Below, one piece after another: positions 1 to 64,000 of a DNA stretch of 64,000 nt. The notes under the pieces were generated by a model. The model searched no databases. It had not been told where the DNA came from and saw only the letters and a program-made list of their open reading frames with translations. The position numbers and the translations under genes were made by a program. The stretch's first letter is position 1. Each line of letters opens with the position of its first letter. Source of the DNA: Casimicrobiaceae bacterium (GTDB lineage Bacteria > Pseudomonadota > Gammaproteobacteria > Burkholderiales > Casimicrobiaceae); the NCBI GenBank assembly GCA_026646885.1, contig JAPKHK010000009.1:1-64000 (forward strand), written 5' to 3'.

Positions 1-89
1 CTCGCGATGACGGGCATTGTGGCTTACTTCAGACTGTCCCGCAGATGTCTTTACACAGTCTGCGCGGGGCGCCTTTTCTCTTGAACGGA

Positions 90-884
90 CTAGACCGCCA
101 CCGGCGCCTTGATCGCCGGGTGGCACTGGTAATCAAGTATCTCGAAGTCCTCGAACGTGTACTCGAACAGTGATGGCGGCCGCCGCCTGATCCGCAGCCG
201 CGGCAATGGCAGGGGGGTGCGCGAGAGCTGGGCCTCGACTTGCTCGAGGTGGTTGAGGTAAAGGTGGCAGTCGCCTCCCGTCCAGATGAATTCGCCGACG
301 CCGAGATCACACTGCTGGGCAACCATGTGCGTCAAAAGCGCATAGCTGGCGATATTGAAAGGCACCCCTAGAAAGACGTCGGCACTGCGCTGGTAGAGCT
401 GGCAGGAAAGACGGTCCTCGGCGACGTAGAACTGAAAGAAGGCGTGGCAGGGCGGCAGCGCCATGAGCGGAATGTCGGCCACATTCCACGCAGAAACGAC
501 GAGCCGGCGTGAATCGGGGTTGCGCTTGATGTCGGCGAGCACTTGCCCCAACTGGTCGACATGCCGTCCGTCCGGCGCCGGCCAACTGCGCCACTGATAG
601 CCGTAAATGGGGCCGAGTTCCCCATCGGCCTTCGCCCACTCATCCCAGATCGTCACTCCGGCGGCCTGCAGTGAACGCACGTTGGTTTCGCCGCGCAAGA
701 ACCACAGCAACTCGTGAATGATCGATTTGAGGTGCACTTTCTTGGTAGTGACCAGAGGAAAACCGGCCGCGAGGTCGAAGCGCATCTGGTGTCCGAAACG
801 GGAGAGGGTTCCCGTGCCGGTGCGGTCTTCCTTGCGCGTGCCTCCTTGGAGCAAGAGGCGCATCAAATCGAGGTAGGTTTGCAT
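90..884 (-). CDS. thyA: Thymidylate synthase
   Basis: This enzyme methylates dUMP to dTMP using methylene-tetrahydrofolate and is cytosolic. From the ATG at 884 the protein is 264 aa, exactly the usual bacterial ThyA length. The longer reading frame to 926 adds 14 non-conserved residues, so 884 was chosen. The catalytic cysteine is C146 in [12 protein letters not shown], and the nucleotide-binding segment [12 protein letters not shown] follows. It is the last gene of the long minus-strand run, about 100 bases after the LON-domain gene. Its usual partner folA is separate, at 33363-33944. Bases 1-89 beyond its stop hold an 8-bp inverted repeat (31-38/55-62) and no gene that can be supported. 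Confidence 0.97.
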
Positions 885-984
885 AGGCTTCGCGCTTGAT
901 GGTGGTTTGGGAACGCCTCGGCGCAAGCCGGCGCGGGCGCCGGAAAGGGCGTGAACCGATTTGCAAAGGTTGCGGCGGCGGATC

Positions 985-1575
985 TCACAGTAGACCCTCG
1001 CGCTTGAGGTATTGCTCCAGGACCTGCAGGCGCACGACGCAGTCGTTGACTTCGAGCATGTTTTGCTTGATCGACGCCCGCAGCGGAAGGATCTCCGCCA
1101 GGCGATAGCTCACCCAAGAGGCATCATCGAAGGAGCGCTCTGTGCCGAAGCGTTCTTCCCCAATTCGGCTCATCAGCAATTCCAGGAGTTTTGCCATGGG
1201 TAGCTGCGCGTCGGCAATGCGCGGTCGAGGCTCGGTGGCGAGAAGCTGCACGTCCGCAATGATCAATCCATCCGCTTCTACGTGGTGCGTCTTCACCATG
1301 AAGCGCTGCCCGCCCTGTACCGCCAGGTGCAGGATGCCCAACTGCGGCATGTCCCAAGTGCGAGTGTGGGCCAGCGTGCCTATAGGGGCAAAAGCGACCG
1401 GCGGCTGATTCGGCGTGGCGACTTCCTCACCCTCGGTGAGCAAGCAGATGCCAAATGGCTGGTCGGCCTTGAAGCGCTCCGCTGCCATGTCGAGGTAGCG
1501 TTGTTCGTACACCTTGAGCGGCAGCATTCCGCCCGGAAAGAGCACCGTCTTCAAGGGAAACAGCGGTAGGGTCAT
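985..1575 (-). CDS. LON peptidase substrate-binding domain protein
   Basis: This is a stand-alone LON N-terminal (substrate-binding, PUA-like) domain protein of about 196 aa, with no ATPase or protease domain. The N-terminus [19 protein letters not shown] is the family signature, and the region [23 protein letters not shown] follows. The ATG at 1575 gives the canonical MTLPLFPL start; an upstream ATG at 1614 would add 13 residues. Such proteins are common beside folate or quinone genes in beta- and gammaproteobacteria, but their cellular role is not settled. It lies between the Gx transporter gene and thyA in the same orientation. Confidence 0.88.
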
Positions 1576-1679
1576 CGTGCCTTGGGCGCGCGGCAGGCGC
1601 AGCCAGGAGAGCATCTTCAAGGTCGACTCAGCGCCGCAGGGGCGAATGCGCGGTGGAAGAAAGGCAGCATTGGTGCATT

Positions 1680-2204
1680 CTAGCCTGCCCCACGTTCTGG
1701 TTCCATAAGCGCCTGAGTGGCGAGGCCATTGACGAAGCCGAACACCAGCGCCGCTCCTGCGAAGATCGGCAGCAGGCGCCACAGAGCGGGACTGGGAATG
1801 AACCAGAAATAAACCACCGCGAGTTGCGCACCAAGGTGCGCGAAGGCTGCGAGGACGCTGTGGGTTACGGCGCCGAAGATTGCTTTCGGCAGACGCACCG
1901 AAACTGCCAAGACCAGCAAGCTTGCCAACGCGCCGCCGAGGCTAAGTATGAATCCTGGGGAAAGAAAATTGCCCAGAACCAAGCTGGCCACGGTCACGCG
2001 CAAGAGGCTGACCCAGCCCGCCGCCCGCCATCCATGGCGCAGGAGCACCAGCAGGGTGACGATGTTGGCGATCCCCGGCTTCACGCCGGGGATGGGGGAG
2101 GGCAGTGCGGCTTCGGCAAGCGCCAAGGCAGTTGCCGCAGCCGCCAGTCGTGCGATGGCCCAATCATCGCCGCGCACTTCGAGTTCAGTAGACGACCGAG
2201 TCAA
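1680..2204 (-). CDS. Gx transporter family membrane protein (heptaprenyl diphosphate synthase component I-like)
   Basis: This is a small hydrophobic protein of the Gx/heptaprenyl-diphosphate-synthase component I family. It has about four to five membrane segments and the conserved LPSPIPGVKPGIANIVTLL segment near the N-terminus. The product overlaps the upstream NusG-II gene, so the start must be non-ATG: the TTG at 2204 or the GTG at 2177 are the best candidates, and neither has a strong ribosome binding site. The family is believed to be an S-component-like membrane transporter; the substrate is unknown. Pairing with a NusG-II domain protein is recurrent, often near ApbE or Rnf genes, which suggests a shared envelope role. 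Confidence 0.8.
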   Translation of the reverse strand: MTRSSTELEVRGDDWAIARLAAAATALALAEAALPSPIPGVKPGIANIVTLLVLLRHGWRAAGWVSLLRVTVASLVLGNFLSPGFILSLGGALASLLVLAVSVRLPKAIFGAVTHSVLAAFAHLGAQLAVVYFWFIPSPALWRLLPIFAGAALVFGFVNGLATQALMEPERGAG

Positions 2205-2550
2205 AGCGCCGCTCCCGGCCCGCCAGTTCGACGCTGGTTTGGTTCGGCAGGCACAAGGCGAGATCGCCGGCATCTGTCAGCCAGCCGCGCTGAACGCAGA
2301 GCTGCCGGGGACTTGGGTCCTGTGCAACCCGTGCCTTTCCGCCCCTAATTTCCACCAGCGTGATTCCCAGCGGACCCTGCATCGCCAGCTTGCGATCACG
2401 CCGTAGATCGAGCTCGGCGACCAATTTGCCACTGGCACGCAGGAGCGCTTTTTCTGGCAGGCCGGCGGTGGGCTGCCAAATCAGGGCGAAGCCGAAGGCG
2501 GTCAAACCCAGCACTGAGACAAACCAGTCGCCCGCCCGGAGGCGGCGCAT
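2185..2550 (-). CDS. NusG domain II-containing protein
   Basis: This is a short protein of about 121 aa with one N-terminal transmembrane anchor (WFVSVLGLTAFGFALIW) and a C-terminal extracytoplasmic domain of the NusG domain II type. The ATG at 2550 puts the anchor close to the N-terminus; a GTG at 2580 would add ten residues. It overlaps the following Gx transporter gene, which implies translational coupling. It starts about 40 bases after rapZ, or 10 if the GTG is used. The function of this family is unknown, and it is unrelated to the transcription factor NusG beyond the fold. Confidence 0.82.
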   Translation of the reverse strand: MRRLRAGDWFVSVLGLTAFGFALIWQPTAGLPEKALLRASGKLVAELDLRRDRKLAMQGPLGITLVEIRGGKARVAQDPSPRQLCVQRGWLTDAGDLALCLPNQTSVELAGRERRFDSVVY

Positions 2551-2590
2551 TTGACCGGCGAGGCCGCTCGGTATGCCCACGGGAACTCGC

Positions 2591-3427
2591 TCAGCCTAGC
2601 TCGCGATGGCGGCGCAGCGTCTGGTACTGCGCGCAAAACGCTGCTCCGAGACGTTCGACGAGGTACACCGAGCGGTGCCTGCCGCCGGTGCAGCCGATGG
2701 CGACGGTGAGGTAATTGCGGTTGTCCAGCGCATAAGCGGGGAGCCACTTGCTCAGGTAGTTCCGGATGTCTGCGTACATATTCTCGACCTCGCCATGGGC
2801 CTCGAGGAAAGCGACCACAGCCGTGTCTTTGCCGGTGAGCGCGGCAAGCTGCGGCTCATAGTGAGGGTTAGGAAGGCAGCGAACATCGAACACCAGATCG
2901 GCATCCAGCGGCACACCGTGCTTGAAGCCGAAGCTCTGGAACAGCAAAGTCATGCGCGCCGCGTCGATGCTGATGAAGTCTTTGATCCAGCCGCGTAGCG
3001 CATGGGCCGACAAGTCGCTGGTATCGACGTGATAGCCCAAGTTTGCCAGATCGGCGAGCATTTGCCGTTCGAGTAGGATGGCTTCATGCAGAGTTCGGTC
3101 GTCGCGAGAAAGCGGATGCCGGCGCCGCGTTTCCGAAAAGCGCTTGACCAGGGTTTCGGTTTTGGCATCGAGGTAGAGGAATCGCACGCTCCAGCCTTGA
3201 GTCCGCAATTCGTCCAGGAACTGGGGGAAGTTGCCAAGGCTGTCCGCGGACTTGACCTCGAGGCTGATGGCCACGCGATCGCAACGATCGCCCTGCAGGT
3301 ATGCTGCGAGCGGCGCAACGAGCGGGGCGGGCAGGTTGCCTACGGCATAATATCCGCTGTCCTCAAGGGCACCTAGGGCGACGCTCTTACCCGATCCGGA
3401 AACGCCACCAATCAACAAGAGATCCAT
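2591..3427 (-). CDS. rapZ: RNase adapter protein RapZ
   Basis: This is a P-loop nucleotide-binding protein of 278 aa, full length for RapZ/YvcJ. The Walker A motif GVSGSGKS is at residues 8-15, and the conserved C-terminal segment with GCTGGRHRSV (about residues 247-256) is present. In E. coli RapZ binds glucosamine-6-phosphate and guides RNase E to the GlmZ small RNA, and it also interacts with QseE/QseF. Here it follows hprK by about 55 bases, as in many proteobacteria. Whether GlmY/GlmZ-like RNAs exist in this organism cannot be seen from the window. Confidence 0.96.
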   Translation of the reverse strand: MDLLLIGGVSGSGKSVALGALEDSGYYAVGNLPAPLVAPLAAYLQGDRCDRVAISLEVKSADSLGNFPQFLDELRTQGWSVRFLYLDAKTETLVKRFSETRRRHPLSRDDRTLHEAILLERQMLADLANLGYHVDTSDLSAHALRGWIKDFISIDAARMTLLFQSFGFKHGVPLDADLVFDVRCLPNPHYEPQLAALTGKDTAVVAFLEAHGEVENMYADIRNYLSKWLPAYALDNRNYLTVAIGCTGGRHRSVYLVERLGAAFCAQYQTLRRHRELG

Positions 3428-3483
3428 GAGTGATCGTGCCTGGACGATTTGGGGTGCCGCGCATGGAGCGCGATTCGGGCCGT

Positions 3484-4428
3484 TCAGCCGCCTTCTTCCA
3501 GCAACTTCTGCTGCCGGTCAATGAAGTCTTTGGTGCTGTCTATGCCGCGAAGCTGGAGCACGTAGTTGCGTACGGCGGCTTCAACGAGCACCGCGAGGTT
3601 GCGGCCCGCCGCCACCGGTATTGTGACTTTGCGGATGTTGACGCCCAGGATTTCCTGATAGGTGGCGTTTACTTGGAGGCGGTCGAGGTCACTGAAGCGC
3701 TCGTCGCTGTGATCCTCGAGTTGAACGATCAGCTTCAGAGTCTTGCGGGGCCTTACCGCGGTTTCGCCGAAGATCGTGCGAATATTCAGGATGCCGATGC
3801 CACGCACCTCCAAAAAATCCTTGAGCACGGCTGGGCACCGCCCTTCCAGCGTATCGGGAGAAATGCGATAGAGCTCGACGATGTCATCGGCGATCAGCCC
3901 GTGCCCGCGACTGATCAGCTCCAGAGCCAGTTCGCTCTTGCCTATCGCGGAGGCTCCAGCGATCAACACCCCCAGCTCCAGCACATCGAGAAACACGCCG
4001 TGCATGGTCGCGGTTTCTGCCAGCATGCGCGAGAGGTAGAGCCGAAAGACATCCACCAGATGCGGACTGGGCTGGGGGGAGGTGAACAGCGCGACGTTGT
4101 AGCGATCACATTGCTCGATCAAATAGTCTGGCGCCGCCTCGCCGTTGGCCACCGCGATGGTGACCAGATCTGCGGTAAAAAGCCGGTCGACGTGCTCCCT
4201 GACCGCGCGTTCTTCGAGCGCGCGCAAGTATCCCAACTCCGCGGCGCCTAGAATCTGCATGCGGAAGGGATGGATGAAATTCATGTGCCCCACCTGGCCG
4301 ATGGTGGGCTTGAGAGCGGCATCGCCGGCCAATTTACGATGCCCGCCCTGATGTCCCGCAAGCCAGGTCAGGCCCAGTTTCTGCCGGTTGTCGTGAAAGA
4401 GCTTCTCGACACTGACCTGGCGCATCAT
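3484..4428 (-). CDS. hprK: HPr kinase/phosphorylase
   Basis: This bifunctional enzyme phosphorylates and dephosphorylates a serine of HPr or its paralogue. The protein from the ATG at 4428 (or the next ATG, 4425) is about 314 aa, normal for HprK. The P-loop GASAIGKS lies in the middle of the protein, followed by the HprK signature GIGILNIRTIFGETAVR. The start was chosen because upstream residues in the longer frame are the shadow of ptsN, whose stop lies 5 bases upstream. The gene sits between ptsN and rapZ. No ptsH, ptsI or manX gene follows here, so the HPr substrate must be encoded elsewhere. Confidence 0.95.
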   Translation of the reverse strand: MMRQVSVEKLFHDNRQKLGLTWLAGHQGGHRKLAGDAALKPTIGQVGHMNFIHPFRMQILGAAELGYLRALEERAVREHVDRLFTADLVTIAVANGEAAPDYLIEQCDRYNVALFTSPQPSPHLVDVFRLYLSRMLAETATMHGVFLDVLELGVLIAGASAIGKSELALELISRGHGLIADDIVELYRISPDTLEGRCPAVLKDFLEVRGIGILNIRTIFGETAVRPRKTLKLIVQLEDHSDERFSDLDRLQVNATYQEILGVNIRKVTIPVAAGRNLAVLVEAAVRNYVLQLRGIDSTKDFIDRQQKLLEEGG

Positions 4429-4432
4429 CGCC

Positions 4433-4903
4433 TCATTTCGGAAGATCGGGCCAGGCGACGAAGAGGGCATGAAGCGTGGCCGCATCGGGGGCAGTGGCCA
4501 GGCGGTCGCGAAATCCCTTGTCACTGAACATCTGGGCCAGTTCGGAGAGAATTTCCAGATGAACTTCGGTGGCATCCTCGGGCACCAGCAGAACGAAGAT
4601 CTGCGACACCGGGCGGCCGTCCGGCGCCTCGAACGGAATAGGATCTCTGGTGCGAACGAAGGCGCCAACCGCGTCGCGCAACCCCTTGATGCGACCGTGC
4701 GGAATTGCTACACCTTGCCCCAGGCCGGTGGAGCCGAGGCGTTCGCGGGCGAAGAGACTGTCGTAGATTAGTGCCCGGCTCAGGCCACGGTGGTTTTCGA
4801 AGAGCAAGCCAACTTGCTCGAAAACCCGCTTCTTGCTCGCCACATCCAGATCGACCAGGACGTGTTCAGCGGGCAGAAGCGGGGCAATGCGATTCATGTT
4901 CAT
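4433..4903 (-). CDS. ptsN: Nitrogen-regulatory PTS IIA protein PtsN
   Basis: This is an EIIA-fructose-type domain protein of 156 aa, the regulatory IIA component of the nitrogen PTS. The phosphoacceptor histidine is H69 in GVAIPHGR. PtsN-type proteins balance potassium, nitrogen and carbon responses by phosphorylation state and have no sugar permease. It follows hpf across a 104-base gap that contains a GC-rich hairpin with a T-run, so it can be partly uncoupled from rpoN-hpf transcription. It precedes hprK by only a few bases. Confidence 0.95.
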   Translation of the reverse strand: MNMNRIAPLLPAEHVLVDLDVASKKRVFEQVGLLFENHRGLSRALIYDSLFARERLGSTGLGQGVAIPHGRIKGLRDAVGAFVRTRDPIPFEAPDGRPVSQIFVLLVPEDATEVHLEILSELAQMFSDKGFRDRLATAPDAATLHALFVAWPDLPK

Positions 4904-4941
4904 CTCGGCTTACGAAGAGGCCACCGCGGGCGACCCTGGAG

Positions 4942-4978
4942 AAAAACCGCCCCCGGGGCCGGGCTGCGGCCGGGGCGG
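4942..4978 (-). terminator. Intrinsic terminator/attenuator between hpf and ptsN
   Basis: On the minus strand a GC-rich hairpin (outer arms CCGCCCC and GGGGCGG with an inner GGCC/GGCC stem) is followed directly by TTTTTC. It lies between hpf and ptsN, so it should limit read-through from the rpoN-hpf transcript. Evidence is sequence only. Confidence 0.7.
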
Positions 4979-5007
4979 CGAGCAAAAAACACTAAATTCT
5001 AGCGCAA

Positions 5008-5340
5008 TCACCCCTCGTCTAGCGATTGCCGCTTGGCGGCAGTGCCCTCGTGACGCTGGCCGTTGCGTTTCTCCTTGTGCTTCAAGACCTGTCGATCGAG
5101 CTTGTCGGCCAGGAGGTCGATCGCTGCGTACATATCCTCGTCAATGGCCTCGGCGTGCAGGTCGCGTCCGCTGACGTGGACGTTGGCTTCCACCTTCTGC
5201 CTCAGCTTGTCCACCGAGAGAATCACGTTCACGTCGATGACATGATCGAAATGACGTGCGACCCGTTCGAGCTTTGCAATCACGTAATCGCGCAGCGCCG
5301 GGGTTATCTCGAGGTGATGTCCGGAGAGGTTTAGGTTCAT
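5008..5340 (-). CDS. hpf: Ribosome hibernation-promoting factor (short form)
   Basis: This is a 110-aa ribosome-binding stress factor of the HPF/RaiA family, which promotes 100S dimer formation in stationary phase. It starts MNLNLSGHHLEITPALRDYV, the typical N-terminus, and ends in a basic tail rich in lysine and arginine. Its length is that of the short HPF form without the C-terminal dimerisation domain. It lies 30 bases downstream of rpoN, the conserved position. Confidence 0.95.
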   Translation of the reverse strand: MNLNLSGHHLEITPALRDYVIAKLERVARHFDHVIDVNVILSVDKLRQKVEANVHVSGRDLHAEAIDEDMYAAIDLLADKLDRQVLKHKEKRNGQRHEGTAAKRQSLDEG

Positions 5341-5370
5341 TGAGGCCTCCTTGTGGTTGAGGTGTTTCCG

Positions 5371-6819
5371 CTACAGGGTCTTGCGGAGGTTGACCGGGGC
5401 GATTTGCAACGATTCCCGGTATTTGGCGATGGTTCGCCGGGCCACGACGATGCCTTGGCCGCCAAGGATCTCGGCGATCTTGCTGTCGGTCAGGGGCTGT
5501 CGCGGGTTCTCGTTGGCAACCAGTTGCTTGATCAGGGCGCGGATGGCCGTGGCCGAGCATGCGCCACCAGTGTCCGTTGCGACATGGCTGCCAAAGAAGT
5601 ACTTCAATTCGAATGTTCCGCGCGGTGTGAGCATGTACTTCTGGGTCGTCACACGCGAGATCGTCGATTCGTGCAAGCCGAGTTCGTCCGCAATTTCGCG
5701 CAGCACCAGGGGGCGCATGGCGACTTCGCCATGATCCAGGAAATGCCTTTGTCTTTCCACGATGGCTTGAGACACTCGCAAGATCGTCTCGCAGCGCTGC
5801 TGGACGTTGCGAATGAGCCACTTGGCTTCCTGCAACTGCCCGGCAAGCGGGGAACCGGCTGTCTCACGCTGCTTGCCTAGAATATCGGCGTAGATGCGGT
5901 TGAGCTTGAGCCGTGGCACGGCGCCCTCATTGAGCACCGCGCTCCAGCGCCCCTTGACCTTGCGCACGACGACGTCGGGCACCACGTAACGCGTTTCCGC
6001 CTGGCCAAAGCTTGCGCCGGGCCGAGGGTTGAGCGATTGGATCAGCTGCTGAGTTTCCCTAAGGGCTTGATCGTCGCAGCGCAGCACGCGCTTCAAGCGC
6101 GCGAAATCCCGCTGGGCCAGGAGTTCAAGATGCTCCATGACCAGCTTGAGCGCCAGCGCCCGGCGCGGTGTGTCGACGGGGAGCGCGCGCAGCTGAATGG
6201 ACAGACACTCCGCCGGACTGCGTGCACCCACCCCGCAGGGATCGAGATGCTGGAGATGCTGCAAGGCGATGGCCAGCTCCTCGGGCTCGACTTCCAGCTC
6301 TTGTGGACAGAGCGCGGCTAGCTCGTCCGGGCCGATCTCCAGGTAGCCGTCGTCACTGAGATTGTCGATGAGCAGTGTAACCAGGCCTCGGTCGCGCGCA
6401 GAAAGGGGAAGAAGTGAAAGCTGCTGCAACAAGTGTTCCCGCAGCGTCGGGTTCGCGGCCTGTTGCGGCGCGAAGCTCTCGTCATCATCCTGGTTGTTGC
6501 TGCCCCGCGAGGCTCGGTACTCGGCCCAGGACTCGAGGCTGGTCTCGGCCTCGTACGCCCCCCCCTCCGTGGGCGGACTATCGCTCACCGGTTCGGCGGG
6601 CGCCTCGGTTGGCGCGCTCTGCGGGCTCGCGTCGCGTCCAAAACCGCCCGCGGGCTCGTCGTCGAGATCGACACGTTCAAGCAGGGGATTGTCTTGAAGG
6701 AAACGCTCGACCTCCTGGTTGAGCTCCACCGTCGAGAGCTGCAGGAGCTTTATGGACTGCTGCAGCTGTGGTGTGAGGGTAAGGTGCTGCGTGAGCTTGA
6801 GCTGGAGACTGGGCTTCAT
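5371..6819 (-). CDS. rpoN: RNA polymerase sigma-54 factor
   Basis: Sigma-54 directs transcription from -24/-12 promoters with AAA+ activators. The ATG at 6819 gives MKPSLQLKLTQHLTLTPQLQ, the family's usual start; the 15 bases upstream add non-conserved residues from a TTG. The 482-aa protein has the glutamine-rich activator-interacting N-terminus, an acidic region, the core-binding domain and, near the C-terminus, the RpoN box ARRTIAKYRESL that reads the -24 element. A consensus sigma-54 promoter occurs in this window at 37654-37669, next to a sigma-54 activator gene. Confidence 0.97.
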   Translation of the reverse strand: MKPSLQLKLTQHLTLTPQLQQSIKLLQLSTVELNQEVERFLQDNPLLERVDLDDEPAGGFGRDASPQSAPTEAPAEPVSDSPPTEGGAYEAETSLESWAEYRASRGSNNQDDDESFAPQQAANPTLREHLLQQLSLLPLSARDRGLVTLLIDNLSDDGYLEIGPDELAALCPQELEVEPEELAIALQHLQHLDPCGVGARSPAECLSIQLRALPVDTPRRALALKLVMEHLELLAQRDFARLKRVLRCDDQALRETQQLIQSLNPRPGASFGQAETRYVVPDVVVRKVKGRWSAVLNEGAVPRLKLNRIYADILGKQRETAGSPLAGQLQEAKWLIRNVQQRCETILRVSQAIVERQRHFLDHGEVAMRPLVLREIADELGLHESTISRVTTQKYMLTPRGTFELKYFFGSHVATDTGGACSATAIRALIKQLVANENPRQPLTDSKIAEILGGQGIVVARRTIAKYRESLQIAPVNLRKTL

Positions 6820-6885
6820 ACTTGGGCTTGCCAAACGTGCTGCGTTCTTGGCCGCAGTTCCGGATTTCCGCTGCCGCTATTCGGA

Positions 6886-7608
6886 CTAGAGGCGGAAATG
6901 CTCTCCTAGATAGACCTTCCTGACGCTTTCATTATAAACAATTTCCTCGGGCTTACCGGAAGCCAAAACATGCCCCTCATTGATGATGTAGGCGCGGTCG
7001 CAGATTCCCAGCGTTTCCCGGACATTATGATCGGTGATCAGCACGCCGATGTCGCGCTCTTTCAGAAAGCCGATGATTTCCTGGATATCCAGCACGGCGA
7101 TCGGATCCACGCCGGCAAAGGGCTCGTCTAGCAGAATGAAGCGTGGCCGTGTCGCCAGCGCCCGCGCGATTTCCGTCCGTCGCCGCTCGCCTCCAGAGAG
7201 GCTGGCCGCCGGGCTATCACGCAGGTGCTCGATGGAAAGGTCCTCGAGCAGCGCGTCGAGGCGGTTCTCGAGTTCACTCCCGCTCAAGCCCTGGAGTTCG
7301 AGAATCGCACGGACATTCTCCGCCACGGTGAGTTTGCGGAAAATAGAAGCTTCTTGCGGCAGATAGGAAAGACCCAGCCGCGCTCGCAAATGGATGGGCA
7401 TCCGCGAAAGCTCCCGTCCGTCGAGGTGTATAGCGCCGCCGTCTACCGGGACGAGGCCGACGATCATGTAGAAACAGGTGGTCTTGCCCGCGCCATTGGG
7501 CCCGAGGAGTCCGACCACTTCGCCGCTTTGCACCTTTAGGGATACGTCTTCCACCACGGTGCGCGACCGATAGCGCTTCTTGAGCGACAGCGCCGCGAGT
7601 TCCGACAT
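6886..7608 (-). CDS. lptB: LPS export ABC transporter ATP-binding protein LptB
   Basis: This is the cytoplasmic ATPase that powers LPS extraction by LptFG and its passage across the LptC-LptA bridge. The 240-aa protein has Walker [10 protein letters not shown], signature LSGGERRR and Walker [11 protein letters not shown], followed by the LptB-typical [10 protein letters not shown]. Its start codon overlaps the lptA stop. lptF and lptG are not in the window, as is usual. Confidence 0.97.
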
Positions 7609-8183
7609 CAGTCGCTCGGCGGCGTGAGGTTGCTGCTGGGCTGAAGAGGCGGGCCGGCCGGTGCCTGGGTGGTGCCCGAAGGAGGCTTGCCGCTGGGCTG
7701 AAACATACCGCGAACCCGGCCGCCGCTTCCGGCATCGCCGCCCTTGGCTTCGAAGTACTCGGTGCCGGCGTTGTAGGAGATGAAGTTTCCCCGCAGTTCG
7801 TCCTGGCCGCGCTTGACCCGAGCTTTGTTGTAGAAACTCACCTGCTCGTCTTTCCCCCGGTACTCCACCCGCTCGCCGTAGCCTTCGACGTACTCCTCCA
7901 CGCCCTCGCGCTTTTGGCGGAAACTCACCGGCTTACCCCAAGCAGTCGCGTTCTGGCTGCCGTCCGGATTCTGCTGCACGACGACACGGTCGGCACGTAT
8001 CTGCATGGTGCCCTGTGTGACGACGACATTGCGCTCCCAAGTCGTGAGCTGTTTCTGGTCGTCCGCGCTCATGGTGTCGGCTTCCACCAGGATCGGCTTG
8101 TTGCGATCAGCCTTTTCCGCGAACGCCTGCGCTGCTCCCAGCACGAGAGCGGCTCCGAGTAGGTATGCTAGGGCGTCTTTCAA
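7608..8183 (-). CDS. lptA: LPS transport periplasmic protein LptA
   Basis: This is a periplasmic bridge protein of 191 aa. It has a signal peptide (about residues 1-22, ending at AQAFA) and an OstA-like beta-jellyroll domain beginning [20 protein letters not shown]. The C-terminal 40 residues are proline/glycine/serine-rich and probably disordered. It sits between lptC (9-base gap) and lptB (overlap), so the three are co-expressed. Confidence 0.94.
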
Positions 8184-8192
8184 GTGTTTGTA

Positions 8193-8801
8193 TCAAGGGC
8201 CGGGTTTGATTTCGGCGCGTACTTTGGCGAGGATTTTGAGGGTCTCCTGCTTGCCATCGAAGCGCATGCCGACGCCTTGAATTATCGCACGACGGTCGGT
8301 GATCGTCACCGCTTGGTCTGTTTCCAGCCACTGGCGATCCGGGACCACTGTGAGTGACTCCGTGGCCAGGGTCACCTCGCCGCGGGGATCCTTGGCCCCT
8401 TCCGGGGGCGTGCGTACCACGCGAACGGAGCCGCGCAACAGGGCGCTGTTTCCATATTCTCGGACAACACCGGTGTTGGCGCGAGCTGCGATAGTGTACC
8501 CGCGAACGTCACGCGTGCGCAGCTCCGGTTCGAATACCAGGAGCGAACGGTCGTCCGGGTAGTGTTCTAGGCGCTTCGCGCGCAAGTTTTGGTAGGGGCG
8601 GCCATCTTCATCCAAGCGCGTGGCCAGGAAGCGCTCCAGGAAATAATCCGGCTCATGTTTGAGCGGCGTTTTTCGGCCAAAAAGTAGACCTGCCTCGACT
8701 TGCTGATCGAGCCAATAGGTAAGTAGCGCCAGAAGACCGAGCGCGACGGCCGGGAACCAGTTGACCAAGCGGTCTTGCCGCTGCCGCCAAATCGGTTTCA
8801 T
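8193..8801 (-). CDS. lptC: LPS export protein LptC
   Basis: This is a bitopic inner-membrane protein of 202 aa that passes LPS from LptBFG to LptA. One N-terminal membrane segment (VNWFPAVALGLLALLTYWL) is followed by a periplasmic LptC domain. In enterobacteria kdsC lies between kdsD and lptC. Here only 46 bases separate lptC from kdsD and no kdsC is present. Confidence 0.92.
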   Translation of the reverse strand: MKPIWRQRQDRLVNWFPAVALGLLALLTYWLDQQVEAGLLFGRKTPLKHEPDYFLERFLATRLDEDGRPYQNLRAKRLEHYPDDRSLLVFEPELRTRDVRGYTIAARANTGVVREYGNSALLRGSVRVVRTPPEGAKDPRGEVTLATESLTVVPDRQWLETDQAVTITDRRAIIQGVGMRFDGKQETLKILAKVRAEIKPGP

Positions 8802-8847
8802 AGCGAGATCGTCAGGAGCGTCGCGAGCGTGAGCATCACCCTTGTCC

Positions 8848-9831
8848 CTACACGACCTTCGCGCGCAGCAGGTCGTGGGTATTAAGCGCGCCGACGAGGC
8901 GCCGCTCGGAATCGATTACCAGGAGCTGCGTGACGCGATGGTTCTCCATCAGCGATACCGCATCGACTGCTAGCTGGTCCGGACCTATGGTGCGCGGGCG
9001 GTGAGTCATGTAGTCGCTGACCTTGCTTCCGGCGAAATCGCTGACTTTGCCCAGACAGCGGCGCAAGTCACCGTCGGTGAAGATGCCCGCGACCTGGCCG
9101 CGAGCATCGAGCACCGCGGTCATGCCCATGCCTTTGCCAGTGATTTCCATGATCGCATCGGCGAGGCTCGCCTCGAAGGAAACCACGGGTAGCGCCACGC
9201 CGCTACGCATTACGTCGCGTACGTGGGTCAATAGCCGCCGACCCAGTGCGCCGCCAGGATGCGAGCGAGCAAAATCCTCGGCTGAGAAGCCGCGTGCATC
9301 AAGCAGTGCCAGGGCCAGCGCATCGCCCATGGCCAGGGCCGCGGTCGTGCTTGCGGTGGGCGCCAGCCCCAAGGGGCAGGCCTCGGCATCGACCGCGGTG
9401 TTGAGATGAACGTCGGCCGCTTGCGCCAGGGACGATTCGGGTCTGCCCGTCAGGGCGATGATGCGCGCTCCCTGGCGCCGTACGTGCGGAACGATCTCAA
9501 GGATTTCGGCCACTTCCCCGGAGTTTGAAAGGGCGATGAAAACGTCCTGCGCGGTAATCATCCCCAGGTCGCCGTGGCTCGCCTCCGCGGGATGGACAAA
9601 GAAGGCTGGCGTACCAGTGCTCGCCAGCGTGGAGGCAATCTTCCGGGAAATATGGCCCGATTTCCCCATGCCGCTCACCACCACCCGCCCTGGGCATTGG
9701 AGCACCAGTTGCACCGCCGCGAGGAACGATCCATCTAACCGCTCCACCAGCGCGCGGATCCCGGCCGCTTCGGTGAGCAGCACTTCACGCGCCAGTCTGA
9801 GTAGGCGCTCCGAATCGAGCGGAGTGGACAT
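8848..9831 (-). CDS. kdsD: Arabinose-5-phosphate isomerase KdsD
   Basis: KdsD makes arabinose-5-phosphate from ribulose-5-phosphate, the first step of KDO synthesis. The 327-aa protein from the ATG at 9831 has an N-terminal SIS sugar-isomerase domain (GMGKSGHISRKIASTLASTG) and two C-terminal CBS domains (for example FTDGDLRR and LLVIDSERRLVGALNTHDLL). The longer frame upstream is an antisense shadow of the antiporter. It heads the lpt-rpoN run and is divergent from the CPA2 antiporter across 93 bases. Confidence 0.95.
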   Translation of the reverse strand: MSTPLDSERLLRLAREVLLTEAAGIRALVERLDGSFLAAVQLVLQCPGRVVVSGMGKSGHISRKIASTLASTGTPAFFVHPAEASHGDLGMITAQDVFIALSNSGEVAEILEIVPHVRRQGARIIALTGRPESSLAQAADVHLNTAVDAEACPLGLAPTASTTAALAMGDALALALLDARGFSAEDFARSHPGGALGRRLLTHVRDVMRSGVALPVVSFEASLADAIMEITGKGMGMTAVLDARGQVAGIFTDGDLRRCLGKVSDFAGSKVSDYMTHRPRTIGPDQLAVDAVSLMENHRVTQLLVIDSERRLVGALNTHDLLRAKVV

Positions 9832-9924
9832 GTTGAAAGTATACCGTGTGCCGGGGCCGGGGCGCAGCTTGCGGCCGCACGCCCGCATGGTACATTCGCA
9901 AGAAGCACCCCTGCCGGTACCGTC

Positions 9925-11895
9925 ATGCCTCAAACGCTGCAAATCATCCTGATTCTGCTTGCCACGGCAGTTGTGGTCGTGGTCCTTTGCCGGCAACTCA
10001 AGCTGCCGCCGGTGTTGGGTTACTTGGTGGTCGGTATCGCGGTTGGCCCGCATGCCTTGGCTTGGGTCCCGGATACGCACCAAACAAGGTACCTCGCCGA
10101 GTTCGGTGTAGTCTTCCTCATGTTCAGCATCGGGCTGGAGTTCTCGTTGCCGCAGCTCAAGGCCATGCGGCGCAGTGTGTTTGGTCTGGGTGCGGCGCAG
10201 GTACTGGTCACCGTGGGCGTGACTCTGGCGCTGTGCGGGGTGGCCGGCTACGACTGGCGCATGGGAGTGGCACTGGGCGGTGCGCTGGCCATGTCTTCCA
10301 CGGCGATCGTTAGCAAGATGCTCGCCGAGCGCATGGAGATCAACACGGCCCACGGGCGCGACGCTATGGGCGTGCTTCTGTTCCAGGATTTGGCGGTGGT
10401 ACCGCTGCTCATCGTCGTGCCGGCGCTCGCCGCACCGGTCGAGACCTTGGCAATGAATCTGCTGACCGCTGCCATCAAGGCTACCGTGGCGTTGGCCTTG
10501 ATCTTGGTGTTCGGACAGCGCCTGGTGCGCGACTGGTTTCATCTGGTCGCTCGGCAGCGCTCCAGCGAGCTGTTCATGCTCAACGTGCTGCTGATCACTT
10601 TGGGGCTGGCAGCATTGACCGAATTGGCCGGTTTGTCCTTGGCTTTGGGCGCTTTTGTCGCGGGCATGCTGATTGCCGAGACAGAATACCGATATCAGGT
10701 CGAGGAGGACATCAAGCCGTTTCGCGACGTGTTGCTTGGCCTCTTCTTCGTCACCATGGGGATGCTGCTCGATCTAGGGGCAGTGTTCTCGAATTGGGGC
10801 TGGGTGCTGCTAGGCCTCGTGCTGCCGGTGGCGTTCAAGCTCGCCTTGGTGGTCGCGCTGGCGCGCGCGTTTGGCGCCAATTTGGGTGCCGCAATGCGCA
10901 CGGGATTCTATTTGGCGCAGGCCGGTGAGTTCGCTTTCGTGTTGCTGGCTCAGGCGAGCAGCCTGCAAATCGTCGATCCGCAGGTCACGCAAATCGTGCT
11001 TGCCGCCATGCTGCTTTCAATGCTGACGGCGCCGCTGGTCATCCAATATGCCGACCCGCTGGCCCGGCGCCTCACCGCTAACGATTGGCTGGCCCGTGCG
11101 GCGGAATTGCACCAGATCGCCGTCCAGACCATGGCCCGCCAGGACCACGTGATCATCTGCGGCTTTGGCCGTTCAGGGCAGAACTTGGCACGGCTCCTCG
11201 AACAGCAATCGATCCGCTACATCGCGCTGGATTCAGATCCGCAGCGGGTGCGCGAAGCTGCTGCCGAGGGCGGCAGCGTGGTTTATGGCGACGCCGGCCG
11301 TCGCGAAGCCTTGATGGCGGCAGGGCTCACGAAAGCACGCGCGGTGTCGGTGACCTACGCCGACGTGCCGTCCGCGCTCAAGGTCATTCATCACGTGCAC
11401 GCCGTTCGTCCGGATCTGCCAGTCATCGTGCGCACGCGTGACGACGTCGATCTCGATCGCCTGCTCAAGGCGGGTGCGGCCGAGGTGGTGCCGGAAGTCC
11501 TGGAGGGTTCCTTGATGCTCGCCTCGCATTCGCTGCTATTGCTTGGCGTGCCCCTGAATCGCGTGCTCAAGCTCATACGCGCCGTGCGCGAGGAACGATA
11601 CGGTCTTTTTCGCGGCTTTTTTCACGGCAGCAGCGACGGCGCGGATGCCGCAGAGAATCTGCAGCCAAGGCTACATTCGGTGCTGCTGCCCGAAGGAGCC
11701 TACGCCGTTGATCGAAGGCTTGCCGAATTGCAGCTCGAGGGCCTGGTCGAAGTGACCGGGGTGCGGCGGCGCAACGCACGATTGGGGCGGCCTGACGCCG
11801 ATTTCCTGTTCGAGCCGGGCGATCTCGTCGTGCTGTTGGGGCGCCCGGAGGATCTGCTGCTGGCTGAAAGGCGGCTGCTGGAGGCGGCAGACTGA
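9925..11895 (+). CDS. CPA2-family monovalent cation:proton antiporter with RCK domain (KefB/KefC/YbaL-like)
   Basis: This is a 656-aa membrane antiporter. The first 390 or so residues form about 12 membrane helices of the Na+/H+ exchanger fold. An RCK_N/TrkA-N Rossmann domain follows (HVIICGFGRSGQNLARLL), then an RCK_C domain (about residues 560-650). Such proteins export K+ or Na+ in exchange for protons, gated by nucleotide or glutathione adducts. The specific ion cannot be told from sequence. It is divergent from kdsD and is followed by the mla operon about 120 bases downstream. Confidence 0.9.
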   Translation: MPQTLQIILILLATAVVVVVLCRQLKLPPVLGYLVVGIAVGPHALAWVPDTHQTRYLAEFGVVFLMFSIGLEFSLPQLKAMRRSVFGLGAAQVLVTVGVTLALCGVAGYDWRMGVALGGALAMSSTAIVSKMLAERMEINTAHGRDAMGVLLFQDLAVVPLLIVVPALAAPVETLAMNLLTAAIKATVALALILVFGQRLVRDWFHLVARQRSSELFMLNVLLITLGLAALTELAGLSLALGAFVAGMLIAETEYRYQVEEDIKPFRDVLLGLFFVTMGMLLDLGAVFSNWGWVLLGLVLPVAFKLALVVALARAFGANLGAAMRTGFYLAQAGEFAFVLLAQASSLQIVDPQVTQIVLAAMLLSMLTAPLVIQYADPLARRLTANDWLARAAELHQIAVQTMARQDHVIICGFGRSGQNLARLLEQQSIRYIALDSDPQRVREAAAEGGSVVYGDAGRREALMAAGLTKARAVSVTYADVPSALKVIHHVHAVRPDLPVIVRTRDDVDLDRLLKAGAAEVVPEVLEGSLMLASHSLLLLGVPLNRVLKLIRAVREERYGLFRGFFHGSSDGADAAENLQPRLHSVLLPEGAYAVDRRLAELQLEGLVEVTGVRRRNARLGRPDADFLFEPGDLVVLLGRPEDLLLAERRLLEAAD

Positions 11896-12019
11896 GTCGC
11901 CCCGGCCGCGGCCGGGAGTGGCAAGTTGCAGAATCTTCCATGGCCGGCGCGATTGTCTGAACCCGGCCGACCCGCTAAAATTCATCCTTCTCGCCCCTGT
12001 CTCAGAACAAGCTCAAGAC

Positions 12020-12829
12020 GTGAGTGAATCCACCGACGACTTGGTCGTGCTGCGGGAGCTTGCCTTCGCCTACGGAGAACGGCAGGTTCTGCACGATATC
12101 AACCTGCGCATCCCGCGCGGGAAGGTGGTCGCCATAATGGGGGGGAGTGGTTGCGGCAAGACCACCATTCTGCGGCTTATCGGCGGGCAGTTGCGTCCAT
12201 CTCAGGGAGAGCTGCAAGTGGCGGGCCGGGTCGTTGCCGAACTTGACCGAGACGGCCTCTACGCGTTGCGCCGCAAGATCGGCATGCTGTTCCAGTTCGG
12301 CGCTTTGTTCACCGACATGTCGGTATTCGACAACGTCGCCTTCCCCATGCGCGAGCACACCGAACTACCGGAGGAGATCATCCGGGACTTGGTCCTGCTC
12401 AAGCTGCATGCTGTTGGCTTACGCGGTGCGGCGCAGTTGCGTCCTTCCGAGCTTTCCGGTGGAATGGCGCGGCGCGTGGCGTTGGCGCGGGCGATTGCCC
12501 TTGATCCCATGCTGGTGATGTATGACGAACCGTTCGCCGGACTCGACCCGATCTCCCTGGGTGTGGTTGGACAGCTGATTCGCCGTTTGAACGACGCGTT
12601 GGGAATTACCTCGGTGGTGGTGACACATGATATCTACGAGTCACTCAAGATCGTCGACTACATCTACTTTATTTCCGATGGCAGGGTGGTGGCGAGCGGT
12701 GCTCCCAGCGAGGTGCGCAGTTCGATCCTGCCATTCGTGCATCAATTCGTGAACGGTGAACCGGATGGCCCGGTACCTTTCCACTACCCTGCTGCCCCCA
12801 TGGCCGAGGAGCTGATGAATGTCGGCTAG
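12020..12829 (+). CDS. mlaF: Phospholipid ABC transporter ATP-binding protein MlaF
   Basis: This is the ATPase of the Mla system, which returns misplaced phospholipids from the outer to the inner membrane. The GTG at 12020 gives a 269-aa protein, the same length as E. coli MlaF; the frame upstream to 11918 is not conserved. Walker A is GGSGCGKTT, the signature is [14 protein letters not shown] and Walker B is [11 protein letters not shown]. It overlaps mlaE by 11 bases and begins a run of six tightly packed mla genes. Confidence 0.94.
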
Positions 12830-13631
12830 CGGAGAACCGGCACTGGCCCAGTGGCTGCGGCGCATCGGCGGCGTGGTCGTCGACGCCATTGTGCGCCTGG
12901 GGTTCGCGGCACGCTTCGCGGTGGCGGTAGTCGCTCATTCAGACAGCGCTTTTCGCCGTTTTCCTCTGACTTTGCGGGAGATTTATTTCGCCGGCGTGCT
13001 TTCGCTCGTGATCATCGGCGTGTCCGGGATGTTCGTGGGCATGGTGCTGGGTTTGCAGGGTTATGACATCTTGGAACGGTATGGTTCCTCGGAGGCGCTC
13101 GGCGTTCTGGTGGCGCTTTCTCTGGTCCGCGAACTCGGACCCGTGGTGGCTGCGCTGCTTTTTGCCAGTCGCGCCGGTTCGGCCATCACCGCCGAGATTG
13201 GACTGATGAAGGCAACAGAGCAGCTTTCCGCGATGGAGATGATGGCAGTCGATCCGATTGCGCGTGTCGTGGCGCCTCGTTTCTGGGGAGGCGTCATTTC
13301 CATGCCGATACTCGGGTTACTGTTCAGCACCATGGGTATTTTTGGTGGGTACCTGGTTGGTGTGAAATTGATCGGGATCGACGCTGGGGCGTTCTGGGGC
13401 CAGATGCAGTCGGCCGTGGATTTCCAGCGCGACATCCTCAACGGCGTGATCAAGAGCCTGGTGTTTGGGGCGGCGGTGTCGCTGATCGCGGTCTTCGAGG
13501 GGTATGATGCGCCACCGACTGCGGAGGGCGTCTCTGGAGCGACCACGCGTACCGTGGTGGCATCCTCGCTGGCCATTCTGGGTCTGGACTTCATTTTGAC
13601 GGTTTTCATGTTTCGGGGGATTGGCGTATGA
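12819..13631 (+). CDS. mlaE: Phospholipid ABC transporter permease MlaE
   Basis: This is an inner-membrane permease of 270 aa with five to six helices and the MlaE-family segments [18 protein letters not shown] and [26 protein letters not shown] (quoted in part). It couples MlaF ATP hydrolysis to lipid movement through the MlaD ring. It overlaps mlaF at its start and mlaD at its end (ATGA-type overlap), so translation is probably coupled. Confidence 0.95.
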
Positions 13632-14098
13632 ATCGCTCCACCATCGACCTCTGGGTGGGCATCTTCGTGACCATGGGGATCGCGGCGATCTTCTTCATGG
13701 CACTCAAGGTCGGCAATCTCGCATCTTTCAACTCCGCGCCCGGTTACCTGTTGGAGGCGCGCTTCCACAACATCGGCGGACTCAAGGCCCGCGCTCCGGT
13801 GAAAAGCGCTGGGGTTCGCGTCGGGCGTGTGGAGTCGATCGCTTTGGACAACGAGAACTTCGAGGCGGTGGTCACGTTGCGCGTCGACGAAAAGTTTAGC
13901 TTCACCCGAGATACCATCGCCTCGATACTCACCTCCGGACTCCTGGGCGAACAGTATGTCGGCTTGGACGCCGGCGGTGATCCACAGATGCTCAAAGCGG
14001 GTGACCGGATCGGCAAGACGCAGGATGCGTTCGTGATGGAGAAACTGATCGGCCAGTTCCTGTTTAGCAAAGCGGCCGAGGGTGGAGGCGGCAAATGA
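13628..14098 (+). CDS. mlaD: Outer-membrane lipid asymmetry protein MlaD (MCE domain)
   Basis: MlaD is a substrate-binding MCE protein anchored in the inner membrane that forms a hexameric ring on MlaE. It is 156 aa with one N-terminal transmembrane helix (about residues 6-26) and an MCE domain ([19 protein letters not shown]). The C-terminus is short, as in most betaproteobacterial MlaD. It overlaps both neighbours by four bases. Confidence 0.95.
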
Positions 14099-14784
14099 AG
14101 GCGAAATGCGCGGCATTGGCGTTTTCGTTGCTGCTTGGCGGTTGCGCCACCGGGCAACACCGGGCGGATCCCCTGGAGCCCTTGAACCGGGTCATGTTCG
14201 ATTTCAATGAGGCGACTGACCGGGTGGTCATGAAGCCTGCCGCTGAGGCTTATGTGGCGGTCACGCCGGTGCCAGTGCGCAAGGGCATCAACAACTTCTT
14301 TGGCAATCTCCAGGACATGGTCAGTTTCGTCAATGACCTGCTGCAGGGCAAGGGCGCCAAGGCGGCCAACGATTTCACGCGCGTGGCGCTCAATTCCACC
14401 TTCGGTCTCCTGGGGCTGCTGGACATTGCCAGCGAGGCCGGCATCGAACGCGGCGAGGAGGATTTCGGACAAACCTTGGGCGCTTGGGGTGTCGGGCCTG
14501 GACCTTACCTGGTGTTGCCCTTCTTTGGCCCGAGCGACGTGCGCGACGGCATAGGCCTGGCGGTCGATACCTTGACCCATCCGAACGGCCAGGTCGAGAG
14601 CGTTGCTGAGCGCAACACCGCGAGCGCGCTTCGCCTGCTCAATGCGCGCGCTAACTTGCTTTCGACGGAGAAACTGCTCGAACAGGCGGCGCTGGACAAA
14701 TACACTTTCCTGCGTGGCGCTTACTTGCAGAGGCGCCAGAGCTTGGTGTATGACGGCAAGCCGCCCAAGGACAGCGACGAGTGA
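14095..14784 (+). CDS. mlaA: MlaA (VacJ) outer-membrane lipoprotein
   Basis: This lipoprotein of 229 aa removes phospholipids from the outer leaflet of the outer membrane. The signal peptide ends in the lipobox LLGGC (lipidated Cys about residue 18). The VacJ-family start of the mature domain, DPLEPLNRVMFDFNEATDRVV, follows. In enterobacteria mlaA is at a distant locus; here it lies inside the operon between mlaD and mlaC, so all components are co-transcribed. This arrangement is common in betaproteobacteria. Confidence 0.95.
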   Translation: MKAKCAALAFSLLLGGCATGQHRADPLEPLNRVMFDFNEATDRVVMKPAAEAYVAVTPVPVRKGINNFFGNLQDMVSFVNDLLQGKGAKAANDFTRVALNSTFGLLGLLDIASEAGIERGEEDFGQTLGAWGVGPGPYLVLPFFGPSDVRDGIGLAVDTLTHPNGQVESVAERNTASALRLLNARANLLSTEKLLEQAALDKYTFLRGAYLQRRQSLVYDGKPPKDSDE

Positions 14785-14795
14785 GGAGCGAGAAG

Positions 14796-15425
14796 ATGAA
14801 GGAAGGGAAGACCACGGTACGGGACTGGCTGCTGGGGCTCTGTGTAGCGCTCCTGGCTTGCGGTACGGCGCTGGCGCAAACGGCGCCGGACGCGCTGGTC
14901 AAAGATGTGGCCGCTGTAGTGCTGAACGTCATCAAGGCGGACAAAGAAATCCAAGGGGGCAACCAGAAAAGACTCAACGAGGCGCTCGATGCCAAGCTTT
15001 TGCCTCATTTTGACTTCGCGCGCATGACGGCGCTGGCGATGGGTCGAAGCTGGAACAAGGCCAGCGCGGCGCAGCAGCAGCAGCTCACGGCTGAATTTCG
15101 GACCCTACTGGTGCGCACCTATGCAGGCGCGTTGGCTAACTACCAGGATCACCGCATCGAGGTCAAACCGCTGCGCATGCAGCCTTCGGATACCGATGTG
15201 ACTGTGCGCACGGCGGTGGTCCAACCGGGAGGGCAGCCCATTGCCATTGACTACAGCATGGCGAAAAACGGCGATACCTGGAAGGCCTACGACGTCGTTG
15301 TCGGGGGAGTCAGCCTGGTTACGAACTACCGGGATGAATTCAACAATATGGTTCGTGACGTTGGTGTGGACGGTTTGATCAAGGCACTCGCTGACAAGAA
15401 TCGGGCCAGCGGACAGAAGAAATGA
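14796..15425 (+). CDS. mlaC: Periplasmic phospholipid carrier MlaC
   Basis: MlaC ferries phospholipid between MlaA and MlaD. The ATG at 14796 is preceded by GAGGAG about nine bases upstream and gives 209 aa with a clean signal peptide (cleavage after ACGTALA). A GTG at 14781 would add five residues and overlap the mlaA stop. The MlaC-family core includes DFARMTALAMGRSWNKA and SGQKK at the end. It overlaps mlaB by four bases. Confidence 0.93.
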   Translation: MKEGKTTVRDWLLGLCVALLACGTALAQTAPDALVKDVAAVVLNVIKADKEIQGGNQKRLNEALDAKLLPHFDFARMTALAMGRSWNKASAAQQQQLTAEFRTLLVRTYAGALANYQDHRIEVKPLRMQPSDTDVTVRTAVVQPGGQPIAIDYSMAKNGDTWKAYDVVVGGVSLVTNYRDEFNNMVRDVGVDGLIKALADKNRASGQKK

Positions 15426-15706
15426 TCGAAGAACACGAAGGCGTGTGGCAGATCCATGGTGCGGTGACCATGGACACGGCCAGCGCCCTGCTGCTCGAAG
15501 CCGAGGTAATCTGGCAGGCCGAGGGTGTGCGCGTCGACCTCGCCGGTGTTAGTGACGCCGACTCCGCCGCGGTAGCCGTTCTTCTGGCCTGGCGCCGCAG
15601 GGCGAAGCAGTTGGGGAAGAAAATTGACTTCCTGAACGCGACTGAAAGTGTGCGTTCACTTGCAACGCTGTACGACGTTTCTCCGTTGCTTTTCCCCGAG
15701 CAGTGA
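15422..15706 (+). CDS. mlaB: MlaB, STAS-domain component of the Mla transporter
   Basis: This is a 94-aa cytoplasmic STAS-domain protein that binds MlaF and stabilises the transporter. The central VRVDLAGVSDADSAAVAVLLAW matches the STAS motif around the conserved serine. It is the last gene of the mlaFEDACB operon. No T-rich terminator is evident in the first 100 bases after its stop. Confidence 0.92.
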   Translation: MIEEHEGVWQIHGAVTMDTASALLLEAEVIWQAEGVRVDLAGVSDADSAAVAVLLAWRRRAKQLGKKIDFLNATESVRSLATLYDVSPLLFPEQ

Positions 15707-15781
15707 CGGCGTTTGCGCCAGTCGCTTTCAACAAGATCATGGACATATGAGGGCCGGCCCGCTCAAGTGGTGGGCATTCGC

Positions 15782-15806
15782 ATTTCCGATCGTCCACGTC
15801 GGAAAT
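15782..15806. repeat. Perfect 8-bp inverted repeat in the mlaB-ABC intergenic region
   Basis: ATTTCCGA, nine bases, TCGGAAAT. It lies 75 bases after mlaB in a gap of 600 bases. It could be an operator or a factor-binding site. It lacks a T-run, so it is not an obvious terminator. Confidence 0.5.
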
Positions 15807-16008
15807 AAACTTGAGTATCCTGTGCGGAAATAATAGCCCGATCGGGGTCGATTCGTGGCATTTTGGCAACGCGGCGAGGGCGCTCCCAAAACGCGATAGC
15901 GTGTGCTTACAAGCAAGTGGCTTGCGGTAGCCTGTATCGTTTTCTTGGGCCTGGCGATAACCAGCGGTAGTACATGTGCAAACAGGTAATCAATTGACTT
16001 GTATAGTA

Positions 16009-16036
16009 TTTACTGGACAGACTTGTGCTTGATACT
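16009..16036 (+). promoter_or_regulatory. Candidate sigma-70 promoter for the structured RNA at 16043-16181
   Basis: A -35-like TTTACT (16009-16014) and a -10-like GATACT (16031-16036) are separated by 16 bases. Both deviate from consensus. The local sequence is A/T-richer than its surroundings. The predicted start is near 16043. Confidence 0.4.
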
Positions 16037-16042
16037 ACCAAT

Positions 16043-16181
16043 ATTTGGACCGCTGGGGGCTCGCGCAAATTGCCTTCAGGAAAAATTTTTTGCTTGCCCG
16101 GAGAGGCTCCGAGGCTTAAGATTGGGGGGTCTCCTGTCAGGCAATTGTTGCCGACCCCGCTTAGGCGGGGTTTCTTTTTTT
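16043..16181 (+). ncRNA. Candidate small structured RNA ending in an intrinsic terminator
   Basis: No ORF fills this part of the 600-base gap between mlaB and the ABC exporter. The segment has an 8-bp closing stem AATTGCCT (16068-16075)/AGGCAATT (16139-16146), an internal hairpin CGGAG-AGG-CTCCG (16099-16111) extended by GCC/GGC, and a canonical terminator at the end. It could be a free small RNA or a terminated leader of the ABC genes. No known RNA family was recognised; it does not look like 6S RNA or a common riboswitch. Confidence 0.45.
16154..16181 (+). terminator. Strong intrinsic terminator
   Basis: A 7-bp stem ACCCCGC/GCGGGGT with loop TTAG is followed by TTCTTTTTTT. It is 125 bases upstream of the ABC ATPase start, so it ends a transcript coming from the left, either mla read-through or the candidate small RNA. 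Confidence 0.85.
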
Positions 16182-16305
16182 GTAGGGCGGCAATTGCTCG
16201 AAAGCGGCAAATTTCAGCGTGTTATGATCCGCCACCTTGGCCAAGCGATCGATGTCGTCGATTCGCTGTGCGTTCCGTGATCGTTTCCGATCTTCTCTTT
16301 CTGCG

Positions 16306-17199
16306 ATGACTGCCGCCGTCGCCATACATGGCCTCGAGAAATCCTTCGGCAAACTCAAGGCCCTCGACGCCGTGGATCTATGCGTCGAGGCGGGGGAATT
16401 TTTCGGACTATTGGGCCCCAATGGTGCCGGCAAGACCACGCTGATCAGCGTCCTGGCAGGCCTCGCGCGCGCCGATCGCGGCCAGGCGCTCATTCATGGG
16501 CGCGATGTCGTCCGTGACTTCCGCGAGGCCAGGAGACTTTTGGGCGTGGTGCCGCAGGAACTGGTGTTCGACCCCTTTTTCACCGTACGGGAAACCCTGC
16601 GCTTCCAGTCCGGCTACTTCGGTATCCGCCGCAACGACGATTGGATCGACGAACTCCTGACGCGCCTCGACCTTCGAGACAAGGCAGACATCAACATGCG
16701 GGCACTCTCGGGGGGTATGAAGCGGCGCGTGCTCGTGGCGCAGGCGCTGGTCCACAAGCCTCCCGTGATCGTGCTCGACGAGCCCACGGCCGGAGTGGAT
16801 GTCGAGCTTCGCCAGACTCTCTGGGCATTTATCCAGAAGCTCAACGCGGCGGGCCATACGATTATCCTCACGACTCACTACCTCGAGGAAGCACAGGCGC
16901 TCTGCGGGCGCATCGCCATGCTCAAAGCCGGCCGGATCGTCGCTCTGGACACCGTGCCGCGCCTCTTGGAGCAGTTTCGCGCCCTCAAGGCATGTTTGCG
17001 CGCCGCGAAGCTTCCAGCGCCCTGGGGGGCGGTCGCGACCGTGCGTGTTGCTGGCGACTGGATAGTGCCCCTGCGCGACTATGGCGACCTCGAACGCCTC
17101 TTGGCCGACTGTCGCGCGGCCGGCATTGCCATAAGCGAACTCGCGCTCGAGGCGGCCGACCTCGAAGATATCTTCTTGCGTATCATGGAGACGCACTGA
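16306..17199 (+). CDS. ABC transporter ATP-binding protein (YadG/CcmA type)
   Basis: This is a 297-aa ATPase of an ABC-2 exporter. Walker [10 protein letters not shown], signature LSGGMKRR and Walker B VIVLDEPTAGVD are present, followed by a C-terminal extension of about 80 residues typical of YadG-like ATPases. The ATG at 16306 was chosen over an upstream one at 16237, whose extra residues are not conserved. The permease gene starts 2 bases after its stop. The substrate is unknown. The pair sits between mla and ibaG-murA, a position occupied in many betaproteobacteria. Confidence 0.9.
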   Translation: MTAAVAIHGLEKSFGKLKALDAVDLCVEAGEFFGLLGPNGAGKTTLISVLAGLARADRGQALIHGRDVVRDFREARRLLGVVPQELVFDPFFTVRETLRFQSGYFGIRRNDDWIDELLTRLDLRDKADINMRALSGGMKRRVLVAQALVHKPPVIVLDEPTAGVDVELRQTLWAFIQKLNAAGHTIILTTHYLEEAQALCGRIAMLKAGRIVALDTVPRLLEQFRALKACLRAAKLPAPWGAVATVRVAGDWIVPLRDYGDLERLLADCRAAGIAISELALEAADLEDIFLRIMETH

Positions 17200-17201
17200 C
17201 T

Positions 17202-17963
17202 GTGGCGGACGGCTGGCTAACCCTTCTTCGCAAGGAAGTCCTGCGTTTCTGGAAGGTGAGCTTTCAGACCATACTCGCTCCGGTAGTTTCCGCACTGCTC
17301 TTCCTGCTCATTTTTGCGCACGTATTGGGCAATTCCGTTCGGGTCTATGGCGGTCAGGTCGGATACACCGACTTTCTTATGCCAGGCTTGGTAATGATGT
17401 CAGTGCTGCAAAACGCCTTTGCCAACAGCTCCTCCAGCCTCATCCAATCGAAGATCACCGGCAATTTAGTGTTCGTCCTCCTTCCCCCGTTCTCCCCGGT
17501 CGAGTTCTTTTTCGCCTACGTCCTTGCTGCAATCGCACGGGGTATTGCGGTAGGCCTTGGGGTTTACCTGGTCACGCTGCCCTTTGTCGATTTTCGCATG
17601 GCGGCGCCACAATGGATCATCGCTTTCGCCGCGCTGGGCGCGGGGGCGTTTGGCATGCTCGGTCTGATCGCCGGCATCTGGGCGGAGAAGTTCGACCAGC
17701 TCGCTGCTTTCCAGAACTTCGTGATTCTGCCGCTCACCTTTCTGTCTGGAGTTTTCTACTCCATCCATTCCTTGCCGCCGTTCTGGTATGGGATCTCCCA
17801 GTTCAATCCTGTCTTCTACCTGATCGACGGCTTCCGTCACGGCTTCTTTGGTGTGTCCGATGTTTCGCCGTTTCTGAGTGCCGGGGTCGGCCTGGCGACT
17901 TGCCTTGCCCTTACCGCGCTGACCTTGCATCTGCTCAAGACTGGATACAAACTTCGCAATTGA
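17202..17963 (+). CDS. ABC-2 type transporter permease (YadH type)
   Basis: This is an inner-membrane permease of about 253 aa with six predicted helices, starting at a GTG (17202) just after the ATPase stop. It has the ABC-2 features of an N-terminal amphipathic segment (LTLLRKEVLRFWKVSFQTI) and a late GVFYSIHSLPPFW motif typical of this family. The larger reading frame in which it lies begins far upstream inside the ATPase gene in another frame and is a shadow there. It pairs with the preceding ATPase to form an exporter of unknown substrate. Confidence 0.9.
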   Translation: MADGWLTLLRKEVLRFWKVSFQTILAPVVSALLFLLIFAHVLGNSVRVYGGQVGYTDFLMPGLVMMSVLQNAFANSSSSLIQSKITGNLVFVLLPPFSPVEFFFAYVLAAIARGIAVGLGVYLVTLPFVDFRMAAPQWIIAFAALGAGAFGMLGLIAGIWAEKFDQLAAFQNFVILPLTFLSGVFYSIHSLPPFWYGISQFNPVFYLIDGFRHGFFGVSDVSPFLSAGVGLATCLALTALTLHLLKTGYKLRN

Positions 17964-17973
17964 GGAGAAACTG

Positions 17974-19459
<1,486 letters not shown>

Positions 19460-19466
19460 GCCTGCC

Positions 19467-20129
19467 ATGGAAGAGACGCTGACCATCGCCCTGTCCAAAG
19501 GGCGCATTTTCGACGAAACGCTGCCGCTGCTGGCGGCGGCCAAGGTCATTCCGGCGGAAGACCCGGAAACTTCGAGGAAGCTGATCCTGGGAAGCAACCA
19601 ACCTTCGGTGCGTTTCATCATCGTGCGCGCGACGGACGTCCCCACCTACGTGCAACACGGCGCTGCCGACTTGGGGGTCGCGGGAAAGGACGTGCTCATC
19701 GAACATGGGGGCGAGGGTCTCTATCAGCCGCTCGACCTCGAAATTGGTCGCTGCCGCATGATGGTAGCCGTGCCTGCGGGCTTCGATTATCAAGGCACGG
19801 TGCAGCGTGGCGCGCGCCTAAGGGTGGCGACCAAATACGTTCACACCGCGCGCGAGCATTTTGCGGCCAAGGGCATGCACGTTGATCTCATCAAGCTGTA
19901 TGGTTCCATGGAACTCGCGCCGCTGGTGGGCCTTGCAGACGCGATTGTGGATCTCGTGAGCACTGGCGGAACCCTAAAAGCCAACAACCTGGTGGCGGTG
20001 GAAGAAATCCTGCCGATCAGCGCGCGGCTCATCGTCAACCAGGCATCCATGAAACTGAAGCGACAGCGTTTGGCACCGCTGCTCGACACTCTCTCCAAGG
20101 CGGTGTTGGCGAGGAGGGAACATGCCTGA
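19467..20129 (+). CDS. hisG: ATP phosphoribosyltransferase, short form HisG
   Basis: HisG catalyses the first step of histidine synthesis. At 220 aa it is the short HisG form, which lacks the C-terminal regulatory domain and needs HisZ for activity and feedback. No hisZ is in the window. The PRPP-binding segment [13 protein letters not shown] is visible. It overlaps hisD by eight bases and follows murA by seven. Confidence 0.95.
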
Positions 20130-21423
20130 GCTTCTTCACCTCGACTCGCAGGACGCCAATTTCGGCGCGCAGATCGAGCGCCTGACGTCGTTCGAGAGTG
20201 CCCTTGATGCGGGCGTCGAAGTCGCCGTCGCGGATATTCTCAGCGCGGTCAAGAGCCGCGGCGATGCCGCGGTGCTGGAATACACCCGCCGCTTCGACGG
20301 TGTCGCGGCGCCCGCCATGGCGAACTTGCGTATCGGTTCCGCGGAGCTTGCCCAAGCGCTAGCGACTCTTTCCGAGGACCAGCGTCAAGCGCTGCAGCGG
20401 GCTGCTGAGCGTATTCGCGTCTATCATGAAAGACAGCTCGTTCAATCCTGGAGCTACACCGAAGCCGACGGCACCCGCCTTGGACAGCAAGTCACCCCAC
20501 TCGATCGTGTCGGTCTTTATGTGCCGGGCGGCAAGGCAGCCTATCCCTCATCGGTGCTGATGAATGCCCTGCCGGCCAAAGTCGCCGGCGTGCGCGAGGT
20601 GGTCATGGTGGTTCCCACGCCGCAAGGGCAGCGCAATCCCCTGGTGCTCGCCGCGGCCCATCTCGCAGGGGTCGATGCGGTTTACGCCATTGGTGGGGCG
20701 CAGGCTGTGGGTGCCCTGGCCTACGGTACGCAGACGATTGCTCAGGTGGATAAAATCGTCGGGCCCGGCAACGCATACGTAGCGGCGGCGAAGCGACGCG
20801 TTTTTGGTGTGGTGGGCATCGATATGGTGGCGGGGCCTTCCGAGATCCTGGTGATCGCCGACGCTAGCGCTAATCCGGACTGGGTGGCCATGGACCTCTT
20901 CTCGCAGGCAGAGCACGACGAATTGGCTCAGAGCATCCTGCTCACGCCGGAAGCCGCGCTGATCGGCCGGGTGGCCGAGAGCATCGAGCGGCAGTTGCCG
21001 GCGATGCCGCGTCGCGCCACCATTGCCTCGTCCCTTGCCCGACGCGGCGCCTTGGTGAAAGTGCGCGATCTGGCCGAAGCTTGCGCCATTGCCAATCGCA
21101 TTGCCCCCGAGCACTTGGAACTCGCCGTCGCGGAGCCCGAAGTGCTGCTGCCGCAGATCCGCCATGCCGGCGCCATTTTCCTTGGCCACTTCAGTTCCGA
21201 AGCGCTGGGTGACTATTGCGCCGGACCCAACCACGTGCTGCCGACCTCGCGAAGCGCGCGTTTCTCCTCTCCCCTGGGAGTCTATGATTTCCAAAAGCGC
21301 ACCAGCCTGATAGAGATCTCCGCAGCGGGGGCGAAAACCTTGGGGCGCGTGGCTTCCGTGCTGGCGAGGGGCGAGGGGCTGGCGGCGCACGCCCTGTCGG
21401 CGGAGTACCGACTTCGATCTTAG
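20122..21423 (+). CDS. hisD: Histidinol dehydrogenase
   Basis: HisD oxidises histidinol to histidine in two NAD-dependent steps. It is 433 aa, full length. The family signature region around [14 protein letters not shown] and the zinc-binding [11 protein letters not shown] and HLE segments are present. The his operon stops here. Its stop codon overlaps that of the convergent GNAT gene, so there is no room for a terminator between them. Confidence 0.96.
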
Positions 21424-21887
21424 GTGAGCCTGCGGCGCATCAAGAAAGGTGGCGGTTCCAGCGGATTGGCGTGGCTGTAGGTGAAATCGTCGGCAAGTTC
21501 AAAACCCATATCCGCGTAGAAGTCGACTAGCCGCGGCTGATCCCGTCGGATTCCGATGCGCAGCTCGCGCGCCCCTTCGCGAACCGCGCGATCGGCGACG
21601 GCCGCGCAGAGTATCTGCGCGTGCCCTTGCTGGCGAAAAACCGGTAGGACGCCAAGGCGCGCCATTTCCCAGGCTGGTCCAAAGTTGCGCCAGCGTACCG
21701 AGGCTATCGCTTCATTGCCGAGCCAAAGAATGAACGCGCCTCCAGTGGCGAGTTCGCGGCGGATGTCGTGCTCGGTCTCCCGGAATGCCGAGGAGCTTCT
21801 GTCGACACGACCGGACCAGCAGGCGAGCGTCAGTTCGCGCAAAAGCGCGGCATCTGCTGCGTTGGCCTCGGTCAAATGCCGCTTCAC
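21420..21887 (-). CDS. GNAT-family N-acetyltransferase
   Basis: This is a 155-aa acyl-CoA-dependent acetyltransferase. The acetyl-CoA binding motif A is seen in [20 protein letters not shown], followed by a C-terminal strand with [12 protein letters not shown]. The substrate is unknown. Its start overlaps the end of the HyfI-like gene by four bases, so it is the last cistron of the hydrogenase-related operon. Its stop overlaps the hisD stop (shared TTAG). Confidence 0.88.
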
Positions 21888-22396
21888 GAACGCCGCGCGC
21901 TGATCGCCGTGAGTATGCCCTGCAAGATCGCCGCGGGATTGGGTGGACAGCCAGGTACCGTCACGTCGACGGGGATGACGTTGCTAACCTTGCCACAACT
22001 GGCGTAGCTTTCCCCGAAAATGCCGCCGGTTGCTCCACAGTCGCCCACGGCGACCACCAGCTTGGGGTCCGGCGTGGCTTCGTAGGTGCGCTTGAGCGCA
22101 ATCTGCATGTTCTTTGCCACCGGTCCGGTGACGAGAAGCAGGTCAGCGTGGCGAGGGCTCGCCACGAACTTGATGCCCAGTCCCTCGATGTTGTAGTAGG
22201 GATTGCCCAAGGCATGGATTTCCAGCTCGCAGCCATTGCACGATCCGGCGTCGACTTGGCGGATCGTGAGGGCACGGCCAAGAACGGCGAGAATTTCCGC
22301 CTGCAGGCGTTGCTGAACCCGCAAGGAGTCCTCGGGCGCCAGCGGTTTTTCGCTCGGGCAACCGGCACGGACGATCTGTCTGAGCACGCGCCACAT
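21884..22396 (-). CDS. HyfI/NuoB-like iron-sulfur subunit of a hydrogenase-related membrane complex
   Basis: This 170-aa protein is homologous to NuoB and to the small subunit of group 4 hydrogenases. The four ligands of the proximal [4Fe-4S] cluster are visible: C53 and C56 (SCNGCE), C120 (GDCGATGGIFG) and C150 (VPGCPPNP). The ATG at 22396 starts MWRVLRQIVRAG; the longer frame is a shadow. It is the last electron-carrying subunit in the operon. No ferredoxin-like (HyfA or HyfH) gene is present, so the electron partner is unknown. Confidence 0.92.
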   Translation of the reverse strand: MWRVLRQIVRAGCPSEKPLAPEDSLRVQQRLQAEILAVLGRALTIRQVDAGSCNGCELEIHALGNPYYNIEGLGIKFVASPRHADLLLVTGPVAKNMQIALKRTYEATPDPKLVVAVGDCGATGGIFGESYASCGKVSNVIPVDVTVPGCPPNPAAILQGILTAISARRS

Positions 22397-22401
22397 CGTA
22401 T

Positions 22402-23946
22402 CTACAAGTCCTCGCCGCTGTAGCTCAAGTTGAACGACTTGTTGATCAAGGGGAAATCCGGAACGATGTTGCCGATGATGGCATGCTCGAGCACCGGCCA
22501 GTTTTCCCACGAGGGATCGTGCGGATGCACGCGACGCAGGCTACCGCGCGGTCCTGCTTCGAGCGCGACAAAAACCGGACCGCGCCAGCCCTCCACCCAG
22601 CCCACGCCCCAGGTACCTTCGGGAGGTGGCGGCGCCTCCGCGCGCCAATCACCTTCCGGCAGCTCGCTTAGCAGCCGGCGGAGGAGGCGCAGCGCCTCGA
22701 AGATTTCCTCGAAGCGCACGGCAACCCGCGCCGCCACGTCGCCCTCGCTGCGCAGGCAGAGTCGGGCTTCGACCAGATCGTAGGGCGCGGGGCGATAGTC
22801 GATCCGCAGATCGCGCCCCTGTCCGCTTGCACGCCCGGCGAGTCCACAGAGCCCTAGCTTTTCGGCAAGTTCCGGCGCCACTCGGCCGGTGGCAAGGAAG
22901 CGGTCTTGCAGGCCGGCATGCTCGTCATAGATCACGCGCAGTTCCTGCACCTCGCGCTCGATCGCTGGGATTTGTTCGACAAGGAGTGGGCCGACCTCGG
23001 GGGCCAGATCGCTGGCGACTCCCCCGGGCACTACCTGATCCATGAGCAGGCGGTGGCCAAAGGCCTGGGCGTTGGCGCGAAGCACGTCCTCTTTCAGGCG
23101 CGTGAACTGCGCGAGGCCGAAAGCGAAGCCCCCGTCATTGCCAAGGTAGCCTAGGTCGCCGAGGTGGTTGGCGAGGCGCTCGCGCTCCAGCAGGAGGGCG
23201 CGCAGCCATCGCGCGCGCGGAGGGGGAGTGACGCCGGCGGCCTGCTCATAGGCCATGGCATAGGCCCAGGCATAGGCTACGGTGGAATCGCCCGAGATGC
23301 GCCCCGCCAAGCGATGTGCTTCGTGGCTCGGCAAGGATTCGAAGCGCTTCTCGATGCCCTTGTGCACGTATCCGAAGCGCTCTTCCAAGCGTAGGACTTT
23401 CTCGCCCACGACTTGAAAGCGAAAATGCCCTGGCTCGATGATTCCTGCGTGAACCGGGCCCACCGGTATTTCATGGACGCCTTCGCCGGCAACCCGGACA
23501 AAAGGGTATTCCTCCGCTTCGGCGGGCCATTGACGCCGTCCATCGAAGTCGCGCCGCAGTGGGAACTCGGTGTCGGGCCAACCCGCATGTCGCACCCAGA
23601 AGCGCTGATCCGGGCCAATCGCCCAGAAGCCGAAGAGATCATATGCCGCACGCTGCATGCGGGTGGCCGATGGAAAAAGCTCGCTCAGATCCGGGTAGCT
23701 CGGCATGTCGGCCGCGAGCGGGACATCCAGGATCACCAGTCCGGCGGCATCCGCGAAAGCGACGTGCAGAAAGAGGCATCGTTCCTGGTCGCGCTGGTCG
23801 CTCCCCCATAGCGCCACGAGTCGCCCCCGTTCCTCGCGCACCCCCAAGGCGACCGTGACGAGATCTTCGACATCGACGCGACAGCGGCGTAGTCCGAAGG
23901 GGCTGGCGAGGGCTTGGGGCTCGAGGCCAAGGGATTGTAGATCCAT
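22402..23946 (-). CDS. HyfG/HycE-like large subunit lacking NiFe ligands
   Basis: This is a 514-aa fusion of a NuoC-like domain (residues 1-145) and a NuoD-like domain. The motif GPVHAGIIEPGHFRF (163-177) and YVHKGIEK are those of HycE/HyfG. True hydrogenases carry two CxxC motifs for Ni-Fe. Here the first is replaced by RISGDS (216-221), and the C-terminus ends NKSFNLSYSGEDL with no cysteine pair. Hydrogenase activity is therefore not expected. The complex belongs with energy-converting-hydrogenase-related (Ehr) complexes, which are evolutionary relatives of complex I. Confidence 0.9.
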   Translation of the reverse strand: MDLQSLGLEPQALASPFGLRRCRVDVEDLVTVALGVREERGRLVALWGSDQRDQERCLFLHVAFADAAGLVILDVPLAADMPSYPDLSELFPSATRMQRAAYDLFGFWAIGPDQRFWVRHAGWPDTEFPLRRDFDGRRQWPAEAEEYPFVRVAGEGVHEIPVGPVHAGIIEPGHFRFQVVGEKVLRLEERFGYVHKGIEKRFESLPSHEAHRLAGRISGDSTVAYAWAYAMAYEQAAGVTPPPRARWLRALLLERERLANHLGDLGYLGNDGGFAFGLAQFTRLKEDVLRANAQAFGHRLLMDQVVPGGVASDLAPEVGPLLVEQIPAIEREVQELRVIYDEHAGLQDRFLATGRVAPELAEKLGLCGLAGRASGQGRDLRIDYRPAPYDLVEARLCLRSEGDVAARVAVRFEEIFEALRLLRRLLSELPEGDWRAEAPPPPEGTWGVGWVEGWRGPVFVALEAGPRGSLRRVHPHDPSWENWPVLEHAIIGNIVPDFPLINKSFNLSYSGEDL

Positions 23947-23953
23947 ACTTGGC

Positions 23954-25411
23954 TCAACCGATCATCTGTGCAGCCTGGCGGTACCAGTCGGCGAGATAGG
24001 GTGGAATCCACAGCCCCAGCAGGAGCACCAGCAGGAGATGCACGAACACCGGAAACATCGAAGGCGTGTGGGGCAGGCGCTTGGCGTTGGTGTCTCCGAA
24101 GATCATGGGTTGCACTTTGGAGAAGACCGCCGCGAAGGCGACCCCCAGGGCGCCGAGCAGAAAGGGCGTGGCCCAGGGCTGATCGCGCATCGCGGTGGTG
24201 AGAATGAGGAACTCGCTCGCGAAAACGCCGAATGGCGGCATGCCAAGAATGGCCAGCGAGCCTAGTGCCAGCCCCCAGCCTATGGTCGGGCTGACCTGAA
24301 TGAGGCCACGAATGTTGGCGATGAGTTGCGTTCCGGTCTTCTGCGCCGCGTGCCCGACGGTGAAGAAGATCGCAGACTTCGTGAGGGAGTGTACGGTCAT
24401 GTGCAGCAACCCGGCAAAAGTAGCGATTGCGCCGCCCATGCCGAAGGCGAAGGTGATGATGCCCATGTGCTCGATCGAGGAGTAGGCGAAAAGCCTCTTC
24501 ACGTCCTTCTGGCGCATCAGGAAAAAGGCCGCCAATACCACTGAAAGCAGGCCGAAGCCCATCATCAGCATGCCTGCGAAGGCCGTTTCGAGCGACCCAT
24601 CGACCAGCACCTTGCAACGTACTACGGCGTAGAGCGCGACATTGAGCAGAAGACCGGAGAGCACAGCCGACACGGGAGTGGGGCCTTCGGCGTGCGCGTC
24701 GGGCAGCCAATTGTGCAAGGGCACCAGCCCGACCTTGGTGCCGTAGCCGACCAGCAGGAACACGAAAGACAAAGAGAGCACCGTCGGCTCCAAGTGTGTC
24801 TTGACCTGGTTGAGCTCGGTCCAGAGCAACGCGCCGCCTTCCGCGCCCAGCACCCGCTCGGCCGCGAAATAGAGCAAGATTGTGCCGAAAAGCGCCTGGG
24901 CGATCCCTACGCCACAGAGGATGAAATACTTCCACGCCGCTTCCAGGCTCGCGGGGGTTCGGTAAAGCGAAACGAGCAGCACCGTGGCGAGGGTAGCCGC
25001 TTCCATGGCCACCCAAAGGATGCCCATGTTGTTGGTGAGCAAGGCCACCAGCATGGCGCCGACGAAAACTTGATACATCGAATGGTAGAGGCGCAATCGC
25101 GCTGGGCTGAGTCGGCCGTGCGCTTCCTCGATACGCATGTACGGGCGGGAGAATACCGCGGTGGTGAAACCGACAAATGCCGTCAAGGCCACCAGAAAGA
25201 CATTGAAGGTATCGACAAAGAACTGCCGATCCAGGGCGAGGATCGGCCCTTCACCGATTACTCTGGCGGTGAGCGCTGCGGCGGCGACCAGCGTACCGAA
25301 GCTCGCGCCGGTATTGAGTTCGGGTGCCCAGCGGCGGTGTCCCCAGAACGCCAGCAGCAGACCGGCGGCAAAGGGCAGCGCGAGAACCAGAATGATTTCG
25401 ATCACGGTCAC
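23954..25411 (-). CDS. HyfF/NuoN-like antiporter-type membrane subunit
   Basis: This is a 485-aa polytopic protein with about 13 to 14 helices of the NuoL/M/N-MrpD antiporter family. It contains the conserved PLHNWLPDAHAEGPTPVSAVL segment and KDVKRLFAYSSIEHMG (quoted in part), which hold the lysines of the proton channel. It probably pumps protons or sodium as part of the complex. It starts with a GTG overlapping the stop of the HyfE-like gene and is followed 7 bases later by the HyfG-like gene. Confidence 0.92.
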   Translation of the reverse strand: MTVIEIILVLALPFAAGLLLAFWGHRRWAPELNTGASFGTLVAAAALTARVIGEGPILALDRQFFVDTFNVFLVALTAFVGFTTAVFSRPYMRIEEAHGRLSPARLRLYHSMYQVFVGAMLVALLTNNMGILWVAMEAATLATVLLVSLYRTPASLEAAWKYFILCGVGIAQALFGTILLYFAAERVLGAEGGALLWTELNQVKTHLEPTVLSLSFVFLLVGYGTKVGLVPLHNWLPDAHAEGPTPVSAVLSGLLLNVALYAVVRCKVLVDGSLETAFAGMLMMGFGLLSVVLAAFFLMRQKDVKRLFAYSSIEHMGIITFAFGMGGAIATFAGLLHMTVHSLTKSAIFFTVGHAAQKTGTQLIANIRGLIQVSPTIGWGLALGSLAILGMPPFGVFASEFLILTTAMRDQPWATPFLLGALGVAFAAVFSKVQPMIFGDTNAKRLPHTPSMFPVFVHLLLVLLLGLWIPPYLADWYRQAAQMIG

Positions 25412-26070
25412 TCTTCCCGCAGCTTTTCCAGGTGCTTAAGATCGAGACTATCGAACTGTTCGCGAATCTGGAAGAAAAACACCCCCAGAATAAGCACGCC
25501 CACCAACACGTCCAGGGCAATCCCCAGTTCGATGATCATGGGCATGCCATAGGTGGCGCTGATCGCGGCGAAGAACAGGCCGTTTTCCATGGCGAGAAAG
25601 CCTAGCACCTGGGGAATGGCCTTGCGCCGCGTAATCATCATGAGGAAGGAAAGCATCACCGAAGCGAGGGCAATGCCCAGCATGCTTCGCGTAATCGTGC
25701 TGGAGAGTTGGGAGATGGGTACGGCGAGGTTGAAGGAAATCACTACTAGAACGATTCCCAGCAGCATGATGGTTGGGATGTTGAGCAAGGTTTCCACGTC
25801 CCAGAGCACGTCGAGTTTATGAATCATGCGGTAGAGCAAATAAGGTAGCAACGCCACCTTAAGCAACAGGGTGAGCGTCGCGGAGTAGTAAAGGTGGGCC
25901 TGTCCGCTGGTGTGGGCTACGATGAGCGTGGCCAGGCACAAGGCGAAACCCTGCAGTGCGAAGAGCACTACCAGTGACCAAAGCCGGCGCTGCGCCAGCA
26001 TCGCGAAGGAAAGCAATAGCAGCACCGCTGCGAGCAGGTTGAGCACTTGCGCGGGAAAAGGCAGAGTCAT
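25408..26070 (-). CDS. HyfE-like membrane subunit
   Basis: This 220-aa protein has about six to seven helices and is homologous to HyfE, with a NuoK-like C-terminal part (VLGFLAMENGLFFAAIS, carrying the membrane glutamate). The ATG at 26070 gives MTLPFPAQVLNLLAAV; the upstream extension is the HyfC shadow. It overlaps its downstream gene by four bases, and its start lies immediately after the stop of the HyfC-like gene. Confidence 0.9.
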   Translation of the reverse strand: MTLPFPAQVLNLLAAVLLLLSFAMLAQRRLWSLVVLFALQGFALCLATLIVAHTSGQAHLYYSATLTLLLKVALLPYLLYRMIHKLDVLWDVETLLNIPTIMLLGIVLVVISFNLAVPISQLSSTITRSMLGIALASVMLSFLMMITRRKAIPQVLGFLAMENGLFFAAISATYGMPMIIELGIALDVLVGVLILGVFFFQIREQFDSLDLKHLEKLREE

Positions 26071-26071
26071 C

Positions 26072-27022
26072 CTAGGCTCCCAACAACTGGTGCACCAGCA
26101 TGCCCAAGACCGCGAGCAGGAACGCGGTACCGAGGAATTCCGGGGCGCGGAAGATCCGCATTTTGGCCGAGAGCATCTCAATGAGGGCGAGCAAGGACCC
26201 GCCCACCAGAAGTTTTCCTACCAGCACCGGCACGGCCATGAGTATACCAACGACGTTGTGGGCACCCTCGACGATGCCCCAGGGCAGGAACAGGGCGAGT
26301 CCCAGGCAGGAGTAGTTGAAGAGCTTGAGGCTTGCCGCCCACTCGATCAGGGCCAAGTGGCGCCCAGAGTACTCGAGGATCATTGCCTCGTGGATCATGG
26401 TGAGTTCGAGATGCGTGGCCGGGTTGTCGACTGGCACGCGGGCGTTCTCCGCGAGAGAGACCATGGTGAAGGCGATGCCCGCGAAGGCCAGACTGGGGTA
26501 GATGACGAATTCGCGGTGAGCGAGCGTTTCGACGATGGTTACCAAGGAAGTGCTGTGGCTGATCATCGAGGCGGTGAAAAAAACCATTAGGAGCGCCGGT
26601 TCGGCGAGGAAACCGATCAGCATCTCTCGCCGCGCCCCCAAGCTGCCGAAAGCCGTCCCGATGTCCATGGCCGCCAGAGCAATGAAAACGCGCGCCAGGG
26701 CAAAAATGCCCACCAGAGCGATTGCGTCGGCGGCTGTGGCGAAGGCGAGATCGGTGGCAAGGGAGGGGATGATGGCTGCGGCCAGTGCCATGGCGCCAAA
26801 GACGATGTAGGGCGTGAGGCGGAAGAGCGGGGAGGCGTTGAGGGCGATCACTGGCTCCTTGATGAAAAGCTTGCCCAGCATGCGATAGGGTTGCAGCGGG
26901 CTCGGCGCCGACTTGTTCTGCAGCCAGGCTCGACACATGTTCACCCAGCCGAGCAGGAGCGGGGCCAGAATCACCGCCGCGGCGAGTTGCAGAAACTGGG
27001 AAAGGACGCCGGTCCAAGTCAT
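26072..27022 (-). CDS. HyfC/NuoH-like membrane subunit
   Basis: This is a 316-aa protein with about eight helices, homologous to NuoH and formate hydrogenlyase subunit 4. The cytoplasmic loop SLAENARVPVDNPATHLELTM (quoted in part) carries conserved glutamates at the junction between the hydrophilic module and the proton path. Its start overlaps the HyfB-like stop. Confidence 0.93.
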   Translation of the reverse strand: MTWTGVLSQFLQLAAAVILAPLLLGWVNMCRAWLQNKSAPSPLQPYRMLGKLFIKEPVIALNASPLFRLTPYIVFGAMALAAAIIPSLATDLAFATAADAIALVGIFALARVFIALAAMDIGTAFGSLGARREMLIGFLAEPALLMVFFTASMISHSTSLVTIVETLAHREFVIYPSLAFAGIAFTMVSLAENARVPVDNPATHLELTMIHEAMILEYSGRHLALIEWAASLKLFNYSCLGLALFLPWGIVEGAHNVVGILMAVPVLVGKLLVGGSLLALIEMLSAKMRIFRAPEFLGTAFLLAVLGMLVHQLLGA

Positions 27023-29022
27023 CGCACGAATAAGAGCAGGGCAAGCAGGGTAAGGAAACTATAGAGCAGATAAATCGAAATCCGGCCTTGCTGTAAGAAC
27101 CCGACGAGCCAGGTGAGAAATTCGGCCGCCTTGATCATCGGGCGGTAGAGCCAATACCACAAATGATCTTCGGCTTGCACTTGATAGCGGGGCGCCTTGT
27201 CGAAAGGTGTCGGTAGACTGCGTGTGATGCGGAAGAAGACCTCGAAGATCTGCCGTATGGGCTGGCCGAATCCTTCGGCGCTATCCTGCATGCGCGGGGT
27301 TTGCAGCGGATAGCCGCAATCCCAGGGGGCGCCTCGGCGCACGTGTTGGTGGTACAAGCGGTGAACCAGGTAGATCGTACCCAAGACCGTGATGGCAATG
27401 CCGGCCAACATAATCACCGGGCTGAAGGAGGCGCGGTCGGCGTCGATAGGTGCGAGAAAGAGCCAATTTTCTGCCGCGGCGCCGAGTGCACGACCCAGCA
27501 GCATCTCGTTGATCGGGTCAAGAAACTGCAGCACTGGCACTGGGAATAGCCCAAGCAAGGCACACCAGGTGGCGAGCCATACCAAGCCGACTCGCTCACG
27601 CATACCCGCATCGTGAGCGCTTCCCAGTGCCGGCTCGCGCGCTTGCCCAAGGAAGATCACGCCGTAGAATTTGACCATCGTGTAACCGGCCAGGGCGGTA
27701 GTCAGGGCAAGCGAAGCCGCGGCAATGGGAATCAGCATGTTGATGAATCCCTGCGGCAACTCGGAGGTGAAAAGGAACGCCTGCAGGAGCAACCACTCGG
27801 AAGCGAAGCCGTTGAGCGGTGGTACCCCCGCTATCGCGAGAGTGCCGATCAAGGCAAGCCACGCCACCCAGGGCATGCGATGAATGAGTCCTCCGAGCTT
27901 GCCAAGGCTTCTTTCCTTCGTCGCATGGAGCACCGAGCCGGTGGCAAGAAAAAGCAGGCTCTTGAACATGGCGTGGTTCAGGCAATGATACAAGGTTGCT
28001 GCCAGGGCAAGAGCCGCGAGCTGCGGCATCTGGAAAGACCGGAACACCAGGGCGAGACCAAAACCGGCCAGAATGATGCCGATGTTCTCGATCGAGGAGT
28101 AGGCCAAAAGCCGCTTCATGTCCGTCTGCACGGTGGCAAAAACCACCCCGTACAATGCCGTGAGGAGTCCGAAACCCAGCGTGGCCACACCCCACCACCA
28201 CACCTCGACGTGCAGCAAATCGAAGCAGACCCGCAGTAAGCCATAGATCGCTGTCTTGAGCATCACGCCGCTCATCAATGCGGAGACCGGCGAGGGCGCC
28301 GCGGGGTGTGCTTCCGGCAGCCAGACGTGCAGCGGGAGCATCCCCGCTTTTGCGCCGAAGCCAAAAAGCGCCAGGAAGAAAGCCACGGTCGGCCAGGTAC
28401 CCTGTAGCTTGGCCGCGCGCATGGCATCGAAAGTGTAATCGCCCGTTCCGCCCTGGAGCACACCGAAGCACAACAGGATGGCGATGGCGCCAATGTGCGC
28501 GATGAGGAGATACAAGAAACCCGCGCGGCGGATTTCCGCTATTCGGTGCTCCGTAGTGACCAAGAAAAAAGATGATAGAGCCATGGTTTCCCAGGCAACC
28601 ATGAATGCATACGCATCATCGGCGAGAAGCACCAGCGCCATACTTGCGAGGAAGACATGGTATTGCAGGCACAGAAGCCCCGGGGCGGTGCCCTGGCCAG
28701 CGCGGAAATAGCCCGCGGCAAACACCGAGATACCCGCACTACTCAAACCTAGCAGCGCCAGAAAAAACGCGCTGAGGGCGTCGATGCGCAAATGAAAGGG
28801 CAAATCGGGAAGCCCCAAGGGCAGAACCAGCGTATAGGCGGGTCCCTGCATCGCCAGAGCACCGGCGATGGCGAGGCCCATGCTCACCGCTGCGCCAAGG
28901 GGGAAGAGACGCCGCACCAGATCGAGGCTGGAACTGAACAGGGCACCCACAATGGCGATGGCAAGCCAGGCGCCGATCAGTGCAAGGCTGACACTTAGAG
29001 ACAGGTCGGCGAGGGAAGCCAC
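27019..29022 (-). CDS. HyfB/NuoL-like antiporter-type membrane subunit
   Basis: This is the first gene of the operon, 667 aa, starting with a GTG at 29022. It is a NuoL/NuoN-family antiporter-like subunit with about 16 helices. Conserved segments include LPLHVWLPEAHPAAPSPVSALM (quoted in part) and TDMKRLLAYSSIENIG. The last 120 residues form an extra region with one terminal helix, as in HyfB. The stop of the divergently evolving metG gene lies 21 bases upstream on the same strand, so the operon may be transcribed by read-through from metG or from a promoter inside it. Confidence 0.92.
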   Translation of the reverse strand: MASLADLSLSVSLALIGAWLAIAIVGALFSSSLDLVRRLFPLGAAVSMGLAIAGALAMQGPAYTLVLPLGLPDLPFHLRIDALSAFFLALLGLSSAGISVFAAGYFRAGQGTAPGLLCLQYHVFLASMALVLLADDAYAFMVAWETMALSSFFLVTTEHRIAEIRRAGFLYLLIAHIGAIAILLCFGVLQGGTGDYTFDAMRAAKLQGTWPTVAFFLALFGFGAKAGMLPLHVWLPEAHPAAPSPVSALMSGVMLKTAIYGLLRVCFDLLHVEVWWWGVATLGFGLLTALYGVVFATVQTDMKRLLAYSSIENIGIILAGFGLALVFRSFQMPQLAALALAATLYHCLNHAMFKSLLFLATGSVLHATKERSLGKLGGLIHRMPWVAWLALIGTLAIAGVPPLNGFASEWLLLQAFLFTSELPQGFINMLIPIAAASLALTTALAGYTMVKFYGVIFLGQAREPALGSAHDAGMRERVGLVWLATWCALLGLFPVPVLQFLDPINEMLLGRALGAAAENWLFLAPIDADRASFSPVIMLAGIAITVLGTIYLVHRLYHQHVRRGAPWDCGYPLQTPRMQDSAEGFGQPIRQIFEVFFRITRSLPTPFDKAPRYQVQAEDHLWYWLYRPMIKAAEFLTWLVGFLQQGRISIYLLYSFLTLLALLLFVR

Positions 29023-29043
29023 TTCAGCGAGTCAACTCCCGTA

Positions 29044-31161
29044 TCATTTCACCTTCATGCCCGGCTCGGCGCCGTTATCCGGAGCGAGCAGATAGATGCC
29101 TGAACCGTCGCCAGAGGCCGCCAGCACCATGCCTTCGGAGACCCCGAATTTCATCTTGCGGGGCGCGAGGTTGGCGACCACGACGGTGAGTCGCCCCAAC
29201 AAGGCGGCCGGATCATAGGCGGACTTGATTCCGGCGAAGACTTGGCGCTGCCCCATGGCGCCCAAATCGAGCTTGAGGCGCAGTAGCTTCTCGGCACCTT
29301 CCACCTGCTCCGCCCCGATGATGCAGGCGATGCGCAGGTCAATCTTGGCGAAGTCTTCGATGCCGATCGTCCCTTCCGCAACCGCTGGGGCGGGGGCGGG
29401 CGGTTGCACCGCCGTTGCCGCGTTCTGGGCCTTTGCACTAGCCGTTTCGGGTGCAATACCGAGCAAGGCGTCGACGCTTGCTTGCTCCACTCGGCCCATC
29501 AAGTGGCGATACGGACGAATTGTGTGGCCCGCCGCCAGAGCCTCCCCGGCCTGCGCCCAGGCAAGCGGTGATACCGCCAGCAGCGTCTCCGCCTCCGCGG
29601 CCAGGGCGGGCAACACCGGTTTCAGAAACAGCGTGAGTTCCTTGAAGGCGTTGAGCGCGTTGGAGCACACCGCTTGCAATTGGCCGGCCTGCAAATCGCT
29701 CTTGGCGAGTTCCCAAGGGCGAGAAGAGTCGAAATATTGGTTGACGAGATCAGCCAGTTCCATGATGCGCCGCATGGCCTTGCCGAATTCCCTCCGCTCA
29801 TAATAGCCGCCGATTTCTTCAGCCGCAGCTGCGAAACCACCGCTGAGATCAGCCGGCCAAGCGCGGGCGGACAGCTTGCCGCCGAAGCGCTTGGTGATGA
29901 AGCCCGCGGCCCGGCTGGCGATGTTGACGTACTTGCCGACCAAATCGCTATTGACCCTTGCGACGAAATCCTCGGGATTGAAGTCGATGTCTTCGACGCG
30001 GTCGGAAAGCTTGGCGCTGAGGTAATAGCGCAGCCACTCCGGATTCATGCCCAGTTCGAGATACTTCAGCGGGGAAATACCGGTGCCGCGCGACTTGGAC
30101 ATCTTCGCGCCGGAAACGGTGATGAAACCGTGCACATAAACCGCCTTGGGAACTTTATAGCGCCATGGGCGCAGTTCCACATCCTGGGAACCGGCGTCCT
30201 GTCCGCGATTGGCGAATTCGAGCATTGCCGGCCAGAACAGCGTGTGAAAATAGACGATGTCCTTGCCGATGAAGTGAACCTGTTCCACTCCCGGGTCCGC
30301 GAGCATCTCCGCGAAGCCCTGGGCGGTCTGGTTTTTGCCTTTGCCGGCATCGAAGTAACTCTTCAGACTAGCCAGGTAGCCGATCGGGGCATCGAGCCAG
30401 ACATAGAAGTACTTGCCCGGCGCATCCGGAATGGGGATGCCGAAATAAGGCGCATCGCGCGAAACGTCCCAGTCGGCGAGCCCGTTTTCTCCGCTGAGCC
30501 ACTCTAGGGCCTTGTTGGCCACTTCGGGCTGGAGACGGCCGTCTTGCGTCCAGCTCTTCAAGAATTCGACGCAGCGGGGATCGGAGAGCCTGAAGAAGTA
30601 GTGGTCTGATGAGCGCAATTCCGGCCTGGCGCCGGAAATCACCGAATAGGGAGACTTCAGCTCGGTGGGCGAGTAGACCGCGCCGCAGACCTCGCAGGAA
30701 TCGCCATATTGATCCTTGGCTCCGCATTTTGGGCATTCGCCCTTGATGAAGCGATCCGGCAAAAACATGCCCTTCACCGGGTCGAAGAATTGCTCGACAG
30801 GCTTGGTGTAAGTGAGCCCGCAGGCCCTGAGCTTGCGGTAGATGTCTTGTGAGAGTTCGACATTCTCCGGCGTGTCGGTGGAATGCCAATGATCGAAGGA
30901 AATGTGAAAGCCCTGCAAATACTGGGGTCGCTCGGCGGCGATGCGCGCTACCAATTGCTGGGGCGTGACGCCTTCCGCTTCGGCCTTGAGCATGATCGGC
31001 GCGCCGTGCGCGTCGTCGGCGCAGACGAAGTGCACTTCGTTGCCCAAGAGGCGCTGAAAGCGCACCCAAACGTCGGCCTGGATATACTCCATGATGTGCC
31101 CGATATGGAACGAGCCATTGGCGTACGGCAAGGCCGTGGTGACCATCAGGCGCCGGGGCAT
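29044..31161 (-). CDS. metG: Methionyl-tRNA synthetase
   Basis: This enzyme charges tRNA-Met. From the ATG at 31161 it is 705 aa and starts [22 protein letters not shown] (quoted in part), containing the HIGH motif. The zinc knuckle [18 protein letters not shown] and the KMSKS loop are intact. The C-terminal 110 residues form the EMAP/Trbp111-type tRNA-binding domain ([20 protein letters not shown]), typical of dimeric MetG. A linker rich in alanine and proline precedes it. It is divergent from apbC. Confidence 0.97.
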
Positions 31162-31278
31162 GGCGGAAAACCTCATCAAACGCAGGGAATTGCCGGATTC
31201 TAGCAAATCATCTCAGTGCCGAGTAGGCGTTTCCGACGAATTTGGTTAAACTTTATGTTCCCCCCTGGAGATCCACGC

Positions 31279-32367
31279 ATGTCCATCACCAATGCCGAAA
31301 TCCTGCATCGCTTGCAGGAGCTGATTGACCCCAACACGGGGAAGGACTTGGTTTTCGAAAAAGCGATCAAGAATGTGCAAATCGGCGGCGGTGAAATCGC
31401 CGTCGATGTCCTGCTTGCCTACCCGGCACGCAGCCAGTACGAGTGGTTTCGCCAGAAGATCGCCGAGCTGCTCTCCGACCTGCCCGGCGTCGAAAAGGTC
31501 AAGGTAAGCGTCGCGCACAAAATCGTGTCGCACGCCGTGCAGCGTGGCGTCAAGTTGCTACCGGGAGTGAAGAACATCATCGCCGTGGCCAGCGGCAAGG
31601 GCGGCGTAGGCAAATCCACCACCGCCGCCAATCTGGCGCTGGCACTGGCCGCCGAAGGCGCCACCGTGGGCGTACTCGACGCCGACATCTATGGCCCGTC
31701 GCAGCCGATGATGTTTGGACTTTCCGGCCAGCCCGAATCCAAAGACGGCAAAACCATCGAGCCTTTGGTCAATTACGGCGTGCAAGTCATGTCCATCGGC
31801 TTTCTCATCGACGCCGAACAACCCATGGTGTGGCGCGGCCCCATGGTCACGCAGGCGCTGGAGCAACTCTTGCGCGACACCAACTGGCACGACCTCGATT
31901 ATTTGGTAATCGATCTGCCGCCCGGCACGGGGGACGTGCAGCTCACCCTGGCGCAGAAAGTACCGGTCACCGGCGCCATCATCGTCACCACGCCGCAGGA
32001 CATCGCGCTGCTCGACGCCCGCAAGGGTCTCAAGATGTTCGAAAAGGTCGGCGTGCCCATCATCGGCATCGTCGAAAACATGAGCGTGCACATCTGCTCC
32101 AACTGCGGCCATACCGAATCGATTTTCGGCAGCGGTGGCGGCGAGAAGATGTGCGCCGACTACAAAGTGCCTTTCCTCGGCGCCCTGCCGCTGGACATCC
32201 ACATTCGCGAAGAAGCCGATTCCGGGCGCCCCACGGTGGTGGCGCAGCCCAACAGCAAGGCCGCGGAAATTTATCGCACCATCGCTCGCAAAGCCGCGGT
32301 GAGCGTGGCCCTGAAAGCTGAGGACCACACCGCGAAGTTTCCCAAGATCGTCATTCAAAACACCTGA
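31279..32367 (+). CDS. apbC: Iron-sulfur cluster carrier protein ApbC (Mrp)
   Basis: This 362-aa P-loop ATPase delivers Fe-S clusters to apoproteins. The N-terminal MIP18-like domain (residues 1-90) precedes the deviant Walker [11 protein letters not shown]. The CxxC cluster site is CSNCGH. The ATG at 31279 was chosen because [13 protein letters not shown] is the conserved start. It is divergent from metG, an arrangement conserved in betaproteobacteria, and followed by dcd after 60 bases. Confidence 0.96.
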
Positions 32368-32428
32368 GGCCCGAGCCGGCGCGTGGGGTCTGTTATACTG
32401 CGCGCCGGTTGACGCAGGGAGCAGGGCG

Positions 32429-32995
32429 ATGAGCATCAAATCCGACCGCTGGATCCGCCGCATGGCGGCCGAGCACCGCATGATCGAACCTTTCGAGGCC
32501 GGCCAAGTGCGCGAGGTGAACGGCCAGCGCATCGTCTCGTACGGCACCTCGAGCTACGGCTACGACATACGCTGCTCGGACGAATTCAAGCTTTTCACCA
32601 ACCTCAACAGCACCATCGTCGACCCCAAAAATTTCGACGCCAATTCCTTCGTGGACGTGAAGGGGCCGGTGTGTATCATTCCGCCCAATTCCTTCGCCCT
32701 CGCGCGCACCGTGGAGTACTTCCGCATCCCCCGCAAGGTGCTCACCATTTGTTTGGGGAAATCCACCTACGCGCGCTGCGGCATCATCGTCAACGTCACA
32801 CCCTTTGAACCCGAGTGGGAGGGTTACGTAACGCTGGAATTCTCCAACACGACGCCTCTGCCGGCAAAAATCTACGCCAACGAAGGCGTGGCCCAAGTGA
32901 TCTTCTTCGAGTCCGACGAAGACTGCGAAACTTCGTACAAAGACCGGGGAGGCAAATACCAGGGTCAGCGCGGCGTCACCTTGCCGCGCATTTGA
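32429..32995 (+). CDS. dcd: dCTP deaminase
   Basis: Dcd deaminates dCTP to dUTP, feeding thymidylate synthesis. It is 188 aa, full length, with [13 protein letters not shown] at the start and the active-site region LAEST replaced by the family form [11 protein letters not shown], and the C-terminal [12 protein letters not shown]. The short gap upstream contains TATACT, a plausible -10 box for its own promoter. Confidence 0.96.
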
Positions 32996-33022
32996 CGCGC
33001 AAAACTGTGCACTCGCGGCTCA

Positions 33023-33353
33023 TCAGTGCAATAGGGCGGCTACGCCGAGCCTAAGGCCTACCAAACCACCCGGGCCGGAGGTGATGAACAGCCAGCGCTT
33101 GCGCATGAGGATGGTGAACGAAGCCAGCGAGACCGCAGTTTGGAATGTGGTCATCGCCAATTTTCGACGCTGATGCGGGTGGACGAGCCTCCCGCTCTAG
33201 GCATTGGATTCTTCGGAGAGAGAACTCCCCCTTCTCCTTGGTAGCGGCGAGCGCCAGCGTCAATTCGGCGACGTTTTGCTTGCTGCTCTTAGCCTGGTGT
33301 TAATTCCATTGGTTCCAGGCTTCCGTCTTCTTCAGCACGAATTGGTTTTTGAG
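33023..33353 (-). pseudogene. Decayed DUF4337-family membrane protein gene
   Basis: No intact ORF occupies this gap between dcd and folA. Minus-strand translation shows KKTEAWNQWN, an in-frame stop, then HQAKSSKQNVAELTLALAAT. In another frame it shows a hydrophobic tail FQTAVSLASFTILMRKRWLF and GLRLGVAALLH with a stop at 33023. This order (a WNxYQAKSxKQ segment, then a C-terminal membrane pair) is that of DUF4337 proteins. The N-terminus is missing, so the gene carries a truncation, a nonsense mutation and at least one frameshift. Family recognition is from memory of the motif, not a search. Confidence 0.55.
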
Positions 33354-33362
33354 CGAGATTCA

Positions 33363-33944
33363 TCAGTGGGCAGACGCGCGCTCATAAACGACGAAATGGT
33401 AGCGCAGTGGCTCTGCTCCAACACTTAGACGCGTTTCACGCGAGAGCTCGCGCCAGTGTTTGCTATCGAAATTGGGGAAGTACGCATCTGCCGGAAAAGT
33501 CTGCTCGATTTCGGTGAGGTAGAGGCGTCGCGCCAAGGGCAGCGCCGCCAGATAGATCTCGGCACCGCCGATACAGAAGATTTCTCCAGCCGCACCGGGC
33601 AAGGCCAGCGCCGCGACGACGCTCTGAACCACTCGCGCGCCAGGCGCCTCGAAACCCGCTTGACGGCTGATCACGATGTTTTCCCGGCCCGGCAGCGGAT
33701 GCCCGATCGACTCCCAGGTCTTGCGCCCCATGAGGATGCGATGGCCCATGGTGAGCGTCTTGAAATGCCGAAGATCTTCGGGCAGGCGCCAAGGCAGGCG
33801 ATTCTGGTAGCCGATGCCACGATCCGCGGCCACCGCGGCGATCAGCGCCAGGTTTGGGCTTTGCGAGGGCAAGGCGCCTGGTGTATTGTCCACGTTCTTC
33901 CGAGTCTGCGCCGTATCAAGAGCGGTATTATCCCCCAAATTCAC
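33363..33944 (-). CDS. folA: Dihydrofolate reductase
   Basis: This enzyme reduces dihydrofolate to tetrahydrofolate. The conserved domain starts at NLALIAAVAADRGIGYQNRLPW and includes MGRKTWESIG and PLPGRENIVISR. The frame opens with a GTG at 33944 and gives 193 aa, about 30 residues longer than usual at the N-terminus. A GTG at 33893 or a TTG at 33872 would give 176 or 169 aa. The start is therefore uncertain, and the upstream part overlaps the promoter region of qseE. It is convergent with dcd. Confidence 0.9.
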   Translation of the reverse strand: MNLGDNTALDTAQTRKNVDNTPGALPSQSPNLALIAAVAADRGIGYQNRLPWRLPEDLRHFKTLTMGHRILMGRKTWESIGHPLPGRENIVISRQAGFEAPGARVVQSVVAALALPGAAGEIFCIGGAEIYLAALPLARRLYLTEIEQTFPADAYFPNFDSKHWRELSRETRLSVGAEPLRYHFVVYERASAH

Positions 33945-33953
33945 GTGGTCTCG

Positions 33954-35423
33954 ATGTACTACCCGCGCTCCTTTTTGAAACTGATTCTTCTGGGCTTTGT
34001 GCTGGCCAGTGTTCCGCTCGCCTACGCCCTCTGGGAAATGGCCACGGCCTTGGATCGGTTAGCCGACGGCAGCCGTGCTGCTGTGCTCAATTCCGCCCAC
34101 GCCAGCCAGGCGAGCCGGCAACTGCTCGAGCAAATGACTGCTCTGGAGCGCCTTGTGCGGCAGTACATGGTTCTCGAGGATCCCGGCCTGCTCGAGGACT
34201 ATGCCCGGGTTCGGCAGGAATTCCTCAATACCACGAAGCAGCTTGCTACGCTGGGGTTTGACGCGGTGGCACGCAAGGAAATCCAGAGCATGGTGACCAA
34301 GGAGTCCGCGCTCTATGGTGAGCTTAGCGTCACCCTCGCACAAGATCCCAACGCCGTCGCGCAGTTCATCGAGCGCTACGCCGCATTGACCGATCTTGCT
34401 CGTGCCATCCTTGTTGCTTCGAATTCACTGGCGGAGCGGGAAATCAGCAGCCTGCAGAAGACAGCCTCACAGGGCGGCGAGAAGTCGCTGTTGCTGATCC
34501 TCGCCGCGGGTGTCGTCGCGCTGCTGGTGGCGCTGGTCTTCTCATTCCTGATCGCCCGGCCGATTCGCCAGCTCGACCAGGGCATACGCCAGCTCGGGCG
34601 CGCGGATTTCACCCATCCGGTCATTGTCGAGGGGCCGGAAGACATGCGCTACCTCGGCCAGCGCCTGGAGTGGTTGCGCGTGCGTCTAGCCGACCTGGAA
34701 GAACAGCAGAATCGCTTTCTTCGGCACATTTCCCACGAGCTGAAGACGCCGCTCACCGCGATTCGCGAAGGCGCCGAGCTCTTGCGCGATCGTGTCGGAG
34801 GCGAGCTATCGCGAGAACAGGATGAGGTGGTGAGAATCGTGCGGGAGAATTCGCTGCAGTTGCAGAAACTTATCGAGGATCTGCTGCATTACCATCAGAC
34901 CCGCGCGATGGAACCGCACACGCTTGGTCCGGTTGCGCTGGGCGACGTGATTCGCGGGGTGCTGCGCGAGCACAAGCTCTCCGCGTTTGCCCGAGGGGTG
35001 ACACTGGAGGCACGCCTGCGGCCGGTGGAGATGGCTGGTGATGCCGAGAAGCTGCGTGTCGTTGCGGATAACCTACTCAGCAACGCCATCAAGCATTCTC
35101 CCCGTGGCGGCGTGGTGCGCGTCGAACTGGGCGTGAATGGCAAGGAACTGGTGCTCGACGTGATTGATCAGGGCCCGGGGGTGCGCGCAGAGGAGGCCGA
35201 ACGGATCTTCGAATCCTTCTACCAAGGCAAGGCTCCCGCCGAGGGTAAAATAAAAGGTTCTGGGTTAGGGCTGGCGATTGCCCGAGAATACGTGCTGGCG
35301 CACGGCGGCAAGATCGGAGTGGTACTGAGCAAGGATGCCGGACGCAAGGGAGCGCAGTTTCGGGTCGTTTTGCCCATGGACGATAGGACCGCCAAACAGA
35401 CTGAGCCGGCGACAAGCACATGA
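33954..35423 (+). CDS. qseE: Sensor histidine kinase QseE/GlrK-like
   Basis: This is a membrane sensor kinase of 489 aa. A transmembrane helix (about 8-28), a periplasmic helical domain (30-175), a second helix (179-200) and a HAMP domain precede the HisKA domain. The phosphoacceptor is H261 in SHELKTPLTAIREG. The HATPase domain has DNLLSNAIKHS and GSGLGLAIAREY. The operon partners are a QseG-like lipoprotein (overlap of four bases) and a sigma-54 response regulator. This matches the glrK-qseG-glrR order of enterobacteria. The signal sensed is unknown; envelope stress is a reasonable inference. Confidence 0.9.
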   Translation: MYYPRSFLKLILLGFVLASVPLAYALWEMATALDRLADGSRAAVLNSAHASQASRQLLEQMTALERLVRQYMVLEDPGLLEDYARVRQEFLNTTKQLATLGFDAVARKEIQSMVTKESALYGELSVTLAQDPNAVAQFIERYAALTDLARAILVASNSLAEREISSLQKTASQGGEKSLLLILAAGVVALLVALVFSFLIARPIRQLDQGIRQLGRADFTHPVIVEGPEDMRYLGQRLEWLRVRLADLEEQQNRFLRHISHELKTPLTAIREGAELLRDRVGGELSREQDEVVRIVRENSLQLQKLIEDLLHYHQTRAMEPHTLGPVALGDVIRGVLREHKLSAFARGVTLEARLRPVEMAGDAEKLRVVADNLLSNAIKHSPRGGVVRVELGVNGKELVLDVIDQGPGVRAEEAERIFESFYQGKAPAEGKIKGSGLGLAIAREYVLAHGGKIGVVLSKDAGRKGAQFRVVLPMDDRTAKQTEPATST

Positions 35424-36052
35424 ACCGCATCTATTGGGGAGTGTCTGTGAGAACATTGGGCAGAGTCTTCGGGCTGTCGGCAATTCTGGTTGCGGGTGGC
35501 TGTGCATCGCCACCCCCGCCCAAACCGGCCGAGCCTCTTCCCGAGCCGCTCAAGGTGATCGCACCTGCGCCGGTTGTCGTCGCACCACTGCCTGAACCGC
35601 CGCCAGTGGTTGTGGTCACCCAGCCGCTCACCGAGGAAGAGCAGCAGGCATTGTCTTTGCTTTCGTTTCTTGGTCAGATCACGAGCGCCCCAATGGAAGA
35701 CCAAAAACGCGAGTTTCAGAACGCAAGCCAGCAGTTTCAGAAAAGCAAGTCCGACGTGAATCGAGTGCGCTTGGCCGCATTGCTGATGCTGCCGAATACC
35801 TCGTTTCAGGATGACGCCAAGGCGCAGGGCGTGCTCGAAGGCGTGAACGCCAAGATTGCGAGCCCGGCGCGCGATTTGGCCGCATTTCTATACGCGCAGC
35901 TTCTCGAACGTCAGCGGCAAGTGCGCGAGGAGCAAAGGCGTGCGGACTCAATCCAGCAGAAGCTCGACAATTTGAAGGCGATCGAACGCAGCCTGCTTGA
36001 CCGCGAACGGGACCGCAAGGCGCGCCCGGCGGCCCCTTCCGGAGCAAAGTGA
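35420..36052 (+). CDS. qseG: QseG-like lipoprotein
   Basis: This is a 210-aa lipoprotein with lipobox LVAGGC (lipidated Cys about residue 28). A proline-rich linker of about 35 residues (PPPPKPAEPLPEPLK and following) leads to a helical domain with a predicted coiled coil near the C-terminus (residues 160-200, rich in R, E, Q). In enterobacteria QseG is an outer-membrane lipoprotein that contacts the QseE periplasmic domain and controls its activity. The identity rests mainly on position and architecture, because sequence conservation in this family is low. Confidence 0.78.
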   Translation: MNRIYWGVSVRTLGRVFGLSAILVAGGCASPPPPKPAEPLPEPLKVIAPAPVVVAPLPEPPPVVVVTQPLTEEEQQALSLLSFLGQITSAPMEDQKREFQNASQQFQKSKSDVNRVRLAALLMLPNTSFQDDAKAQGVLEGVNAKIASPARDLAAFLYAQLLERQRQVREEQRRADSIQQKLDNLKAIERSLLDRERDRKARPAAPSGAK

Positions 36053-36053
36053 G

Positions 36054-37418
36054 ATGGCGGCCGAAGTTCTACTCGTCGATGACGATCCCGATCTTCTGAA
36101 ACTAATCAGTTTGCGCTTGTCGTCGGCGGGTTATGCCGTGCGCGCTGCAGAATCCGGCGAGGCGGCCTTGGCCGCCTTGGCGGTGGCGCGCCCCGCCGTG
36201 GTGATCAGCGACTTGAGGATGCCGGGTATCGACGGCATGGCCTTGTTTCAGGAGATCCACCGGGTCCACCCGGCCTTGCCGGTAATCATCCTGACAGCCC
36301 ACGGAACTATCCCAGACGCCGTGGCCGCGACGCAGCGAGGTGTGTTCGGCTTTCTTACCAAGCCCTTCGACAGCCAGGAGCTCCTGCAAAAGGTAGCCGA
36401 AGCGGCCCGGGTTGGTGCGACCGAGAATGCCGGCAACGGACCGGCCAGCAACGAATGGCGCGCCGGCATCATTACGCGTAGCCAGCGCATGGACGACCTT
36501 TTGCGCCGCGCCAAGCTCGTGGCTGAGTCCGATGCCTCGGTATTGTTGCATGGCGAGTCCGGTACGGGCAAAGAGTTGCTGGCCAAAGCGATCCATCGCG
36601 CCAGCAGGCGTGCCGAGAAACCCTTTGTGGCGGTCAATTGCGGCGCCATGCCCGAGCCGCTGCTGGAGTCGGAGTTGTTTGGGCACGCGAAAGGCGCGTT
36701 CACCGGTGCAGTCAGCGCGCACAAGGGGCTGTTTCAGACCGCGGACCACGGTACGATCTTTTTGGACGAAATCGGCGACATGCCACTGGCGCTGCAGGTC
36801 AAACTCCTGCGCGTGTTGCAGGAAGGTGAAGTGCGCCCGGTCGGAGCCACGCAAGCGGTGCCGGTGGACGTGCGGGTGATATCGGCCACGCATCGTGACC
36901 TCGACGCCCAGAAGGCGACCGGCCAATTTCGTGAGGACCTGTACTACCGTCTAAATGTTGTCTCGCTCAAACTGCCGACCCTGTCGGAGCGGCGCGAAGA
37001 CATCCCCCTCCTGGCCACGCACTTCTTGCGCAAGTTGGCGGAACGGTACAAGAAAGGGGTACCTACCATTGCGCCCGACGCCATGGCATTGCTCGTCGCA
37101 GCGCCCTGGCCGGGCAATGTGCGTCAGCTCTTGAACACTCTGGAGCAGGCGGTTGCCTTGGCCACCACGTCAGTCATACCTGCCAGCCTCATCCAGACCG
37201 CGCTGCGCGACGACAGCGGCGTACTGATGCCTTTGGAAGACGCCCGCCGGCAATTCGAGCGTGACTACCTGGTGAGGCTACTCAAGATCACCGGCGGCAA
37301 CGTCACCCAGGCGGCGGCCCTCGCCAAGCGCAATCGCACCGAGTTCTACAAGCTCTTGCAGCGTCATCGCCTCGAGCCCGCGATGTTCAAAAACGGGGCA
37401 GGCGAAGCCAGTGCCTGA
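36054..37418 (+). CDS. qseF: Sigma-54-dependent response regulator QseF/GlrR-like
   Basis: This is a 454-aa NtrC-class activator. The receiver domain has phosphorylation site D53 (ISDLRMPGID). The AAA+ domain has Walker A GESGTGKE and the sigma-54 contact loop GAFTGA. The C-terminal helix-turn-helix ends NVTQAAALAKRNRTEFYKLL, close to GlrR. The ATG at 36054 follows the qseG stop by one base. E. coli GlrR binds TGTC-N10-GACA; two such sites start 35 bases after this gene's stop, upstream of a sigma-54 promoter. Confidence 0.93.
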   Translation: MAAEVLLVDDDPDLLKLISLRLSSAGYAVRAAESGEAALAALAVARPAVVISDLRMPGIDGMALFQEIHRVHPALPVIILTAHGTIPDAVAATQRGVFGFLTKPFDSQELLQKVAEAARVGATENAGNGPASNEWRAGIITRSQRMDDLLRRAKLVAESDASVLLHGESGTGKELLAKAIHRASRRAEKPFVAVNCGAMPEPLLESELFGHAKGAFTGAVSAHKGLFQTADHGTIFLDEIGDMPLALQVKLLRVLQEGEVRPVGATQAVPVDVRVISATHRDLDAQKATGQFREDLYYRLNVVSLKLPTLSERREDIPLLATHFLRKLAERYKKGVPTIAPDAMALLVAAPWPGNVRQLLNTLEQAVALATTSVIPASLIQTALRDDSGVLMPLEDARRQFERDYLVRLLKITGGNVTQAAALAKRNRTEFYKLLQRHRLEPAMFKNGAGEASA

Positions 37419-37452
37419 GGTCTGCGATGGCCCCTATCCGCCGCCTTTTTGC

Positions 37453-37470
37453 TGTCGGGCCGGAGCGACA
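37453..37470. promoter_or_regulatory. GlrR/QseF-type activator site 1
   Basis: TGTCGGGCCGGAGCGACA is a perfect match to TGTC-N10-GACA, the motif described for E. coli GlrR at glmY. It lies about 218 bases upstream of the predicted sigma-54 start, a usual distance for an enhancer. Confidence 0.7.
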
Positions 37471-37485
37471 GAAAAATATGCTCAT

Positions 37486-37498
37486 AATCAATATATTG
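37486..37498 (+). promoter_or_regulatory. Consensus IHF binding site
   Basis: AATCAATATATTG matches WATCAANNNNTTR at every position, in an A/T-rich patch between the two activator sites. IHF bending is usual at NtrC-class promoters, and the E. coli glmY promoter also uses IHF. Confidence 0.6.
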
Positions 37499-37517
37499 GA
37501 CGACTCCTTCCGATCGG

Positions 37518-37535
37518 CGTCGGGTCCGAGCGACA
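37518..37535. promoter_or_regulatory. GlrR/QseF-type activator site 2
   Basis: CGTCGGGTCCGAGCGACA differs from TGTC-N10-GACA at one position. Its centre is 65 bases from site 1, about six helical turns, so both sites would lie on the same face of the DNA. The inner bases also resemble those of site 1 (GGGxCCGAGC against GGGCCGGAGC). Confidence 0.65.
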
Positions 37536-37653
37536 TTCGCAGCACGACGCTGGGTGATTTCAGTCGGCTGCGGTGTTTGGAGGAGCTGCCTGTTCCCTTT
37601 AGCGGGAAATTAAAACCTTAATAATCAGAAGCAAAGAAAAAATGTTGAACTGT

Positions 37654-37669
37654 TGGCACGCCCATTGCT
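37654..37669 (+). promoter_or_regulatory. Sigma-54 (-24/-12) promoter
   Basis: TGGCACGCCCATTGCT matches the consensus TGGCACG-N4-TTGCW exactly. The predicted start is near 37680, 39 bases before the small ORF. No other gene starts to the right on this strand before the terminator at 38013. Confidence 0.88.
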
Positions 37670-37718
37670 ACATACGAGGTGAAGTGAGTTGTCTGGTGAA
37701 GTTCTTCTGGAGTGAATC

Positions 37719-37892
37719 ATGGACGTGTTCATGCCGGATCTCAGCCGGTTTTGGTTTGGAAGCGAGACCAGTGCTCAACGGGCGGACGTCCCGCGGGGCG
37801 AAGAACAGCCGACTGCCGAGACCAAAGTGCACGCCCAATCCGACTACGCACAGTTGTGCGAACGCGTGAGCGCGGCCCGGTTTGTTGCCTGA
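37719..37892 (+). CDS. Uncharacterised small protein, 57 aa, likely sigma-54/QseF-controlled
   Basis: The ATG at 37719 is preceded by CTGGAG seven bases upstream, a good ribosome binding site. The product begins MDVFMPDLSRFWFGSET and ends RVSAARFVA. It is soluble-looking, with a charged middle (PRGEEQPTAETK) and one cysteine near the end. It is too short for a standard ORF cutoff. Third-position G/C is high, as in neighbouring genes. It lies 39 bases after the predicted start of a consensus sigma-54 promoter and is followed by 120 bases without an ORF and then a terminator. No known family was recognised. The transcript could instead act as an RNA. Confidence 0.6.
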   Translation: MDVFMPDLSRFWFGSETSAQRADVPRGEEQPTAETKVHAQSDYAQLCERVSAARFVA

Positions 37893-38012
37893 AGACACCG
37901 TGCCGAATCCGATCACCAGACAGAGGAGCTAGGCTTACCCGCTTACCACCATTTTTCCCTCGGCGATTGCCTCACCGGTCGCCGTTGCAATCTCTCCCTC
38001 GAATCCCCCTTC

Positions 38013-38044
38013 GCCCGCTACCTCCTCCCAGCGGGCTTTTTTTT
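38013..38044 (+). terminator. Strong intrinsic terminator of the sigma-54 transcript
   Basis: GCCCGCT (38013-38019) pairs with AGCGGGC (38030-38036) around a 10-base loop, followed by eight T. It ends the 365-base transcript predicted from the sigma-54 promoter. It lies between that unit and the convergent moeA stop. Confidence 0.85.
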
Positions 38045-38092
38045 GCGCAAGCTAAGGTGAGGCGCCGAGCACCGGGTCGGCCTCGACAGCGG

Positions 38093-39364
38093 TCAGATCA
38101 GCCCGTCCAGGGCCTTGACCGTCACGACTTCTCCGGGCGCCACATTGCCCTGATCCGCCGGCAGCACGATGAAGCAGTTGGCGAGCGACATCGAGGACAA
38201 GATGCCGGAACTCTGGTCGCCCGTTACCCGCACGGTCCAGGCTCCGTCAGCGGCGGGCTCCAGAACGCCGCGCTGAAATTCGGTGCGGCCGCGGATCTTT
38301 TTGATGGCGGTCGTACAGATCACGCGAAAGGTCGGTAGCGCCGGCACGGGATCCTGGCCCATCAAGACCAGGAGGGCTTCGCGCACGAATTCATAGAAAC
38401 TCACCATGACTGCCACCGGATTGCCGGGCAACCCGAAAAAGTGCGCTTCGCCGATGCGGCCATAGGCCAGGGGTCGGCCGGGCTTCATGGCGATCTTCCA
38501 GAAAAGTACCTCGCCAAGTCGATCGAGGAGCGACTTGATGTAGTCGGCCTCGCCCACCGAGACGCCGCCGCTGGTAATGACCACATCCGCACAGCGCGAA
38601 GATTCGAGGAGCGCCGCTTCCAGGAGTTCGGGGCGATCAGGAATCGAGCCCAGATCAAGCACCTCACAGCCCAAGCGCGTGAGCATGCCGTAGAGCGTGT
38701 AACGGTTGCTATCAAAAATCTCGCCCACTTGCAGCGGACTGCCCGCCGGCCGCAGTTCGTCGCCGGTGGAAAAGCAGGCGGCGCGCAGCCGCCGGCGCAC
38801 CGCGACCTCGGTAAGCCCCAGCGATGCCAGCATGCCCAGTTCTGCGGGCCGGATGAGCTGACCTGCGCCGAATACGCGCGCGCCAGCGCGAATATCGTCC
38901 CCGGCAAAGCGCCGGTTCTGGCCGAGACGCACCCCTGCGGGGACGTGTACACCGGCCGCATCGACGCTGACCTGCTCTTGCATCACGACCGTATCGGTGC
39001 CCGCCGGTAGCACCGCCCCGGTGAAAATTCGCACGCACTCGCCGGGTCCCAAGGCGCCTAGGTAGGGCCGGCCGGCGTAACTCTCTCCGACGCGTCGCAG
39101 AGTCGTCCCGCCTGCGGCCGCGAGGTCCATATGGCGCAACGCGTATCCGTCCATGGCGGAATTGTCGTGAGCGGGCACGTCGACAGGTGACATCACATGC
39201 TCGGCCAGAATTCGCCCCAAGGCATTGCGCAGCGGCAGCCTCTCGCTGCCGCTTATCGGTTGCAGAAAGCGCCGAATCAACTCGCGCGCCTTGGGGACGG
39301 GCAAGGAGTTCGGGTCATAATCGTCACTTTGGGTAGCGAGGTGCAGTATTCCTGGAGTCGTCAT
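38093..39364 (-). CDS. moeA: Molybdopterin molybdenumtransferase MoeA
   Basis: MoeA inserts molybdate into adenylylated molybdopterin. It is 423 aa with the MoeA N-terminal segment DVPAHDNSAMDGYALR and the central MoCF-binding domain (TSGGVSVGEADYIKSLL), followed by the GLPGNPVAVMVSF motif. It is downstream of mobA with a 15-base gap. Together with moaA this gives three Mo-cofactor genes in one direction. Confidence 0.96.
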   Translation of the reverse strand: MTTPGILHLATQSDDYDPNSLPVPKARELIRRFLQPISGSERLPLRNALGRILAEHVMSPVDVPAHDNSAMDGYALRHMDLAAAGGTTLRRVGESYAGRPYLGALGPGECVRIFTGAVLPAGTDTVVMQEQVSVDAAGVHVPAGVRLGQNRRFAGDDIRAGARVFGAGQLIRPAELGMLASLGLTEVAVRRRLRAACFSTGDELRPAGSPLQVGEIFDSNRYTLYGMLTRLGCEVLDLGSIPDRPELLEAALLESSRCADVVITSGGVSVGEADYIKSLLDRLGEVLFWKIAMKPGRPLAYGRIGEAHFFGLPGNPVAVMVSFYEFVREALLVLMGQDPVPALPTFRVICTTAIKKIRGRTEFQRGVLEPAADGAWTVRVTGDQSSGILSSMSLANCFIVLPADQGNVAPGEVVTVKALDGLI

Positions 39365-39379
39365 GGTGCCTGCTTTCGT

Positions 39380-39970
39380 TCAACGATCTGCCGAGGCCGC
39401 GAGATCGTCTAGCGTGTTGATATTGATGAAGGCGCTCGCTTGGTCGGAGAAGTCCACCTCGACTGCCCCTACTTTGACAAGCCAGGCTGCCACTTGGCGC
39501 TCGCCCTCGCTCAGATAGGCGTGCAGATCGCCACACTTGTCGGTTCGGCACAAGCAGAAGACTGGGTGACGTCGTTCACCGCAGCGAACAAATGCAGCGG
39601 GGGCGCCGGCTGCCGTTGCGGCGGCCAAAATGCGCACAGCAAGATCCAGGGGCAGCAGCGGAGAGTCACAGGGCACGGCGAGCAGCCAGGGGTGGCGTGC
39701 ACGACTGAATCCGGCGTGAATTCCGGCGAGCGGTCCAGCGAAACCAGGCAGCTGATCGGCAAGCACGGGGTAGCCAAAGCGCGCATAGGCATCCTGGTTG
39801 CGGTTGGCACTGACGAGCAGTTCGTCCACTTGGGGCGCCAGGCGTTCGATCACCCATTGCGCCAAGGGTTTGCCGCGATACCCAATCAGGCCCTTGTCTT
39901 GTTCGCCCATGCGTGCGCCGCGACCACCGGCAAGCACCAGACCGGTTACGGGAGGAGGATGGGGCGTCAC
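39380..39970 (-). CDS. mobA: Molybdenum cofactor guanylyltransferase MobA
   Basis: MobA transfers GMP to Mo-molybdopterin to make the bis-MGD cofactor used by nitrate reductase and DMSO-reductase-type enzymes. It is 196 aa, starts with a GTG, and has the nucleotidyltransferase signature LVLAGGRGARMGEQDKGLI and the LAVPCDSPLLP motif. It lies between moaA and moeA. Its presence indicates that the organism uses bis-MGD enzymes. Confidence 0.95.
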   Translation of the reverse strand: MTPHPPPVTGLVLAGGRGARMGEQDKGLIGYRGKPLAQWVIERLAPQVDELLVSANRNQDAYARFGYPVLADQLPGFAGPLAGIHAGFSRARHPWLLAVPCDSPLLPLDLAVRILAAATAAGAPAAFVRCGERRHPVFCLCRTDKCGDLHAYLSEGERQVAAWLVKVGAVEVDFSDQASAFININTLDDLAASADR

Positions 39971-40032
39971 GGGCGGCGAATTGATCTTGGGAAACGGATT
40001 GGATGTGCTTTAGGCACCAATGCTGCTGCGGC

Positions 40033-41118
40033 CTACCCACCGATGTATGACATCTCGATCTTGCGCAATCCTGCTGTGGCCTCGCTGCGGATCTCCGAAT
40101 AGCGGTCGCCACGACGCGACCATAGCGTGCGCAACGCGCCAAGAATCTCCTCATCGCTTGCACGGCCTCGCAGCAGCTGCCGGACATCAGTACCTTGAGT
40201 TGCGAAGAGGCAGGTAAAAAGCCGGCCTTCGGTGGAAAGCCGCAAGCGGGTACAGCTACCGCAGAACGCGTGGCTCACCGAAGAAATGACGCCAATTTCA
40301 CCGGCGCCATCCACGTAGCGCCAGCGTTCGGCCACTTCCCCCGAATAGCCCGCGGCGATCGCTTCCAGCGGAAAGGTGCCGGCAATGCGGCGCAGCACCT
40401 CCGTGGACGGTACCACTTCATCGAGTCGCCAGCCGTTGCTGCTTCCAACGTCCATGTACTCGATGAAGCGCAGAACATGCCCGCTGTGACGGAAATGGCG
40501 GGCCATGTCGAGGATGGTGCCATCGTTGACGCCGCGCTTGACCACCATGTTGACCTTGACCGGGCGCAGTCCAGCATCTGCCGCTGCTTCGATGCCCTCA
40601 AGTACCTTTGCCACCGGAAAATCCACGTCGTTCATGCGCCGAAACGTGCTGTCATCCAAGGCATCCAGGCTAACGGTTACCCGATCGAGACCCGCCTCGC
40701 GCAAGCTTCGCGCCATGCGTGTCAGCAGCGTCCCATTCGTGGTAAGGGTGATCTCCAGTCCGCCCAAGGATGCGAGCATTGCCACTAGGCGTTCAATGTT
40801 CTTGCGCAGCAAAGGTTCGCCGCCAGTGAGGCGGATCTTGCGCACGCCCAGACGCTTGACCAAGGCAGCAAGACGGGTGATTTCCTCGAAACTCAGCAAG
40901 GCTGGGCGAGGGAGAAACGCATGATCGGGCCCAAACACTTCCCGCGGCATGCAATAGACGCAGCGGAAATTGCAGCGGTCCGTGACCGATACGCGCAAAT
41001 CGCGCAGGGCTCGGCCGCGGGTGTCGGCGACCGGAGAAGTGGCGAGGAGGGGTGAGGGCGAATCCAAAGCGTTCACAGCCAAGCGGCAAGAGGGTGGGAG
41101 TGCAGTGAGGAAGATCAT
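40033..41118 (-). CDS. moaA: GTP 3',8-cyclase MoaA
   Basis: MoaA is a radical-SAM enzyme that starts molybdopterin synthesis from GTP. The N-terminal cluster motif is CNFRCVYC; the C-terminal cluster has [19 protein letters not shown] (two cysteines before and one after). It ends in the conserved C-terminal GG (YIGG). The ATG at 41118 gives 361 aa, with a 40-residue leader before [13 protein letters not shown]; a GTG at 41076 is an alternative. It is the first gene of the moaA-mobA-moeA group. Confidence 0.95.
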
Positions 41119-41566
41119 AGCAGAGGCTTGCAGGCCCCGTCAGGCGTGGGGTTTCTCGCAGTTGTTCCAATTTCGCCACACTGCGGGGTCAAAAGGCTCG
41201 GTCGCGCACGGTTTTCGGCGCACCCAGTTGCTCTGCGGCGGCCCGAAAGCGCAAAATGGCGGCAAGCGCGAAAAAGGCGTTGGCCGAACAGGGCCGGCCC
41301 TTGTGGTGGCGAAGGGGAAAAAGAAACCGATTGCGTTGCCTGCCGGCCAGGCGGGTGGATGCAAAAAGCGGTGGCTTGGCTGATGAAGGGATCACCTGTC
41401 AGCACTCGCGGGGGCAAGGCCCCCGCTTTCATTTCCAGCGCTCCCTCACACCAGACGCGGCCGGCGCAAGAGGTAGCTTATCAAAGGCGTTCACCCAAGG
41501 GCAGCGTCCACACCCTCTCTGTGCCGATTCTCTGCCTTGTGGGATGCAGGTATAATGCGCCGCTTC
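41119..41566. other. Intergenic region between moaA and tRNA-Ser, no supportable gene
   Basis: This 448-base gap has only antisense-like frames of biased composition. The one clear element is an 8-bp hairpin GCGGGGGC-AAG-GCCCCCGC (41408-41426) followed by TTTCATTT, a possible terminator for a plus-strand transcript. In related bacteria rne is often divergent from moaA; it is absent here. No Moco riboswitch could be recognised upstream of moaA. Confidence 0.5.
41551..41556 (+). promoter_or_regulatory. -10 box of the tRNA-Ser promoter
   Basis: A perfect TATAAT lies ten bases before the tRNA, giving a transcription start near 41563. The -35 position (TTCTCT) is poor. Confidence 0.65.
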
Positions 41567-41657
<91 letters not shown>

Positions 41658-41677
41658 TCCTCCCCCTTTCATCGCAC

Positions 41678-42325
41678 ATGCATGCGTACCTGCCCCTGAG
41701 TCTCAGCTTGGCGGTTCTGACCGTTCTGGCCTGGTCGGCTATTGCACCATTCGACCGCCTCACTTGGTTCATGGAAACGCTTCCCGTTTTCATCGCCTTG
41801 CCCGTACTCGGCGCGACCTACCGGCGATTTCCGCTGACTGCGGTGCTCTATTGGCTGATCGCTTTCCATGCCGTGGTGCTGATTATCGGCGGCGCTTACA
41901 CCTACGCCAATGTGCCGGCGGGCTTCTGGGTCAAGGAATGGCTCGGCCTGGCGCGCAACCCCTACGACAAACTCGGCCACTTCATGCAAGGTCTGGTGCC
42001 CGCCCTGGCGGCGCGCGAGATCTTGCTGCGGTTCGGTTACCTTAGAAGCCTTGCCATGGCCGCGTTTCTGTCGATTTGCGTGGCGCTGGCAGTCAGCGCC
42101 GTCTATGAGCTGATTGAGTGGGCCGCGGCGCTCTCCTTAGGGCAGGGTGCGGACGAATTTCTCGGCACCCAGGGCGATGTCTGGGACACCCAATCCGACA
42201 TGTTCCTTGCCTTGTTGGGTTCCATTGCTGGCCTCTTGCTGTTTGGGCGCCTGCAGCTGGCCCAGATCAAGCAGCTCGGGGCGAGCGGCGACACGATCGA
42301 CGCACCAAGAAGCACTGTGGCATGA
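41678..42325 (+). CDS. DUF2238 (YjdF-like) integral membrane protein
   Basis: This is a 215-aa membrane protein with six helices. The motif NPYDKLGHFMQGLVPALAAREIL and the later QGDVWDTQSDMFLALLG are characteristic of DUF2238/YjdF. The function is unknown. The start ATG at 41678 is 21 bases after the tRNA 3' end, so the gene may be read from the tRNA promoter. Confidence 0.88.
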   Translation: MHAYLPLSLSLAVLTVLAWSAIAPFDRLTWFMETLPVFIALPVLGATYRRFPLTAVLYWLIAFHAVVLIIGGAYTYANVPAGFWVKEWLGLARNPYDKLGHFMQGLVPALAAREILLRFGYLRSLAMAAFLSICVALAVSAVYELIEWAAALSLGQGADEFLGTQGDVWDTQSDMFLALLGSIAGLLLFGRLQLAQIKQLGASGDTIDAPRSTVA

Positions 42326-42430
42326 TGGGCATGTGTTCCTGATCGCAAAGCGTTAGCCGCCCACGGAGCCCGTCGCACACTGGCTGCCAAACCTTGACCG
42401 TCTGTGCGATTAACCTGAGGAGAAACAAGC

Positions 42431-42943
42431 ATGGGTCTATTCAGTTTCATCAAAGAAGCCGGCGAAAAGCTCTTTGGCAAAAAGGACGTCGAGATCGTCC
42501 AGAACGCCGGCGACGCTGCGCCGGACGATGCCGCAGCAAAAGCCGACATCGATCGCGCCAATCGCGCCATGGGGGACGCCATCGAAGCCTATGTTGCCAA
42601 GCAGGGGCTCGGTGCCACCGGGCTTACCGTCACCTTCGACGGCGCTAGCTCTGTCGCTACGGTTTTCGGCATCGCGCCCGACCAGCCTACCCTAGAAAAA
42701 ATCGTGCTCTGCTGCGGCAACGTACAAGGTGTGGCCTCGGTGAACAACAAGATGAGTGTCGATCAAAGCGCGCCCGAGGCCGTGTTTTACACCGTCGTCA
42801 AAGGCGACACCTTGTCGCGCATCGCCAAGCAGCACTATGGCGACGCCAACAAATACCCTGCAATTTTTGAGGCCAACCGGCCCATGCTGACCCACCCGGA
42901 CAAGATCTACCCTGGTCAGGTGCTGCGCATTCCGCCGCTCTGA
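42431..42943 (+). CDS. kbp: BON and LysM domain protein Kbp (YgaU)
   Basis: This 170-aa protein has a BON domain (about residues 35-105) and a C-terminal LysM domain (VFYTVVKGDTLSRIAKQHYG, about 118-168). The E. coli homologue is a potassium-binding protein needed for growth at high K+. The start MGLFSFIKEAGEKLFG is the family's. TGAGGAGAAACAAGC precedes the ATG, a good ribosome binding site. Confidence 0.93.
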   Translation: MGLFSFIKEAGEKLFGKKDVEIVQNAGDAAPDDAAAKADIDRANRAMGDAIEAYVAKQGLGATGLTVTFDGASSVATVFGIAPDQPTLEKIVLCCGNVQGVASVNNKMSVDQSAPEAVFYTVVKGDTLSRIAKQHYGDANKYPAIFEANRPMLTHPDKIYPGQVLRIPPL

Positions 42944-43017
42944 TCACGCGTGCGCTTCATTCAAGGGTTCGGAGGGCAATTTCCGACACCCGGATACGGA
43001 GGCGGCGGTGTCGTTCA

Positions 43018-43036
43018 GATGATGCGCTGCATCATC
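43018..43036. promoter_or_regulatory. Perfect inverted repeat upstream of the LuxR-type gene
   Basis: GATGATGC-GCT-GCATCATC, 19 bases with 8-bp arms, about 107 bases before the regulator's start. Its symmetry and position suggest an operator, possibly autoregulatory. A weaker CGCCGC-CCACT-GCGGCG hairpin follows at about 43092-43108. Confidence 0.5.
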
Positions 43037-43142
43037 GCGAAATCTTGATCTGAATCGCTATACGCCGGTTGGCTTTCCTTGCCAAAATTACAACTCGCCG
43101 CCCACTGCGGCGGCGAGGAAAAATAAACAATCAGGGGGCGGG

Positions 43143-44273
43143 GTGGGCGACGTCGAGTCGAAAGCTTTGGGTCTGGTGGGCGACCTATACGATGTCGCGC
43201 TGGATGCACAGCGCTGGCCGCAAATCATGGAACGAATCGCCGCCGCCGTCGGCGCCACTGGCGCGATGCTGCGGCGTCTCGATCGCACCAACTCCAGCGC
43301 AAGCTTCTTTCATGCCGCGGGTTACGACAGTACCTACGTCAAGGCCTATCGCGAACACTACATTCATCTTGACCCCTATCAGGGCTTTCTTGCGGCAACG
43401 CCACCGGGCGTGCTCGGCCGTGCCGAGTACTATCTCGACATAGTGCGGCATCAACGCGGCGAATACTTCAACGATTACGAGCGCCCACAAGACAAAATCC
43501 ACGTCGTCGGGTCCACGCTGGCCCGCGACAGCGGCGTCGCCATTCAAGCCGGTTTTCACCGTGGCGCGCGAGTGGGGCCCTTTGACGGCGATAGCCTTGA
43601 GCTCCTCGAACGCGTCCTCCCGCACGTCGCGCGTGCGGTGCAAATGCATCTGCGCCTGGCCGAGGCCAAGCAATACGAGACCTTGGTCTGCGCCGCGCTC
43701 GACCGCCTGCGCCTGGGCGTGATACTCGCTGACCGCGCCGCACGCCCGTTCTTCGTCAATCGCGCCGCCGAGGCCTTGCAGGGACGTTGTGGACTGAAGC
43801 TCGGGCCGGGCGCTCTGGAACTCGCCAAGCCCGAAGACACAGGGCGCTTGCGGGGCATGATCGCCGCCGCCGCGCTCACAGCCATTGGCGACGGGCTCGA
43901 TGGCGAAGGCGACGCGCGCTTTGGCACCGAGCCGGATGCGCTGCGCGTCTGGGTGGCTCCCTTGGCGCGCGAGCGCGTCACGCCCGAGTTGGCCGCCCCC
44001 GCCGCCTGTGCCGCAGTGTTCATTTCCGAACGTTGTGGCGGCAATGCGCCGTGGCAGCGTCTTGCCGCGGACTATCGCCTCACCCCTGCAGAAACCCGCC
44101 TGGCGCAAGGCCTGGCTGAAGGCCTGAGCATTAAGGAGCTGGCCCAGCACCACGAAATTTCCTTGCATACTGCGCGCAGCCAATTGCGCGCCATTTTCGA
44201 AAAGACCGGCGTGCGACGCCAAGCGGAGCTTGTCGCCTTGCTCAACAACGGCTTGCTGAAAACCTTGCGCTAA
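43143..44273 (+). CDS. LuxR-family helix-turn-helix transcriptional regulator
   Basis: This is a 376-aa regulator with a C-terminal LuxR/GerE helix-turn-helix (LTPAETRLAQGLAEGLSIKEL and HTARSQLRAIFEKTGVRRQAEL). The N-terminal 180 residues look like a GAF-like sensor (MERIAAAVGATGAMLRRLD), and a PAS-like segment spans about 185-290. It begins with a GTG at 43143 preceded by AGGGGGCGG. It is monocistronic, so its targets are unknown. A perfect palindrome lies upstream. Confidence 0.88.
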   Translation: MGDVESKALGLVGDLYDVALDAQRWPQIMERIAAAVGATGAMLRRLDRTNSSASFFHAAGYDSTYVKAYREHYIHLDPYQGFLAATPPGVLGRAEYYLDIVRHQRGEYFNDYERPQDKIHVVGSTLARDSGVAIQAGFHRGARVGPFDGDSLELLERVLPHVARAVQMHLRLAEAKQYETLVCAALDRLRLGVILADRAARPFFVNRAAEALQGRCGLKLGPGALELAKPEDTGRLRGMIAAAALTAIGDGLDGEGDARFGTEPDALRVWVAPLARERVTPELAAPAACAAVFISERCGGNAPWQRLAADYRLTPAETRLAQGLAEGLSIKELAQHHEISLHTARSQLRAIFEKTGVRRQAELVALLNNGLLKTLR

Positions 44274-44619
44274 CACTGACCCGGCGCATGCCGGGCCACT
44301 CGGGGCAAATTCAGCGCGGAACGCATGAGGCGGGTGTTTTTGTGCCGCCGAAGCGGATGCCGAGCGGATGCGGCTTCCTGCTTCAGGGTCGTCGCCGTGT
44401 GTGTCCCGCGAAGACCGAAGCGCTCCGGTGCCGTGACCTGTTGTGGACTGCGGTCGTTGCGCCGCGCTTGGGTATAATCAGCGGAGATCTTCCTGAGGTT
44501 TTTGCCCAATGCCGCCTTGCTCCGAGTCCTGTCCTCCAGCTGAGTTGCCGTCCTCAATCACCTCCGGCAGTGCGCCTACGGGGACGAGTCGCGGTATGCT
44601 TGTCGACTGAAGACACCCC
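44274..44619. other. Intergenic region upstream of nadK
   Basis: It opens with a CCCGGC-GCAT-GCCGGG hairpin (44281-44296) with no T-run, and later holds a perfect TATAAT (44473-44478), a likely -10 box for nadK-recN. The -35 region is weak. hrcA often lies near nadK in related genomes; neither hrcA nor a CIRCE element is seen. Confidence 0.5.
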
Positions 44620-45534
44620 ATGGCGCAGCGCATCTCAACTGATCCTGCCATGCGTTTCCCCCGCGTGGGTCTCGTCGGCCGGTACAATAGTCCCGGCATA
44701 GCCGAACCGCTGGAGCGGTTGGCGCGCTGCCTATCCGGGCGAGGCCGGGCGGTGACCATAGAGGCGGAAACCGCCGCGCTGACGCCGCTGCCGGGCTATC
44801 CGGCCGTGCCGGCCGAGCGTCTGGGGGCCGAAGTCGATTTGGTGATCGTATTGGGCGGCGACGGCACTATGTTGTCCATCGCCCGCCTCTTGGCGCCGTT
44901 CGGGGTGCCATTGATTGGAATCAACCAGGGGCGGCTAGGGTTTCTTACCGACATCGCACTCTCAGACGTGGAGAGTGTGCTCGGCGCCATGCTTGAGGGA
45001 GAATTCCAGCAAGAAGAGCGACGTCTGCTGGCCTGCGAACATCGCCAGGAGGATGGGCAAATGCAGCGTGGCCTAGCCCTGAACGATGTGGTAGTAAACC
45101 GCGGCGTCACCGGCAGCATGATCGAATGCGCCATTCACATCGACGGTCGGTTCGTTTCCAGTTTGCGGGCCGACGGCTTGATCGTGGCGACGCCCACTGG
45201 TTCAACCGCCTACGCCTTGTCCTCGCAAGGTCCGATCGTCCACCCCGCAGTGCCCGCCTTCGCGCTGGTACCCGTGGCGCCGCACGCGCTTACCCATCGC
45301 CCGATCGTGGTCAGCGATGCCAGCGTGCTATTGATCACCGTGCTCAAAGGGCGCGATTGCGGTCTGCATTGTGACGGTCAGGCCCATTTCCGTCTGCAGG
45401 AGGGTGACGAAGTGCGTATCACCTGCGCCGCCGAGCGCGTGCATTTGCTTCATCCACGCGGTTATGACTACTACGCCATGCTGCGCGAGAAACTCCACTG
45501 GACCGAAACTCCAGAAAAACTCCGCGCCCGCTAA
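44620..45534 (+). CDS. nadK: NAD kinase
   Basis: NadK phosphorylates NAD to NADP. The GGDGT motif (VIVLGGDGTMLSIARLL), the NE/D-type motif LNDVVVNRG and the GSTAY motif (TPTGSTAYALSSQGPIVHP) are intact. The ATG at 44620 gives 304 aa; an internal ATG at 44650 gives 294 aa and starts closer to the conserved domain. It shares its last base with the recN start. Confidence 0.95.
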   Translation: MAQRISTDPAMRFPRVGLVGRYNSPGIAEPLERLARCLSGRGRAVTIEAETAALTPLPGYPAVPAERLGAEVDLVIVLGGDGTMLSIARLLAPFGVPLIGINQGRLGFLTDIALSDVESVLGAMLEGEFQQEERRLLACEHRQEDGQMQRGLALNDVVVNRGVTGSMIECAIHIDGRFVSSLRADGLIVATPTGSTAYALSSQGPIVHPAVPAFALVPVAPHALTHRPIVVSDASVLLITVLKGRDCGLHCDGQAHFRLQEGDEVRITCAAERVHLLHPRGYDYYAMLREKLHWTETPEKLRAR

Positions 45535-47198
45535 TGCTGCGCCAGCTCTCCATAAGTGACTTCGTGATCGTCTCCGCGGAAGAGCTGGAGTTTGCGCCAG
45601 GCTTCTGTGCACTCACCGGGGAGACCGGCGCGGGCAAGTCGATACTGCTCGATGCCCTGGGGCTTCTGCTGGGAGAGCGGGGCGAAGCCGGCCTGATTCG
45701 AACGGGCGCCGCGCGCGCCGAACTCTCAGCCGTGTTCGACCTGGCGGATGCGCCGCGTGCCGCCGCTTGGATCGCCGAGCGCGAATTGGCGGCCGACGGC
45801 GAGCTGGTGCTGCGCCGCCTGCTCGACGCCCAAGGTCGCAGCCGCGCCTGGATCAACGGGCGGCCGGCGACTCTGCAGCAGCTGCGAGAGGTGGGGGAGA
45901 TGCTGGTGGATATTCATGGACAGCACGCCCACCAGTCACTCTCGCGCGCTGAAGCGCAGCGCGACCTGCTCGACCGGTTCGGTTGCCTGACCAATGAAGC
46001 GCGTGCGGTCGCCGAAGCGTGGCGGGCGCGCCGGGATGCGCGCGAGCGCCTCGAACGTGCGCGTCAAGAAACCTCCCGCCTCGAATCCGAGCGCGCACTG
46101 CTCGCCCAACGCCAGGCCGACCTGGCGGCGCTCAAAGCCGACCCGGATGAATGGGTGGTGCTGTCAGCGGCGCAAACGCGCTTGGCGCACGCCGCGGGCC
46201 TCATCGATTGTGCTGCCACTGCGCAAGCCTTGGTGGCCGAGGGCGAGCGGAGTCTCCTGCGTTCGATCAGCCATATCCTCGCGCGCCTCCGCGGACAGCT
46301 GGACCACGACCCTGGCCTCGGCCCGATCATCGAGTTGATGGAGAGCGGGCGCATCCAAATCGAAGAGGCTGGACATGCGCTGCGCCATTATCGTGAAAGG
46401 CTCGAACTCGATCCTGCGGAGCTCGCGCGGGTGGAAGCGCGCCTGTCCGCCATTCATGAGGTGGCGCGCAAGTACCGCGTGCGACCTGAGGAACTGCGTG
46501 AGCTGCAAGCGCAAACCGAGGAACGCTTGGCGGCGATCGCCGAAGCGGTGGATGTGCCAGCGCTGGAAGGTCGCGTCAGCCTCGCCGAGCAAGCGTATGA
46601 GGCCGCAGCCGCCACGCTCAGCCGTGGCCGGGCGCGGGCGGCCCAGACTCTGGCAACTCAGGTGAGCGACGCCATGCAATCCCTGGCGATGGCCGGGGGA
46701 AGTTTGGAAGTCGCACTCACGCCGCGCACCGAGGGCACTAGCTCGGGTCTCGAAGAAATCGAGTTTCGTTTTCGCGCCCACCCCCAGCAACCGGCGGGGG
46801 CGCTTGCGCGCATTGCCTCTGGGGGCGAGCTTTCACGTTTGAGCCTTGCCATTCAAGTCGTGACCAGCGAAGTGGCGCAGGTGCCGACGCTGATCTTCGA
46901 TGAAGTCGATGCCGGCATAGGCGGACGTGTGGCCGAAACCGTGGGGAGGCTCCTGCAGCGACTCGGCGCCAAGCGCCAAGTGTTATGTGTGACGCACCTC
47001 GCGCAGGTGGCCGCCTGCGCCGATGAGCAGTGGCGGGTAGCCAAGTCTGCCGATGGCGTCGGGGTGCAGACCGAGCTCGCGCGCCTCACGGAGGGCGCCC
47101 GCGTGGAGGAACTGGCGCGCATGCTGGGCGGCGCGCAGATCACCGCAAAGACCCGCGCGCACGCCCGGGAGCTTTTCGACAGTCATCGCCGCCGCTAG
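45534..47198 (+). CDS. recN: DNA repair protein RecN
   Basis: RecN is an SMC-like ATPase of double-strand break repair. It is 554 aa. Walker A GETGAGKS is near residue 30; long coiled coils with the family's arginine- and glutamate-rich heptads fill residues 150-390; the signature ASGGELSRLSLAIQ and Walker B TLIFDEVDAGIGG are near the end. Start and nadK stop overlap (TAATG), so the two are coupled. No LexA box is evident because it is inside the operon. Confidence 0.96.
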   Translation: MLRQLSISDFVIVSAEELEFAPGFCALTGETGAGKSILLDALGLLLGERGEAGLIRTGAARAELSAVFDLADAPRAAAWIAERELAADGELVLRRLLDAQGRSRAWINGRPATLQQLREVGEMLVDIHGQHAHQSLSRAEAQRDLLDRFGCLTNEARAVAEAWRARRDARERLERARQETSRLESERALLAQRQADLAALKADPDEWVVLSAAQTRLAHAAGLIDCAATAQALVAEGERSLLRSISHILARLRGQLDHDPGLGPIIELMESGRIQIEEAGHALRHYRERLELDPAELARVEARLSAIHEVARKYRVRPEELRELQAQTEERLAAIAEAVDVPALEGRVSLAEQAYEAAAATLSRGRARAAQTLATQVSDAMQSLAMAGGSLEVALTPRTEGTSSGLEEIEFRFRAHPQQPAGALARIASGGELSRLSLAIQVVTSEVAQVPTLIFDEVDAGIGGRVAETVGRLLQRLGAKRQVLCVTHLAQVAACADEQWRVAKSADGVGVQTELARLTEGARVEELARMLGGAQITAKTRAHARELFDSHRRR

Positions 47199-47213
47199 CT
47201 GCGCGCTCCCGTC

Positions 47214-48944
47214 TCAGCCGGTCAGGCGCCGTTTGAGTGCTCGCGATACCATCCTGAGGCGCTGAGCGAGGGGAAAGCGCTTGAAGTTGGTCTTTACCGC
47301 GCCTTGGGTGAAGGCGGTGCGCTTGCTGTAGTCGATTTGCACGTCCACGATCACCGGACGATGCAGCGCAGCGTGGCGCGCGGCGTCGATGCCGGCGTCC
47401 AGATCGGTGTCGCTGGCGATACCCACGTATTCGGCGCCGGTAGCGATGGCCACGCCTTCGAGGTCGATGGCCCCGATCGCGGTGCAGGGTTTGCGGTTGT
47501 AGGGAATTTCCTGAGCCTGGGCGATTTGCGACAACTCGCCATCGTGAAAGACGAAGAACATCAGGCCCAGGCCGAGGCGGGTCGCGGTGACGATTTCCAT
47601 GCCGGTCATGAGGAAGGCGCCGTCGCCCACGATGGCACATACTTCGCGTCGCGGGTTGGCGATCTTGGCGCCGATCGCGGCTGGCACCGCGTAACCCATG
47701 GCGTTGAAGTCGGTCGGCACGATCAAGGTCTTCGCTTGGCGCACCGCGAAAAGCTCGGCGGTCAGATAGGTGTGGTTGCCGTCATCGACCGCGATCAGCG
47801 CATCGTCGGGCACGGCGGCGCGCAGCGCCGCAAAGAAGCGCGCCGGGTTAACTCGGCCGCCGCCGTCGTGCTTGAACCAGGCATCGAGGTAGGCATTCTT
47901 GTCTTCGAGGATTCGTGCCTGCAGGGCGGTGTTCGCTGGCCGCCCGGCCCCGAGTTTGTGCATTTCAGCGAGCAGCATCGGCAGCACTGCTTGGGCGTCG
48001 CCCTCGAGCCGCACCGTGGCAGGGTAGTTGGCGTCGAACACTTTGGGATTGATGTCGAGATGCACTAGCGTTTTGGGCACCGTGACGCCGAAGCTGCCGG
48101 TGGCGATCTCGCCAAAGCGGGTGCCCACGGCCAGCAGCGCATCGCAGTCGGCGAAAGCATGCTGAGCGGCGGGCACCGCGGCGGGGCCGAAACCAAAACC
48201 CACGTGCAGCGGATGGGCCGCGCAAAACGAGGAAAGCCCTTGCAAGGTTGTCGCTACCGGCGCCTGCAGAAACTCGGCGATGGCGCGCGTGCTGCGCTCC
48301 GCGTCGCGTGCCCCCCAGCCGACGAATAGGCCCGGGTGCTTTGCGGCGCAAAGCAGGCGTGCCGCCTCACTCACCAGCGCCGGCGCGGGCAGCGGGGCCA
48401 CGGGACGCGGCGGAGGCGGCGGCAGTTCGCCTGCCTCGCCGGGAAAAAGTTGCAGGTTGACCGGTAGTTCAATGAATACCGGCCCGGGTTCGCCGGAGTG
48501 GGCGATGGTGAACGCTTCGTAGATCGTCGGCACGATATCGGCATGTTCTTCTACCTTGAAGCAGGCCTTGGTCAAAGGGCGCATGAAGGCGAGCTGATCG
48601 ATCTCGTGCAGCTGATAGCGGCGACCGAGGTCGCCGCGGATGCCGCCGCTGATGATGAGCATGGGAATACCGCCCAGAAAAGCCTCGCCGATGCCGCTGG
48701 CGGCATGGGTAGCTCCGGCAGCGGGTACGATCGCCAGCGTGCCAGTGGTGTCCGAGCTGCGGCTGACGGCATCGGCCATGAACGAGGCGCCACCTTCATG
48801 GGTAACCAGGATCGGGGTGATCGACTTGGAGCTGTTCAGTTCGTCGTAGAGCTCGGTGTTGTGGACCCCGGGAATACCGAAGGTGAACCGTACACCCAGG
48901 GCTTCCAGAGCGTGCACCGCAAGTTGGGCGCCAGTGAGTCTCAT
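47214..48944 (-). CDS. Thiamine-diphosphate-dependent enzyme, acetolactate synthase-like
   Basis: This 576-aa enzyme has three-domain ThDP architecture. The catalytic glutamate is E50 (LVTHEGGASFMAD). In the ThDP/Mg motif GDG (GDGAFLMTG) the usual NN at the end is replaced by HD (FVFHDGELS). Substrate specificity is therefore unlikely to be that of IlvB; no small subunit (ilvN) is adjacent. It follows an FAD-binding dehydrogenase gene by nine bases, preceded by GAGGAGTAGCG. A joint catabolic role of the two is inferred. Confidence 0.85.
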   Translation of the reverse strand: MRLTGAQLAVHALEALGVRFTFGIPGVHNTELYDELNSSKSITPILVTHEGGASFMADAVSRSSDTTGTLAIVPAAGATHAASGIGEAFLGGIPMLIISGGIRGDLGRRYQLHEIDQLAFMRPLTKACFKVEEHADIVPTIYEAFTIAHSGEPGPVFIELPVNLQLFPGEAGELPPPPPRPVAPLPAPALVSEAARLLCAAKHPGLFVGWGARDAERSTRAIAEFLQAPVATTLQGLSSFCAAHPLHVGFGFGPAAVPAAQHAFADCDALLAVGTRFGEIATGSFGVTVPKTLVHLDINPKVFDANYPATVRLEGDAQAVLPMLLAEMHKLGAGRPANTALQARILEDKNAYLDAWFKHDGGGRVNPARFFAALRAAVPDDALIAVDDGNHTYLTAELFAVRQAKTLIVPTDFNAMGYAVPAAIGAKIANPRREVCAIVGDGAFLMTGMEIVTATRLGLGLMFFVFHDGELSQIAQAQEIPYNRKPCTAIGAIDLEGVAIATGAEYVGIASDTDLDAGIDAARHAALHRPVIVDVQIDYSKRTAFTQGAVKTNFKRFPLAQRLRMVSRALKRRLTG

Positions 48945-48953
48945 CGCTACTCC

Positions 48954-50555
48954 TCAAATGACCCGGGCCGCTTCGCGACCGGCGATTCTTCCTGACAAAA
49001 TGCACCCACCGAGAAAACTGCCTTCCAGGGCGCGCAGGCCGTGCATGCCGCCACCTCCAAAACCTGCGGCTTCACCGGCGACATAAAGCCCGGCGACAGG
49101 TTCGCCGGCGCGATCGAGCGCGCGGCTGGCGAGGTCCGTAGCCACCCCTCCCAGGCTCTTGCGGCTGATGATGAATTCGCGCACGGCGATGAACGGTCGC
49201 GCCGCAGGCTCGGCTATCCTCTGAAACTTGCAGGTACGGATGCGATCGCCCTTCCAAGCGCGCAGGTGAGCCAGACGCTGTAGCTGCTCGTCGGTAAACC
49301 TCCCCTCCCCCCGCGCGATATCGGCGTCGTAATTGGCCACGGCGCGTTGCACTGACTGGAGCTGAACCGCCTGATCGCCGTTCAAGGCATTCATGCGATC
49401 CACCAACTCGGGCAGGGTGTCGGCAACGACGAAGTCCGTGCAAGTCTCGACCATGTTGCGATAGAGCCAGCGGTTGCCGAACAGCAAATCGCGCAAAAAA
49501 GCGAAGAGGCGCCGCTCGCGGATCGAGGGATTGAACTCGGCTCCAGAGACGGCCAGTTCTTTCAAAGCGATTTTGCGGTTCATGAGCTGCCAGGAATACG
49601 CACGCTCTTGGCGACAAATTCGGGTGACCAGTTCGCGGGTGTCGAAGCCTGTGACCAGAGGTGGCTGGAACCGCTCGCCGCGCCAGTCGAGCCACAATGC
49701 CGAGCGTGGCGGCACGAGCGAGAGCCCATGCTGCGGCTTGCGTGGGTTTGGATGATGCACGCCCGCGGCGTAGTTCCACATCTTGTCGAGGTGGGTGAGT
49801 TCGGCGCCAACGGCTGCGGCGGCGTCGTGCAAACGCCCGTCGGCATAGCGGTGCGAGCCATTGAGCAGAGCATGCGGCGGCTCGCTCCAATCGCTGTGCC
49901 AATGCCGGCGCACGCGATCGAGATCGCCGTTGATGCCGCCGGCGGCGAGGATCACCGCGCCGGCGCGATATTCGAACGGCCGCTCGCCGTCCTCGCCTTT
50001 CCCCGCGACGCCCACGACGCGGCCGCGTTCTGTGAGCAAGTGCTCGACGCGCGCACCAAAGCGCAATGTGAGCTTGTTGGCCCGGGGGTGTCTGCGCAGG
50101 CGCTCGATGAGGCGCAAGGCCAGTACATGACCGGTGCCCCAAACCAGGTGGAAGCGCGGCACCGAGTTGCCGCGGGTGGCGAGCCCGCGCTCGACCCAGT
50201 TCGGAACTGGAAAGAACTTGATGCCGCCGCCTCGCAGCCAATCGCCGACCTCGGCGCCGCAGCGTTCTACATATGCGCTCGCCCATGCACGGGGCCAGCG
50301 ATCTCGATCGGCAATCTCGCCAAAGGCGAGCCAGTCGGCCAACGCCAATTCGGGGCTGTCCTTGATGCCCTGGCGTCTTTGTTCCGGGCTATCGACCAGA
50401 AAAATGCCGCCGAAGCTTTCCTTGGCCAGCCCACCAAAGTGCTCTTCTGCGTCACGGTCGAGCAGCAGCACCGAGCGTCCGGCGTCGATCAGTTCGATGG
50501 CTGCACAGATGCCAGCAATGCCGCCGCCGACGACAAGAGCGTCGCAAGAATCCAT
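48954..50555 (-). CDS. FAD-binding dehydrogenase (KstD/fumarate-reductase flavoprotein family)
   Basis: This 533-aa flavoprotein has the N-terminal Rossmann FAD motif VVGGGIAGICAAIEL and a C-terminal GLYVAGEAAGFGGGGMHGLRALEGS (quoted in part) typical of the FAD-binding_2/KstD-like group. Family members dehydrogenate steroids or related compounds or reduce double bonds; the substrate here is unknown. A strong AGGAGGAG ribosome binding site precedes the ATG. It is cotranscribed with the TPP enzyme. Confidence 0.85.
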   Translation of the reverse strand: MDSCDALVVGGGIAGICAAIELIDAGRSVLLLDRDAEEHFGGLAKESFGGIFLVDSPEQRRQGIKDSPELALADWLAFGEIADRDRWPRAWASAYVERCGAEVGDWLRGGGIKFFPVPNWVERGLATRGNSVPRFHLVWGTGHVLALRLIERLRRHPRANKLTLRFGARVEHLLTERGRVVGVAGKGEDGERPFEYRAGAVILAAGGINGDLDRVRRHWHSDWSEPPHALLNGSHRYADGRLHDAAAAVGAELTHLDKMWNYAAGVHHPNPRKPQHGLSLVPPRSALWLDWRGERFQPPLVTGFDTRELVTRICRQERAYSWQLMNRKIALKELAVSGAEFNPSIRERRLFAFLRDLLFGNRWLYRNMVETCTDFVVADTLPELVDRMNALNGDQAVQLQSVQRAVANYDADIARGEGRFTDEQLQRLAHLRAWKGDRIRTCKFQRIAEPAARPFIAVREFIISRKSLGGVATDLASRALDRAGEPVAGLYVAGEAAGFGGGGMHGLRALEGSFLGGCILSGRIAGREAARVI

Positions 50556-50657
50556 GGTCTCCTCCTCGGCGCATTCTGGAGCCAGAAAGGCCCGCAGGCA
50601 AGGGCACTTCGCCGGTATTGCGCGCCGTGCGTGAGCGGCGGCGTGACGCTTGCTCGA

Positions 50658-51578
50658 TCAGGCGCGGCGAGCGTTACTGCGCGCCTCGCTGTAGCGCGCG
50701 CTGCGCGCAGGCAATGGCCGGGTTCTGGCCTTGGTCTGGACCGACTGGCCGCTTGCCTCCATCCACTTCTTGATGCGGTTGGCGTCGCCGATGCGGCTGT
50801 TTTTGCCTATGGAATCGAGCAGGACGATTACCACCGGGCGACTGGCGATGGTCGCCATCATCACCAGACAACGGCCGGCTTCGCGGATGAAGCCGGTTTT
50901 GGAGAGGCTGATGTCCCAATGAACGTTCTTCACCAGACCGTTGGTATTGCGGTAATCGAGCGGGCGCCGATAGGGAGACACCTCGACGGCGTAGCTTAGC
51001 GAGGTGGAGTATTCACGGATCAGCGGATAGTCGGCGGCGGCGATCACGAGGCGCGCCAGGTCCTCCGCCGTCGCGACATTGTCGCTGGAAAGCCCGGTGG
51101 GGTCGGCGAAACGCGCGTGGCTCATGCCAACTAGCAGCGCCTTAGCGTTCATCGCCTGTACGAAGGCCGCGGTTCCACCTGGGTAGTTGCGGCCAAGAGC
51201 CGCCGCGGCTCGGTTTTCCGAGGACATCAACGCGAGGCGCAGAAGCTCACGGCGCGACAATTCGCTGCCGGGGCGCAAGCGCGAGTGGCTGCCTTTGATG
51301 GTGTCGATATCCGCTTCATCGATCATGAGGCGTTCATCCAGCGGCAGCCCTGCATCGAGCACCACCATCGCCGTCATCAGTTTGGTAATCGAGGCGATCG
51401 GCGTGATGCTATTGGGGTTCTTGGCGTAAATGGGCCGATCTTGCTCGGTATCCAGCACCAATGCGCTTGCTGAGCGCAGCTTCAGGCGCGCTGCAACCAG
51501 ATCAGTTCCCCAGGCCGGAGCGAGGGCCAGGCAATAGCCAACAATGATCAAAAAAACATATAGATAAGCGCGATTCAT
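50658..51578 (-). CDS. pbpG: D-alanyl-D-alanine endopeptidase (PBP7/PbpG, S11 family)
   Basis: This is a periplasmic serine peptidase of 306 aa that cleaves peptidoglycan cross-links. A signal peptide (residues 1-24) precedes the active-site SITK (S63, K66), followed by SSEN and KTG motifs. The C-terminal tail is basic (RPLPARSARYSEARSNARRA). The ATG at 51578 is preferred to a TTG at 51596. It lies after the FAD/TPP genes in a separate unit. Confidence 0.93.
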   Translation of the reverse strand: MNRAYLYVFLIIVGYCLALAPAWGTDLVAARLKLRSASALVLDTEQDRPIYAKNPNSITPIASITKLMTAMVVLDAGLPLDERLMIDEADIDTIKGSHSRLRPGSELSRRELLRLALMSSENRAAAALGRNYPGGTAAFVQAMNAKALLVGMSHARFADPTGLSSDNVATAEDLARLVIAAADYPLIREYSTSLSYAVEVSPYRRPLDYRNTNGLVKNVHWDISLSKTGFIREAGRCLVMMATIASRPVVIVLLDSIGKNSRIGDANRIKKWMEASGQSVQTKARTRPLPARSARYSEARSNARRA

Positions 51579-51760
51579 GATAAATGATATCGGCAAGACA
51601 GCTTTTATATAGCATATTTAGGTGGTTATCGCCAAGCGGCCAGCCGATCGGCGGCCAGTAGGGCGGCAATGGTGAACCGAGGCGCTCGATACCCGAGTCG
51701 GTCGAACCGACATCCAGTGGTGCTGGCCGTCGCCGCCCAATCGACCCGTGCGTTGCCGAG

Positions 51761-53578
51761 TCAAGCAACGGCGAGATCTGGGGTATGGCGCGCTTCGTCC
51801 TTTTGTAGAGCCCACATGCGCGCATAAGTGCCTTCGCGGGCCAGAAGTTCGGAGTGGGTGCCGCGCTCGGTGATGCGGCCATGCTCCAGCACCAGTATGC
51901 AATCGGCATCGACGATGGTCGAAAGCCGGTGGGCGATGGTCAGCGTGGTGCGGTTCTCCGCGATCTTTTTGAGTTCCGCTTGGATAGCCTTCTCCGCTTT
52001 TGAATCGAGCGCCGAGGTGGCTTCATCGAAAATCAGGAAACGCGGGTTCTTCAGAATGGCGCGGGCAATGGCGACGCGCTGCTTTTCGCCGCCGGAGAGT
52101 TTGAGTCCGCGCTCGCCCACGGTGGTCGCGTAGCCTTCGGGCAGGCTCGCAATGAAGTCGTGTATATGTGCCAAGCGCGCGGCCTCCTCGATTTCCTCCC
52201 GGCTTGCGCCCGGTCGGCCATAGGCAATGTTGTATTCGATACTGTCGTTGAAGAGTACGGTGTCCTGGGGCACAATGCCGATGGCGGAGCGTAAGCTGTC
52301 CTGGCGCACTTCGCGCAAGTCCTGGCCGTCGATAGTGATCGCTCCACCGCTTACGTCGTAAAAGCGAAAGAGCAGCCGTGCGAGCGTCGATTTCCCCGAT
52401 CCGCTGGGCCCCACAACGGCGTAATTCTGCCCGGGAGGAATGGTGAAATCGACGCCGTGCAGAATCTGGCGGTTGGCTTCGTAAAAAAAATCTACCTGTT
52501 CGAAGCGCAGCTCGCCCATCCTCACCGCTAGCGGCAGAGCGCCGGGGGCATCGCGCACCTCGGCGTTTTCGCGGGAGAGTTCGAACATGCGTTCCATGTC
52601 GGCCAGCGATTGCTTGATTTCGCGATAGACCACGCCCAGGAAATTGAGCGGAATGTAGAGCTGGATCATGAAAGCATTGACCAGCACCAGGTCTCCCAGC
52701 GTCATGCTGCCATCGACCACGCCAACGGTGGCGCGCCACATCACCAGCGTGACGCCAATGGCGATGATGGCGCTCTGCCCTACGTTGAGCGCAGACAGCG
52801 AGCTTTGGCTCTTCAGCGCGGCGTGCTCCCAACGTTGCAGACTTTCGTCGTAGCGCCGCGCTTCGTAGTCTTCGTTGCCGAAATACTTTACCGTTTCGTA
52901 ATTGAGCAGGCTGTCCACCGCGCGGGTGTTGGCGCGGGAATCGAGTTCGTTCATGGCGCGCCGGAAGTGGGTACGCCATTCCGTGATGGTGATGGTGTAA
53001 ATGATGTAGGCAACCAGAACGCCGAAGGTGATGAGAATAAAGCTGGGGTCGTACTTGGCGATCAGCACGATGCTCACCAGCGTGATCTCGAGCAGCGTAG
53101 GCAAGATGCTGAACAGCGTGTAGGACAGTAGCGAGTTGATGCCGCGGGTGCCGCGCTCGACATCGCGGGTGAGGCCGCCGGTCTGGCGCTGCAAATGAAA
53201 CCTCAGGGAAAGCGCGTGTAGGTGACGGAACACCTCCAGGGCAATGCGTCGCATCGCGCCTTGCGTGACCTTGGCGAAGACCAGTTCGCGCAATTCGGTG
53301 AACAGAGTGGTCGAGAGCCTCAAAAAGCCATAGGCGGCCAGGAGTGCCAGCGGTACGGCCAGCATCTGCTGGGGCTGCGCTAGGCCATCGACGATGTCCT
53401 TGAGCACCAGCGGTACCGCCACGTTGGCGAGTTTGGCAATGACCAGGAAATTAAGGGCGATACCAATACGTCCACGGTAGGCCCAGAGGTAGGGCCACAG
53501 TGTGCGCAGGGTGGACCAATCGTTGCGAGGGCGCTTGGAGGGCGCGGCTTCGGGTGGGGCGTGCTGATGGCGAATCAC
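51761..53578 (-). CDS. Atm1-like ABC exporter (fused membrane and ATPase domains)
   Basis: This 605-aa half-transporter has six membrane helices (residues 30-330) and an ATPase domain with Walker [10 protein letters not shown], signature [16 protein letters not shown] and Walker [12 protein letters not shown]. The segment [15 protein letters not shown] and the helical hairpin order match the HMT/ATM1 subgroup, which exports glutathione-metal or sulfur compounds in mitochondria and alphaproteobacteria. Export of such conjugates is inferred. It overlaps clsB by four bases. Confidence 0.88.
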
Positions 53579-54795
53579 GACGAAATTTTACCAGAGCGCT
53601 TGGTCCGACCTGCGCGGCGCCGCCGACCGGTGACCTGCCATTGCGGGCCGTAGCCGACCAGCCCGGTCAAGATGCGCACCATCCCGTAAGCCAGCCATGC
53701 CACCGCTTTGTAGGCGCGGCCCCGGCTGGCCCAATCCGAGGGAGCGACGCGCCGGGTGCCTCGTTCCTGCATGTCTCGAATCGCCGCGCGCAGCTCATCG
53801 GCGAACTTCGCATCACGAGCAACCACATTGGCTTCGCGCGAAAGCAGCAAGCTGAAAGGATCGATGTTGCTCGAACCCACGGTTGCCCAGCGCTGGTCGA
53901 TCACTGCCACCTTGGCATGCATAAAGCTGTAGTGATGTTCGTGGATTTCGATGCCGGCCTGCAGGAAACTCCCGTACAGAGCGCGGGTGGCGAAGTGTAG
54001 CAACAGGTACTCGACCCGCCCTTGGAGTATCAACACCACGCGCACGCCTCGCTCCGCAGCCGCCAGAAGCGCGTGGCGGAACCTGAGGCCCGGCAGGAAA
54101 TAAGCGTTCGCAATGATGATTTCCTGTTTGGCCAGGCGAATGGCGGCGAGGTATGCGCTCTCGATGCTGCGACGATTGCGCAGGTTGTCGCGAATGAGGA
54201 ATTTGGCTTCCTGGTTGCCGACTCGCGCGGCGGATGGGCGCTCGCCGAAGAGCGGATAACTGGCCTGCTTGAGGGTAACGATTTCGACGATGCTCCACAG
54301 GCGCTTCATGGTCTCGACGATTGTGCCCAGGGCTGGGCCCTCGATGGCCACGGCGAAGTCCACGCGTGGCGGCACGTGCCGCGGAGTGTTCTCGTCGGCA
54401 ATGATGTTGATGCCGCCGACAAAAGCCAAGCGCCCGTCGATTTGGCACAGTTTGCGATGCAGTCGCCGCAAACGGTGCAGGCGAAAATGCCAGGGCGCGA
54501 TTTCCGGGCGATAAAAGGCGAAGCGCACGCCGCCCGCCGTGAGTTCCTCGATGAGGTCTTCCGGCAGATAGTCGTGCGAGCCCCAGCCGTCGACCAGCAC
54601 GTGTGTGGCCACTCCACGCTGGGCGGCGCGAAGCAGCGCCGCGGTAACTGCCTGTCCGGCAGCGTCGTCGGCGAAAATATACGTTTCCAGGAAGACCTCT
54701 TGGGTGGCGCCGTCGATCCCGGCGATCAGCGCTGGGAAATACTCAGCCCCGTTGCGCAGCAGCGTCAGTCGATGGCCGCCGACAAAACGTTTCAT
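53575..54795 (-). CDS. clsB: Cardiolipin synthase ClsB
   Basis: ClsB is a phospholipase D-family enzyme that joins two phosphatidylglycerols or PG with PE. It is 406 aa. Two HKD motifs are intact: [16 protein letters not shown] (H113) and [18 protein letters not shown]. The ATG at 54795 overlaps the upstream EEP gene (ATGA). The larger frame is a shadow. Its neighbours match E. coli ybhP-clsB. Confidence 0.93.
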
Positions 54796-55541
54796 GCCAA
54801 TTCGAAATCCGCGGTCAGCGCGGCATGATCTGACAGCCGCGAGCGCGGGTTGGCATAGTGCACCCCCACGCCGCGAGGCAAGAGTCCGCGGGCGTAAATG
54901 CGGTCTAGGCGAAACACCGGGAGCACTGCCGGAAAGGTGCGCGCAGGGCGCCCCTTGACGGTTTCGAACACCTCGACCACTCCCAGACGTTCCTTGAGCA
55001 TGCGATTGGCTTTGTGACGCCAATCGTTGAAATCCCCGGCAATGATCAGCGGAGCGTGCGCGGGCACGAGCGCCTCGATGCGCTCACATAGGGCGAGAAT
55101 CTGCCACTGCCGGCCTTGTTCAAAAAGGCCCAGATGAACGTTAATGCAATGCAGCAATTCCGGCGAGCGAGGGATTTGCAACTCGCAGTGCAGCAACCCT
55201 CTGTTTTCAAAGGCGTGCGCTGAAATGTCCTCGTTATCGATCGAAGTGATAGGGAAACGAGTCAACACGGCGTTGCCGTGGTGGCCATGTTCATAGACCG
55301 CGTTCTTGCCGTAAGCAACTTCGCTCCACACGCTGTCGGCTAGAAACTCGTGCTGTGGCTTGACTGGCCAATCGAGGTAGCGATCAGCGTGGCGGGCGTT
55401 GGCGCCAACGACTTCCTGCAAGAACACCACGTCAGCGTGCAAGCCTTGGAGCCGCTCGCGCAGCTCATGGATCACCATATGGCGATTGAGGTGCGAGAAG
55501 CCCTTGTGAATGTTATAGGTCGCAACGCGAAATTGCGTCAT
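54792..55541 (-). CDS. Endonuclease/exonuclease/phosphatase family protein (YbhP-like)
   Basis: This 249-aa EEP-fold phosphodiesterase starts MTQFRVATYNIHKG, the family N-terminus, with VVFLQEVVG, APLIIAGDFNDWR and SDHAALTADF metal-binding motifs. It is the upstream partner of clsB, as in E. coli. Activity on lipids or nucleic acids is not established. Confidence 0.9.
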   Translation of the reverse strand: MTQFRVATYNIHKGFSHLNRHMVIHELRERLQGLHADVVFLQEVVGANARHADRYLDWPVKPQHEFLADSVWSEVAYGKNAVYEHGHHGNAVLTRFPITSIDNEDISAHAFENRGLLHCELQIPRSPELLHCINVHLGLFEQGRQWQILALCERIEALVPAHAPLIIAGDFNDWRHKANRMLKERLGVVEVFETVKGRPARTFPAVLPVFRLDRIYARGLLPRGVGVHYANPRSRLSDHAALTADFELA

Positions 55542-55618
55542 ACCCCGCCTTGGAAAAGCATCCTAATTCTATATGGGGGCAGTTCTGCTGGCCAACAATC
55601 GACGCGCAGGTTCTAGGC

Positions 55619-55647
55619 AAAAAAAAGCGCAACCATCAAGGTTGCGC
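55619..55647 (-). terminator. Strong intrinsic terminator on the minus strand
   Basis: GCGCAACC-TTGAT-GGTTGCGC (stem 8 bp, 55647-55627) is followed by eight T on the minus strand. No gene lies between it and the OsmC gene, so it must end a non-coding transcript. Confidence 0.85.
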
Positions 55648-55721
55648 CAATATTCCGCCATAGGAGGAGGATGGAGGAATTTGGCCCGCTAGAGAGAAGG
55701 AGGAGGCTCTGAACAAGCGGA
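55619..55721 (-). ncRNA. Candidate small RNA with anti-Shine-Dalgarno CCUCC motifs
   Basis: A minus-strand promoter-like pair TTGTGC (55755-55750) and TTATCT (55732-55727), 17 bases apart, would start a 103-base transcript. It ends at a strong terminator. The RNA has no ORF and holds CCTCCTCC near 55704, then CCTCC and CCTCCTCC near 55677 and 55670, which are complementary to ribosome binding sites. It lies antisense to no gene, between the EEP gene and the OsmC gene. No RNA family was recognised. Confidence 0.55.
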
Positions 55722-55745
55722 CCGTGAGATAATTCTGGCATATTG

Positions 55746-55781
55746 CACTGCACAATGCAAGTGCAATGTTGCGGTGCAGTG
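55746..55781. promoter_or_regulatory. Nested inverted repeats overlapping the small RNA promoter
   Basis: CACTGCAC (55746-55753) pairs with GTGCAGTG (55774-55781). A second repeat TTGCACT (55744-55750) pairs with AGTGCAA (55760-55766). The TGC/GCA-rich pattern resembles sites bound by PhaR in polyhydroxyalkanoate-storing betaproteobacteria; this is inference. It could control both the minus-strand RNA and the OsmC gene. Confidence 0.5.
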
Positions 55782-55825
55782 AAGGTGAAATGATTGTCTG
55801 CTGAGGCGGCTCACGGAGGTGGAAA

Positions 55826-56245
55826 ATGATGAAAGCCAGGCTGAAATGGATAGAGGGAATGAGTTTTGTTGCTGAATCCGGGAGCGGACATGCCCTGGTC
55901 CTGGACGCCGCGCCGGATATCGGCGGACGCAACCTGGGCCCGCGGCCGATGGAACTCCTGCTCATGGGCGCCGGCGGTTGCAGTGGCATCGATGTGATGC
56001 TGATTCTCAAGAAGGCTCGCCAGGACGTCGTCGATTGCGTGGTCGAGATCGAAGCCGAGCGCGCCGAGTCCGATCCCAAGGTGTTTACTCGCCTCGTCTT
56101 CCGCTACCGGGTGAGCGGTCGCGCCCTGAGCCGATCCCACGTGGAACGCGCGGTCGCTTTGTCCAAGGAGAAATATTGTTCGGCCTCGGTGATGCTGGGC
56201 AAGACCGCCGCCATCGAAACCGCCGTCGAAGTCATCGAGATCTAG
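55826..56245 (+). CDS. OsmC-family protein (YhfA-like)
   Basis: This is a 139-aa OsmC/Ohr-superfamily protein with the RPMELLLMGAGGCSGIDVM motif. It has the first redox cysteine (C in AGGCSG) and a second cysteine in EKYCSASVML, so peroxidase activity is possible. Members of this subgroup are close to YhfA, whose function is unknown. The ATG at 55826 is preceded by GGAGGTGG. Confidence 0.9.
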   Translation: MMKARLKWIEGMSFVAESGSGHALVLDAAPDIGGRNLGPRPMELLLMGAGGCSGIDVMLILKKARQDVVDCVVEIEAERAESDPKVFTRLVFRYRVSGRALSRSHVERAVALSKEKYCSASVMLGKTAAIETAVEVIEI

Positions 56246-56338
56246 CGGCGGCGAGTGTTTCCGCCGCCGAGTTTGAGTTTTGAACGTCGCTGAGGCGCTC
56301 GGCAAGCGACGTGTCCCCGTGGCTACTCCACGGGCGGG
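56246..56338. terminator. Three consecutive hairpins between convergent OsmC and PCu(A)C genes
   Basis: CGGCGG/CCGCCG directly after the OsmC stop, then CGTCGCT (56285-56291)/AGCGACG (56305-56311), then CCCGTGG-CTACT-CCACGGG (56316-56334). The first is followed by a T-containing tail (GAGTTTGAGTTTT) and is the likely OsmC terminator. The others may serve the minus-strand gene. Confidence 0.55.
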
Positions 56339-56800
56339 CTAGTGCTTGTGGCCATGCCCTTGCTGCATACCCATGCCCAGCCCTCGCACCGGTGCCTGTA
56401 CCTCCAAGGTCGTTTTCTTCTTGGCATCGTCTTCGAGGGTCAGCGTGATCGGCACGACGTCGCCGTTCTTGAGCGGCACCTTGAGGTCGATGAGCATGAT
56501 ATGGTAGCCCCCCGGTGCGAGCCGCACGGTCTTGCCTTGGGGGAGCGACAGCTCTGGGACGGCATACATCTTCATTACTCCGTCTTTCATTTCCATGGCA
56601 TGCAGTTCGACGATTTTCGCCGCGGGTGATGTTGCGGCAACGAGCTTGAGATCCTTCTCCGCCTTGAGGTCCATGAACGCGCCGGTGGCTTTCTGTCCCT
56701 CGACCGTGCCGCGCACCCAGGGCGTGTCTATAGCAAGCTGGGCCAATGCGGGTAATGCTTGAAGGCAGAGGGCGAAGGCGAGGATTGCGGTCTTACGCAT
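56339..56800 (-). CDS. Periplasmic copper chaperone PCu(A)C
   Basis: This 153-aa protein of the DUF461/PCu(A)C family carries Cu(I) to cytochrome oxidase assembly in the periplasm. A signal peptide (residues 1-20, ending LPALA) is followed by the copper motif: His and Met in VELHAMEMKDGVMKM, and HIM in GGYHIMLIDL. The tail MGMQQGHGHKH is rich in His and Met and may bind more metal. The ATG at 56800 gives the signal peptide; the upstream extension was rejected. It is monocistronic. Confidence 0.93.
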   Translation of the reverse strand: MRKTAILAFALCLQALPALAQLAIDTPWVRGTVEGQKATGAFMDLKAEKDLKLVAATSPAAKIVELHAMEMKDGVMKMYAVPELSLPQGKTVRLAPGGYHIMLIDLKVPLKNGDVVPITLTLEDDAKKKTTLEVQAPVRGLGMGMQQGHGHKH

Positions 56801-56866
56801 GTTGTCTCCAGAAAAAAAAGTGTAACGCACCGCCGGCGAGCCAGTGTCGCGCTGGTGCAAGGGCGG

Positions 56867-57742
56867 CTATTCACGCAGCAGGCGGATGAGGCTGGACGTA
56901 TCCCAGCGCCCGCCTCCCCGCGCCTGCAGCCGTGCATAGAACTGATCCACGATCGCCGTGACCGGCAAGGCGGCCCCATTGGTCCGCGCCTCCGCGAGGC
57001 AGATGGCCAAATCCTTGCGCATCCAATCGACCGCGAAACCGAAATCAAAACGGTCAGCGATCATGGTGCCGCCGCGGTTGTCCATCTGCCAACTCTGCGC
57101 TGCGCCTTTGCCGATGACCTCCAAGGCCTTGCTTACGTCGAGCCCAGCCCGCTGTCCAAAGTTGAGCGCTTCGGCCAAGCCTTGCAGCAGGCCAGCGATA
57201 CAGATTTGGTTGACCATCTTGGTAAGCTGCCCCGCGCCACAGGGGCCCATGAGCGTGACCGCCTTGGCATATCCCCGGAGCACCGGTTCTGCCCGAGCAA
57301 AAACGCCGTCTTCACCGCCGACCATGATGGTGAGTTGACCTTTCTCGGCACCGGCTTGGCCGCCGGAAACCGGCGCATCCAGGAAGCCGACCCCGCGTGC
57401 GCGGGCAGCCGCATCGAGTTCTCGGGCCACTTCCGCAGAAGCCGTGGTGTGATCGATCAGGATGCTGCCCGGCTTCATGCCACTGAGCGCACCGCTGGGT
57501 CCGAGTACGACTTCGCGCAAGTCCTGGTCATTGCCCACGCAGGTCATCACGAACTCGGCGTGGACCGCGGCTTCGGACGGGGAGTGCGCGCGTTGACCGT
57601 GGTGCGTGGCTATCCACTCTTGCGCCCGAGCGGAGCTGCGGTTGTACACCGCTACGTCGTGCCCTTGGGCGGCCAGGTGCCCCGCCATGGGCCCACCCAT
57701 CACCCCCAGGCCGATGAAAGCGCACCTGCGTGCCGTGTTCAT
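56867..57742 (-). CDS. NAD(P)-dependent beta-hydroxyacid dehydrogenase (GarR/GlxR/MmsB family)
   Basis: This 291-aa oxidoreductase has the N-terminal dinucleotide motif FIGLGVMGGPMAGHLA, the substrate segment DAPVSGGQAGAEKGQL and the catalytic lysine in GAGQLTKMVNQI. Likely substrates are tartronate semialdehyde, 3-hydroxyisobutyrate or succinic semialdehyde; the choice cannot be made. The ATG at 57742 starts [13 protein letters not shown]. It overlaps the SemiSWEET gene by four bases. Confidence 0.92.
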   Translation of the reverse strand: MNTARRCAFIGLGVMGGPMAGHLAAQGHDVAVYNRSSARAQEWIATHHGQRAHSPSEAAVHAEFVMTCVGNDQDLREVVLGPSGALSGMKPGSILIDHTTASAEVARELDAAARARGVGFLDAPVSGGQAGAEKGQLTIMVGGEDGVFARAEPVLRGYAKAVTLMGPCGAGQLTKMVNQICIAGLLQGLAEALNFGQRAGLDVSKALEVIGKGAAQSWQMDNRGGTMIADRFDFGFAVDWMRKDLAICLAEARTNGAALPVTAIVDQFYARLQARGGGRWDTSSLIRLLRE

Positions 57743-58020
57743 GGTGGGGTCATCTCCTTGCTGCGTGAAGTCCTGGAGAACCGCCATTTCAGACTCAAGA
57801 CCCAGAGCGCCAGAGCCAAAGTAGCGCCATTGGCCAAGACGATCGGCGTTGCGCCGATGCTGAGGCCGTAGACGAGCCAAAGGGCAACCCCTAGACTAAA
57901 GATGCTGAACATGCTCCAGGATATATCTTCGGCGCTGCGGCGTCGATGGATACGCCAGACCTGCGGCACGAAAGCGAGGGTGGTCAGGGTGCCGGCGATA
58001 GCGCCGAGCCAGTCCATCAT
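57739..58020 (-). CDS. SemiSWEET (PQ-loop) sugar transporter
   Basis: This is a 93-aa protein with three helices and a PQ-loop: the signature [20 protein letters not shown] with the conserved proline-glutamine pair. SemiSWEETs work as dimers to move sugars down their gradient. The ATG pair at 58020/58017 overlaps the argH stop; either could be used. Its placement between argH and a dehydrogenase gives no substrate hint. Confidence 0.88.
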
Positions 58021-59429
58021 GTCTTGCCTCGCGTTTCCAGCGCGCGCCGCGCCGCAGCTATGGCTGCGCACACTTGCGCGGGCGCGGTGCCACCGGGATG
58101 ATTGCGGCTGGCGACCGAGCCTTCCAGCGACAGTACGGCGTAAACATCCTCGCCGATGCGCTCGGAAAACCCGTGGAGATCGGCCAAAGGCAAATCAGCC
58201 AGCTCGCAATCCTTGGCTTCGGCATGGCGCACGGCGCGCGCAACGATCTCGTGGGCGTCGCGGAAGGGTACGCCTCGCTTCACCAGGTAGTCGGCCAAAT
58301 CGGTAGCCGTGGCATAACCTTCTCGCGCAGCGGCGCGCATGCGCTCGGCATTGACTTCGATGCCGCCGACCAAATCGGCATAGATCCGCAGGGTCTGAGT
58401 CAGCGTCTCGACGGTGTCGAAGAGCGGCTCCTTGTCTTCCTGATTGTCCTTGTTGTAGGCCAGGGGCTGGCCCTTCATCAGAGTGAGCAGCGCGACGAGG
58501 TGGCCGTTCACCCGCCCAGTCTTGCCGCGCACCAGCTCTGGAACGTCGGGGTTTTTCTTTTGGGGCATGATACTGGAGCCTGTGCAGAAGCGGTCGGCGA
58601 GACGGATGAAGCCAAAGCGGGGGCTCATCCAGACAATGAGTTCTTCGGAAAGCCGAGAAAGGTGCGTCATCAGCAGCGCGCCGGCAGCGACGAACTCGAT
58701 GGCGAAGTCCCGATCGGACACGGCATCTAGCGAATTGGCGCAAATGCCTTCGAAGCCCAGGTCCCGTGCAACTCGTTCGCGGTCGATCGGGAAGCTGGTG
58801 CCCGCCAGGGCGGCCGCCCCAAGGGGCAGGCGGTTCATGCGCCGACGGCAATCCACAAAGCGCTCGCGGTCGCGCAGGCTCATTTCGAAGTAGGCGAGCA
58901 GATGGTGGCCGAAGGTGACTGGCTGAGCCACCTGCATATGCGTGAACCCGGGCATGACGGTCTCAGTGTGACGCTCGGCCAGATCGAGTAGCGCTCGCTG
59001 AAACTGTACAATCAGGGCGACAATGTCGTCGCAGGCCGTGCGCAGCCAAAGGCGGACGTCGGTCGCGACCTGATCATTGCGGGAGCGCGCCGTATGCAAG
59101 CGTTTGCCGGCTTCGCCAACAAGCGCGGTAAGGCGCTTTTCCAGGTTGAAATGGACATCTTCGAGGTCAAGAGACCATTGGAATTCACCCGCGGTGATCT
59201 CTTTGCGGATCTGCGCAAAGCCACTCTCGATGGAAGCCAGATCAGACTCGGAAATCACCCCGCAGGCGGCAAGCATCCGGGCGTGCCCGAGCGAGCCTGC
59301 GATGTCGAATTCGGCCAGGCGGTAATCAAAACCGACCGAGGCGGTGTAGCGTTTCACCAGCTCCGCCACCGGCTCGCTGAACCGTCCGGACCAGCCGCCG
59401 GTCGGAGAGGAAATCGAATCGTCTTGCAT
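58017..59429 (-). CDS. argH: Argininosuccinate lyase
   Basis: ArgH splits argininosuccinate to arginine and fumarate. It is 470 aa with the fumarase/aspartase signature [12 protein letters not shown] and the catalytic serine in that loop. The N-terminus [20 protein letters not shown] is typical. It is divergent from algZ across about 100 bases, an arrangement widespread in beta- and gammaproteobacteria. Confidence 0.97.
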
Positions 59430-59560
59430 GCGGGGAGTGCTTCAATAAGAATAGCTGCCTGAACAGGGAGGTAGGGGCCTCGTAGCGGGATCCAGGCCAG
59501 CGTGCCAAGAGCGCCGTAGCGGGGAATATGGACGCGCCGCCGTTCGGGCCGCGAAAAATC

Positions 59561-60595
59561 ATGGCAGGGATTATAAAGCAAAACGTTTCCAACCTCGGTT
59601 TGCCGGACTTTCGCAATCTGGGGATCATTCTGCGCCTGCTGGGGCTGGCCGGGCTTTGCTCGCTGGCCGCCGTACTGTTGCTGGTGCGTCAATGGCCGGA
59701 CGTCCTGCCTGTAATGGCAGGTTTGGGCGCCACTGTGGTACCGCAGCTGATCGCCACCCTTTTGCTGCTCTTCGCAGCCTCACCTTGGCTTGCGCAGCTC
59801 TCCTGGCGGGCAGGGGTTCTCAGCGTGGTTGGCTTGTCCATGGTGGTTGCGCTCGGGTTGCACCGGATCGATCCGGGCTACCTGCTCGATCCCCCTGGCA
59901 CGGGCCTGCGCCGGGCCCTGCTGGCCGCCATGGGCGCGGCTGCGGCGCTAGCCTACCTGGTCCTGCGCGCCAAGGCGCTCTCCCCGGCCATCGCCGAAGC
60001 GCGCTTACAAGCCCTACAGGCGCGCATCCGGCCGCATTTCCTGTTCAACAGCCTCAACGCCGTGTTGTCGCTCATTCGAACTGATCCGCGTCGGGCAGAA
60101 ACTGCCCTGGAGGATATGGCGGACCTTTTCCGCGTTCTTATGCGCGATAACCGCGAGCTGACCACCCTGGCCGCCGAAATCGAGCTATGCCGGGAATACC
60201 TCGGGCTGGAGGAACTTCGCTTGGGCGAACGCCTGAGGGTAGATTGGCATATCGAAAAGATGCCTGGTGATGCCCTGGTGCCGCAGCTACTGCTTCAACC
60301 TTTGCTGGAAAATGCCGTATATCACGGCATTGAGCCTTCGAGCGAGCCAGGCGTAGTGGAGATCAACATCTTCGACCGACGTGGAGAAGTCCACGCCATT
60401 CTGCGGAACCCCTACCGCAGGGAGGGGAGCCATCACGCCGGCAACAAGATGGCCTTGGAGAACATTCGCGAGCGCCTGGCTTTGCATTTCGACGCCGAAG
60501 CAAGCTTGAACACCCAGATCGTTGGGGATGCCTATCAAGTTCATATCGTCCTGCCGTACCGTCCGGCGGAACGGGAGACGAGGAACCTCGCATGA
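59561..60595 (+). CDS. algZ: LytS/AlgZ-type sensor histidine kinase
   Basis: This is a membrane histidine kinase of 344 aa with four to five N-terminal helices (residues 20-140). The His_kinase domain has the phospho-site RIRPHFLFNSLNAVLSLIR, and the HATPase domain has QLLLQPLLENAVYHGIEP. The start is uncertain: the ATG at 59528 adds 11 residues. It overlaps algR by four bases. In Pseudomonas the pair regulates alginate and type IV pili; the targets here are unknown. Confidence 0.9.
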   Translation: MAGIIKQNVSNLGLPDFRNLGIILRLLGLAGLCSLAAVLLLVRQWPDVLPVMAGLGATVVPQLIATLLLLFAASPWLAQLSWRAGVLSVVGLSMVVALGLHRIDPGYLLDPPGTGLRRALLAAMGAAAALAYLVLRAKALSPAIAEARLQALQARIRPHFLFNSLNAVLSLIRTDPRRAETALEDMADLFRVLMRDNRELTTLAAEIELCREYLGLEELRLGERLRVDWHIEKMPGDALVPQLLLQPLLENAVYHGIEPSSEPGVVEINIFDRRGEVHAILRNPYRREGSHHAGNKMALENIRERLALHFDAEASLNTQIVGDAYQVHIVLPYRPAERETRNLA

Positions 60596-61362
60596 CCGAA
60601 GCACAGCCCTTGCGCATCCTGGTGGTCGATGACGAAGCGCCAGCGCGGCGCCGCCTGCGGGAAATCCTGGGCGATTGCGCCGAGTCGCTTCCGCTCACGG
60701 TGGTTGGCGAGGCGGAAAACGGCGTTCAAGCCCTGGAATTGCTTGGCAATGTTGCCGCCGACCTGGTTCTGGCAGACATTCACATGCCGGACATGGACGG
60801 CTTGGAACTTGCCCGCCACTCCCTGAAACTCCCTCAGCCCCCGGCGGTGGTATTTACCACGGCGCATTCGGAACATGCTTTGGAGGCATTCGAGGTCAAC
60901 GCCATCGATTATTTGACCAAGCCGGTGAAAGCGCAGCGGCTCCTTGCGGCCCTGCAGAAAACCCCGCGGCGGCGGCCACTTCCGGAAGCCACCCTGGACC
61001 GGCTCGCCGACGTAGCGCGGCGCTTTTTGAGCGTTACCGAACGCAGCCGCGTCATCCTGGTGCCGGTGGATGAGGTCATCTACCTCAAAGCGGAGCTGAA
61101 ATATGTGACAGTGCGAACGGCGGCCAGGGAATACTTGATCGAAGAAAGCCTGACGCGCCTGGAGCGGGAGTTTGGCGAGCGCCTGATCCGCATCCATCGC
61201 AACTGCCTGGTCGCGCGTGCCTTTGTCCGTGGGTTCGAGCGCCGCACGGGGCCCGAGGGCGAAACGCGCTGGGAAACGGTGCTCGACGGTGTGAACGAAA
61301 GCCTGCCTGTGAGCCGCCGCCAGCAGCATGTGGTGCGCGAACTCGGCGGCATGCGCGGTTGA
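60592..61362 (+). CDS. algR: LytTR-family response regulator AlgR
   Basis: This 256-aa protein has a receiver domain with phospho-site D62 (VLADIHMPDMDGLEL) and the KPV motif, and a C-terminal LytTR DNA-binding domain (VIYLKAELKYVTVRTAAREYLIEESL quoted in part, about 160-255). It is cotranscribed with algZ. Unlike in many relatives, hemC does not follow; a PfkB kinase gene begins 23 bases later. Confidence 0.93.
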   Translation: MTEAQPLRILVVDDEAPARRRLREILGDCAESLPLTVVGEAENGVQALELLGNVAADLVLADIHMPDMDGLELARHSLKLPQPPAVVFTTAHSEHALEAFEVNAIDYLTKPVKAQRLLAALQKTPRRRPLPEATLDRLADVARRFLSVTERSRVILVPVDEVIYLKAELKYVTVRTAAREYLIEESLTRLEREFGERLIRIHRNCLVARAFVRGFERRTGPEGETRWETVLDGVNESLPVSRRQQHVVRELGGMRG

Positions 61363-61384
61363 GAATGAGGGGAAGCGAGGCACC

Positions 61385-62341
61385 ATGGCCAGCAAGAGAA
61401 TCCTGATCTGCGGTTCGATCGCTTACGACACCATTATGGTGTTTGGCGACCGCTTCCGTGAACACATCCTTCCCGATCAGACCCATATCCTCAATGTCTC
61501 GTTTCAGGTGACCGAGATGCGGCGCGAATTCGGCGGCACGGCGGCCAATATCGCGTACAACCTCAAGGGTATGGGCGGCGAGCCGGTAATCATGGCGACG
61601 CTCGGCATGGACGGCGACAGTTACCGCCAGCGCCTCGAAGTCCAGGGACTCAGCATAGAAGGTGTGCGCGTGGTGGACGGCACCTATACTGCGCAGGCCT
61701 ACATCATCACCGATCTGGATGACAACCAGATCACTGCCTTCCATCCCGGCGCGATGAATCACTCGCATCTCAACGCGGTCGGCGACATGGCGGACATCGC
61801 CTTGGGCATCGTTGCCCCGGATGGGCGCGAAGGGATGATTGCCCATGCAAGGCAGTTCGCGACCGCTGGCATTCCGTTTGTGTTTGATCCGGGACAGGGC
61901 CTGCCGCTATTCAGCGGGGCGGAGTTGTTGGAAATCGTGGACCGGGCGAGTTATTTGACCGTCAACGATTATGAGGGCCAACTCTTGCAGCAAAAGACCG
62001 GCTTGGGGCTGGAACGACTGGCCGAACGCCTGATTAGACGCGGCGGGGCGCTGGTTGTCACTTTGGGCGCACATGGCTCGCGCATTTACAGCGCGGACGG
62101 CCTTTTGAAGATTCCTGCGGTGCACCCGCGGGCCGTAGTCGATCCGACCGGCTGCGGGGATGCCTACCGCGCGGGTCTGCTCTACGGCATCGCCCAGGGC
62201 TGGGATTGGAAGCGCACTGGGCGGCTCGCCTCGTTGCTGGGTGCCATCAAAGTGGCGAGCCGTGGTGCGCAGAACCACCAGGTTAGTCGCGACGAACTCT
62301 CTACGTTATACTTTCAGCGTTTCCAGGAACCGCTCTGGTAG
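61385..62341 (+). CDS. PfkB-family carbohydrate kinase (adenosine/ribokinase-like)
   Basis: This 318-aa kinase starts ASKRILICGSIAYDTIMVF at the ATG 61385, preceded by GAAGCGAGG. It has the first PfkB motif GGTAANIAYNLKGMGG and the catalytic second motif VDPTGCGDAYRAGLLYG. The N-terminus, with ILPDQTHILNVSFQVTEMRREFGG, resembles bacterial adenosine-kinase-like proteins. The substrate is unknown. Confidence 0.9.
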   Translation: MASKRILICGSIAYDTIMVFGDRFREHILPDQTHILNVSFQVTEMRREFGGTAANIAYNLKGMGGEPVIMATLGMDGDSYRQRLEVQGLSIEGVRVVDGTYTAQAYIITDLDDNQITAFHPGAMNHSHLNAVGDMADIALGIVAPDGREGMIAHARQFATAGIPFVFDPGQGLPLFSGAELLEIVDRASYLTVNDYEGQLLQQKTGLGLERLAERLIRRGGALVVTLGAHGSRIYSADGLLKIPAVHPRAVVDPTGCGDAYRAGLLYGIAQGWDWKRTGRLASLLGAIKVASRGAQNHQVSRDELSTLYFQRFQEPLW

Positions 62342-62409
62342 CGCTAAGTATGTGCCGGTCCGGTTCCCGGACCCAATTGCGGTGGAAATCGAGTGAAGGA
62401 GTGGTTCTA

Positions 62410-63192
62410 ATGAAAGCGATCAAGCTGAGCATGCTGGCCGGAGCGGCTTTGGCACTGGCCGGATGTACCTCGCAAATGGAAATGGGTAGTGGTGGCTCAA
62501 TCGTCAGCGGTTCGGCTGGCGACGCTGGTGCCCGAGGCGCTTCCGCGCAGTTGGTGCGCTGCGACGCGCCAGTCGGCACCGTCGCGGTTTCGGAGAATCC
62601 GCACGGATATGGCTACGTGGTCTATTACGGTTCCCTGCCCAAGTCGCCCATGCCGCTCTTGAAGCTCATGCTGCAGCAAAGCGGCTGCTTCCGCGTGGTC
62701 GATCGCGGTGCTGGCCTGCGCGCGACACGCCAGGAGATCGAATTGCAGCGGGAAGGGCTTACCCGCAGGCAGAACAACGTGAAGAAGGGCAACGTCGTCG
62801 AGGCTCACTACACACTGATTCCCGACGTGGTCTTCGCCGAGGACAACGCGGGCGGCATGGGCGCGGCGCTGGGGGCGTTCTTTCCCAAGGCGCCAGCCGT
62901 GGGAGCGATCGCCGGCAGCATGAAATTCCGCGAGGCACAGGTGGTATTGACGCTTACCGATAACAATACCACGGAGCAGATCGCGGCGGCTGAGGGCAGC
63001 GCGCGCGCCACCGATTTCGGGCTCGGCGGCGGCATACTCGGCTCGCTTGGCGGTGCCGTTGCCGGCGGCTGGGGTCGCACCAACGAGGGCAAGGTGGTGG
63101 CAGCAGCGATGATGGATGCCATCAACAAGTTGGTACCGCAGTTCCGCGCCATGGGACCAGCCGGCCCGGTGCCTGAGAAGAAGCGCAAGTAG
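62410..63192 (+). CDS. CsgG/HfaB-like lipoprotein
   Basis: This is a 260-aa lipoprotein with lipobox ALAGC (lipidated Cys about residue 19). The mature part has a CsgG-like fold pattern (PMPLLKLMLQQSGCFRVVDRG, then VEAHYTLIPDVVF) and a glycine-rich segment FGLGGGILGSLGGAVAGGWG. Curli-associated CsgG forms secretion pores, but this protein is in no curli operon, so export activity is not claimed. The ATG at 62410 follows GAAGGAGTGGTTCTA. Confidence 0.75.
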   Translation: MKAIKLSMLAGAALALAGCTSQMEMGSGGSIVSGSAGDAGARGASAQLVRCDAPVGTVAVSENPHGYGYVVYYGSLPKSPMPLLKLMLQQSGCFRVVDRGAGLRATRQEIELQREGLTRRQNNVKKGNVVEAHYTLIPDVVFAEDNAGGMGAALGAFFPKAPAVGAIAGSMKFREAQVVLTLTDNNTTEQIAAAEGSARATDFGLGGGILGSLGGAVAGGWGRTNEGKVVAAAMMDAINKLVPQFRAMGPAGPVPEKKRK

Positions 63193-63202
63193 CCATTGCA
63201 GT

Positions 63203-63240
63203 CTGGCCGCGCCTTGATGCGCGGCCAGCGGTTTCCCTTT
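63203..63240 (+). terminator. Intrinsic terminator after the CsgG-like gene
   Basis: A perfect 10-bp stem CTGGCCGCGC/GCGCGGCCAG with loop CTTGAT (63203-63228) followed by CGGTTTCCCTTT. The T-run is imperfect. Confidence 0.7.
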
Positions 63241-63391
63241 GCAAACAGGCGCACGCAAGGCGCTCTCCCGCTTCCGCTTGGAAGCCTCAGTTGGGCGCGC
63301 CCATCATGTGATGCGCTAGATCCTCCCGTAAGCCTTGCTCCGCCAGATCGGAAGGGAAGAAGCAAGCGGTCAGACGAGGTTTCTTGGTTCA

Positions 63392-64000
63392 ATGCCTGCA
63401 CTACGTATCGCCGCAGCCTTGTGGCTCCTGGCTTGTGCCCTGGCGACGGGTGCCTTTCGCTATTCCTTTTGGCCACCATCCCGCCAACGGCGCTATGTGC
63501 GAGCCTGGTCGCGCAGGCTGCTGCGTGCGCTGGGCCTGCGCCTGGTCGTGCACGGCCATTTGCCTGAAGCGCAGCATCACAACCTGTTGGTGGTGGCCAA
63601 CCACATTTCTTGGCTGGACATCTTCGTCCTGCACGCGATTCATCCCACGCGCTTCGTGGCCAAGGCGGAGCTGGCGTACTGGCCGGTATTTGGTTTCTTG
63701 ATTCGGCGCTCCGGAACGATTTTCGTCGAGCGCTCCAAGCGCCAAGATACTGCTCGCGTCAACCGCAAGATCGGCGATGCCTTGGCGGGAGGTGACTGCA
63801 TTGGCATATTCCCGGAGGGTACGACCAGTGAAGGCCGAGGTGTGGCGCGCTTTCACGCTTCGCTCTTGCAGCCGGTGATCGATGCCGGCGGTCATGTACA
63901 GCCCATCGCTCTGCGCTATCGCAACCCCGACCGCAGCACTTCGGATGCTGCGGCTTACGTCGGAACGATGAGCTTTGCCACGAGTTTGCGCCGTATCCTC
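63392..64000 (+). CDS. Lysophospholipid (1-acyl-glycerol-3-phosphate) acyltransferase, truncated by the window edge
   Basis: The ATG at 63392 opens a frame that runs to the window end, 203 codons so far. The product has an N-terminal membrane segment, then the acyltransferase motif I NHISWLD and motif III FPEGTTSEG. It acylates lysophosphatidate or lysophospholipid. A longer frame in another register at 63384 is a shadow. The C-terminus is not visible. Confidence 0.88.
   Translation, partial: MPALRIAAALWLLACALATGAFRYSFWPPSRQRRYVRAWSRRLLRALGLRLVVHGHLPEAQHHNLLVVANHISWLDIFVLHAIHPTRFVAKAELAYWPVFGFLIRRSGTIFVERSKRQDTARVNRKIGDALAGGDCIGIFPEGTTSEGRGVARFHASLLQPVIDAGGHVQPIALRYRNPDRSTSDAAAYVGTMSFATSLRRIL

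Follow-up and report, generated by a model that had tools for sequence, protein, structure and literature searches.

A predicted anti-Shine-Dalgarno small RNA of Casimicrobiaceae: a divergent RF02278 relative with putative PhaR boxes in its promoter

The DNA analysed here, a window of 64,000 nucleotides from a Casimicrobiaceae bacterium, carries a minus-strand element beside an OsmC-family gene, and raises the question of what this element is and what controls it. The initial annotation had proposed a C-rich small RNA that masks Shine-Dalgarno (SD) sequences, ending in a terminator with eight T and carrying one motif twice. The terminator is present as described, and the repeat was recovered (CCTCCTCC at 55706-55699 and 55670-55663), and the 5' arm of hairpin 2 contains a further CCTCC, as the annotation had stated. 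Three hairpins are predicted in the 107-nt RNA (Table 1); the first two show CCUCCUCC in their loops, and the arms of hairpin 1 are GGUCCGCU and AGCGGGCC. The folding energy is -40.5 kcal/mol, with z = -4.96 against dinucleotide shuffles (0 of 200 shuffles as good). Terminator-like sites alone are no better than chance in number (2 found, 1.9 expected); the element exceeds chance because the fold of the whole RNA beats the shuffles and, decisively, because it is conserved across genera.

Table 1. Predicted features of the small RNA locus, in window coordinates
Feature	Position	Strand	Basis and remarks
-35 element TTGCAT	55755..55760	minus	sequence; TTGCRT conserved in most relatives
-10 element CAGAAT	55732..55737	minus	17 bp spacer; relatives have similar hexamers at this position
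PhaR box A (predicted), ATTGTGCAGTGCAATAT	55740..55756		in the -35/-10 spacer; 18.6 bits, top matrix score in the 64-kb window
PhaR box B (predicted), TCACTGCACCGCAACAT	55766..55782		immediately upstream of -35, at a distance of 26 bp from box A; 11.0 bits, sixth in the window
Predicted primary transcript	55619..55725	minus	length about 107 nt, with the start placed by inference 7 bp downstream of -10; fold and conservation in relatives
Hairpin 1	55683..55723	minus	loop with CCUCCUCCUU (55706-55697); fold and arms re-paired among relatives
Hairpin 2	55652..55680	minus	arms AUUCCUCCAU / AUGGCGGAAU, anti-SD loop CCUCCUCCU (55670-55662); covariation and RF02278 match
Intrinsic terminator, GC-rich	55619..55648	minus	stem 55648-55626, 9 pairs; U8 at 55626-55619
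Divergent OsmC-family gene	55826..56245	plus	ORF; adjoins the sRNA and shares the operator region

Homologues were found in 50 of the 64 genomes of the same family (covariance model, E <= 0.001), with strong matches one per genome; plasmid homologues were not found. The element is 89% identical in the sister species and 71-75% identical in several further genera (blastn, 60 related genomes), and promoter, hairpin 2 and terminator can be aligned across 16 loci. In 18 sequences, 9 of the 17 pairs counted show double changes, and the covariation score of 0.276 compares with 0.133 for shuffled alignments and no more than 0.105 for slid controls. The arms of hairpin 1 differ between genera yet stay paired, and CCTCC stands in its loop in 23 of 30 family loci. 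Two minus-strand ORFs of 46 and 147 amino acids offer a protein-coding reading, which we rejected because the differences among relatives are compensatory changes in the stems and variation in length. According to the initial annotation, loss of promoter and CCUCC motifs in relatives that keep the terminator would speak against its proposal. The 30 family loci present the opposite picture: promoter, inverted repeat, hairpin 2 anti-SD loop and terminator are kept together in nearly all of them, and the inverted repeat in 30/30. Sequence comparison confirms the minus-strand element as real and widely conserved, a predicted bacterial small RNA.

At gathering scores, Rfam matched only a tRNA in the 64-kb window. 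Hairpin 2 and the terminator nevertheless align over the full length (1-64) of the RF02278 model with 32.8 bits (E 4.5e-5 in a 291-base search), below the cut-off of 50 bits, versus 50.7 bits in one relative (L009). RF02278, the Betaproteobacteria toxic sRNA, comprises the Burkholderia double-hairpin RNAs ncS03/05/27/62, bdhR1 and Bordetella S17. Its members share with the RNA described here a CCUCC-loop hairpin followed directly by an intrinsic terminator, as seen in the full-model alignment and the covariation, the osmC/rplM neighbourhood, and CU-rich loops directed against ribosome-binding sites (RBSs; PMC5688073, PMC11722255), to which the loops of the B. cenocepacia RNAs are complementary (PMC5688073). 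The window RNA differs by an additional 5' hairpin with a second CCUCCUCC loop and by a hairpin 2 arm AUUCCUCC where RF02278 has UGUCUCCUCC. When public genomes were scanned for the pattern of the hairpin 2 core, the matching loci that bore an informative name were betaproteobacterial, including Burkholderia, Cupriavidus, Ralstonia, Bordetella, Achromobacter and Thiobacillus, among others. Other known RNAs lie further away. The alphaproteobacterial ar14 (RF02344), presumably related to cuckoo-type anti-SD RNAs, shows in alignment a similar arrangement, a terminator and two hairpins whose loops hold CCUCCUCC, but at 20.4 bits versus a gathering score of 58.8 the window RNA is not a member. Neisseria NmsRb/RcoF1 (RF02877), a betaproteobacterial sRNA whose CU-rich stretches are complementary to RBSs (PMC5688073), is not a supported homologue (19 bits, E 0.91).

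The neighbourhood argues for common descent with RF02278, because the order osmC - sRNA - rplM is shared with Burkholderiales loci of the RF02278 type. An OsmC-family gene stands beside the sRNA in 30/30 family loci (L165-L194 included) and in 87 of 120 pattern-scan loci, and rplM flanks it in 26 of 30 and 59 of 120, respectively. In the window and in the sister genome (L174), rplM is replaced by an EEP-family gene (54792-55541, minus) and a phospholipase-D-like gene downstream. The upstream position of the element on the same strand could make it a 5' leader or attenuator of the EEP-family gene, a reading that we find scarcely credible and rejected because the downstream gene changes among loci: EEP follows only in these two genomes, other family loci have rplM, and the terminator is strong. 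From alignment and synteny we place the predicted sRNA within the RF02278 (double-hairpin / S17) group, as a divergent member that carries one more anti-SD hairpin at its 5' end. This homology to RF02278, S17 and ncS27 also supports the anti-SD mode of action suggested at the outset.

From which promoter is this RNA made? The promoter-like pair with 17-base spacing that the initial annotation had noted stands, and we infer that it drives transcription of the sRNA; a generic sigma-70 scan passes over it, as TTGCAT agrees with the consensus at just 3/6 positions. The nested inverted repeats reported over this promoter are real (TTGCACTGCACAATGCAAGTGCAATGTTGCGGTGCAGTG on the plus strand), whereas their coordinates needed correction, as promoter and operators reach to about 55782. 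The guess that these repeats signify regulation gained support, and we can now name them as predicted PhaR boxes, with a score matrix whose training set was limited to 20 boxes found in phaP-phaR intergenic regions. A box lies at about the same place in 30/30 family promoters, and many of these have another roughly 25-27 bp further upstream. Elsewhere in such loci, 16 of 812 control windows reached the matrix threshold. In the window's own genome, the genes for PhaR and a phasin are divergent and the region separating them holds two boxes of this kind; two PhaC proteins and Hfq are encoded there as well. The inverted repeats at the sRNA promoter resemble published PhaR sites, which read YGCRNYGCR in S. 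meliloti (PMC12542648), TG[N]TGC[N]3GCAA in H. seropedicae (PMC3206438) and YTKNTGCRNYGCANMAR in R. eutropha (PMC12849132). Allowing 3 mismatches, the published PhaR consensus was not enriched in the window, and we rejected it as stand-alone evidence. The second-best matrix score of the window, 17.0 bits, belongs to TTAATGCAATGCAGCAA at 55141-55157, inside the EEP-family coding region, possibly by chance.

The distribution of these boxes follows that of PhaR. Among 250 genomes of the order, each at least 90% complete, 159 have RF02278 matches and 172 have PhaR. A PhaR box is present in 53 of 62 sRNA promoters of genomes with PhaR versus 1 of 28 of genomes without it (90 examined), and the independent R. 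eutropha consensus gives 59 of 62 versus 4 of 28, or 19 of 20 versus 0 of 9 by family majority; p values for this contrast overstate independence, because the PhaR-less families may be few clades and may represent few evolutionary events. The palindromes could belong to a regulator other than PhaR, with the sRNA still being of the RF02278 anti-SD type. This would account for the 9 of 62 promoters that lack a clear box although PhaR is encoded, and PhaR-less lineages show that another operator can occupy the same place: there, promoters carry TATTAGANNAT instead (25 of 28, versus 1 of 62 with PhaR), part of a palindrome that is nearly unique in each of 15 genomes searched. One genome with PhaR (G148) has the TATTAG motif and a doubtful box. 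Two genomes (G021 and G076) have the sRNA with no PhaR detected, which counts against control by PhaR. In favour of such control, a genus of 11 small genomes (g6) is without PhaR, phasin and strong sRNA matches. We nevertheless regard another regulator as unlikely, given that these genomes carry paired copies of the same motif at phaP-phaR and that box presence tracks PhaR.

The constant neighbour raises the further possibility that the boxes serve only the OsmC gene, and that the sRNA is constitutive or otherwise controlled. This is quite improbable: although OsmC is adjacent in all family loci, box A sits within the -35/-10 spacer of the sRNA at a fixed spacing in family members, and the box is retained at the -35 of many distant RF02278 promoters. 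The OsmC-family gene may itself be co-regulated through the shared PhaR operators. No PhaP or PhaR genes were found next to the sRNA in other genomes.

A PhaR-type dyad between -35 and -10, as in box A, is also present in the promoter of MmgR (alpha-r8, RF00519) of Sinorhizobium meliloti, a short sRNA that is repressed by PhaR/AniA through such a dyad and linked to PHB and phasins (PMC12542648, PMC8401924). MmgR belongs to a different bacterial class, and the window RNA reaches only 13 bits (E 3.4) against the RF00519 cut-off of 41. We see MmgR as the closest functional analogue of the window sRNA, but not as a supported homologue.

We consider it likely, on evidence drawn from sequence, that the element is a PhaR/PHB-controlled, trans-acting anti-SD sRNA, divergent within RF02278, that represses translation of selected mRNAs. 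Without PHB, PhaR, a repressor that senses PHB granules, would occupy the two promoter boxes and keep the sRNA off; once PHB is made, PhaR would be drawn onto the granules and the sRNA transcribed together with phasin. The CCUCCUCC loops would then base-pair, probably with the help of Hfq, to the SD sequences of selected mRNAs and reduce translation of these, the exposed CCUCC loops probably blocking the translation start of other genes. Cells may in this way retune their proteins as storage granules form. Because PhaR can also activate, as it does phaP3 in R. eutropha (PMC12849132), the sign of its control over the sRNA is not certain. Plausible targets, by analogy with reports on S17 and ncS27, would be uptake and catabolic genes; a search of the own genome for AGGAGGAGG start sites gave nine matches of no clear theme. 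In B. pertussis, S17 is processed by RNase E to 67 nt, and growth inhibition on overexpression is reported for the RF02278 family, but not for S17S (PMC11722255).

A sibling of this element lies in the 3'UTR of the phasin mRNA. In the own genome, phaP (L151 / L154) is followed by a stem with arms CUGUAUCAUU and AAUGAUACAG, whose loop presents CCUCCUCCU (as RNA, CUGUAUC...CCUCCUCCU...GAUACAG), and then by a terminator. Of the family's 30 phasin loci, about 21 have the same element, and its stem covaries in 19 aligned copies (score 0.33 versus 0.10 in shuffles; 23 double-changed cells versus 8.7). It stayed below all Rfam gathering scores in the four such loci searched. It would be a second anti-SD RNA, and its hairpin and terminator would act in parallel with the sRNA. 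Identical loop motifs, repeated in several hairpins and again in the phasin 3'UTR, would also suit an RNA that sequesters a protein, as CsrB/RsmY do for CsrA, with no mRNA pairing. CsrA binds a GGA motif, unlike the SD-complementary CCUCC seen here. The S17 relatives, moreover, pair with RBS regions: of the 92 genes raised in the absence of S17, 70 contain a complementary site that lies in the RBS or close to it (PMC11722255). We hold sequestration to be highly improbable.

The kind of RNA described here is already known; what appears to be new, although this is not certain, is the extra hairpin, the PhaR control in Betaproteobacteria and the phasin 3'UTR copy. None of these, with PhaR control taken for the RF02278 family, appeared in the openly readable literature that we searched, and the RF02278 literature searched does not mention PhaR control. 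Relative to the initial annotation, the RF02278 relation, the PhaR/PHB link and the sibling element are additions. We lean towards a broader reading, in which the RF02278 sRNAs of PHB-storing Betaproteobacteria would form an arm of the PhaR regulon: PHB, by removing PhaR, would switch on the sRNA and, in Casimicrobiaceae, the anti-SD RNA of the phasin 3'UTR, and lineages without PhaR would use another regulator with the operator TATTAGANNATNCTAAT. If true, storage status would directly set the translation of other genes. The reported inducers of RF02278 RNAs (S17, bdhR1/ncS27, Herbaspirillum tsRNAs) are starvation, glucose, biofilm and stationary phase, all of which matter for carbon storage too, and the PhaR link offers one testable cause. 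It would furthermore give Betaproteobacteria a counterpart of the rhizobial MmgR, including the PHB model Cupriavidus necator, in which a 2021 review described the role of riboregulation as undeciphered (PMC8401924).

In PhaR-less genomes such as L281, L240 and L215, the palindrome TATTAGANNATNCTAAT lies over the -10 element, replacing the PhaR box.
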